Below, piece after piece: positions 1 to 39,047 of a stretch of 39,047 nt of DNA. The translations under genes and the position numbers were made by a program. Origin of the DNA: Bacillota bacterium (lineage in GTDB: Bacteria > Bacillota > Clostridia > Peptostreptococcales > Acidaminobacteraceae); NCBI GenBank assembly GCA_030529605.1, contig JAUMWO010000004.1, positions 1-39,047 on the forward strand, in the 5' to 3' direction. Below the pieces are notes generated by a model. The model was not told the origin of the DNA and searched no databases. It was given only the letters and a program-made list of their open reading frames with translations. Numbering within the stretch: position 1 is the first letter of the stretch; every line of letters starts with the position of its first letter.

Positions 1-404
1 AAAATATAGCGGCCGGCATTGGTCGCATTTCCCGTGCTGATCAATTCATTGGTCAGTTCATCGATCTCGACGCGAATCTTATCGACATCTTCCTTGGACT
101 TGGCACCGTTTGCCGCAGCGACGGTCAGCTCGCGAATCCGCTGGAGCACTTCCTTGATGTTCATCAGCGAGCTCTCGACGACGTCCATATGGCCTTGTGC
201 GTCTTCGATGTTGGACTTGTACTGCGCCAGCGCGCTGATGTCGGTCTTGTATTTGAGGATCTGCGTCACACCGACCGGGTCCTCCGACGGGCGAAAGACT
301 CGTTTTCCGGTGGTCAGCTGGTTGTTGTAATTCGACATTTTGTTGAGATTGCTTCCCACATTCCACATCATGTCGCGCACAAGCATATTATTGGTAATCC
401 GCAT
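1..404 (-). CDS. flgL: FlgL, hook-filament junction protein (partial, N-terminal 134 aa)
   Basis: FlgL (HAP3) joins the flagellar hook-associated FlgK to the filament and is exported by the flagellar type III system. The visible protein starts MRITNNMLVRDMMWNVGSNL, the conserved flagellin-like N-terminal helix of FlgL, followed by the typical QLTTGKRVFRPSEDPVGV segment that starts the first coiled coil. The gene runs off the left edge, so the middle and C-terminal helix are not seen. The ATG is preceded at 5 nt by AAGGAG. It lies 28 nt downstream of flgK on the same strand, the order found in Bacillus subtilis, so it is almost certainly the next gene of the flgM-flgN-flgK-flgL operon. Confidence 0.95.
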   Translation of the reverse strand, partial: MRITNNMLVRDMMWNVGSNLNKMSNYNNQLTTGKRVFRPSEDPVGVTQILKYKTDISALAQYKSNIEDAQGHMDVVESSLMNIKEVLQRIRELTVAAANGAKSKEDVDKIRVEIDELTNELISTGNATNAGRYI

Positions 405-432
405 GAAAACTCCTTATCCAATGACGGCGGGA

Positions 433-2085
433 CTATCTTCCGACAAGTCCGAGACGATTGACGAGCAGGTCGAGCATCTCGTCGAAGACATTGACCATAC
501 GCGCGTTGGCGGCGTAAGCCGTCTGGTATTTGATCATATTGGACATTTCCTCGTCGAGGGAAACCCCCATGATGGAATCGCGGTTGCGCCCGTAATCTTT
601 GACGAGCATCGCTTGGTTCTCCGCGATGCGGTACGCTTCCCGCGCGTCGACGCCGAGGTTGGAGACTAAGGATTTCACATAGTCTTCCGGGGCACCCCAA
701 TCGTACATATCGACCTGATGGCGCGTCTCGATGAGTTTGAGCATATTCTTGCCGTTGCCGACCAGATCGTCGATGCTGTTGGATGCCGCGAGTTTGTTGA
801 GATCTTCGAGGTCCGAAGCCATGCTCAGTTCGTCCGCCCGAATCTTGTCGACGACATAGTAATTGCCGTCGAGCTTGAAGATCGTCTTTTTCGCATAATC
901 CGGGTTTTGTGCGAGGATGTCTTGGATATTCTGTCGAATGCGATGCGCCTTCTCCTTATCCGACACACCGGCAAGTCCCTTTTGCACCGCTTCGGTGACT
1001 TCGATCGCCTTGGTGCCGTTGTAGCCGCTGTTGATCAGATAGTCCCGAAACTCCGCGCTGGAGCGGTTCTTGGTCGTAAACATGAAGAGATCCGTCGACT
1101 TGTCGAGACCGTAGCCGCCGGCGTGAATCTCGTTGAAATCCTGCGTAAAGGTCGAGACGAAATCGTTGAGTTTGTCGATGTAGTACGGGATGCCTTTGAA
1201 GTCGCCGCTCACATTGTCTCGGACATCGCGCAGGCCTTTGACTTTGCCGCTCTCGAGGAAGATCGGATTGCCGTTCTGCCACTCGATGTCGTAGATGCCA
1301 TGCGAGTCGTCGTCATTGATCGGCTTCTCCCTCGGGATCATCCTGAAGGAATCCGCGCGGTAATGCGCGACGAGCTGCTGACCGCCGACCAGGACATAGA
1401 AGCGCTTTTGCTCGTCCTCATAGTAGTCGACCTTGACGTATTCGGACAATTTGTCGACCAAGAGATTGCGCTGATCGCGCATGTCGTTGGCGCGACCGCC
1501 TTCGAGCTCCGCCTTATGAATCGCCTCGTTGAGATCACGGATCTGCTCGGCGAGGCCGTTGACTTCCTTGACCGCCGAACGAAATTGGAAATTGAGGTCT
1601 TTTTGCACCGCTTTGAGCGCAGTGGAGATGCGGCGCACTCCCTCGGACAATCCGATGATGTTTTGTCGCACCAAAGTACGAGCGGTCTGGTTCTCCGGAT
1701 TTTTCGCCAAGGTGTTGATCGACTCGTAGTAGGAATCGAGCAATTTGGCGATGCTGGAGTCCGAAGGCTCGTTAAATGTCCCCTCAATCTCGGAGAGCAC
1801 CTTGGCACGCGCTTCCCACTCATGCTTGAGGCTGGTCTCGTAACGCGTCTTATAGTCGAGATAGGAGTCGCGCACCTGCTTGATCGCCGTGATGTCGACT
1901 CCCGTCCCGATGGTTCCTTTGCCTCCGACGAGGTTTTGCGGCCGATACGCCTTGGTGTTCATCAGCTGACGGCTGTATCCTTCCGTGTGCGCATTGGCGA
2001 CATTATGTGAGATGATGCCGAGGTTGCGCTGGTTGGCAAACAGCCCCGACAATGCGATATTCAGTCCTAAAAAGCCTTGCGACAT
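433..2085 (-). CDS. flgK: FlgK, flagellar hook-associated protein 1
   Basis: HAP1 forms the first ring between hook and filament. The protein is 550 aa, near the usual family size. The N-terminus (GLNIALSGLFANQRNLGI, then ISHNVANAHTEGYSRQ) is the signature flagellar rod/hook motif, and the C-terminal helix (SNMIKYQTAYAANARMVNVF, DEMLDLLVNRLG) is the usual D0 helix. Translation is placed at the ATG at 2085 because GGAGG sits 5 nt upstream. A longer reading frame to 2133 would overlap flgN and has no ribosome binding site. The extreme C-terminus (GLVGR) adds a few residues beyond the ordinary end. It lies between flgN and flgL. Confidence 0.97.
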   Translation of the reverse strand: MSQGFLGLNIALSGLFANQRNLGIISHNVANAHTEGYSRQLMNTKAYRPQNLVGGKGTIGTGVDITAIKQVRDSYLDYKTRYETSLKHEWEARAKVLSEIEGTFNEPSDSSIAKLLDSYYESINTLAKNPENQTARTLVRQNIIGLSEGVRRISTALKAVQKDLNFQFRSAVKEVNGLAEQIRDLNEAIHKAELEGGRANDMRDQRNLLVDKLSEYVKVDYYEDEQKRFYVLVGGQQLVAHYRADSFRMIPREKPINDDDSHGIYDIEWQNGNPIFLESGKVKGLRDVRDNVSGDFKGIPYYIDKLNDFVSTFTQDFNEIHAGGYGLDKSTDLFMFTTKNRSSAEFRDYLINSGYNGTKAIEVTEAVQKGLAGVSDKEKAHRIRQNIQDILAQNPDYAKKTIFKLDGNYYVVDKIRADELSMASDLEDLNKLAASNSIDDLVGNGKNMLKLIETRHQVDMYDWGAPEDYVKSLVSNLGVDAREAYRIAENQAMLVKDYGRNRDSIMGVSLDEEMSNMIKYQTAYAANARMVNVFDEMLDLLVNRLGLVGR

Positions 2086-2116
2086 AGTTCCTCCGAACTT
2101 GGAAACGACGGTCGAA

Positions 2117-2596
2117 CTAGATTCGAGCGTCAAAGATGCTCTTGCGCTTCCCGTCGGAGCCGTAATTGCCTTCGGGCTCTCCCGCGTCAGCGAGCAGTTG
2201 CAAATTGAGATCGATCAGCTGGATTTTTTCTTCGAGAATGCGCGCGTTGAACTTGGTTTCCTCGCTGATCGTGTGGATGCCTACCAAGAGTTGGTTTTTT
2301 GCGTCGATCACGCGGCTACGCTCGGCAGCCGGCAGATGATCCGCGAGTTCCGAGATCGTTTTGATCTGCGGGATGCCGCGCTCTTCGATCAGGCGATCGA
2401 CGATTTTGGCGCGGATGTCTTCGAGTTTGTATAGCGCACCGACCAATCCCATCTCTCGCGAAGTCAATCGCTCGAGATCTTCGATTTTTTGCTCCTTGAT
2501 CAACTCCCGCTTCTCTTTGGCGAGTTGAATCAACTCCGTGTAAATCTCATTCGCCTTGTCCAGCGAAGCGATCAATTGTTCCATGGTCCTGCTCAT
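2117..2596 (-). CDS. flgN: FlgN-type chaperone for FlgK/FlgL
   Basis: This 159-aa, mostly helical protein fits the FlgN family of export chaperones, which bind the C-terminal helices of FlgK and FlgL in the cytoplasm. Charged heptad-like helices cover residues 5-60 and 85-135, with the family-typical run of Glu/Lys residues around LAKEKRELIKEQKIEDLERL. Sequence similarity within FlgN is low, so position carries much of the call: it sits between flgM and flgK, as yvyG does in B. subtilis. AAAGGAG precedes the ATG by 6 nt. The C-terminal tail (residues 140-159) is Gly/Ser/Lys-rich and probably unstructured. Confidence 0.85.
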   Translation of the reverse strand: MSRTMEQLIASLDKANEIYTELIQLAKEKRELIKEQKIEDLERLTSREMGLVGALYKLEDIRAKIVDRLIEERGIPQIKTISELADHLPAAERSRVIDAKNQLLVGIHTISEETKFNARILEEKIQLIDLNLQLLADAGEPEGNYGSDGKRKSIFDARI

Positions 2597-2659
2597 GCGC
2601 GCTCCTTTATAAAAAGAAAATCGGACATTCCGTCCGAAAGAGGGGGCGATGCATCGGCG

Positions 2660-2923
2660 TTATTTCGCCCCCAAGATCTTGTCGAGAACGTCCTGTGCAG
2701 ACGGCTTGTATTGTCCCGACTGCATCAATGCCTTGATTTCGTTGACCTTATCTTCGCGAATCTCCGGTAACTGATCGATCGCCCGGCGCGCGATTTGCAT
2801 TTCACGAGCCATTTCCGAGATCTCGACGCGATCGGTCGCTTTGTTGGTCGGTTCGACTTTCTTTGCTGTTTTTGAATAGGCTTTCAACACATTGTGTACG
2901 CCCATGCTTCCTTGAATCTTCAT
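2660..2923 (-). CDS. flgM: FlgM, anti-sigma-28 factor
   Basis: FlgM holds sigma-D/sigma-28 inactive until the hook is finished and FlgM is exported, which couples filament gene expression to assembly. The 87-aa protein has the family pattern: a flexible N-terminus (residues 1-30), the VEISEMAREMQIARRAI helix, and the C-terminal sigma-binding segment IREDKVNEIKALMQSGQYK followed by DVLDKIL. The start codon is 3 nt downstream of a short T-run and 7 nt from an AGGGGGT ribosome binding site that is part of a strong hairpin (listed separately). It is the first gene after a sigma-D type promoter, so FlgM is likely made under control of the factor it inhibits. Confidence 0.95.
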   Translation of the reverse strand: MKIQGSMGVHNVLKAYSKTAKKVEPTNKATDRVEISEMAREMQIARRAIDQLPEIREDKVNEIKALMQSGQYKPSAQDVLDKILGAK

Positions 2924-2925
2924 GT

Positions 2926-2978
2926 AAAAACCCCCTGTTGCCGATTTTCTTGTTTATAGTATCGGCAGACAAGGGGTT
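2926..2978 (-). terminator. 17-bp hairpin plus T-run between yvyF and flgM, enclosing a promoter
   Basis: Read on the minus strand, AACCCCTTGT-C-TGCCGAT pairs with ATCGGCA-ACAG-GGGGTT, giving 17 pairs with one bulged C and one wobble, around a 15-nt A-rich loop. The 3' arm runs into TTTTT, so it has the form of an intrinsic terminator for transcripts arriving from comF-yvyF. The same 3' arm contains the flgM ribosome binding site (AGGGGGT). The 5' arm contains the -10 element of the sigma-D promoter, so RNA started at that promoter would lack this arm. Pairing is seen directly; the regulatory effect is inferred. Confidence 0.75.
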
Positions 2979-2985
2979 AAGTTTA
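2959..2985 (-). promoter_or_regulatory. Sigma-D (sigma-28) type promoter for flgM-flgN-flgK-flgL
   Basis: On the minus strand TAAA is followed after exactly 15 nt by GCCGATAC, matching the sigma-28 consensus TAAA-N15-GCCGATAT at all but the last base. The first three bases of the TAAA box are also the TAA stop codon of yvyF. The predicted start of transcription falls in the loop of the hairpin at 2926-2978, about 35 nt upstream of the flgM start codon. Confidence 0.85.
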
Positions 2986-3357
2986 GCGTTTTTTTGTAAA
3001 CATACCGCGATGTTCTTTCGGCGTTTCTTCTTCGAGAGTCAAGCTGCTCTTGAGTTCGGCGGTGCATTTGTCGCAATATTTTCCCGAGAGCATCGGATCG
3101 CCGCAGCGCTGGCAGAGGCGGATGCCGGACTGGGAGGTCAGGACGATGCGCCCTTCTCGAATCCATTTGAGAATCGCATCGACTTCGACTCCCGTGCCTT
3201 CGCTGACGTCTTTGAGACTCGACTGCGGATTGTCGTAAATAAATTCGCGCGCCTTGGAAAATCCGTCGTCCGTAACCTCGTTGCACCGTGAGCAAAGCGT
3301 CTCCCCATGGTCGGACGCGAATAAGCGATTGCATTTTTTACAATTCAAGAGTGCCAT
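2983..3357 (-). CDS. yvyF: YvyF-family flagellar operon protein (zinc-binding)
   Basis: This 124-aa protein matches the YvyF/TIGR03826-type proteins found next to flgM in Bacillota; their biochemical role is not settled. It has an N-terminal zinc knuckle (CKKC near residue 6 and CSRC near 22), a central helix-turn-helix-like segment (SSLKDVSEGTGVEVDAILKW), and a second zinc ribbon (CQRC...CDKC near residues 86-102). The start is the ATG at 3357 with AGGGGGA upstream; a longer frame to 3429 lies wholly inside comF. It overlaps the comF 3' end by 20 nt, so the two are probably translationally coupled. The TAA stop is shared with the -35 box of the flgM promoter. Confidence 0.85.
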   Translation of the reverse strand: MALLNCKKCNRLFASDHGETLCSRCNEVTDDGFSKAREFIYDNPQSSLKDVSEGTGVEVDAILKWIREGRIVLTSQSGIRLCQRCGDPMLSGKYCDKCTAELKSSLTLEEETPKEHRGMFTKKR

Positions 3358-4084
3358 CTTTCCCCCTAGCGATCGACAGCGCGACGATTTCACGCGCACC
3401 GCAGTGATACAGAGCTTTGGCGGCGGCATCGAGCGTCGAGCCCGTCGTGTAAATGTCGTCGATCAACAGGACCTTTGCGCCTGAAATGACCGACTTCCAT
3501 TTGCTTTTGACTATTATAGCATTGTCGAGTTCTTTTTTTCTATCCTCTTTTTTGAGGCCGCTGAGCCGTCGCGTCCCGCGTGCACGGGAAAGTACATCCC
3601 GGCAAGGCAGAGCGATTTGTTTCGAAATCACCGATGCGAGCTCCTCCGCCTGATTGTACCCGCGCACGAAACGCCGTGTCCATCGAATCGGGACGGGGGT
3701 GATCCAGTCGACCTCGGCAAAAGCGGGATCCTCCTGCTTCAGCCGCTGATACAATGCGGCGATCTCACGCCCGAACGGATCCGCGAGATCGATTCGATCC
3801 TTGTATTTGAACCGGCGGATGGCATTGCGCACTGCGCCCTCGTAGTAAAACACGCTGCGATGCGCGCGGAAATAATGGAATTGCTCCTGGCATTCCTTGC
3901 AGCGGTACCCGTAAGGAGCATATTCCTCATACAGCGGAAGCTCCTTGCCACAAAGCAGACACAGATCCTTTCGGTACCGCCCGATCTGTGAGGCACAGTC
4001 GCAAAACCCGTTCTCGTCGTCACAGTAGGGGCAAGTAAGATCGCGAGGAAACAACAGAATTTCCCAGAATCTTGGTTGTGCCAT
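3338..4084 (-). CDS. comF: ComF family phosphoribosyltransferase-like protein (ComFC)
   Basis: ComFC proteins act in the cytosol during uptake of transforming DNA, working with the helicase ComFA and DprA in naturally competent Bacillota. The 248-aa protein has N-terminal zinc-finger cysteines (CPYC at 18-21, then CDC, CLLC and CKEC) and a C-terminal type I phosphoribosyltransferase fold with the loop VLLIDDIYTTGST at about residues 205-217. The ATG at 4084 follows AAGGAGG at about 5 nt; a GTG 15 nt upstream is less likely. Neither comFA nor comFB is present here, where recD2 sits instead, so a competence role is inferred from family only. Confidence 0.88.
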   Translation of the reverse strand: MAQPRFWEILLFPRDLTCPYCDDENGFCDCASQIGRYRKDLCLLCGKELPLYEEYAPYGYRCKECQEQFHYFRAHRSVFYYEGAVRNAIRRFKYKDRIDLADPFGREIAALYQRLKQEDPAFAEVDWITPVPIRWTRRFVRGYNQAEELASVISKQIALPCRDVLSRARGTRRLSGLKKEDRKKELDNAIIVKSKWKSVISGAKVLLIDDIYTTGSTLDAAAKALYHCGAREIVALSIARGKDGTLEL

Positions 4085-4095
4085 GGTCCTCCTTA

Positions 4096-6348
4096 TCACT
4101 CGATCTGCGCAAAATGGGATTCGAGAAGTGCGCAGAGGTTCGTGCGCCTGCGATCGATCATTTCATTCCCGACCATGCGCTGCAAAGCGGCAGGACTTCC
4201 GACCAAAACGACCAATTGCCGCGCGCGTGTGATCGCAGTGTAGATGATGTTGCGGTGCATCATACCCCAGACATCGAGCACCGGGATCACGACGCAAGGA
4301 AACTCAGAACCCTGGCTTTTGTGTACGGTGATCGCGTACGCGAGCACCAAATCCTGAGCTTGTTCAAAGGTCAAAGAGACGGCGCGACCGTCGTCAAAGA
4401 GCACCCGAATCTCGCGCGACTCCGCCGACAAATCCGTTACGACGCCGATGTCTCCGTTAAAGATCCCTTCTCCCGTTCCCCCATCCGGAGTACGCCACTC
4501 GATCTCATAATTGTTGGCGGTCTGCATCACCTTGTCGCCGACGCGGAAGAGGCGCGATTGCAGCTTCAACTCCGGTTTGTAGGGCGAAGGCGGGTTGAGC
4601 GTCTTCTGCAGCTCCTCGTTGAGCTGCGTGACGCCGCTTTCGTTTTTGTAGGTGAAACTCATCACCTGAATGTCGCGAACCGGATCAAAGGAATAGGTCT
4701 TCGGCAGGCGCTCGGAGACCAGCTCGATGATTTCGGCGGTGATGCCGCTTCGCTCCTTGCGAATCATATAAAAGTCTTTGCCGTTGTTGACGATCGGCAT
4801 CTCGCCGCAGTTGATCCGATGCGCGTTGATCGCGATCATCGACTCCTCCGCCTGGCGGAAAATCCGCTCCAATTTGATCACGGGAATCCGTCCGCAGGCG
4901 ATGACGTCCTTGAGCACCGCACCGGCTCCCACCGACGGCAACTGATCCCGGTCTCCGACGAGCACGAGGATCGTCCCTCGCTTGATCGCCGACAGAAGTC
5001 GGTACATGAGAAAGATGTCGATCATCGAGATTTCATCGATGACGACCACATTTTCCGAGAGCGGATTTTCGTCGTTGCGACCGAATCCCGTCCCGCTCGC
5101 TTCCAGCAACCGATGGATGGTCTTGGCTTCCTTTCCCGTCGCTTCCGACATCCGCTTGGCAGCCCGTCCAGTCGGCGCCGCGAGTGCAACCTTCTTGCGG
5201 CGGCTTTCGTAAGCGTTGATGATCGCGTTGATGATGGTGGTCTTGCCGGTCCCCGGCCCCCCGGTCACGACGAACACGCCTTCGTGAAAGGCGCATCGGA
5301 TCGCATCCTTTTGCAACACATCAAGCCGGATCGCGTAGCGCTCTTCATACTGCTCGACAAAGCCCTCGACTTCCGCGATCGGTTCCGCATACATCGAGAG
5401 GTCGAAAAGCAGTTCGGCGACACGATGTTCCATGTGAAACAATTCGGGCAGATAGAACGCATCCCTCTCTTCGATCGACCGATACTCGAGTTGTCCGTCC
5501 ATCGTCATTCGGAGGCAGACTGCTTCGATCTGTTCCAAATCGATCTCGACCCACTCCGCAATCTCGCGGTTGGTCCCGGCGATCACCTCCGCGACACGCT
5601 GCATCACCTCGTCCGCCCAAGAAAATGTGTGACCGTTCTTGACATCGCTCTGCAGCAGATGACGCACACAAGCTGCGATGCGAAACTCCGAATCCGGCTC
5701 GACCCCGAGGCGGAGCGCGATCTCATCCGCACGCTGAAATCCGATGCCGCGCACGAATTCCGCGAGAATATACGGATTGCGCCTTACCTCCGCGACCGCC
5801 TGCGTTCCGAGGTCGCGAAAAATCGTCGCCGCCAACAGATTGGAAACACCGATGCTCTGAAAAAACATAAGATTTTCGCGCATAAAGCTTTGTTCGGAAA
5901 AACTCGCCACGATCTGATCGAGTGTCTTGTTGCCGATGCCGCGGATCTCGAGCAAGCGCTCCGGGCGATGCTCGATCACATCAAAGGTCTCGAGCCCAAA
6001 TTTCGCGACGATCTGATGCGCCGTTTTGGCTCCGATGCCGCGAACCACACCGCTCGCAAGATAACGCTCGATCCCCTCCAAGTCCGACGGAATCACCAAA
6101 AAAACCGAAACAAGCTCGAGCTGTCTCCCGTATTTGGGATGGTTTCTCCATGTTCCGGCGATGCGATATTCTTCAAACGTACGTAAAATCGGAATGTACC
6201 CGCAGATGACGAACGCATCCTGATCGGTCACAAAACTCGCGATGCTGTAACTTTCGTCGTCATTGGTAAAAATAACCCGGTCGATGATGCCGGTAAACTC
6301 AACAATCTCTTGACCCGGATGCGCCGGTCGAGAAGACGGACTAGTCAT
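4096..6348 (-). CDS. recD2: RecD2-type SF1B 5'-3' DNA helicase
   Basis: RecD2 is a stand-alone RecD-like helicase that acts in DNA repair without RecBC, moving 5' to 3' on single-stranded DNA. The 750-aa length fits. The N-terminal part (residues 1-90) is an OB-like domain, followed by tandem helix-hairpin-helix motifs (GVVRGIGAKTAHQIV, EIRGIGNKTLDQIV). The helicase core has Walker A GGPGTGKTT near residue 360, Walker B VVVIDEISMID near 437, and the C-terminal motif AITVHKSQGSEF near 675. It starts 6 nt after msrA with only a weak GGGG ribosome binding site, and comF follows 11 nt after its stop. The cluster with msrA and ogg suggests expression alongside oxidative-damage repair. Confidence 0.95.
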   Translation of the reverse strand: MTSPSSRPAHPGQEIVEFTGIIDRVIFTNDDESYSIASFVTDQDAFVICGYIPILRTFEEYRIAGTWRNHPKYGRQLELVSVFLVIPSDLEGIERYLASGVVRGIGAKTAHQIVAKFGLETFDVIEHRPERLLEIRGIGNKTLDQIVASFSEQSFMRENLMFFQSIGVSNLLAATIFRDLGTQAVAEVRRNPYILAEFVRGIGFQRADEIALRLGVEPDSEFRIAACVRHLLQSDVKNGHTFSWADEVMQRVAEVIAGTNREIAEWVEIDLEQIEAVCLRMTMDGQLEYRSIEERDAFYLPELFHMEHRVAELLFDLSMYAEPIAEVEGFVEQYEERYAIRLDVLQKDAIRCAFHEGVFVVTGGPGTGKTTIINAIINAYESRRKKVALAAPTGRAAKRMSEATGKEAKTIHRLLEASGTGFGRNDENPLSENVVVIDEISMIDIFLMYRLLSAIKRGTILVLVGDRDQLPSVGAGAVLKDVIACGRIPVIKLERIFRQAEESMIAINAHRINCGEMPIVNNGKDFYMIRKERSGITAEIIELVSERLPKTYSFDPVRDIQVMSFTYKNESGVTQLNEELQKTLNPPSPYKPELKLQSRLFRVGDKVMQTANNYEIEWRTPDGGTGEGIFNGDIGVVTDLSAESREIRVLFDDGRAVSLTFEQAQDLVLAYAITVHKSQGSEFPCVVIPVLDVWGMMHRNIIYTAITRARQLVVLVGSPAALQRMVGNEMIDRRRTNLCALLESHFAQIE

Positions 6349-6354
6349 CCCCGA

Positions 6355-6843
6355 TCAGTCCTGCATCCCACTCAAATCGATGTGGCAATATCCGCCCGGA
6401 TTCTTGTCCAGATAGTCCTGATGATACTCTTCCGCAGGGTAATACGACGTCAGCGGCTCCACCTCCGTGACGATCGGTCGGTCGTAGTCCGCACGCACCG
6501 AATCAATCCAATCGATCGCCGTGACCGCGTCCGCCGGATCGACATAGTAGATCCCCGTGCGGTACTGCGAACCGACATCCGGCCCCTGCCGATTGAGCGT
6601 CGTCGGGTCGATGATGCGGAAAAAGTGTTTGAGCAGGTTTTCCAGAGTCACGACCTCATCGTCGTATGTGATCTTGACGACTTCGGCATGACCCGTCGTG
6701 TTGCGGCAGACATCTTCGTAGGATGGATCGGCCAGATCGCCGTTGGCATACGCCACTTCCGTGTCGACCACACCCTTGACTCGCTTGAAATACGCTTCCA
6801 CTCCCCAGAAGCAGCCCCCGGCTAGTACGATGTCCTGTAACAT
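6355..6843 (-). CDS. msrA: Peptide-methionine (S)-S-oxide reductase MsrA
   Basis: MsrA reduces the S-epimer of methionine sulfoxide in proteins or free methionine, using thioredoxin. The 162-aa single-domain protein has the catalytic motif GGCFWG at residues 9-14 with nucleophilic Cys11, the NTTGHAEVV stretch, and the C-terminal YHQDYL region. The C-terminal GGYCHIDL supplies the likely resolving cysteine. No MsrB domain is fused. GAGGAG lies 6 nt before the ATG. It has its own candidate promoter in the 3' end of ogg and is followed after 6 nt by recD2. Confidence 0.96.
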   Translation of the reverse strand: MLQDIVLAGGCFWGVEAYFKRVKGVVDTEVAYANGDLADPSYEDVCRNTTGHAEVVKITYDDEVVTLENLLKHFFRIIDPTTLNRQGPDVGSQYRTGIYYVDPADAVTAIDWIDSVRADYDRPIVTEVEPLTSYYPAEEYHQDYLDKNPGGYCHIDLSGMQD

Positions 6844-6877
6844 GGATTCTCCTCTTGGATTCCTTTGTGATGGCTAC

Positions 6878-6906
6878 ATTATAGCGGATGCGCGGACGAT
6901 TTTCCA
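6878..6906 (-). promoter_or_regulatory. Candidate sigma-A promoter for msrA
   Basis: Minus-strand TGGAAA, 17 nt, TATAAT. The -10 box is perfect and the -35 matches four of six bases. It overlaps the last codons of ogg and would give a leader of about 30 nt before msrA, so msrA-recD2-comF-yvyF could be expressed apart from groEL-ogg. Confidence 0.5.
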
Positions 6907-7903
6907 GCAATCCCGCGCATATAGTAAAAGAGCAATTGTTGCGACAGCCCCGGAGCCACCGGAAACCGCTCCTGAATCAAGGCGTCGTATCCTTTTGTCA
7001 CCCCATAGAGCTCGGCAAACAGACGCTTGACCCAAGTATCGACAGGGAATGCGCTCAGCCGTCCGTAGCCGAAGAGCGAAATGCAATCCGCCACTTTCTT
7101 GCCGACGCCCGAGAGCTCCATCAACGCTTCTGTGAGCGGCGCGTCTTCGAGCGCCTTGAGCCCGCTATACCAATGCTTTTCGGTCGCAATGCGAGCGCAG
7201 GTTGCGGCGACATAGCGGGCGCGATAACCGATCGCTTCGACCTCCGCGGTCCGCTCCGGTTCCGCGGCGATTGCTTCCGCCGTCGGGAAGCCGTACCATG
7301 TCCGCTTGAGCAGATCCCCGGCGACCACCGGAAGTCCTCGGAATGCCGTGCGCGGCAACTTTCCGAGCGGCTCTCCGTAGATGCGGCAGAGCGATTCGAC
7401 CGAACGCTTGATCTTCGGGATGTTGTTGTTTGCCGATAAAATAAACGAAATCGTCGTCTCGAACGCATCCTGCTTGAGCAGACGCATTCCTCTGCCGTAG
7501 CGGATCGCTTGCGCCAGCACGGAATCATGTGCCGAAGCCTCGTCGGCATAGCGTCCGTAATCAAAGGCGAGGTCGAAATAATGAGCGATGTCTTCGTCGC
7601 TCAGCGGAGCACCGAACACGCGAATCTCCACCTCGCCGGTGCCGGCGACTGCATCGGTGCGCGCCTTTTTGCCCGCGTCAGCGTCTGCGGCAGAGCGAAG
7701 CGGCGCACGCGAAACGACGAGCACGGAACGCCCTACGACCCCCAGATAGCACGCAAAAATCGGATTCTCTGCCGAAGCAGGAATCCGATTCCAACGAAAG
7801 CATTGTCCGCATTCAAAGGTCTTTTCAAAGGAAAAATCGATGTCGGACAGCGCCAGTCTGACTGTCTGCGTCCATTGCAATGTCGGCACACGCGGGGTCG
7901 GCA

Positions 7904-7904
<1 letters not shown>
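6879..7904 (-). CDS. ogg: OGG1-type 8-oxoguanine DNA glycosylase/AP lyase
   Basis: The protein excises oxidised guanine from DNA and nicks the abasic site. It is 341 aa with an N-terminal OGG_N-type domain (FSFEKTFECGQCFRWNRI near residue 25) and an HhH-GPD domain. The hairpin LSGVGKKVADC at about residues 267-277 holds the catalytic lysine, and PVDTW near 287 holds the catalytic aspartate. The ATG overlaps the groEL stop codon as TAATG, so translation is probably coupled to groEL. Residues 70-95 (Ala/Asp/Lys-rich) look like an insertion in the N-terminal domain. Co-expression of a DNA glycosylase with the chaperonin is unusual. Confidence 0.92.
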
Positions 7905-9825
<1,921 letters not shown>

Positions 9826-9876
9826 ATTTCCTCCATTTTCGCTGCGATCCTTGTCGCTCTGCGATTTTACTTCTCG

Positions 9877-9905
9877 ATTCTAATACAAACATGTTCAAAA
9901 ATCAA
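9877..9905 (-). promoter_or_regulatory. Candidate sigma-A promoter for groES-groEL
   Basis: Minus-strand TTGATT, 17 nt, TAGAAT, with transcription expected about 45 nt before the groES start codon. The CIRCE operator ends about 8 nt upstream of the -35 box, an upstream position that is less common than overlap with the start region. Confidence 0.55.
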
Positions 9906-9913
9906 CCGAAAAG

Positions 9914-9940
9914 CTGGCACTCTTTTGAACCGAGTGCCAA
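9914..9940. promoter_or_regulatory. CIRCE operator (HrcA binding site)
   Basis: CTGGCACTC, 9 nt, GAGTGCCAA. The consensus is TTAGCACTC-N9-GAGTGCTAA, so the left arm matches seven of nine bases and the right arm eight of nine, with the exact 9-nt spacer. It lies directly upstream of the groES promoter, the usual place for HrcA control of heat-shock genes. Confidence 0.9.
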
Positions 9941-9963
9941 CAAATTGTAAATTTTTCCCGACG

Positions 9964-9991
9964 AAAAAACCAGCCACCATGGGTGACCGGT
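9964..9991 (-). terminator. Intrinsic terminator after the LURP-one gene
   Basis: On the minus strand ACCGGTCACC pairs with GGTGGCTGGT around a CAT loop (10 pairs, two of them wobble) and is followed by TTTTTT. It ends the pyrG-kal-kce-LURP transcript before the groES control region. The 80 nt between this hairpin and the stop codon at 10072 show nothing else I recognise. Confidence 0.8.
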
Positions 9992-10071
9992 TGGGTGATC
10001 GGTTCATTTCGGAACGGTCTGAGCGCGGCAGGGCGCTGTACGAAGCGTTGCAAACGGCTCCTTGCTGCGGT

Positions 10072-10548
10072 TTACTTCCGGTCGCGCAGGTGATCCACGG
10101 CGATCATCAAGGCGATGACGATTTGCTCGAACGCTTCGTCGTAGATGGTCAATTCGTAGGTATCCGCCCAGCTGAGCACCGCTTGCGAGATCTCTCCGAT
10201 CACAGTCTCGCCGTGGAAGACGCGGAAACTGTAATCCCAGAAGCTGCCTTCCAAGCGCAGATTGTATGTGTCGGATTCGACATCGATGTGGCGCCTTAGG
10301 AGGGCGAGGCGGCTCTTGATCTTGATTTGGCTGCCGTCGCGGAAAGTCACGACAAACTGCGGAAGCAGTGAAAAAATGACTTTTTCGACGACGAAGATCT
10401 CCGGGCCGTTCGCTTCCTTCACATGGACTGTATCCCCGATCAGATTGAAGTCCTGGTCGACTTGATAGATCGGATTTTGATATTCGTCCATGATGGGATA
10501 GTGATCGGTGATCTTGAACACCTTCTGCCGAATGTAAAGCTTTCTCAT
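10072..10548 (-). CDS. LURP-one-related (YxjI/DUF567) family protein
   Basis: The 158-aa protein fits the LURP-one-related family, small soluble proteins with a tubby-like beta-barrel around a helix; their bacterial role is unknown. It shows the usual opening MRKLYIRQKVFKITDHYPI, the strand repeat around YQVDQDFNLIGDTVHV, the segment FWDYSFRVFHGETVIGEIS, and the C-terminal hydrophobic helix (EQIVIALMIAVDHL). The ATG is 17 nt after the kce stop with only a distant GAGGGG as ribosome binding site, so it may depend on coupled translation. It is the last gene before a terminator. Its place behind lysine-fermentation enzymes gives no clear clue to function. Confidence 0.8.
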   Translation of the reverse strand: MRKLYIRQKVFKITDHYPIMDEYQNPIYQVDQDFNLIGDTVHVKEANGPEIFVVEKVIFSLLPQFVVTFRDGSQIKIKSRLALLRRHIDVESDTYNLRLEGSFWDYSFRVFHGETVIGEISQAVLSWADTYELTIYDEAFEQIVIALMIAVDHLRDRK

Positions 10549-10565
10549 AGGTTGAGCGTTCCCCT

Positions 10566-11381
10566 CTATTTCTTGAGGCTCAGGATCTCACGCGCTTCGT
10601 CCGGAGTCGCGATCTCACGACCGAGTTCCTTCGCGATGCGCACGATGCGCTCGACGAGTTGACGGTTTGAAGTCGCAAGCACTCCTTTCGAGTAGTAGAT
10701 GTTGTCCTCGAATCCGACGCGGACATGACCACCCATCAGGATCGCATGCACGGCGAGCGGAAGCTCGGCACGGCCGATACCTGCGACGGTCCAAGTCGAG
10801 TCGCTCGGCAATTGACGCACCATGTGGATCAGGTCATCGAGTTCTCCCGGAGAAGCTCCCGGAACCCCGAGGACGATGTCAAAGTGAAGAGGTCCTTTGA
10901 GGAGGCCGCGTTTCACGAGTTTCTTGGCATTTTCGATCATGCCGCGCTCGAAGACTTCCATCTCCGGCTTGACGCCCAACTCATTCATACGGATCGCAAA
11001 TTTGTCGATCATCTCCGGAGAGTTCATAAAGACATCGTCTCCGAAGTTGGTGGTGCCGCAGTCAAGCGTCGCCATCTCCGGACGGAGCTCAACCGGTTGA
11101 ATCCGTTGCTCGAAGGTGTGCCATACCGAACCGCCGGTCGACGGCTGGAAGATGATGTTGCACTTCTCTTCGATCTTTTCTTTGATTTGACGATACACTT
11201 CGACATCCTGTGTCGGATTGCCCTCCGGATCACGCGCGTGGACATGCGCGATCGAAGCTCCGGCGAGATAGCATTGATAGACGTCTTCTGCGATCTCGTC
11301 CGGTGTCAGACTCAGGTAAGGCTGCTGCTCTTTGGTGACTTCTCCGCCGGTGACGGCGACTTGAATGATCAATTTCTCCAT
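10566..11381 (-). CDS. kce: 3-keto-5-aminohexanoate cleavage enzyme (BKACE family)
   Basis: Kce converts 3-keto-5-aminohexanoate and acetyl-CoA to acetoacetate and 3-aminobutyryl-CoA in lysine fermentation. The 271-aa protein shows zinc-ligand residues of the BKACE family: HVH at 46-48 and the glutamate of GFEDN (Glu225), plus QPSTGG, PEMATLDCGTTNFGDD and FDIVLGVPGASPG. Similarity to characterised Kce extends over the whole length, but BKACE enzymes vary in substrate, so exact specificity is inferred mainly from the kal neighbour. Start at 11381, with AAGGGG upstream, 4 nt after the kal stop. The other lysine genes (kamA, kamDE, kdd, atoDA) are not in the window. Confidence 0.9.
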   Translation of the reverse strand: MEKLIIQVAVTGGEVTKEQQPYLSLTPDEIAEDVYQCYLAGASIAHVHARDPEGNPTQDVEVYRQIKEKIEEKCNIIFQPSTGGSVWHTFEQRIQPVELRPEMATLDCGTTNFGDDVFMNSPEMIDKFAIRMNELGVKPEMEVFERGMIENAKKLVKRGLLKGPLHFDIVLGVPGASPGELDDLIHMVRQLPSDSTWTVAGIGRAELPLAVHAILMGGHVRVGFEDNIYYSKGVLATSNRQLVERIVRIAKELGREIATPDEAREILSLKK

Positions 11382-11385
11382 GATG

Positions 11386-11775
11386 CTACCCCTTTCTTTG
11401 CTTATTTTTTGGAACGACGCATGTGCCGGAAGCACGGCAAACGACAACCGGCTCTTCGAGCACGTCGGCCGCGGATTCGTTGATATCCGGTCTCGGAATG
11501 ATCACCTTACGCGCTTCAAATACCATCTTGCGCGAAGAGTTTCCCATGTGAACGATTTCGCCGACTGCTTCGATGTAGTCGCCGGCGAAGACCGGTGCGA
11601 GAAACTCGACTTTGTCGTAAGCGGCAAACAGTCCTTCGTCTCCGTCACTGCGGATCAGAAGTTCGGTTGCGACATCTCCGAACAGGTGAAGCATCTTGGC
11701 GCCGTCGACAAGTCCGCCGCCGTAGTGCGCGTCATGCGCGCTCATTCTGAGACGAATCATTACTTGTTGGTTCAT
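11386..11775 (-). CDS. kal: 3-aminobutyryl-CoA ammonia-lyase (hotdog fold)
   Basis: Kal removes ammonia from 3-aminobutyryl-CoA to give crotonyl-CoA, the step after Kce in lysine fermentation. The 129-aa hotdog-fold protein carries the family's conserved block around residues 11-30 ([21 protein letters not shown]), followed by [19 protein letters not shown] and the strand [20 protein letters not shown]. An AGGGGGAA ribosome binding site precedes the ATG. The kce gene begins 4 nt after the stop, so the two products are made together. No separate promoter is clear; it lies 33 nt after pyrG and may be read from the pyrG promoter. Confidence 0.9.
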
Positions 11776-11808
11776 TGGTTCCCCCTTTTACGGATGTATT
11801 TTGATGAA

Positions 11809-14669
<2,861 letters not shown>

Positions 14670-14683
14670 GACCAATACACCTT

Positions 14684-17443
14684 CTACTGATACACCTTTT
14701 GAATTCTCAAGTTGAGATTTTGGGTTCCGTTCCCACTGCGGTCACGGAGTTCGACCTTTTGAAGCACGCTGTCCTGTTCTTGAATTCGGCTTCGATCTGC
14801 GCTCGCGATGCGAATTTGGACCTCAGACCCCTTCGCCGTGATGTTTTCGATGAGGATTCCCGGAATCTCAAAGGTCAGGAGACTGACGGTGCGCGCATCG
14901 ATTTCTTCGGTGAAATGCACCGACACGATTCCGCTCGACTTGGAGTATGTCACATTGTCGCGCAAAATGTGGTCGATCATGATCTGCTCGACGCTCGGTC
15001 CGATCTTGTCGACGATGCGAATCGGCGCGCTGTCGGCGAAGTTCTCACCGAATCGGTTTGCGGTCTGACCCCGCACGGTGCGGAGGGTCGCCGGCATCTT
15101 GAGCGTCTCCTCGAGCGTCAATTCCACGATGGTTTTGCCGTCGTTGGAAATGTCGCGGAGGATCTCGACGACGCGGTTGCGACGCGAGGAGGACTCGACG
15201 ATGAAGTCGGAGTCGCTGATGGCGTCGAGGCGATCAAAGATCTCGACCTTGATCTTGTTCGGCACAATCTGCTCGACTTTGTCGACCGTGATGTGTCCGG
15301 ATCCGGCGAGTTTCACCGAGACGGAGAACGGTTCGATGTAATTGCCTTCGCGGTCCGCAACGCGTGCGATCGTCAATTCCTTCACGCTCGGATCGCTGTT
15401 GATCCCGAAGTTGAATCCGCCCGTCGCTGTGGTTCCCGGGTATGCGATCTCCACCGACGTATCGTTGTCGACCAGTTCGACGCGGAGAAGCGACGGATCC
15501 AGTCGATCGAGTTGTCTGCCGTTGATGTTGTAATTTTCGAGATCGAGAATCGAGTATTTGCCGCTGGTGAGCATCGGCTCGTCGAAACGAATCTTGAGCA
15601 GTTGATCCGCCTTGCCGGCATTGTAAACGCGAGCGCTCCAATTTGCAGGGTTCGGCGGGATGACATCGCGCGCGTTGAACGCGTAGTCGAGCAGCCCCGA
15701 GTTGCCCGCGAAGTCTTTGAGTTCGACGAACATCAAACGATAATCGCCGGTGATCGTTTGGCTGAGATTGACTTCCAGAACATAGGTCTTCGGATCGTAA
15801 ATTACCCCGCGAATCAATCCTGAAACTTCGGCCCCGTCGTTCTGGAAGAGTCGATAGTTGGATACTTGACCGAGGCGGGTCGTCCGGCTGTCGAGGCCTT
15901 CGCTGAATTTCATGCGGATTTTATTGCCTGCGACGAATTCCGGTCCCTCGATCGCCTGTGGTGGCGTGGTATCCGCCGCTACCGTGATGGTCGAATCGAG
16001 CAGAGGCGAAGAATTGCCGCTGTAGTCGCGCACAGCCCCCGTCGAGACGCGGAGTGCATTGACGCCCGGACGCATAAAGTTTTTCGTAAAGAAGAGCTTC
16101 ACCCGATTGCCGCTCCAAGTCGGCGCTTCGTCCGCCGGCAAACCGTTGACGAGGAAGTAGCTGCCCGTGCTCGTGACAAAGGAGAGCGGCTTGTTGAATA
16201 CCAAAGTCGCCGATGTCGGCGTGATGTCCTCGACGCCGGTCAATGCGAGCGGTGTCGTATCCGCTTTCATATCGATGGTGTAAGCGGTGCTGATCAGGCT
16301 GAGACCCCAGTAGTCTTTGATCGTCGGCTGCGGCTGCACCTTCAATGCGCCGCGCACATCGTTGAAGAATTCGACGACTGCCGACATCCCGTCCTCAGCG
16401 AGAACGATGCGACGAATCGATATGGTCAAATTGAGCGAGAAATCGCCATGATTGAGTGTGCCGTTGGAATTCGGCTTGATCGGCTCGGAGAATTCCACAC
16501 GGAACGCGCGCGTCCCGATCGATTCGAGACTGAGCACTTTCGGTGGAGTCAGGTCCACAGCCGTAAAGCTTTCAAACCCTTCGTTCTTGACGCGCTCTCC
16601 GTTCTTGGCGACCACGTCGAGCAAGAGGGTAAACTGTGCTTGACTGCCGAGCGGTTGCTTGAGCATGAGCAAGATGCTCTTGTTCGCCGCATCGTATCGC
16701 GCAGTCTGCACTTCCTGACGCAGACCGTTTTTATCGACCACTTGATAATTTGCCGGGTTGTTCGCCGATGCCGGATCGAGCTCGCCCGAGACGGTCAGAC
16801 GAACGGTCTTGAGACTTTCGGTCCCGACCGCCAGTACTTTGACGGCTTCCGGCTCCGCCGGCGTCGGATTGAGACGGCCTAAGATTTCACCCAGCGGCTT
16901 CGTCTGTCCGTATGGAGGCTTGTTGACCGCCGCCCACATCGCGTCGAATGCTTCGCCGCGTCGCAACGCATTGCGATTGATGGCAAAAATACGGATTCCG
17001 ACCTTCTCCAGATCACTGAGGACCGTGTCCCATGTATTCGGATAGCCGAGGACGCGCATCAGCATCGTCGCCCAAGCTTGCGAGGTCACCTTTCCGTATG
17101 GATTGTAGGTTCCATCCGGAAAGCCTTTGAGCCATTTTTGCTCGGCGGCGTAGCCGACATAAGGAGCGAACCAGTCGCCCGTCTTCACGTCGCTGAACAC
17201 CCCATTGTACTTGAACTTCTTGGCTTCTTCGATCTTTCCGTAGAGTTCGACGAGAAGTTTGGCAGCCTCGGCGCGGGTCAAATCTCGATTGACCATGAGG
17301 TCACCATGTTGGTTGCCCTGAATGAATCCATGCTCTTTGAGCCGGTCTGCCCCAGGATAAATCGAATCGGCAAAGTCTGCCGACGTCATCAGCGTCATCA
17401 GGCAGAGTGTCATCGCCAACACGAATGCAACTGCTTTTTTCAT
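14684..17443 (-). CDS. S-layer-homology surface protein with Ig-like repeats
   Basis: This 919-aa secreted protein has a signal peptide (MKKAVAFVLAMTLCLMTLMT, cleavage probably after ADFA), then two SLH modules at about residues 28-75 and 80-125 (TRAEAAKLLVELYG; FSDVKTGDWFAPYVGYAAEQ with WLKGFPDGTYNPYGKVT). SLH domains bind pyruvylated wall polymers. A short degenerate third module may follow to residue 175. The rest is a chain of about six Ig-like domains of Big_5/SbsC character, shown by recurring DxTPPxxxxxE and FSEPI/FNKPL/FDEPM signatures. I see no enzymatic domain. It could be a structural S-layer protein or adhesin. AGGAGG lies 6 nt before the ATG. It lies between a PAS/GAF sensor and an EAL-HDOD protein. 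Confidence 0.9.
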   Translation of the reverse strand: MKKAVAFVLAMTLCLMTLMTSADFADSIYPGADRLKEHGFIQGNQHGDLMVNRDLTRAEAAKLLVELYGKIEEAKKFKYNGVFSDVKTGDWFAPYVGYAAEQKWLKGFPDGTYNPYGKVTSQAWATMLMRVLGYPNTWDTVLSDLEKVGIRIFAINRNALRRGEAFDAMWAAVNKPPYGQTKPLGEILGRLNPTPAEPEAVKVLAVGTESLKTVRLTVSGELDPASANNPANYQVVDKNGLRQEVQTARYDAANKSILLMLKQPLGSQAQFTLLLDVVAKNGERVKNEGFESFTAVDLTPPKVLSLESIGTRAFRVEFSEPIKPNSNGTLNHGDFSLNLTISIRRIVLAEDGMSAVVEFFNDVRGALKVQPQPTIKDYWGLSLISTAYTIDMKADTTPLALTGVEDITPTSATLVFNKPLSFVTSTGSYFLVNGLPADEAPTWSGNRVKLFFTKNFMRPGVNALRVSTGAVRDYSGNSSPLLDSTITVAADTTPPQAIEGPEFVAGNKIRMKFSEGLDSRTTRLGQVSNYRLFQNDGAEVSGLIRGVIYDPKTYVLEVNLSQTITGDYRLMFVELKDFAGNSGLLDYAFNARDVIPPNPANWSARVYNAGKADQLLKIRFDEPMLTSGKYSILDLENYNINGRQLDRLDPSLLRVELVDNDTSVEIAYPGTTATGGFNFGINSDPSVKELTIARVADREGNYIEPFSVSVKLAGSGHITVDKVEQIVPNKIKVEIFDRLDAISDSDFIVESSSRRNRVVEILRDISNDGKTIVELTLEETLKMPATLRTVRGQTANRFGENFADSAPIRIVDKIGPSVEQIMIDHILRDNVTYSKSSGIVSVHFTEEIDARTVSLLTFEIPGILIENITAKGSEVQIRIASADRSRIQEQDSVLQKVELRDRSGNGTQNLNLRIQKVYQ

Positions 17444-17480
17444 TTGAATCCTCCTATCCGATTCCCGATGCTTCCATCGA

Positions 17481-18407
17481 TTAGCGGTACTTCCCGAAGG
17501 AGTTGGCCGCCGTCTGTAAACTTTTGCGTATCATCTCCATCACTTGAATGTCCGAATCCGTAAAGGCACTTGGAACGCTTGTGTCGACCGAAAATGCCGC
17601 CACCAACTCGCCATGCTGGCGAATCGGCGATGTCAAAAGCGATCGAATCGTCATGACATCTCCATCCTGTCGCACGACTTGATAAAACTCGCGAAACAGA
17701 TGAAGATCGTCGTATTTGACTGTGTAATTGACATGGTGTCCATCCGATTTGACGATGAACAATTCGTCCGCATGCAGGCGAAATTTGCTCAAAGTATATT
17801 CGTCGTATCCCACGGAAAGCAGCGGCACGAAGTAGTTGCCGTCTCGCACGAGCACCGAGCCGAACTCCGCCGCCGGGATCATCCAAGACGCAAAATGGAG
17901 CGCGATGCGGTAGGCTTCCCGGATGTTCTCGGCACGCTGAATCGACTGATAGTATTCGACGGTTTTCTCCGCGATCGTCAGCTTGCGCTCGAGTCCCTGC
18001 TCGTAAAGAACATGGTCCGTGCATTCGATGAGATTGAGCATAATATACTTGCTGTCGTAGAACTGGACGACCTTGCCGTAATAATCGAACCATCCCGGTT
18101 CGCCGTTGCCTTTGCGGAGCTGGGTGCGCCCTCGGGAGACGATCTCCTCCGGGCGGATCTCCCCACGAATCGCTCGGCGGATCTCGTCGATCCGCCTGTC
18201 CTTGTCTTGCAAAATCAGAGCAAAATCGTGATAAGCCACCACATCATGGGTCGTATAACCGAGCGCATGCTTGAACGCCTGGTTGGTAAACAACACCAAC
18301 TCATCGTTCAAAATGATGGTCGGAACAGAAAGCATGTTGTCGATCGCGAGCAAATCCTCGCGAGCCAACATCGGAACTCGTATTGCACTATCCATGACTC
18401 CATCCAT
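17481..18407 (-). CDS. PAS and GAF domain sensor protein without recognised output domain
   Basis: This soluble protein of about 308 aa has a PAS-like domain near residues 20-135 (IILNDELVLFTNQAFKHALGY is its start) and a GAF-like domain near residues 150-305 ending FSVDTSVPSAFTDSDIQVME. No histidine kinase, GGDEF, HTH or other output domain follows, so it probably acts by protein contact, or it may be a partner of the EAL-HDOD product two genes on. The start is uncertain: in-frame candidates are a GTG at 18431 and ATGs at 18416, 18407 and 18395; I prefer 18407 for its spacing to AGAGAG. A TATAAT at 18439-18444 may mark a promoter, though no good -35 is seen. Confidence 0.75.
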   Translation of the reverse strand: MDGVMDSAIRVPMLAREDLLAIDNMLSVPTIILNDELVLFTNQAFKHALGYTTHDVVAYHDFALILQDKDRRIDEIRRAIRGEIRPEEIVSRGRTQLRKGNGEPGWFDYYGKVVQFYDSKYIMLNLIECTDHVLYEQGLERKLTIAEKTVEYYQSIQRAENIREAYRIALHFASWMIPAAEFGSVLVRDGNYFVPLLSVGYDEYTLSKFRLHADELFIVKSDGHHVNYTVKYDDLHLFREFYQVVRQDGDVMTIRSLLTSPIRQHGELVAAFSVDTSVPSAFTDSDIQVMEMIRKSLQTAANSFGKYR

Positions 18408-18446
18408 ATTCTCCATCTCTCTTGGGCACACTACTGGTATTATAGA

Positions 18447-20753
18447 CTATTTGCCGAACTTACGCATCAGCTGTTGCAATTTCTGACGATAGTCCGAATC
18501 GGCAGGCTTGCCGTCGCGGCGATCACCCGTGCGCGGTGCGCCGGAGCCGGAACGCGGCGCAGCGGAACGCGAGGCTTCACGCGCTTGATCCGGGTTGGGA
18601 CCGACCATCGAGAGACTGATCTTGCCTCGATTGCGGTCGATTCCGATCACATGGACGGTGACGACGTCGCCGATTTTGACGACATCCATCGGATGTTTCA
18701 CGAAGCGATCGCTCATATGCGAAATATGCACCAGACCGTCCTGCTTCACGCCGATGTCGACAAATGCCCCGAAATCCACCACATTGCGAACCGTACCGGT
18801 CAGCTCGATCCCTTCGTACAGATCGTCCATCGACAGGACGTCTCGTCGAAGCACCGGTTTCATCATTTCATCGCGCGGATCGCGCCCCGGTTTTTTGAGC
18901 TCTTCGAGAATGTCTTTGAGCGTCAGGACACCGACTCCGGTCTCGTCGGATAATTTCTGAACGCCCGCGGCATAGCTTCCGCCATAGCGCTCGACCGACG
19001 CCGTGATGTCCGCGGCGCGGTGCGCTGCCGCCGAATGCAGATCGATGCCCAAGATCGCGACGACGCGCCGCGTGGCTTCATAGCTCTCCGGATGCACCGC
19101 CGTGTTGTCCAGCGGCTCGGCACCGTCGCGGATGCGCAGGAAGCCGACCGCCTGCTGATAGACCTTTTCTCCCAAGCGCTTGACCTTGAGCAGTTCTTTG
19201 CGATTTTTGTAGGCGCCCACTTCATTGCGGCGCTCGACGATGTTTTTTGCGACCGTCGCATTGATGCCCGAAACATAGGCAAGCAACGACGGCGTCGCCG
19301 TATTGAGGTCGACACCGACCGAGTTGACGACATCCTCGACTACGGCACCCAACTGTTCGCCGAGCTGCTTTTGATTGACGTCATGCTGATACTGACCGAC
19401 CCCAATGCTCTTGGGATCGATTTTTACGAGTTCGGCGAGCGGGTCGAGCAGCCGTCTCCCGATCGAGATCGCCCCGCGGATCGAGACATCGAGATCCGGG
19501 TATTCTTCGCTGGCGAGCTTGGACGCCGAGTAGACGGAAGCACCGGCTTCGCTGACGATCGTGTAGTAAACGCCTTGGAGCGCCTTTTCTTCGAGGAGTT
19601 CGGCGACCAATTGCTCCGTCTCGCGCGAGGCCGTGCCGTTGCCCAGAGACAGGAGGGTGACTTTGTGCTTGGCGATCAGACTGCGAAGCACGGATTTCGC
19701 TTCTTCCCATTTCTGTTGCGGCACATGCGGATAGACGGTCGTGTATTCGAGCAGCTTGCCGTTGCCGTCGAGGACCGCGATTTTGCAGCCCGTGCGATAC
19801 GCTGGGTCGATCGCGAGCACGGCGCGCGCTTGTACAGGAGGCACCATAAGAAGCGCCTTGGTGTTCTTGCCGAAGATCTGAATCGCCTCCGTTTCGGCGC
19901 GTTCCGTGAGAAGATTGCGGATCTCGCGCTCGAGCGAAGGGAAAATCAGGCGGTCGAACGAATCCTTCGCCGCCTCTTCCAACAAGTTGCGGTAGCGGAA
20001 ATTCGGATTGCGCATCACTTCCTTTTCGATGATGCGAAGCGCGGATTCCGGATGGATGGAGAGCTTGATTTTGAGCGCTTTCGTGTTCTCTCCACGATTG
20101 AGGGCAAGGATGCGATGATTCGGCAATTTGTCGACTTTTTCGGCAAACTCTCGATACATTTCGAATCCCTCGACTTCCTCATCGGTGCCCTTGGATTCGA
20201 TCTCCCCCGAGCCGTAGAAATGGTCGCGCAGAGTCGATCGAATTTCCGGGGAGTCCGAGATCTTCTCGGCGATGATGTCTTTGGCGCCGGCGACGATCTG
20301 TTCGATGTTCAGCGGCTCTTTGAAGGTCTGCGTCGCCACAAATCCCTCCAGGTCAAAATCCTCCTGCTCCCAGAGCCGCTCCGCCACCGGATCGAGACCG
20401 AGCTCTTTCGCCTTGGTCGCGCGCGTGCTTTTCTTTTGCTTAAACGGACGATAGAGGTCCTCCACCGTCTGCAAAACCGTCGCCGCGAGGATCTTGGTGC
20501 GCAGCTCTTCGGTGAGCTTGCCCTGCTCCTCGATCGACGCGATCACCTCTTGTTTGCGCTCTTCCAGTCCCCGCAGGTATTTCAACCGAACCTCGAGCGT
20601 TCGCAGCGCTTCGTCGCCGATGTCACCGGTCGCCTCCTTGCGGTAGCGCGCGATGAAGGGAATCGTGTTGCCTTCGTCGATGAGCTGGACGACCGCTTCG
20701 ACTTGATGGTGCCGAACGCCGAGTTCATCGGCGATCTGTTGAATGATGTTCAT
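18447..20753 (-). CDS. tex: Tex family RNA-binding protein (S1 domain)
   Basis: Tex is a cytosolic nucleic-acid-binding protein linked to transcription and RNA turnover. The 768-aa protein shows the N-terminal helical Tex domain (VEAVVQLIDEGNTIPFIARY), a YqgF/RNase H-like fold near residue 330 (VLAIDPAYRTGCKIAVLDGN), helix-hairpin-helix motifs near 510-545, and an S1 domain near 650-725 (GTVRNVVDFGAFVDIGVKQD). A basic, Ser/Gly-rich tail of about 45 residues follows. The ATG at 20753 has GGGAGA upstream, 19 nt after prfB, so tex is probably the distal gene of the rlmHA-DUF5317-secA-prfB operon. Confidence 0.95.
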   Translation of the reverse strand: MNIIQQIADELGVRHHQVEAVVQLIDEGNTIPFIARYRKEATGDIGDEALRTLEVRLKYLRGLEERKQEVIASIEEQGKLTEELRTKILAATVLQTVEDLYRPFKQKKSTRATKAKELGLDPVAERLWEQEDFDLEGFVATQTFKEPLNIEQIVAGAKDIIAEKISDSPEIRSTLRDHFYGSGEIESKGTDEEVEGFEMYREFAEKVDKLPNHRILALNRGENTKALKIKLSIHPESALRIIEKEVMRNPNFRYRNLLEEAAKDSFDRLIFPSLEREIRNLLTERAETEAIQIFGKNTKALLMVPPVQARAVLAIDPAYRTGCKIAVLDGNGKLLEYTTVYPHVPQQKWEEAKSVLRSLIAKHKVTLLSLGNGTASRETEQLVAELLEEKALQGVYYTIVSEAGASVYSASKLASEEYPDLDVSIRGAISIGRRLLDPLAELVKIDPKSIGVGQYQHDVNQKQLGEQLGAVVEDVVNSVGVDLNTATPSLLAYVSGINATVAKNIVERRNEVGAYKNRKELLKVKRLGEKVYQQAVGFLRIRDGAEPLDNTAVHPESYEATRRVVAILGIDLHSAAAHRAADITASVERYGGSYAAGVQKLSDETGVGVLTLKDILEELKKPGRDPRDEMMKPVLRRDVLSMDDLYEGIELTGTVRNVVDFGAFVDIGVKQDGLVHISHMSDRFVKHPMDVVKIGDVVTVHVIGIDRNRGKISLSMVGPNPDQAREASRSAAPRSGSGAPRTGDRRDGKPADSDYRQKLQQLMRKFGK

Positions 20754-20772
20754 ATAGTCTCCCGCTTTCAAA

Positions 20773-21901
20773 TTACAGTGAGCGCAGATACGCTTCGATG
20801 AACGGGTCGATCTCGCCGTCGATCACCGCCTGCACATTGCCGGTCTCATGCTCCGTCCGATGATCCTTGACCATATTGTAGGGATGGAACACATAGGACC
20901 GAATCTGGCTCCCCCAAGTGATCTGGGAATAGTCTCCCGCGATCTCGGAAATCTTATCCTTGTGCTCGGCGATCTTGATCTCGGTGAGTTTGGATGCGAG
21001 CATCCGCATCGCGGTCGCACGGTTGGAGATCTGCGAGCGTTCATTCTGGCATTGGACCACGATCCCGGTCGGTTTGTGCGTGATCCGCACCGCCGAGTCC
21101 GTGGTGTTGACATGCTGTCCGCCGGCTCCCGAAGAACGATAGGTGTCGATCTCGAGATCGGCGGGGTTGATTTCGACCACGCTGTCGTCCGTCAGCTCCG
21201 GCATCACGTCGACCGAAGCAAACGACGTCATCCGCTTCCCCGACGTGTTAAACGGAGAAATCCGGACCAAGCGATGCACGCCCTTCTCGGATTTGAGATA
21301 GCCGTAAGCATTGGTACCTTGAAAGATCAAGGTTGCGCTCTTGATCCCCGCTTCCGGGTCCTCGAGCAGATCCAATGTCGCCACCTGATATCCATGGTCA
21401 TTGCCCCATCGTCGATACATCCGCAGCAAAATCGCTGCCCAGTCTTGCGCATCGGTCCCGCCGGCCCCAGCATGAATGCTCAGAATCGCGTTGTTCGCGT
21501 CATACTCGCCCTTGAGTTTGGTCTTGAGGTCGAGTTTGGTGTAATCCTGTTCGAGCGCGCGGTAAAGCGAATCGATCTCCGTTTCCAGTTCGGCTCGCTC
21601 CTGCGGATCGCCTTCGGAGCCGAGGTCTCCGATCAGCTCGATCAACGCTTCGATGTCGGTGACGTAGCGGTCGAGGGTGTCGAGCTCTTCGAGCAGGTCC
21701 TTCAACGCCTTTTGCTCCTTCATCAGACCCTGAGCTTTTTCGGCATCGTCCCAAAACCCGGGCTCGCTCATCTTGTGATCGAGCTCTTCGACCTTATGTC
21801 TCAGGCCGACCGAGTCAAAGAGACTCCTTTAATTCTTGGATTTGCTTGTTGATTTTGGGTAATTCCCGATTGATTTTTTCGATGTCCATTTGTTGCTCCA
21901 T
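20773..21901 (-). CDS. prfB: Peptide chain release factor 2, with programmed +1 frameshift
   Basis: RF2 ends translation at UGA and UAA. The first 28 codons start at the ATG at 21901 ([11 protein letters not shown]...ELKESL) and end at an in-frame TGA. Shifting by +1 after CTT joins them to DSVGLRHKVEELDHKMSEPG and then the main body, about 375 aa in all. The main part has the stop-recognition tripeptide SPF (RISPFNTSGKR) and the catalytic GGQ (SSGAGGQHVN). The ATG overlaps the secA stop as TAATG; a second ATG at 21889 is possible. Autoregulation by RF2 supply at the early UGA is well established for this family. It is a single functional gene, not a broken one. Confidence 0.96.
21814..21828 (-). 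promoter_or_regulatory. Programmed +1 frameshift site of prfB
   Basis: On the minus strand AGGAG is followed after 3 nt by CTT-TGA-C. This is the canonical RF2 arrangement: an internal Shine-Dalgarno-like element three bases before the slippery CTT, and a UGA followed by C, a poor stop context. Confidence 0.95.
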
Positions 21902-24630
21902 TACGCTCCGCAGCATTTTTTGTATTTTTTCCCGCTTCCGCAAGGGCAGGGATCGTTTCGACCGACTTTGCTTTCCCGGTTGCGGACCGGCTGTTTCGGC
22001 GATCCGTCCCCGCTGTTTTGTACCGGGGTCGCCACGCGAACCACCGATTCGCGTTTGGTTTCCGTTTGGATGGTCGCTGCAAAAATCATCATCAGAGTTT
22101 CCTCTTGAATGCCCGCGATCATCTCGTCGAACATCTCGAACCCTTCCTGCTTGTAAGCGATGACCGGATCTTGCTGACCGATCGCGCGAAGCGAAATCCC
22201 CTGCTTGAGATCATCCATCGCCGCGATGTGATCGATCCAGCGACGATCGACCGATCGCAGAAGCAGCGCGCGCTCAATCTCACGCATCAACTCCGGTGTG
22301 AGCTCCCGTTCTTTTTTCTCGTAGAGCTCGATGGCGACTTCCATAATCCGGTTTTTGAGAATCTCCTTGGTCAGAGTCTCCGGCTCCCGGATGGTCACCG
22401 AACCGAGCGGCAGGAAGACATGCGACAGGCTCTGGAACAGTCCGTCCAGATCCCATTCCTCCGGATATTTGTAGCCGTCCGTGTAGGTATGAATCGCGTT
22501 GGAAACGCGCTTGTCGAGCATCGAGAGGATGTTTTCGCGCAGATCTTCGCCGCGCAGTACCTTCTGACGTTGACCGTAGATGATTTCTCTCTGTTTGTTG
22601 ATGACATCATCGTATTCCAGGACATTTTTTCGGATCGCAAAGTTGCGGCCTTCGACGCGGCTCTGCGCCGATTCGATCTGCTTGCTCAGCACACCGAGTT
22701 CGATCGCGACATCATCCGCCAGTCCCATGCGCTTGACGAGTTCTTTGATGCGCTCCGGAATGAACAGACGCATGAGATCGTCTTCCAGAGAAAGGTAAAA
22801 ACGCGAAGAGCCCGGATCTCCCTGTCGTCCGGCGCGACCGCGCAGCTGATTGTCGATCCGACGTGACTCATGCCGTTCGGTACCGATGATATGCAGACCG
22901 CCGGCTTCGCGCACCTTCGCCTGCTCCTCCTTGGTGATCGCTTCTTGTTCGCCGTAAATCTCCTGATAGACTCGGCGCGCATCAAGAACTTCGGGATCGT
23001 CCGTCTCCAGAGGACTGATCGCCTGTTCGATCATGGCATCGGAATATCCACGTTTAAGCATCTCGCGTTTTGCGATGAACTCCGGGTTGCCGCCCAAGAC
23101 GATGTCGGTTCCGCGGCCTGCCATATTGGTTGCGATGGTGACCGCCCCTAGGCGCCCTGCCTGCGCAACGATCTCCGCTTCGCGTTCGTGTTGCTTGGCG
23201 TTGAGGATTTCATGCGGGATTCCCTCGCGCTTGAGCACTTTGCCGAGCAACTCGGAGGTTTCGATGCTGATGGTGCCGACGAGAACCGGCTGCCCCTTGG
23301 CATGGCATTCACGGATGTCCTCGATGATCGCTTTGAACTTGGCTTGGATGGTGCCGTAGACCTTGTCGTCCGCGTCTTCCCGAATGACCGGGAGATTGGT
23401 CGGAACGATCACGACGTCCATATTGTAGATGTGGCGGAATTCTTCTTCCTCTGTCTTCGCCGTACCCGTCATTCCCGCCAACTTCTTGTACATGCGGAAA
23501 TAGTTTTGAATCGTGACGGTCGCGAGCGTCTGCTGCTCGGAGCGAATCTCGATGCCTTCTTTGGCTTCGATCGCCTGATGCAGGCCGTTGGAATAGCGGC
23601 GTCCGTACATCAGTCGTCCGGTGAATCCGTCGACGATGATGATTTCCCCGTCTTTCACGATGTAATCGACATCGCGTTTCATCAGGAAGTTGGCGCGAAT
23701 CGCCTGATTGATGTGGTGACTGATCTGTGAGTTGTTGGGATCCGAGAGGTTTTCGATGCCGAAATATTGTTCGGCTTTCTTGACACCGTCGCGCTCCTCG
23801 CTCCCTTCTTCGACGACACCGAAGCGGTCCGTCGTCAGACCGTCCGTCAAGGAAATGCTGCGCTCCTTCTCGTCGATCCGCACATCCTTGTCACGATCCA
23901 GAGTGCGGACAAAATTCTGTGCAAGCGTATACAGCTCGGTGGATTGTACGGATTCTCCCGAAATGATCAGCGGCGTGCGCGCCTCGTCGATCAAAATCGA
24001 GTCGACCTCGTCGACGATCGCAAAGTTGAGCGGGCGTTGCACCAGACGTCGGGACTCCAGCTCCATATTGTCGCGCAGATAGTCAAAACCGAACTCGGAG
24101 TTCGTGCCGTATGTGATGTCCGCGAGATACGCGTTGCGCCGATCTTCGCCTTCAACACCGTGCACCACGACACCGACGGTCAAACCGAGGAAACGGAAAA
24201 TCTTGCCCATCCACTCCTTGTCCCGCAGCGCGAGGTAGTCGTTGACCGTGATGATGTGCACGCCTTCGCCCGAAAGCGCGTTGAGATAAGCCGGAAGCGT
24301 TGCGACCAGAGTTTTTCCTTCTCCGGTCTTCATCTCCGCGATGCGCCCTTGATGGATCGCAATCCCTCCGACCAGCTGCACATAAAACGGACGCTTACCG
24401 AGCACACGCACACTGGCCTCTCGCGCAACGGCAAACGCGTCCGTCAAAATGTCGTCGAGCGTCTCGCCCTTGGCGAGCCGTTCTTTCAGCACGTCGGTCT
24501 GCGCGCGGAGTTCGGCGGCAGACATCGCTTGATACTTTGGTTCCAATGCCTCGATCGCATCCGCGATCTTTGAAAGCTTTTTAACCTCCTTGGCATTGAT
24601 GTCCCCAAAAATTGCTTTAAACAGATTCAA
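21901..24630 (-). CDS. secA: SecA, preprotein translocase ATPase
   Basis: SecA drives protein export through SecYEG. The 909-aa protein shows the ATPase loop [13 protein letters not shown] near residue 105, the DEAD-type [13 protein letters not shown] near 210, [12 protein letters not shown] in the second motor domain, [20 protein letters not shown], and a C-terminal SEC-C zinc motif ([13 protein letters not shown]). I place the start at a TTG (24630) because GGGAGG lies 6 nt upstream and the reading frame then begins [10 protein letters not shown], the normal SecA opening. The TTG directly abuts the TAA of the DUF5317 gene, whose last codons carry the ribosome binding site, so translation is likely coupled. 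Confidence 0.97.
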
Positions 24631-25224
24631 TTAATTCCTCCCAAAACTCGAGCCGAATGAAAAATTGAGCATCGACCCTTTCCGATATGTCACCATCATC
24701 TGTTGGATCATCCATGCGATCCCGATGCAGGCGAGCAAATCCCCGATGGAAATCACCGTGCTCAGCGGATACCAGGCTGGCAATTTGTGCACCTTCGCCA
24801 ACAGGAGAGAAAGACCGATGGTCCCTTCCAGCGGGCGGTAGTTGAGCACTTCCCCGGACGCGATCGATTCGACAAACTGCGAATAGCCGAGTTCCGTCAT
24901 CGCCGCCGTATCGATCGGCATCTGGAACCCGTTGACCCCCATGATCAGGAGGTTCAACAGAAGTCCGAGCAGGAACAGCTTCATCCCCGGGACGCGCAGG
25001 TTGATCAATGCGACGACGCCGCAGAGCAGCATCGCAGCGAAGGGAAAGATCGACAGCATCGGCATTTCAATCTGCAGCAAGCGCAGCAGATACGGAATCA
25101 AAAACAGCACAAGCGCGGCGATCGTCAGATACCAACCTTTGAAGCGCATCCCAAGAAAATTGCTCAGACGACCCCGACGGAGCTTCCCGATCAAAAATCC
25201 GAGCACGATAGCTTCGATGTACAT
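24631..25224 (-). CDS. DUF5317-like integral membrane protein
   Basis: This 197-aa protein is strongly hydrophobic, with about five membrane segments (residues 2-14, 31-50, 57-76, 80-98 and a C-terminal one near 160-178). The short basic loop KLRRGRLSNFLGMRFKGW follows the first segment. It resembles the DUF5317 group of uncharacterised membrane proteins, but I rely on overall character rather than a firm motif. GAGGAGG lies 5 nt before the ATG, and the rlmH-like A stop codon sits within that region. The gene ends directly against the secA start. A role near Sec-dependent export can only be guessed from position. Confidence 0.7.
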   Translation of the reverse strand: MYIEAIVLGFLIGKLRRGRLSNFLGMRFKGWYLTIAALVLFLIPYLLRLLQIEMPMLSIFPFAAMLLCGVVALINLRVPGMKLFLLGLLLNLLIMGVNGFQMPIDTAAMTELGYSQFVESIASGEVLNYRPLEGTIGLSLLLAKVHKLPAWYPLSTVISIGDLLACIGIAWMIQQMMVTYRKGSMLNFSFGSSFGRN

Positions 25225-25233
25225 TCGACCTCC

Positions 25234-25596
25234 TCATTTGTGGTAATTGCTTCCTCCCAGGATCCGAAACGCCCGGTAGATCTGCTCGATCAGCAGAACC
25301 GGAAGCAGTTGCGGGTCAATGTCGCAGTCGATGAGGTTGAGTTGCATCTCCGCATCCGGATTGGGCTCATCGACATAAAACATGAGGCGCGACTTTCCTT
25401 GAAGCGCCAAATCCTGCAGGCGCCTTGCAAACTCGACCGAGTCGATCGCTTCCCCGTAGCGAGAAATCGAAATCGAATAATCAGGCTGGAGCCGATCGAC
25501 AAATTTGACTTCCCGGGACAAGCGCTTCCGATACTCTTCGAATGCGCTCAAATAATTGGGATTCTTTATCTTTCGAGTTTGAAGACAGATTTTCAT
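25234..25596 (-). CDS. RlmH-like SPOUT protein A: tail kept, SAM-binding loop lost
   Basis: RlmH methylates N3 of pseudouridine 1915 in helix 69 of 23S rRNA. This 120-aa protein is about 40 residues shorter than ordinary RlmH. Its C-terminus (LLIEQIYRAFRILGGSNYHK) keeps the family's conserved end, IEQxYRAFxIxxGxxYHK. The SAM-binding GGSxG loop is gone: where a normal copy has FVIGGSNG, this one has MFYVDEPNPD, and the segment leading to the tail is shortened. The N-terminal VGKLK motif is also replaced (TRKIKN). So it probably cannot bind SAM alone. It heads the DUF5317-secA-prfB operon. No Shine-Dalgarno is seen; the promoter would start RNA at or beside the ATG. Confidence 0.85.
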   Translation of the reverse strand: MKICLQTRKIKNPNYLSAFEEYRKRLSREVKFVDRLQPDYSISISRYGEAIDSVEFARRLQDLALQGKSRLMFYVDEPNPDAEMQLNLIDCDIDPQLLPVLLIEQIYRAFRILGGSNYHK

Positions 25597-25602
25597 AACT
25601 AT

Positions 25603-25631
25603 AGTATATCGATTGGAACGGTCAAATTCAA
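25603..25631 (-). promoter_or_regulatory. Sigma-A promoter giving a leaderless rlmHA-secA transcript
   Basis: Minus-strand TTGAAT, 17 nt, TATACT. Only six bases separate the -10 box from the ATG at 25596, so transcription should begin at or next to the start codon. A terminator lies just upstream, so this is probably the main promoter of the rlmHA-DUF5317-secA-prfB-tex operon. Confidence 0.7.
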
Positions 25632-25646
25632 TCATGCATCCCGATC

Positions 25647-25677
25647 AAAAAAGCCCGACAGTCAGTGACTGTCGGGC
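25647..25677 (-). terminator. Intrinsic terminator after the zinc-ribbon gene
   Basis: On the minus strand GCCCGACAGTCA pairs with TGACTGTCGGGC and is followed by TTTTTT. The stem is perfect and very short-looped. It separates the DUF362-rlmHB-XRE-zinc ribbon transcript from the rlmHA-secA operon. Confidence 0.9.
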
Positions 25678-25702
25678 CATCGGAGCGGTTCATTTTTTTC
25701 GG

Positions 25703-25867
25703 CTACTGCTCCGATTCACAAACTTCCAATGTTCGGATAAAATTCAAGCACTCGGGACAAATGGCTTTGCTTCGGAACGGTATCAGCCCGGAACTCGAGC
25801 TGCAGATTCCGCACCGTTGCTCGTAGTACACTTCTCTGACACCCATTTCAACAACAATCTCCGTCAT
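25703..25867 (-). CDS. 54-aa zinc-ribbon protein, possibly Gin/CsfB-like
   Basis: This short gene starts at an ATG with GGGAGG 3 nt upstream (25867) and encodes 54 residues. Two CxxC pairs (CGIC at 19-22 and CPEC at 37-40), 14 residues apart, form one zinc ribbon. The pattern CxIC-N14-CxxC followed by a short helix resembles Gin (CsfB), the sporulation-linked inhibitor of sigma-G, whose pairs are 15 residues apart. The match rests on spacing and size only, so I regard it as a suggestion; any small zinc-ribbon adaptor is possible. It follows the XRE regulator by 28 nt and is closed by a strong terminator. Confidence 0.7.
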   Translation of the reverse strand: MTEIVVEMGVREVYYEQRCGICSSSSGLIPFRSKAICPECLNFIRTLEVCESEQ

Positions 25868-25895
25868 GTTCCCTCCCAGTTATTATTGAACGACT

Positions 25896-26240
25896 CTATC
25901 GGTCGATCTTACCCCTACGTGTCCGTTCGATAATTTCCAAAAGCAATTGTACGGTTCCCCTGTCCACAAGCGGAAGGCTGTCGATCACCTTTTGACGAAG
26001 AGCGGTCTCGTCCTCTTCGTATGGCACTTCGGTCTCGTGAATCCGAATCAGTTCGATCAACTCGTCTCGACTCAGAATTTCCCGATCGGCGATGCGGGTA
26101 ATGAATCGTGTGGACGGTGTGCGTACTCCGCGCTCGTAACGATTGTAGGTCGAGGGATGTACGCCCAACATCGCAGCGAACTCCTTTTGATCGAGCCCCA
26201 ACCGATTGCGCAAAGAACGCAACTTTTCACTGAAATCCAT
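25896..26240 (-). CDS. XRE-family helix-turn-helix regulator
   Basis: The 114-aa protein has a Cro/C1-type DNA-binding domain in its first 55 residues (LRSLRNRLGLDQKEFAAMLG, then VHPSTYNRYERGVRTPS) and a helical acidic C-terminal half (residues 60-114) that may dimerise or sense a ligand. The ATG at 26240 follows AGGTGG by 8 nt; a GTG four codons earlier is less likely. It lies 77 nt after rlmH-like B and 28 nt before the zinc-ribbon gene. The intergenic stretch before it holds a perfect inverted repeat, a possible operator. Its targets cannot be told from the sequence. Confidence 0.88.
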   Translation of the reverse strand: MDFSEKLRSLRNRLGLDQKEFAAMLGVHPSTYNRYERGVRTPSTRFITRIADREILSRDELIELIRIHETEVPYEEDETALRQKVIDSLPLVDRGTVQLLLEIIERTRRGKIDR

Positions 26241-26301
26241 TTCGTCTACCACCTATATTGTTGCCAAATATTAACATATGGCGGTAGTGCATTTCAGAAC
26301 G

Positions 26302-26318
26302 ATTGCCGCTTTGGCAAT
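26302..26318. repeat. Inverted repeat ATTGCC-N5-GGCAAT at the rlmHB stop
   Basis: Six-base arms around GCTTT (plus strand), beginning at the stop codon of rlmH-like B. No T-run follows on either strand, so it is not a convincing terminator. It could be an XRE operator. It sits where the lost C-terminal codons of rlmH would be expected. Confidence 0.5.
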
Positions 26319-26725
26319 TACAATCTGCGTATTATCATATCAAGGGCGACGATGCGTACCAATTGGTGCGGTAGAGTCATTGGAGTCAGAGCGATGGAGG
26401 CGTCGGCGCGGCGGCGGATGGAATCATCGACTCCATTGCTTCCGCCGATCACGATGGTGTTGACGCGATCCGAAGAAAGACGAAAAAAACGATCCGCCGG
26501 TTTCCCGGCGAGATCGAACAAAATCACATGATCGGTGGGCGCGACTCTCTGCAGGACTCCCTCGGACTCGACACGAATCGCACGAGCGATGTCGCGATCC
26601 GGCTCATCTTCGATTTCGATGACTTCGATCCTGCAACGCTTCCGAAGCGTCTGCAGCATCTCCTGCGCTTGGTCGCGCCAGTAGCTTTCCTTCAGTTTCC
26701 CGACGACCAGAAGTTTAATCCACAT
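26318..26725 (-). CDS. RlmH-like SPOUT protein B: SAM loop kept, C-terminal tail missing
   Basis: This 135-aa protein reads as ordinary RlmH for most of its length. It has the N-terminal MWIKLLVVGKLKESYW, the strand-loop IVIGGSNGVDDSIRRRAD that binds SAM in the trefoil knot, and LTPMTLPHQLVRI. It then departs: where RlmH continues LIEQxYRAFxIxxGxxYHK, this protein reads ALDMIIRRL and stops, leaving out about the last ten residues, including the essential-looking YHK. No frame downstream restores them. The remainder is well conserved and shows no internal stops, so it does not look like a decaying gene. It overlaps the DUF362 gene by 11 nt and is probably translated with it. Confidence 0.88.
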   Translation of the reverse strand: MWIKLLVVGKLKESYWRDQAQEMLQTLRKRCRIEVIEIEDEPDRDIARAIRVESEGVLQRVAPTDHVILFDLAGKPADRFFRLSSDRVNTIVIGGSNGVDDSIRRRADASIALTPMTLPHQLVRIVALDMIIRRL

Positions 26726-27746
26726 GAATCAGATCGTAACGGTCACGAGCAAAGCCGATCTTCACTGCATGCTCGAGCGTGCGACGTCCGAAGTCAAACA
26801 ACGGCTCGTGGGCATTGTGCTGCAGCATATCGAGGCATGCGGTGTCGAGCGCGACCGGATTTTTCGAAGCAAATACACCGACATCGCCCGCGACAGGGAT
26901 CATATGTTCACCCAAGCAATCGCAGGATTTCGTGATGTTGATGGCGAAGGAAATGTAGATATTGTCTTTGCCGAGCTGAGCGCCATAGGCATACTCGGCG
27001 ATTTTTTCGAGCAGATTGTTGCCGTCCCATCGGCTATAGATCGCACCGATCGGGCAGACGGCGATGCAGCCGGCACATCCGACGCATTGTTCCGTCAGAA
27101 TATGCGCCTTTTCGGGAGGAAACAGCGCGATGGCGTCATATCCGCATTTGCTGACGCATTGCCCGCAGGAGACGCATTTTTCTTCGTTCACGATCGGCGT
27201 GAGACCGGAATGCTGTTCGAGCTTGCCGCCGCGCGCCGCAAACCCCATACTCAGCTGTTTGAGCGCACCGCCGAAGCCCGCCGAGTCATGCCCCTTGAAG
27301 TGACTCATCACCAGGAATTGGTCGTAATCCGCGTATTTGATGCCGATCTTACAGGTATCGATGAATTCCTTGTGAATCGGGATCTCGGAATAGTCGGTGC
27401 CGATGGCGCCGTCGGCAATGATGACGGGAATGCGCGTAAAACCGTGCTCCGCTGCCACACGGCGATGGCTCTCCTCCGTCGTTCGTGCTCCCCGGTACAG
27501 GACATTGGTTTCGATGAATGCCGTCCCGACATGGTGCTCCTCGAGATAGTCGATGACACCATCGTAGCAGCTCGGCGGCACAAAGGTCGTATTGCCCGCC
27601 TCGCCGAAATGAACTTTGAGCGGAACTTGCTTTGCAAAGACATGATTTTCCTCGGCAACCAAGCGTTCGAGCAACGCTCTCGCCGCGCCGGAAAGTTCAG
27701 CGGTATTGCCTGTCGTCAGGCGTTTGAAAAACACCTTACTCGTCAT
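26715..27746 (-). CDS. DUF362 family protein with two [4Fe-4S] ferredoxin motifs
   Basis: This 343-aa protein has the DUF362 fold in its first 185 residues and last 90 (GKLEQHSGLTPIV; the segment DVGVFASKNPVALDTACLD is typical). Between them lie two 2[4Fe-4S]-type cysteine sets: CVSCGQCVSKC near residue 190 and CVGCAGCIAVCP near 220. Such proteins are common in anaerobes and are thought to handle electrons or iron-sulfur clusters; no reaction is established. A GGGGGT ribosome binding site precedes the ATG. It is the first gene of the transcript that carries rlmH-like B, the XRE regulator and the zinc-ribbon gene. Confidence 0.9.
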   Translation of the reverse strand: MTSKVFFKRLTTGNTAELSGAARALLERLVAEENHVFAKQVPLKVHFGEAGNTTFVPPSCYDGVIDYLEEHHVGTAFIETNVLYRGARTTEESHRRVAAEHGFTRIPVIIADGAIGTDYSEIPIHKEFIDTCKIGIKYADYDQFLVMSHFKGHDSAGFGGALKQLSMGFAARGGKLEQHSGLTPIVNEEKCVSCGQCVSKCGYDAIALFPPEKAHILTEQCVGCAGCIAVCPIGAIYSRWDGNNLLEKIAEYAYGAQLGKDNIYISFAINITKSCDCLGEHMIPVAGDVGVFASKNPVALDTACLDMLQHNAHEPLFDFGRRTLEHAVKIGFARDRYDLIHVD

Positions 27747-27767
27747 TTCTTACCCCCTTTCAAACCG

Positions 27768-27789
27768 AGCTGACGCCCCCACGTCAGCT
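27768..27789 (-). terminator. Weak hairpin at the end of the glucosaminidase gene
   Basis: AGCTGACG pairs with CGTCAGCT around a TGGGGG loop on the minus strand, overlapping the stop codon. It is followed by CGGTTTG, a poor T-run, so it may be an inefficient terminator or only an RNA-end stabilising stem upstream of the DUF362 gene. Confidence 0.45.
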
Positions 27790-28420
27790 ATTCACTGCGT
27801 TGTATCAATGCCTCCAAATGGGTTCGCACTTTTTGCGCCCACTGCGGATCGGTTGCGTAGCGGCGGCCGATGTCGTCGATCGCCAGCCCATGGTAGTATT
27901 CTCCGCCCTTTGTCAAATAGGACTTGGATAGGTAAGCGGCCACATGATCGATGCCTTCTTCGACGGTTCGAAAGGTACGAGCACTGGCATATGGTGAAGA
28001 GTCGTATGCTTGAAATCCGAATAAATTCTTTTTGTCTCGCGCAATTTGAGATGTACCGAATGCCGATTCATGCGATGCGATCGCCGTCAGCACCCAGGCA
28101 TTGATGCCATGCGCCGCTTCGGCGCGCTTGAAAGCTGCTCCCAAACCGGCCATCTTGGTGCCGCTGAGCGCGCGATCGATGTCCCCGGCGGTCGAATGCG
28201 TCAACTGGCGCACATTGCGCGGATTGTAATCCGGTGTGCGTCCGTACCGCGCGGCGTTTGCAAGATCCCCAAACACCATCGACGATGGCTTGACCATGCG
28301 ATGCAAGGGAGCCATCGGGATGCCCAGCTTCGTCTGCAGAATTTCTTCAAAGCGTCGCGTCGCATTTTCATAACCGGAGCTCCGAATCGTGAACAATCGG
28401 TCTCCTACTTTGCGTATCAT
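27788..28420 (-). CDS. GH73-like glucosaminidase without signal peptide
   Basis: The C-terminal 130 residues match the glucosaminidase (GH73/FlgJ-like) fold, which cleaves N-acetylglucosamine bonds in peptidoglycan: the motif IASHESAFGTSQIARDKKNLFGFQ at about 113-136 carries the catalytic glutamate (Glu118), followed by YDSSPYASARTFRTVEEG and YATDPQWAQKV. The first 80 residues have no known domain. There is no signal peptide or membrane segment, so export by the usual Sec path is not evident; the flagellar export system is one possibility. The ATG has no Shine-Dalgarno and lies 6 nt after a -10 box, so its RNA may be leaderless. Confidence 0.85.
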   Translation of the reverse strand: MIRKVGDRLFTIRSSGYENATRRFEEILQTKLGIPMAPLHRMVKPSSMVFGDLANAARYGRTPDYNPRNVRQLTHSTAGDIDRALSGTKMAGLGAAFKRAEAAHGINAWVLTAIASHESAFGTSQIARDKKNLFGFQAYDSSPYASARTFRTVEEGIDHVAAYLSKSYLTKGGEYYHGLAIDDIGRRYATDPQWAQKVRTHLEALIQRSE

Positions 28421-28426
28421 ACTGTC

Positions 28427-28456
28427 ATTTTAGCAATCACGTTTCTGGTCGGTCAA
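28427..28456 (-). promoter_or_regulatory. Candidate promoter giving a leaderless glucosaminidase transcript
   Basis: Minus-strand TTGACC, 18 nt, TAAAAT, with six bases between the -10 box and the ATG at 28420. It nearly abuts the divergent promoter of the hydrolase operon, so the two may compete. Confidence 0.55.
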
Positions 28457-28465
28457 CGAAAATTT

Positions 28466-28474
28466 TGATATAAT
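28466..28474 (+). promoter_or_regulatory. Extended -10 promoter for the hydrolase-MurF-Ddl operon
   Basis: TGATATAAT is a perfect TATAAT with an upstream TG. No good -35 is visible. It lies about 30 nt before the first start codon and directly next to the divergent promoter at 28427-28456. Confidence 0.6.
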
Positions 28475-28503
28475 ACGGAAGAAATCAATCGTTCGGAGAA
28501 TCT

Positions 28504-29304
28504 ATGAACTATCCAATCGCCGAGCTGGAACAAAAAACGATCGGTTCCGAGCACGGGCTTCCGCTCCTTTGCCTTCACGGGTGGGGAACGGATTTGAACA
28601 CTTTCGATCCGCTGACAGAACAACTGACTGACCGTTTTCAGGTCTTTTCTTTTTCCTTCCCGGGCTTCGGGCGCTCTCCTGAGCCCTCCGAACCTTGGAG
28701 TGTATCGGACTACGTTGCTCTCACCGAAAACTATGTGCGCGAAACGATCGGCCGATCGCCGTATGCGATCTTGGCACATTCCTTTGGCGGACGGGTGACG
28801 GCGGGATTGTGCGACAGCTTCGTGATGAAGGACTGCAAAAAACTGATCCTCATCGGAGCGGCCGGAATTCGTCCGAAGCGTCCGGTCTCCTATTACATCA
28901 AGGTTTACGGCTATAAGGCGATGAAATTCCTGTCGAAGATTCCCGGTCTGCATGCGATCCTGAAGCGCCCGATTGCCGCCTATCGCAATCGATACGCTTC
29001 GGATGACTATGCGCGCGCGAGCACGGTGATGCAGGCGACCCTATCCAAGGTCGTCAAGCAGGATCTCTCCCGCGAGTTTTCCAAGCTTTCGTTGCCAAGT
29101 CTGCTGATCTGGGGAAAGGCGGATGACCAAACCCCGATCGATCAGGGGCGCCGCATGCACCATCTGATCGCCGACTCCGGGCTCGTCGAACTCGACGGCG
29201 GGCATTTCATCTATCTTGAGAAAAAATCGGAAGTTCAGCAGGCCGTCCGCCATTTTTTGACGGATGCGTCTGCCGCTGACGAGGCGAAAGGAGGGGATCG
29301 ATGA
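28504..29304 (+). CDS. Alpha/beta hydrolase
   Basis: This 266-aa protein has the alpha/beta hydrolase fold. HGWG at 25-28 forms the oxyanion region, AHSFGG with Ser93 is the nucleophile elbow, and Asp near 205 (WGKADDQTP) and His near 234 (DGGHFIYLE) complete the triad. There is no signal peptide, so it works in the cytoplasm, and no sequence feature reveals its substrate. Its stop and the start of the MurF-like gene overlap as ATGA, and a GGAG site precedes its own ATG. Position before two cell-wall ligases suggests a wall-precursor or lipid-linked substrate. Confidence 0.92.
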   Translation: MNYPIAELEQKTIGSEHGLPLLCLHGWGTDLNTFDPLTEQLTDRFQVFSFSFPGFGRSPEPSEPWSVSDYVALTENYVRETIGRSPYAILAHSFGGRVTAGLCDSFVMKDCKKLILIGAAGIRPKRPVSYYIKVYGYKAMKFLSKIPGLHAILKRPIAAYRNRYASDDYARASTVMQATLSKVVKQDLSREFSKLSLPSLLIWGKADDQTPIDQGRRMHHLIADSGLVELDGGHFIYLEKKSEVQQAVRHFLTDASAADEAKGGDR

Positions 29305-30878
29305 TACAGCATGTCCTGTGGGGCGTGATCGCCGTCGCTGCAATTATCACCGTCCTGTCCGGCTTTCTCGGCGATCTCCACGCCTTCCAACAATTCGGCT
29401 ACTACCGCGCTCCGTTTTTTCGCTGGAAAAACAAACAGCGCTTTTTTGCCGACGAACTGCTCTACTATCTCGCTCTCGGATTGGCGCTCGTCGCTTCGCT
29501 TCCCGTCACGGCGATCGCCGCACTGCTGATCCTGATCCACTTGCTGTTCCGAAGAATGATCGTCAAAGCGTATCCGCCCAAGAAGCCGCTCGCTTACACC
29601 GGCCGCATCAAACGGATGCTCGGGACGATGCTGCTGATCTTCTTTGCCGGGATGACTCTGTACTGCGTTGCACCTTGGGCATTGGTGATTTGGCTGGCAT
29701 TCGCCTTCCTGTGCGGGGATGGTTTCGTCCTCGCCGCCGATGGGATCAACCGACCGATGGAACTGCTGATCAACGAACGCTTCTACCGCGACGCGCAGCG
29801 CAAAGTATCGCGCGCACCGTTTCTCAAAGTGATTGCGATCACCGGAAGCTACGGCAAGACGTCCACCAAGAATGTCGTAGCGTCGATGCTCGCTCCCTAT
29901 CGCAATACCCTCGCTTCACCCGCCAGCTATAACACCAAATTGGGTCTGACGCGCACCATCCGCGAATCCCTGATCCCGACGACGGAGGTGTTTGTGGCGG
30001 AGATGGGCGCCAAGCGACTTGGGGAAATCGAGGAGATCGTCGATTTCCTCACCCCGGATCTCGCCATCGTCACATCGATCGGCGAGCAACATCTCGAAAC
30101 TTTCCGCTCTCTGGACAACATCGTCAAAGAAAAATCGGAGGTATTCCAAAAGCTGAGATCGGGAGGCTACGCCTTCATCAACGAAGAAGACCCAAGCTTG
30201 GCATCGCTTACCCTCCGTTCGGATGTGCACCGCGTCAGCTATTCCTTCCGGGAGACTTCGGACTTTTATCTCACGGATGTGGTGACATCCGGAGAGGGTT
30301 CTTCCTGCATTTTTGTCGATCGGAAGCGCGGGACCCGCACCAAGCTGTGGACAACTTTACTTGGCAAGCACAATCTGTTGAACATACTTGCAGGCGCTGC
30401 AATTGCTACAACAATCGGTGTCAAACCCGAAGAAATTGCCGCGGTTGTCACCACGCTCAAACCGGTTACGAACAGGTTATCCACACGCAAGGAAGGAGAT
30501 ATCCTCATCCTGGAGGATGCGTTCAATTCCAACCCGATCGGCGCGAAGGCTGCCCTCGATGTGTTGCAATCTCTGGCCACAAATGGGAAGCGAATTATTA
30601 TGACGCCGGGAATGATCGAACTTGCAGAAAAAGAGTATGCGGTGCATTTCCATTTCGGTCAACAAATTGCTGCCGTTTGCGATTATGTCATCTTGGTGAG
30701 CGAACGGCAAACCCGCCATATCCGCGAAGGCTTGGCGGCATCCGGTTACGACATGAACCGCGTGCAGGTGGTCCCGACGATGTCCGCAGCATTTCAGGCG
30801 ATGCGGTCGGTGGCGTCCGCCGGCGATGTCGTCCTGATCGAAAACGATCTTCCGGATGCTTTTGAGGAGAAAAAATGA
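29301..30878 (+). CDS. MurF-like Mur ligase with N-terminal membrane segments
   Basis: MurF joins D-Ala-D-Ala to UDP-MurNAc-tripeptide. This 525-aa protein carries the Mur ligase core after residue 170, with the ATP loop VIAITGSYGKTSTKN at about 182-196, the segment TSIGEQHLETFRSLDNIVKEKSE, and DAFNSNPIGAKAALD. Unlike canonical MurF, it has about 170 extra N-terminal residues with at least four hydrophobic segments (near 5-23, 52-80, 107-125 and 127-145), so the catalytic domain is tethered to the membrane. The usual N-terminal MurF substrate domain is absent. Overlaps of 4 nt (ATGA) with both neighbours show tight coupling to the hydrolase and the D-Ala ligase. Confidence 0.85.
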   Translation: MIQHVLWGVIAVAAIITVLSGFLGDLHAFQQFGYYRAPFFRWKNKQRFFADELLYYLALGLALVASLPVTAIAALLILIHLLFRRMIVKAYPPKKPLAYTGRIKRMLGTMLLIFFAGMTLYCVAPWALVIWLAFAFLCGDGFVLAADGINRPMELLINERFYRDAQRKVSRAPFLKVIAITGSYGKTSTKNVVASMLAPYRNTLASPASYNTKLGLTRTIRESLIPTTEVFVAEMGAKRLGEIEEIVDFLTPDLAIVTSIGEQHLETFRSLDNIVKEKSEVFQKLRSGGYAFINEEDPSLASLTLRSDVHRVSYSFRETSDFYLTDVVTSGEGSSCIFVDRKRGTRTKLWTTLLGKHNLLNILAGAAIATTIGVKPEEIAAVVTTLKPVTNRLSTRKEGDILILEDAFNSNPIGAKAALDVLQSLATNGKRIIMTPGMIELAEKEYAVHFHFGQQIAAVCDYVILVSERQTRHIREGLAASGYDMNRVQVVPTMSAAFQAMRSVASAGDVVLIENDLPDAFEEKK

Positions 30879-32044
30879 TTCATATCGGCGTATTTTTCGG
30901 TGGCAAATCGGTCGAACACGAAGTCTCGGTGATCACGGCGCAGCAGGCGATCGCGGTGATGCGCGAGATGAAAGGCTACCATGTCGTACCGATCTACATT
31001 GCAAAGACCGGCGACTGGTACACCGGCGACAACTTGATGGAAATCGAGCGATTCAAGGACATTCCTCGCCTGCTCGCCCATGCTCGCCGCGTCTATCTCG
31101 GCGGCGGAGAGCAACGTCACACCGCTCAACTCTTCGACGCGGACAAACGGCGCAATCGGATCACCCCCGATGCGGCGCGCATCGACATCGCCTTCCCGAT
31201 CGTGCATGGCACGGGTGGAGAGGACGGGACCCTGCAAGGGCTCTTCGAACTCCTCGAAATTCCTTATATCGGGTGCAATCCGCTCGCCGCTGCACTCTCG
31301 ATGGATAAGGTCTCGACGAAAGCGATGCTCGAGGGGATCCGCCAGACGACGATGTGCTGGCTTTATGCGCACGAGATTTTGACGGGGCTCGCGCCGTTTT
31401 TGGATCGATGCGAACAATCCCTCGTCTATCCGATGATCGTAAAGCCGAGCGATCTGGGCTCCAGCGTCGGAGTCAAGACAGCGCACAACCGGGCCGAGCT
31501 CGAGGACGCGATTCGATTCGCCGCCGAATTCTCGACCAAAATCATCGTCGAGAACAAATTGACCGATCTTTACGAGATCAACATTTCGGTGCTCGGCGAC
31601 CGGGAGCATATGGAACTCTCCGTCTGCGAGCGGCCGAAATCCGCGTCCGAGTTTTTGACCTACGAAGACAAATATATGGGCAGTGACTCCGCCAAGGGGA
31701 TGGCTTCGCTCAAACGCGAAATCCCTGCCGATATTCCGGACGCATTGCGCAGAGAAATCGAAACAGCGGCGCGAGAGGCTTTCCGCAGACTCGACTGCGC
31801 CGGAGTCTGCCGCATCGACTTTCTGGTCGATCGCACCACGGAGACTCCGTATCTTTGCGAACTCAACACGATTCCGGGATCCCTTGCCTTTTACCTGTGG
31901 GAGGCGACCGGAAAGCCGTTTCGGGCTCTGATCGCCGATCTGATCGAGATCGCGTACCGGGGACAGCGACGAAAACAGGCGTTGATCCGCTCCAACAGCA
32001 CCAATTTGCTCGCGCGGGACAATCTCAAAGGGATCAAAAAATAA
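30875..32044 (+). CDS. D-alanine-D-alanine ligase family ATP-grasp enzyme
   Basis: The 389-aa protein has the Ddl layout: N-terminal FFGGKSVEHEVSVITAQQA with Glu16, VHGTGGEDGTLQGLFELL, the ATP-grasp segment KPSDLGSSVGV near 190-200, and an omega loop with TYEDKYMG near 262, whose tyrosine fits a D-Ala-D-Ala rather than a D-Ala-D-lactate enzyme. The C-terminus has the metal-binding CELNTIPGS motif. It is longer than many Ddl proteins and diverges around residues 100-160, so another dipeptide product cannot be excluded. No VanH or VanX homologue is nearby. Start and upstream stop overlap as ATGA. Confidence 0.85.
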   Translation: MIHIGVFFGGKSVEHEVSVITAQQAIAVMREMKGYHVVPIYIAKTGDWYTGDNLMEIERFKDIPRLLAHARRVYLGGGEQRHTAQLFDADKRRNRITPDAARIDIAFPIVHGTGGEDGTLQGLFELLEIPYIGCNPLAAALSMDKVSTKAMLEGIRQTTMCWLYAHEILTGLAPFLDRCEQSLVYPMIVKPSDLGSSVGVKTAHNRAELEDAIRFAAEFSTKIIVENKLTDLYEINISVLGDREHMELSVCERPKSASEFLTYEDKYMGSDSAKGMASLKREIPADIPDALRREIETAAREAFRRLDCAGVCRIDFLVDRTTETPYLCELNTIPGSLAFYLWEATGKPFRALIADLIEIAYRGQRRKQALIRSNSTNLLARDNLKGIKK

Positions 32045-32111
32045 CAACCATCCGAACACCGGACCAACACCAGGTCAATCACCGGATCAGTCAAGGAACA
32101 ATCAAAGGATC
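32043..32111 (+). repeat. Six degenerate 11-12 bp tandem repeats before the response regulator
   Basis: Units AACAACCATCC, AACACCGGACC, AACACCAGGTC, AATCACCGGATC, AGTCAAGGAAC and AATCAAAGGATC follow one another, separated by at most one base, giving a period near one helical turn. They fill the whole gap between the D-Ala ligase gene and the regulator's ribosome binding site (GGGGGA). OmpR-type regulators often bind such phased direct repeats, so autoregulation is a natural guess. Confidence 0.6.
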
Positions 32112-32124
32112 AACGGGGGAAGCG

Positions 32125-32808
32125 ATGAAAACAATCCTGATCGTGGAAGACGATGCCGACATTCGAAATTTAATCTCCGATTACTGCAAGGCCTCCGGTC
32201 ACCGACCGATCACTGCAGCAGACGGCGAGGAGGCATTGCGTTTGTTCGAAAACGAGAAACCGCATCTCGTGCTTCTGGATATCATCGTGCCCAAGGTCGA
32301 CGGATTTGAGCTCTGCAGACGCCTGCGACGCGAATCCGCGACACCCATCATCATGGTCAGTTCCAAGCAGGATGAAAGCGACAAGATCCTCGCTCTCGGG
32401 CTGGGAGCGGACGACTATGTCGAAAAACCGTTCAGTCCTCGCCTTTTGGTCGCCAAAATCGACGCCCTGCTCCGCCGGGTCGGGGAGCTATCCGGGGAAC
32501 CCACAGCCGATGTCATCGAGTTTCGCGGCCTCCGAATTCACGAGGGATCTCGTACTTGCAGCGTCGGAGAGCGCAATATCGATTTGTCCAAGATCGAATT
32601 CGACATCCTCCTCTATATCGTGAAGCACAAAAATCAGGTGCTCTCGCGCGACCGGATCTTCGATGCGGTCTGGGGAGTGCACGAAATCGGCGACCCGAGC
32701 ACGGTCACGGTGCATGTCAAAAAGATCCGGGAAAAGATCGGCGACGATCCGAAGAAACCGCAAATCATACAAACGGTCTGGGGAGTCGGGTATGCGGCGC
32801 GAGACTGA
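32125..32808 (+). CDS. OmpR/PhoB-type response regulator
   Basis: This 227-aa protein has an N-terminal receiver domain with the acidic pocket EDD (8-10), the phospho-acceptor Asp52 in LLDIIVPKVDG, Ser80, and Lys101 (EKPFSP). A winged helix of the OmpR class fills residues 130-225 (LSKIEFDILLYIVKHKNQVL; DPSTVTVHVKKIREKIGDDP). GGGGGAA lies 5 nt before the ATG. The histidine kinase gene overlaps its end by 17 nt. Because it lies within the hydrolase-MurF-Ddl operon, control of cell-wall genes or sensing of wall state is likely. Confidence 0.95.
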   Translation: MKTILIVEDDADIRNLISDYCKASGHRPITAADGEEALRLFENEKPHLVLLDIIVPKVDGFELCRRLRRESATPIIMVSSKQDESDKILALGLGADDYVEKPFSPRLLVAKIDALLRRVGELSGEPTADVIEFRGLRIHEGSRTCSVGERNIDLSKIEFDILLYIVKHKNQVLSRDRIFDAVWGVHEIGDPSTVTVHVKKIREKIGDDPKKPQIIQTVWGVGYAARD

Positions 32809-33901
32809 GACGACGGAACGCAACATCAAGCATGAAATCCGCAGGACGCAGCGTCGGACGATTCGTCGTTCGCTCTACTATCCGTTGATGACGCTTGCGA
32901 TGCTGACCCTTCTCTCTTCCATGTTGCTTTTGGCGCTCAATGTCAAGTCGATCCATCTTTCCTCGGTGCGCGGATGGTCGATCATCATCGGGGTCCTATG
33001 CAATCTGGGAATCGTCATCATGCTGATTCAACTGCTCCAACGCCGCTTGTTCCGCCGGCTTCGTGTCATCCAGCACAGCATCGACGAAATCAACTCCGGC
33101 AGCATCGTCCCCGATCCGTCACTTCGCGCAGAGGGGCAGTATGAGGATGAGATCTCCGGCATCGCGGAAGGAATCGAGGAATTGAAACTTCAACTCAAGG
33201 AGCGGCTCGACGAGCAGTTGGAGCTGGAGAAGAAGCGCAAGATCCTCCTCGCTCGCATCTCGCATGACTTGAGGACGCCGTTGACCAGCATCATCGGGTA
33301 TGTGGAAGCCCTGCAGGACGGAATCAGCCCGGATGAAGAAACCTACCTCGCGACCATCCACGAACGAGCCGACTTTATGAATCGATTGATCGAAGACCTC
33401 TCGCTGTTTTCGAAACGAGAACTCGATGAGCTCCCGGTTTATATGGAATTGAAGCGTTCGGACACTTTACTCGAAAACTACTTTAACAATTTCCTGTCCA
33501 ATGATAAACTTAGAGTGACGATTCATCGACCTTTTGTTCAAACCTATTTGCGGGTGGATCCCCATCGCTTAAAGCAAATATTGGACAATTTGATCGGGAA
33601 TGCGCAAAAATACGCCAGTTCTGCGGTCGACATCTCCACCCGGGTGCAAGATCATATGCTGGAGGTTTCGATTCGCGACGACGGTCCCGGCGTTCCGCCG
33701 GAATTCAGCGAGAGCATCTTTGATCCCTTCTTTATGGTCAATAAAGTAAAGGATCAAGCCCTCCGAGGCGGCACCGGCCTTGGCTTGACCATCGTGAAGC
33801 AACTGGTCGAATTGCATGGCGGATCCGTCCGTGTACACAGTCAGATCAATGAAGGCGCCGAATTCACCTTCGCCCTTCCCATCGTGAGAAAAACGAATTA
33901 G
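32792..33901 (+). CDS. Sensor histidine kinase (HisKA)
   Basis: The 369-aa protein has two membrane segments (about residues 31-50 and 61-82) with only a very short loop between them, then a HAMP-like linker (about 83-140). The HisKA helix carries ISHDLRTPLTSIIGY with phospho-acceptor His158, and the HATPase domain has N box NLIGNAQKYA, DDGPGVP and GGTGLGLTIV. The near absence of an external domain points to an intramembrane-sensing kinase of the BceS/VanS-like type, which often detects cell-envelope stress. GGGAG sits 6 nt before the ATG. It is partnered by the response regulator upstream. Confidence 0.94.
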   Translation: MRRETETTERNIKHEIRRTQRRTIRRSLYYPLMTLAMLTLLSSMLLLALNVKSIHLSSVRGWSIIIGVLCNLGIVIMLIQLLQRRLFRRLRVIQHSIDEINSGSIVPDPSLRAEGQYEDEISGIAEGIEELKLQLKERLDEQLELEKKRKILLARISHDLRTPLTSIIGYVEALQDGISPDEETYLATIHERADFMNRLIEDLSLFSKRELDELPVYMELKRSDTLLENYFNNFLSNDKLRVTIHRPFVQTYLRVDPHRLKQILDNLIGNAQKYASSAVDISTRVQDHMLEVSIRDDGPGVPPEFSESIFDPFFMVNKVKDQALRGGTGLGLTIVKQLVELHGGSVRVHSQINEGAEFTFALPIVRKTN

Positions 33902-33910
33902 GAGACTCGT

Positions 33911-35401
33911 ATGAAATGCCCGAATTGTTCCTTCGACAATCCAAATAATCTTGGGATTTGCAAAGTGTGTGGCGAAACCATTCACGATGCGGCTCCGGAG
34001 TCCGTGCGCGACACGGTATCACTCGATTTTGCATTGCAAGAGCGATTCCGCAAGCGAGCAATGCGAGCGCGCGAACAAAAGGAGATGGAAGCCCAAAGCG
34101 CGCCGTCTGTCGAGTCGCCGGTTCCGAGACCGACGGAAGCGATTGCCCGACAGGAAGCACCGAGTCCCCAAAAGCCCGATGCGGCTCCGGCAGCCGAACC
34201 CAAACGCGAGGCGACTTGGAGTCAGAACATCCAACCCGCCAAGGACTTTGCGGCTTCGCGACGTGCGGAAACGCAGGCGCGCCGACAGACCGAGATCCGT
34301 CTCAAACCGGATCTGAACGCGCAACCGCAGCCGCAGGCACGCCGTCAAGGAAAAGCGGACTATCGTCCGGCTCCTACCGGATTCAACGAGCTTCCGGTGG
34401 ATGATCAAACGCCGCCGAGCGCGGGATGGGAGCCGCTCTCCAAGAACGATCCGTACTACACGGTTCCTCTCAACTCCATGTTGAGCGAGTCGCGTCCATC
34501 CGTGCAAACGCCTCCGGTTGCTCCGACTCCGACCAGAGCGATTCCGCCTTCGGCGATTCCGAACACCGCGTCGAAGTCCAAACCTGCCGCCACGTCGTCC
34601 TTTGCGACATCGGATGAGTTCAACACCGGTCGCCAGGCAAGCCTCGCGCGCGATGTGGAAGCGCTCGAAGAAGCGTTCCCGCCTCGAAGCCGCGACGAAC
34701 GCAGCACTCGCAGCCGCAAACCGAAAAACAACCGAATGGCGACGCTCATCATCATCTTGTTGATTTTAGTGCTCGCCGGACTGCTCTTTCTGATTTACAA
34801 GATGTCGACCGGTCGAACTGCTCCACCGGCACCGACAACGGATGTCGCCAATACAACGGCTCCGACGCAGTCGATGACACAGCCGTCGACCCAACCGACA
34901 CAACCGTCGACAACACCGACGCAGCCGGCTACGACGAAGCCGAAGAATCCAAAGCCTACGACGCAACCCTCCAATACTCAGCCGACCTCGGGAACGGATA
35001 CCACCGCTCCGACCTCGGAAAAACCGCTTTCGAACTTCTCCTCTTCGGCCACTTCTTCGGGAGGAAGCCCGGCGAGCGATCTGACCATCGATTCTCTGCG
35101 AGTCGGTAGCCATGAGGACTTCACTCGAGTCGTCATCGATCTCGATCCGGCGAAAACCGTTCCGTCTTACCAGGCGAACATCTCGGAGGACGGACGCACC
35201 GTAACTTTGGTGATTCGTGGAGTCATCAAGAACAACGCGACCGATGTCACCACACCGGTCGGTAGAATCAACAGTGTTGTGATCTCGCAGACGACTCCGG
35301 ATTCGGTGACTGCCGTGATTCAGCTCAACAACCGAATGCAATATCGCGTGTTCGGCTTGGAATCCCCGGTCCGCATCGTCCTCGACGTCGCCAATCTTTA
35401 G
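33911..35401 (+). CDS. Zinc-ribbon, single-pass membrane protein with AMIN domain
   Basis: This 496-aa protein starts with a cytosolic zinc ribbon (Cys3, Cys6, Cys17, Cys20), followed by about 250 residues rich in Pro, Ala, Gln and Arg. A membrane segment lies near residues 276-298 (ATLIIILLILVLAGLLFLIY), then a Thr/Pro-rich spacer (about 305-375) and an AMIN domain (about 388-496, DLTIDSLRVGSHEDFTRVVI). AMIN domains bind peptidoglycan or septal wall and usually sit on amidases, which are absent here. The protein may link an inner sensor or zinc-binding part to the wall. It is the last gene of the operon, 9 nt after the kinase, with GGAG upstream. Confidence 0.88.
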   Translation: MKCPNCSFDNPNNLGICKVCGETIHDAAPESVRDTVSLDFALQERFRKRAMRAREQKEMEAQSAPSVESPVPRPTEAIARQEAPSPQKPDAAPAAEPKREATWSQNIQPAKDFAASRRAETQARRQTEIRLKPDLNAQPQPQARRQGKADYRPAPTGFNELPVDDQTPPSAGWEPLSKNDPYYTVPLNSMLSESRPSVQTPPVAPTPTRAIPPSAIPNTASKSKPAATSSFATSDEFNTGRQASLARDVEALEEAFPPRSRDERSTRSRKPKNNRMATLIIILLILVLAGLLFLIYKMSTGRTAPPAPTTDVANTTAPTQSMTQPSTQPTQPSTTPTQPATTKPKNPKPTTQPSNTQPTSGTDTTAPTSEKPLSNFSSSATSSGGSPASDLTIDSLRVGSHEDFTRVVIDLDPAKTVPSYQANISEDGRTVTLVIRGVIKNNATDVTTPVGRINSVVISQTTPDSVTAVIQLNNRMQYRVFGLESPVRIVLDVANL

Positions 35402-35450
35402 TCTTTCGTTCGATCGAAACGATTGGAACATCTTAATCCGATCCAAATAT

Positions 35451-35485
35451 AAGACTCGCGCACCTTCGGGTACGCGAGTCTTTTT
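35451..35485 (+). terminator. Intrinsic terminator of the hydrolase-to-AMIN operon
   Basis: GACTCGCG pairs with CGCGAGTC around a 12-nt loop, and the stem runs directly into TTTTT. On the minus strand no comparable T-run follows, so it serves mainly the plus-strand operon. Confidence 0.85.
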
Positions 35486-35514
35486 CCTAGGTCCAAATTG
35501 GAGAAGCTAGCATA

Positions 35515-37647
35515 TTAAAAACGGAATCTTGCAATGCGCTCCTGTGCGCTGGTTGCAATCTCAGCGAGGTGATCGCTGGCTTCGGTGATGTCGTGAATCG
35601 ACTTGGTTTGTGATTCGACCGATGCCGCCGCCTGTTGCGTGGTCGCGGCGTTTTCTTCCGCGATGGCCGCGAGATTTTCGATGATCCGCACGATCTCGGT
35701 ATTTTTGCTCTCGATCTCTTTGGAGGAGCGGTTGAGATGGTTCACGATCGAACGCGTCTTGTCGACGGCAGTCGAAATCAATTTGAATTTGTTCCCCGTA
35801 TCCTCCAGTTTTTCATCTTGTTCGGCCACGATGTGCCCGACTTCATTCATCGTCGTCACCGCGATCTCCGACTTGTGTTTGAGATCGTCGATGATCGAAG
35901 TGATTTCATTCGTAAATCCGGCAGACTGCTCCGCAAGCTTACGAATTTCCTCGGCGACGACGGCAAATCCGCGACCGGCATCCCCGGCTCTCGCCGCTTC
36001 GATCGCCGCGTTGAGCGCGAGGAGATTGGTCTGATCCGAAATCGACTGGATCATTTCGCTCGCTTTGGCGATCTTGATGGCACTCTGATTGGTCTGGGAG
36101 ATCACCTGATGGATTTCTTGAGCCGCTTTTTTGTTGAGCTGGCTGACGTCAAACAATTCTTCCATCGTCTTATTTCCTTCGTTTCGCAAGGTATCGATCT
36201 CTTGCGTCGATTCGGAAAGATCCGCGAGGACACCGATCATCTCGCCGAGCAGCGCATTGGCCTGCTCCACATTTTCGGCGGCCGTCTGCGTGTCATGCGC
36301 TTGCGAAGACGCTCCTCCGGCGATGTTACCGACCGCATTCGCCACTTCGCTCGCCGACTCAAAGGTGCTCTGTGATGTCGCCGTCAGCTCTTCGGCTGTC
36401 GCGGCAATGTTTTGAGAGTCCGAAGAAATCGACTCCAGGAGACTTTCCATATTGTGGAGCATCATAGTCATCGAACGGACGATCGAACCGATCTCGTCCT
36501 GACTGTCGCGGTATCGTTCTGCCGCACGCGACTCGTCCGTTTCCGAGAAGTCGTAGTTCGCCATGCGATTGAGCGTGATGTCGAGGAGCGCCAGTGGACG
36601 TGTCACAATGCGATTTGCGATGAGATAGCCTAGGCCGATCAGTCCGGCGATCATAAGCACATTGACCAAGGCGGAAACGATCAATTGCTTGTTGGACTCT
36701 CGTGAGATGCTGCGAATCGTCGTGATATTCCCGTATACCCAATGATCATCGAGACCCGAGATCTTTACCGGCACAAACACCATCTTGGAATCGAGTCCCT
36801 CACGGTTTTTCTCGATCGAAGACGACTCATCCGCATTCGACACGAGGTCGAGATGGCGCCGAAACGCAGGAGCAACTTTCGTAAAGTCTTTCATCACATT
36901 GTCCGCATTGCCGGTATCGGCGATCACGATGCCCTCATGGGTCGTCAGGAACAATGTGTTTTCATCATGGGAGACATTGTTTTCGAGATACTTTTGAAGA
37001 AAGGTGACCATCACATCCGAGCAAACGACGCCGACTTGCTTGCCGTCCTTTTTGATCGGCGTCGCGATCGTCACGAGCACTTCCTTTCCGAACTCAAACG
37101 GAGGCGTCATGATCGTGCGGCCTTCGCTGATCGGACGGCGATACCACTCGACATTGGGATCTTTGACCAAGTCCGCCGAGAAATCGACGGATCCGTCGTC
37201 CTTCGCGTACACGATCATGCGACCTTCCGCCTCACGGTGGTTCGGATTCGTCTTGTACTGCGCGTCCTTTCCGTCAAACGCATTCGGTTCAAAGAAAACC
37301 CCGAGAGCTGCAACACTGGCGTTTTCCCGCGTCAGACGCTTGACCAATTCGACCACTTCGTCGCGGGTCATTTTGCTCGGTCCATTCATAATACTGACTT
37401 CCATCAGATCACGAACCTGGACGGCGAGCTCATAGGCGCTCGTCAGTTCGACCGAAAGTTCGTTGGCAAAGCGTCTCGTCTTTTCCAGTTCGATTTGTGA
37501 TTTATAATTCATATCGCTTTGGTATTGCGTGATACCGGCGATCACCGTCCTCGCGGCGAGTACGATCAGAAGAGTCAAAGCGAGGAACATGGACATCTTA
37601 AATCCGATGCTTTTGGTAAAGCCCCGCTTTTTTTCTTGTTGATTCAT
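35515..37647 (-). CDS. Methyl-accepting chemotaxis protein with dCache sensor
   Basis: This 710-aa chemoreceptor has a membrane segment at about 15-38, a large external sensing region of dCache type (about 40-325, with [20 protein letters not shown] and [20 protein letters not shown]), a second segment near 330-350, a HAMP domain, and the signalling domain. The tip has the conserved [20 protein letters not shown]. It would signal to CheA/CheW at the cell pole. The ATG at 37647 has GGAGG 5 nt upstream; the longer frame to 37794 lies in the leader. It is a single gene with its own promoter and a leader of about 175 nt. The ligand is unknown. Confidence 0.95.
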
Positions 37648-37828
37648 CTTGTCCTCCGTTTGTATGAGACATTCACGGGGTGAAAAATACCCGAAAAACC
37701 CGGTCCCAACCATTAAGTTTGAATGCCCCCCTTTCGCGGAAATCACATAACATTTTTGAGCTTTTGAGCCGGATATGATTTTTAATGAATACATGTTTCA
37801 AGCCATTCTTTCTGCCTACGGATGATAA

Positions 37829-37857
37829 AGTATATATAACAATACAAATGCTTCCAA
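37829..37857 (-). promoter_or_regulatory. Sigma-A type promoter for the chemoreceptor gene
   Basis: Minus-strand TTGGAA, 17 nt, TATACT. No sigma-D box (TAAA-N15-GCCGATAT) is seen before this gene, unlike flgM. It would give a leader of about 175 nt. Confidence 0.6.
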
Positions 37858-37927
37858 TCGCGAATTTCATTTTCAAAATCGAGCCGAAATCGAGTGGAAA
37901 GGCTTCCTCGATTAAAGTTTTATTTTC

Positions 37928-37936
37928 TGATATACT
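37928..37936 (+). promoter_or_regulatory. Extended -10 promoter for yitT
   Basis: TGATATACT is an extended -10 box about 70 nt before the start codon. A -35 match is weak (TCGATT at 17 nt). Confidence 0.5.
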
Positions 37937-38004
37937 GTCGAGTAGCGTTTTATATTCTCGCTTTCCGGTCGATTTTCGACTCGTATCCCATATCTGGAGG
38001 TTCT

Positions 38005-38922
38005 ATGAAACAAAATTGGTCTCGCATCATCAAGCGGTTTTTGATCATCAACTTTGGCCTGTTTATTATGACGATCGGCCTGCATTTCTTCATTATTCCG
38101 GCAAACCTTGCAACCGGAGGCGTTACCGGTCTCGGTATGATCATCCGCGCCTACATCCCGTCGATCAATCTCGGTCTCTTGATGCTCGTCTTTAACGCCA
38201 TCCTCTTCGTCGTCGCCTTCCTATTTATCGGGAAAGAATTTGGCGGATATACGATTTATTCCAGCTTCGCTCTTTCCGGTATGATCGCGCTGTTCGAGTG
38301 GTTGATCCCGATGAGCCAACCGGTCACCGACGACATCATTCTCCAACTGGCATTTGGAACGTTGATCCCTGCCGTCGGTATGGGAATCATCTTCTATCAG
38401 AACGCCTCCACCGGCGGTACGGACATCGTCGCGAAGGTCATCAACAAATACACTCACATTGAAATCGGAAAGGCGCTCTTCATTTCGGATGCTCTGATCA
38501 CAGTGCTTGCCGGCTTTACCTTCAGCCCGCGCATCGGCATGTACGGCTTCATCGGTCTCGTCCTCTTCAGCATCGTCATCGACAAAGTGATCGCCGGATT
38601 CGAAACCAAGGTGCATGTCCAAATCATCTCGAACAAAAATCGCGAGATTGTCGATTTCGTCCACAACACCCTGGTGCGCGGTCTCACTCTGATCAATGGT
38701 GCCGGCGGATTCTCCGGGGAGCCGAAGCAGGTCATCAGCGTCGTTCTCAGTCCACGCCAATACATCCGTCTTAAGCAATTCGTGCGTGCCGTCGATCCCC
38801 GTGCCTTCCTCATCATGAGCTATGTGCATGAAGTGCTCGGTGAAGGCTTCGATCTCGCCAGCATCCCGGTCGGAATGGTTCCTGCCGACATCGCGGCTGC
38901 GGAAGCTGCACAGAAAGCATAA
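38005..38922 (+). CDS. YitT family membrane protein
   Basis: This 305-aa protein has five to six membrane segments in its first 200 residues (including LIINFGLFIMTIGLHFFIIPAN with conserved NLATGGVTGL) and a soluble C-terminal DUF2179 domain (about 220-300, FETKVHVQIISNKNREIVDF). The middle contains the family motif NASTGGTDIVAKVINKY. YitT proteins are common in Bacillota; their transported substrate, if any, is unknown. The ATG at 38005 has TGGAGG upstream. It is a single gene on the plus strand, ended by a shared hairpin. Confidence 0.93.
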   Translation: MKQNWSRIIKRFLIINFGLFIMTIGLHFFIIPANLATGGVTGLGMIIRAYIPSINLGLLMLVFNAILFVVAFLFIGKEFGGYTIYSSFALSGMIALFEWLIPMSQPVTDDIILQLAFGTLIPAVGMGIIFYQNASTGGTDIVAKVINKYTHIEIGKALFISDALITVLAGFTFSPRIGMYGFIGLVLFSIVIDKVIAGFETKVHVQIISNKNREIVDFVHNTLVRGLTLINGAGGFSGEPKQVISVVLSPRQYIRLKQFVRAVDPRAFLIMSYVHEVLGEGFDLASIPVGMVPADIAAAEAAQKA

Positions 38923-38932
38923 AGTAAAAATC

Positions 38933-38971
38933 AAAAAAACGGGACACCGATCGCATTCGACCGGTGTCCCG
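38933..38971 (-). terminator. Terminator between yitT and tRNA-Ser
   Basis: GGGACACCG pairs with CGGTGTCCC. On the minus strand the stem is followed by TTTTTT, fitting the tRNA transcript. On the plus strand only GTCTT follows, so it would stop yitT less well. Confidence 0.75.
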
Positions 38972-38974
38972 TCT

Positions 38975-39047
38975 TGGCGGAGAGGATGGGATTCGAACCC
39001 ACGGGGCCGTTAAGCCTTACACGCTTTCCAGGCGTGCCCCTTAGCCA
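38975..39047 (-). tRNA. tRNA-Ser (anticodon GGA), 3' part
   Basis: The minus strand reads the 3' end of a tRNA with an encoded CCA. The anticodon stem CACGC/GCGTG encloses the loop CTGGAAA, so the anticodon is GGA (at 39027-39029 on the plus strand), reading UCC and UCU serine codons. A long class II variable arm (TAAGGCTTAACGGCCCC) and the T arm (GGGTTCGAATCCC) follow. The 5' end lies beyond the window. Confidence 0.95.

Follow-up and report, generated by a model that had tools for sequence, protein, structure and literature searches.

A conserved hairpin before clostridial flgM that joins a sigma-D promoter, a terminator-like stem and the ribosome-binding site

The transposase genes of IS10 and IS50 are insulated from their surroundings in that read-through RNA from outside folds over the Shine–Dalgarno (SD) sequence and the element's own RNA does not. 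These are mobile elements and, unlike clostridial flgM, not a chromosomal regulator. Salmonella flgM is read both from an upstream promoter and from a sigma-28 promoter, and we know of no hairpin of the clostridial type there. In gene e of phage T4, long upstream RNAs form a hairpin that covers the SD, and lysozyme synthesis from them is 100-fold lower, whereas an internal late promoter lying in the 5' arm of that hairpin makes an RNA that lacks the 5' part and is translated (PMC3014915, PMC2988022). The logic is also established for I-TevI, and similar arrangements occur in segB and Aeh1 mobE (PMC3014915, PMC2988022). In Bacillus subtilis, read-through from comFA raises FlgM (Liu and Zuber 1998, as cited in PMC4793158).

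The element that we describe here resembles T4 gene e in that the −10 box of an internal promoter lies in the 5' arm and, by predicted energies, the flgM SD is locked in upstream RNA and free in RNA from the internal promoter. It differs in that it lies on a bacterial chromosome and joins a flagellar sigma-D promoter to an anti-sigma gene, in that its stem ends in a T tract like that of an intrinsic terminator, and in that FlgM would act back on the same sigma factor from whose promoter it is made. A search of the open-access literature, which also covered promoters within terminators and whose silence is weak evidence, showed no report of this element for flgM or any other anti-sigma gene among the matches listed, and the passages of PMC5540618 and PMC7549644 consulted do not describe it. 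The logic of gene e was already known; its use at flgM, fused with a terminator, would appear to be new as a variant.

The window (the whole stretch of DNA analysed, 39,047 nucleotides) comes from a metagenome-type assembly of 190 contigs that is 71% complete. All genes near the site lie on the minus strand: a recD2-type helicase, a comFC-like and a yvyF-like gene, flgM, flgN and flgK. FlgM scores above its family cut-offs in a profile search, whereas YvyF and ComF score under theirs, so that both of the latter names rest on partial scores and gene order. Between the yvyF stop codon (2985–2983) and the flgM ATG (2923) lie 59 nt, which together with the stop codon contain the promoter and the hairpin listed in the table.

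Features of the flgM site and the genes around it (positions are those of the window)
Feature	Positions	Strand	Remarks
Sigma-D −35 element, TAAA	2982..2985	−	outside the stem; its TAA doubles as the yvyF stop codon
Sigma-D −10 element, GCCGATAC	2959..2966	−	15 nt after TAAA; GCCGAT paired in the 5' arm
Hairpin 5' arm	2961..2978	−	AACCCCTTGT (2978-2969), bulged C (2968), TGCCGAT (2967-2961)
15-nt loop	2946..2960	−	from the fold
Hairpin 3' arm, contains SD	2929..2945	−	ATCGGCA (2945-2939) and ACAGGGGGTT (2938-2929)
flgM Shine–Dalgarno, GGGGG	2931..2935	−	wholly within the 3' arm; paired in read-through RNA
T tract, TTTTT	2926..2930	−	terminator-type tail and most of the SD–ATG spacer
flgM, anti-sigma-D factor, 87 aa	2660..2923	−	PF04316 64.9 bits; TIGR03824 49.6 bits
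yvyF-like gene, source of read-through RNA	2983..3357	−	TIGR03826 99.1 bits (cut-off 124.15)
comFC-like gene, upstream of yvyF	3338..4084	−	PF00156 31.3 bits; TIGR00201 99.4 bits (cut-off 233.55)
flgN, downstream of flgM	2117..2596	−	PF05130 81 bits

The sequence-only reading had proposed a 17-bp stem with one bulge that ends in TTTTT, in which the sigma-D −10 box is part of the 5' arm and the flgM ribosome-binding site part of the 3' arm, and both the coordinates and the fold bear this out. The minus strand of 2922–2985 folds at −25.4 kcal/mol (z −6.93, with none of 200 shuffles as good), pairing 2978–2961 with 2945–2929 in 17 pairs around a single bulge; at the base of the stem, two of the tract's five Ts are paired to AA. 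The plus strand of the same stretch is unremarkable (z −1.61). Sigma-D promoters have TAAA-N14-16-GCCGATA-like boxes, and this pattern has a single match in the window (2985–2959, minus strand) and none in 100 shuffles. The site also has the sequence form of an intrinsic terminator, a stable, G+C-containing stem followed directly by the T tract; a generic terminator scan did not list it because that scan takes only loops of 3–8 nt. The covariance models of Rfam gave one chance match, elsewhere and on the other strand (14 bits against a gathering threshold of 75).

Three side observations concern the neighboring sequence. A second terminator-like hairpin lies between flgM and flgN (2637–2611, minus strand: TCGGAC-GGAA-TGTCCGA, then TTTTCTTTTT). 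Among nine loci of family f1 that were viewed, L004, L007, L010, L012, L013 and L094 have a similar CCGGAC/GTCCGG hairpin behind flgM, and L005 and L014 do not. A vegetative-type promoter match with an extended −10 (TG) lies in the 3' part of comFC, upstream of yvyF (3542–3513, minus strand), in a scan where nine such matches were found and 5.1 were expected by chance.

We consider it likely that this 60-nt element is an insulator that is bypassed by its own promoter. RNA polymerase arriving from comF-yvyF would transcribe both arms; the hairpin and T tract would then stop the bulk of these transcripts at the flgM start codon, and in transcripts that ran past the tract the flgM SD would stay locked in the stem. 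Polymerase carrying sigma-D would instead start in the loop, about 6–8 nt after the −10 box. RNA begun at this promoter would lack the 5' arm, and with that arm missing both termination and the SD lock would vanish and translation would be free. FlgM would thus be made when sigma-D is active, as negative feedback, and not upon transcription of the upstream competence-type genes.

The predicted cost of opening the SD is consistent with such a lock. With the sigma-D RNA modeled as starting about 6 nt after the −10 sequence, the cost in the window is 13.5 kcal/mol in read-through RNA and 4.2 kcal/mol in sigma-D RNA, which supports the earlier claim that the SD is hidden in upstream RNA and free in promoter RNA. 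The means over 79 junctions of yvyF with flgM are 13.2 and 3.2 kcal/mol, respectively (L028, L089 and L092, members of family f9 where the hairpin is absent, and L038, whose start was mis-picked, were left out). For 37 control flgM genes that do not lie directly behind yvyF the mean is 2.8 kcal/mol (without L142, L143 and L144, the start codon chosen for the last being probably wrong).

The element is conserved in the taxonomic order of the window. Among 297 genomes of this order, 90 have a YvyF match, and these gave 83 yvyF–flgM junctions, in which a flgM start was found no more than 350 nt downstream of the yvyF stop; G146 was left out, as were six genomes in which no such start was found. 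We called an SD locked where the fold lies below −10 kcal/mol and the SD's pairing partner stands over 25 nt upstream. This is the case in 80 of the 83 junctions and in eight of nine families (f1, 20/20; f2, 19/19; f3, 12/12; f4, 4/4; f5, 5/5; f6, 1/1; f7, 3/3; f11, 16/16; f9, 0/3). A stricter set, which adds at least three paired bases of the −10 CGATA and a T run, holds 70 of 82 distinct junctions; several of the other 12 belong to f3, where the −10 box reads GTCGAT and the stem pairs just its first bases with GACT or GATT. The gap between yvyF and flgM ranges from 59 to 320 nt, and a run of at least four Ts precedes the start codon in 72 of 82 junctions behind yvyF versus 2 of 40 controls. 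The tract argues for termination, yet in many members its Ts are paired to As at the base of the stem, and their conservation is thus no proof. The three f9 junctions (L028, L089, L092) keep the yvyF–flgM order with neither hairpin nor T-rich spacer and so count against the insulator reading.

Genera that carry the element include Fusibacter (f1; the genus belongs to Fusibacteraceae), Alkaliphilus (f2), Maledivibacter (f5) and Anaerosolibacter (f11), in an order that we take to be GTDB's Peptostreptococcales. A motif-pattern scan of genome contigs matched 30 stretches, of which 17 precede a FlgM-like reading frame and 13 do not; the scan presupposes the motif and thus yields names rather than an estimate of prevalence. 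Two junctions have further structure: L017 has a weak fused hairpin (z 0.2), preceded after yvyF by a separate hairpin that bears a T run, and L072 has terminator-like sequence upstream, yet the strongest fused stem of all (−40 kcal/mol).

The two arms have changed together. An RNAalifold run on a 77-sequence MAFFT alignment returned no consensus structure, because bulges and loop lengths vary between families. We thus divided the elements behind the −10 box and combined each 5' part in silico with each 3' part (78 sequences, without duplicates and the three f9 junctions). Own pairs fold at a mean of −25.3 kcal/mol and foreign pairs at −18.1 (z −17.4, 20,000 permutations). Within families, none of 20,000 permutations matched the observed fit in f1 (19 sequences), f2 (19), f11 (16) or f3 (12), and 616 of 20,000 were as good in f5, with five sequences. 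An alignment of 18 of the 20 f1 rows on a named 18-pair structure (leaving out L017 for its weak hairpin and L093 as a duplicate) has 87.4% of cells paired, versus 42–52% when partners are slid by one to three columns. Its covariation score is 0.196, versus 0.137 in shuffles, and 12 cells are changed on both sides, versus 5.0; none of 500 shuffles reached either value, and these shuffles ignore relatedness. Counts of covarying pairs and of pair types lie weakly above the shuffles (reached by 57 and 49 of 500, respectively). The sequence-only reading had looked to relatives for covariation of the stem, and in the window's family it is found. We also considered that the stem might be a by-product of two constrained motifs, the −10 box and the SD, and rejected this because neither motif needs the ATCGG arm and because swapped arms fit worse.

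The hairpin goes with an upstream yvyF; where flgM does not lie directly behind that gene, the hairpin is almost never present. As controls we used 40 such flgM genes of the order, drawn from about 64 genomes without a counted yvyF–flgM junction (a figure obtained by subtracting the 83 from the 147 genomes with a FlgM match). The median fold z is −5.67 in 82 junctions behind yvyF versus −0.17 in the controls, and z lies below −3 in 74 of 82 versus 2 of 40. Both of these controls (L142 and L143) belong to f1 and have other reading frames upstream of flgM. By the plain lock definition six controls have a locked SD (L119, L133, L136 and L138, weakly; L142 and L143). Fisher values for the link with yvyF were set aside, as they mix criteria and ignore phylogeny; f3 has members among both the junctions and the controls. 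CGATA occurs in the searched upstream stretch of 22 of the 40 controls, so a sigma-D-type −10 sequence alone does not bring the hairpin. Nor do other sigma-D sites carry it, including one ahead of a flagellin-like gene: in the window's genome, the four other exact sites of five have no hairpin, and in three relatives, where 30 of 39 exact sites were examined, only the flgM site of G015 has it. At L302, one of the relatives' sites, there is a stem (z −4.2), but it is unrelated and no reading frame was found to follow. G037 and G087 deviate at flgM from the exact TAAA-N14-16-GCCGATA pattern, though both carry the element.

Outside the order, the fused form is clear in only one of the junctions folded, L165 (f53, same class, other order), where a hairpin with a T tract precedes flgM and the opening costs are 12.5 and 1.2 kcal/mol. 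In f30, which likewise does not belong to the order, inspection of 13 loci by eye showed at least 8 with an ordinary terminator behind yvyF and then a distinct sigma-D promoter; a separate terminator and sigma-D-type promoter precede the next gene in L148, L153, L154, L155, L157, L159, L161 and L168. Judged by eye, f30 may have assembled the same insulation from separate parts.

The comparison with B. subtilis can be extended to family f163, presumably the Bacillaceae, which keeps the comF-yvyF-flgM order and a sigma-D-type −10 before flgM. There, unlike in the clostridial element, the mean SD opening cost of 36 distinct junctions is 4.6 kcal/mol (2.8 in the short RNA), and a T tract ahead of the start codon is lacking in all junctions viewed. 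As far as sequence and predicted folds indicate, the element is absent or much weaker in these presumed Bacillaceae. At most of their loci (L254–L282, L329, L330, L333, L334), the end of yvyF has a GATTCC able to pair with GGAATC at the flgM SD; this pairing is weak and lacks a T tract, and some loci have an inner stem near the −10 box.

Other explanations of the hairpin could, in principle, hold. One is that it serves simply to end the comF-yvyF transcript and is packed onto the promoter and ribosome site for space, the SD lock being a by-product. The T runs described above would fit this idea, as would the f30 loci, whose terminators after yvyF suggest that termination at this point is a recurrent need. 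Nevertheless, the SD is paired in nearly every junction even though gaps of up to 320 nt leave room for a separate terminator, and the lock adds about 10 kcal/mol to the cost of opening the SD. We think this explanation unlikely as a full account; it is also a partial rival, as the outcome for the cell would be nearly the same.

A translational coupling of the two genes, which we regard as the chief rival, seems unlikely too. Ribosomes finishing yvyF would open the 5' arm and pass to flgM, so that read-through FlgM would track YvyF, as the comFA effect in B. subtilis might be taken to suggest. Only 4 nt separate the yvyF stop from the stem in the window, and in 29 of 80 junctions the distance is at most 12 nt. 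In the other 51 the stem starts more than 12 nt past the stop (the median is 15.5 nt), which we take to be beyond the reach of a terminating ribosome; moreover, the hairpin is retained with inserts of 215–320 nt (L030, L072) and with an intervening gene (L143), and coupling leaves unexplained why the promoter is positioned to give RNA without the 5' arm. In the window's species, ribosomes ending yvyF so close to the stem could nonetheless partly undo the block. That the hairpin acts in some other capacity, as a DNA cruciform at the promoter or as a site for a protein such as CsrA, is highly improbable: a GGA stands beside the bulge in the 3' arm of some junctions, but many, the window among them, have no GGA near the bulge, the loop differs in length and sequence, and the stem is missing at other sigma-D sites of the same genome.

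Thus, the element is real, conserved and covarying, and we infer that the model in the sequence-only reading, in which the stem terminates or hides the SD and sigma-D RNA escapes, fits its function best; each prediction of that model that could be computed came out as it should. By this model the flagellar brake, FlgM, is probably made only when the sigma factor that it restrains is active. On a broader reading, a single 60-nt stretch would serve as sigma-D promoter, terminator, SD lock and SD–ATG spacer, the anti-sigma gene would be expressible only by the sigma factor that it inhibits, and an order-wide clostridial lineage would thereby have cut the comF-to-flgM read-through wire that B. subtilis keeps; the balance tips slightly toward this reading as a whole.

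If the insulator reading is true, the choice of the sigma-D start site itself lifts the block on sigma-D's own inhibitor, giving a strict feedback loop that is insulated from the neighboring genes. We know of no earlier chromosomal, conserved case of the T4 late-gene arrangement, and this would then be the first such case known to us, with a terminator built in as well. It would also account for a difference between bacteria of the same gene order, in that read-through FlgM can be a genuine input for B. subtilis but not for these clostridia.

Follow-up and report, generated by a model that had tools for sequence, protein, structure and literature searches.

Complementary partial RlmH proteins in Bacillota: a putative heterodimeric 23S rRNA methyltransferase and its links to serine-recombinase elements in rlmH

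Introduction

At least 36 Bacillota genomes, representing 26 genera and at least 16 families, were found to encode two partial RlmH-family proteins, here called A and B, and no full-length RlmH. We consider it likely that A arrived as a mobile donor of the tail, rescuing an RlmH broken by an insertion, and that A and B together form an obligate heterodimer that methylates pseudouridine 1915 of 23S rRNA. If so, this would be, to our knowledge, the first heterodimeric RlmH; no published account of a split RlmH was found in the openly licensed literature.

RlmH (YbeA/OrfX) is the homodimeric SPOUT methyltransferase responsible for m3-pseudouridine 1915 in 23S rRNA (Koh et al. 2017, PMC5430550). 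Its active site is composite, with the SAM site contributed by one monomer and the C-terminal tail by the other, and E138, Y152, H153 and R154 are essential, the E138A/Q, Y152F, H153F and R154A variants being inactive (Koh et al. 2017, PMC5430550).

Two partial RlmH genes in one locus

The window, which is the whole stretch of 39,047 bp that was analysed, encodes two partial RlmH-family open reading frames on the minus strand, and an ORF check found both at the positions given by the original prediction. Protein B (26318–26725, minus strand, 135 aa) is an RlmH with the SAM pocket and without the catalytic C-terminal tail. It contains the motifs VGKLKE, IGGSNG and PHQ and ends in ...VRIVALDMIIRRL. 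Protein A (25234–25596, minus strand; 120 aa from a start at 25596, or 133 aa from the alternative start at 25635) is an RlmH-fold protein that retains the tail, with the motifs EYRKRL, EQIYRAF and YHK and the C-terminal end LIEQIYRAFRILGGSNYHK, and that lacks H129, with neither GGSxG nor PH present. The claims that B keeps the SAM loop without the conserved tail and that A keeps the YHK tail without GGSxG were thus both borne out. So was that of a terminator between the genes, as a strong intrinsic terminator-like hairpin of 12 pairs followed by a T run (25652–25678, minus strand) separates B from A upstream of A.

A promoter-like site, TTGACC-16-TATAGT (25598–25625, minus strand; a consensus match only), is located just upstream of A, and a gene for an Xre/RstR-like HTH protein (25896–26252, minus strand) lies between B and A. 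A small ORF (25703–25867, minus strand) encodes a zinc-ribbon-like protein of 54 aa in which two CxxC motifs were recognised by eye. The order B-HTH-A-DUF5317-SecA is common to the window and a locus in another genus (L034), where the Xre/RstR-like gene also sits between B and A, and the arrangement is chromosomal. The B gene of the window is outside the usual rlmH neighbourhood, and no recombinase was found within the window in a motif scan.

Both proteins matched the Pfam family PF02590 (cut-off 27 bits), B with 88 bits over profile positions 1–143 of 154 and A with 55 bits over positions 67–154, and both fell far under the NCBIfam equivalog cut-offs. The AlphaFold single-chain models were confident (mean pLDDT 94.0 for A and 91.1 for B), and their best PDB matches were RlmH structures, with a TM-score by query against 1TO0 of 0.82 for A and 0.89 for B. 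Since both models match 1TO0, 4FAK, 1NS5 and 5TWJ, each protein is predicted to have the RlmH/SPOUT fold.

Active-site residues are divided between A and B

Within the window, the GGxxG SAM loop and H129 are present in B and not in A, and the catalytic Y152-H153-R/K154 tail with R142 is present in A and not in B, so that the pair has both sets and neither protein has both by itself. A residue table in E. coli numbering was compiled for 37 full-length RlmH, 36 A and 33 B proteins, leaving out frameshifted copies and those at contig edges. All 37 full-length proteins have G103, G107, H129, E138, Y141, R142, Y152 and H153. Among the A proteins, Y141, R142, Y152, H153 and K154 were kept in 36/36, E138 in 35/36 and E22 in 34/36; the GGxxG loop and H129 were lost, and the position of G107 was a gap in 33 of the 36 and a residue other than G in the rest. 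In B, G103, G107 and H129 were kept in 33/33, Y152 was found in none of the 33 and R142 in 11. Judged from these alignments, the split follows the two halves of the RlmH composite active site, and the predicted division of SAM binding and tail between two proteins agrees with the site described by Koh et al. (2017, PMC5430550).

Distribution of the pair

A PF02590 profile search covered approximately 1,160 genomes at the family, order, class and phylum levels, and most of them encode one full-length RlmH. The genomes with A and B and no full-length RlmH include that of the window and five others in its family (g1, three in g13, g18 and g19), 14 in the rest of its order (f7, f9 and f10), 10 in the rest of its class (f28, f29, f30, f37, f45, three in f53, f64 and f83), Youngiibacter fragilis, and five in other classes of the phylum (f95, f114, f129 and two in f151). 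Named cases among the genomes searched are Lutispora saccharofermentans, Y. fragilis, Paenibacillus alkaliterrae and a Candidatus Epulonipiscium MAG. Several pair genomes are 95–100% complete and two are single contigs (G581 and G1150). In one of the order-level genomes (G057) the pair is interrupted by frameshifts. Full-length genes that were frameshifted or split between contigs (G038, G105, G229 and G506) were excluded from the pair count.

In the window's own assembly (1.65 Mb, 190 contigs), A and B were the only PF02590 matches and no third RlmH was found; because the assembly is 71% complete, a full-length RlmH may lie in the missing part. Near-complete relatives that share the pair yielded none, and the expectation that no normal RlmH would be found elsewhere held both for the window's genome and for all 36 pair genomes. 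The two types also co-occurred as anticipated, with all 33 of the compared B proteins coming from genomes with an A partner. The only cases of A without B observed were P. alkaliterrae, where RlmH is intact, and incomplete assemblies or fragments. In one genome (G648), RlmH is truncated before PH, with no A detected. When plasmid, phage and viral collections were searched for the A type, the matches listed were all approximately 450–480 nt, which is the length of a full RlmH.

RlmH was missing altogether from 38 of the 381 good genomes in the class sample, which indicates that some lineages can do without the modification. In the window's family, 12 of 41 genomes, several of them more than 90% complete, had no RlmH above threshold, and RlmH looks dispensable in these lineages. 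Two further genomes (L109 and L110 in G707 and G636; f38 g314) have a single full-length RlmH with the tail YDK or YNK instead of YHK, so that the essential H153 is replaced, and no partner gene was found in them.

A is one lineage and B arose repeatedly

In a tree of 96 proteins, every A fell on one side of a branch (support 98), a grouping that could be helped by the shared loss of the same segments, given the long branches and short alignment. In the same tree B needed five changes, in agreement with an earlier tree, and B as a single clade was rejected (AU p 0.017). The B of Lutispora was placed among the intact RlmH proteins of its genus-mates (support 99), and the g13 B proteins adjoin the intact RlmH of their own family. 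These trees indicate that A is a single lineage and that B arose repeatedly from resident RlmH genes. Many B loci outside the window's family are in the usual rlmH neighbourhood, with genes for HtrA, an MBL-fold YycJ-like protein and a MurA-like protein (named by eye), which argues for B as the resident gene and A as the added one. A and B are often adjacent, in tandem in g13, f53, f64 and f129 and convergent in f7, f10, f83, f95 and f151.

For close genome pairs with moderate dS, dN/dS (NG86) was 0.10–0.21 for A and 0.08–0.23 for B (A/B 0.102/0.082 in g118, 0.211/0.234 in g27 and 0.112/0.157 in g209). The value for A between Lutispora and another genome, G462, was 0.109 (NG86). Such values indicate that both genes are under purifying selection, and with ratios this low neither is drifting as a pseudogene.

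An element in rlmH of Lutispora and related cases

In L. saccharofermentans, an approximately 16 kb serine-recombinase element sits in rlmH, and the resident gene ends ...RINMGER*. The gene for a 704 aa large serine recombinase, with Resolvase, Recombinase and zinc-ribbon domains, starts 92 bp downstream of rlmH and is followed by a type I restriction system, a tyrosine recombinase and an RNase H-like protein, with A near the far end. At attR, about 16 kb away, the severed end of rlmH is still readable as VIHGEPYHK*. The sequence GAAC is common to attL and attR, which flank the element and carry an 18 bp inverted repeat, TTACCGAATACATGACTC; the junctions look as expected where integration has split the attachment site of a serine integrase. 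Two genus-mates (G409 and G780) have an intact rlmH ending GEPYHK*, and no A was found in either of them and no recombinase by rlmH within the short flanks read.

A third genus-mate (G438) has an intact rlmH and no detectable A. Here a sister element of approximately 14 kb (L265/L266, G438:C17:49097-63800) rebuilds the rlmH tail in cis as GEPYHR*, and the displaced GEPYHK* is 14 kb away. The element encodes a 697 aa serine recombinase, a DNA methyltransferase and a Vsr-like protein (by eye), and has accessory genes in common with the Lutispora element. It looks like an SCC-type element outside the staphylococci and enterococci.

In G462, which belongs to another family, rlmH is cut at the same site (...NNEP*) and is followed by nearly the same element end, so that here, as in Lutispora, the insertion did not leave the gene intact. 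The A proteins of Lutispora and G462 are 93% identical and their B proteins 62% identical with saturated dS, which indicates transfer of A between families, on the element or together with it. The two genes of G462 are 14 kb apart, with A amid metabolic genes and IS copies.

In P. alkaliterrae (L227 and L228), A coexists with an intact RlmH, so that a tail donor is not needed there and the presence of A need not always mean rescue. The A gene is beside type I restriction-like genes on an 11 kb contig, and on a separate contig the intact rlmH is followed by two large serine recombinases; no repeats common to the rlmH end and the A contig were found. A motif scan around the other pairs detected recombinases only by the P. 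alkaliterrae rlmH, and none near most pairs. Two other genomes (L304 and L305 in G869 and G884) have an intact rlmH accompanied, 2.5–7 kb away, by a further rlmH 3' end or a degraded copy, possible scars of other rlmH-targeting elements.

The link between A and an element, as read from gene content and junctions, is direct in Lutispora, strong in G462 and suggestive in P. alkaliterrae. For the remaining genomes it would be by analogy, and since there is no recombinase near the window's pair, we infer an element origin for that pair in the same way.

Discussion

The division of residues leads us to predict a physical complex of A and B with methylation activity. In it, B would bind SAM and A would contribute the catalytic tail (E138, R142, Y152, H153 and K154), and neither an A-A nor a B-B homodimer could build a complete site. 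Horizontal transfer would have spread the A lineage, carried in part at least by SCC-like serine-recombinase elements that integrate at the 3' end of rlmH and cut the YHK tail off the resident RlmH. After insertion, A would supply the tail in trans, the alternative in G438 being a new end in cis. The element may later decay while A stays. With A present, B would no longer need a tail nor A a SAM site, and mutual loss would lock in an obligate pair. The window would represent a late state, in which any element of its own has been lost.

A heterodimer would also result if rlmH had been duplicated locally several times and the copies had lost opposite halves by drift, with no mobile element involved. 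The frequent tandem or convergent adjacency of the pairs, and the lack of a recombinase near most of them, would fit such a history. It sits poorly with a single A lineage set against several origins of B, with the transfer of A between the families of Lutispora and G462, and with the position of A inside the element in Lutispora, and we regard it as unlikely. That one gene has been split in two by an assembly error or frameshift is true of some split matches elsewhere (G038, G229 and G506). For the counted pairs this was refuted, as A and B differ in sequence while covering largely overlapping parts of the fold, and as named isolates and single-contig genomes (G581 and G1150) have the pair too; the chance that it explains them is negligible.

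A and B might instead be decaying, or be outside RlmH's job altogether, with RlmH dispensable and A a regulator or inhibitor of RlmH and not a catalytic partner. The family genomes that lack RlmH and the intact RlmH beside A in P. alkaliterrae can be read in this way. However, dN/dS is low in both genes, the catalytic tail residues, for which an inhibitor has no need, are invariant in A, and the SAM residues are invariant in B, which makes a non-catalytic role quite improbable, more so than local duplication.

We therefore return to A as a tail donor and partner of B. The pair shares its fold and motifs with the RlmH homodimer (PMC5430550) and differs in that the roles are on two complementary genes, neither protein having the full set of active-site residues. 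SCCmec and the Enterococcus cassette chromosome have large serine recombinases, insert in the 3' region of rlmH, and have dyad-symmetric att sites and variable cargo (PMC6222049). The Lutispora element resembles them in recombinase type, rlmH 3' site, att dyad symmetry and variable cargo, which includes restriction-modification genes. Unlike SCC, it leaves RlmH without a tail and carries a pseudo-RlmH that has one; the sister element in G438 follows SCC in restoring the tail. We know of no SCC or Enterococcus cassette chromosome element described as severing the RlmH tail while carrying a tailed pseudo-RlmH.

In Trm6-Trm61, METTL3-METTL14 and Tad2-Tad3, a paralogue that lacks the cofactor or catalytic function is a needed partner. 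A and B differ from these systems in that each copy has lost the half kept by the other, repeatedly, and in that, in at least one genus, the loss followed the insertion of a mobile element.

The genomes offer a rare visible path from homodimer to putative obligate heterodimer, from an intact RlmH through loss of the tail by insertion (Lutispora) and a recent loss of YHK only (G462) to mutual degeneration (the window). More broadly, it is somewhat probable that a class of integrative elements disrupts an rRNA methyltransferase on insertion and brings along a degenerate paralogue, which restores the function in trans as a heterodimer, making loss of the element costly and leaving an obligate heterodimeric RlmH repeatedly across the Bacillota. 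If the heterodimer is real, it would be evidence from nature that one of the two active sites in the homodimer is enough. The pair further suggests a new means by which a mobile element could make up for the damage done to its target gene, by supplying a partner subunit in trans as against a repaired end in cis.
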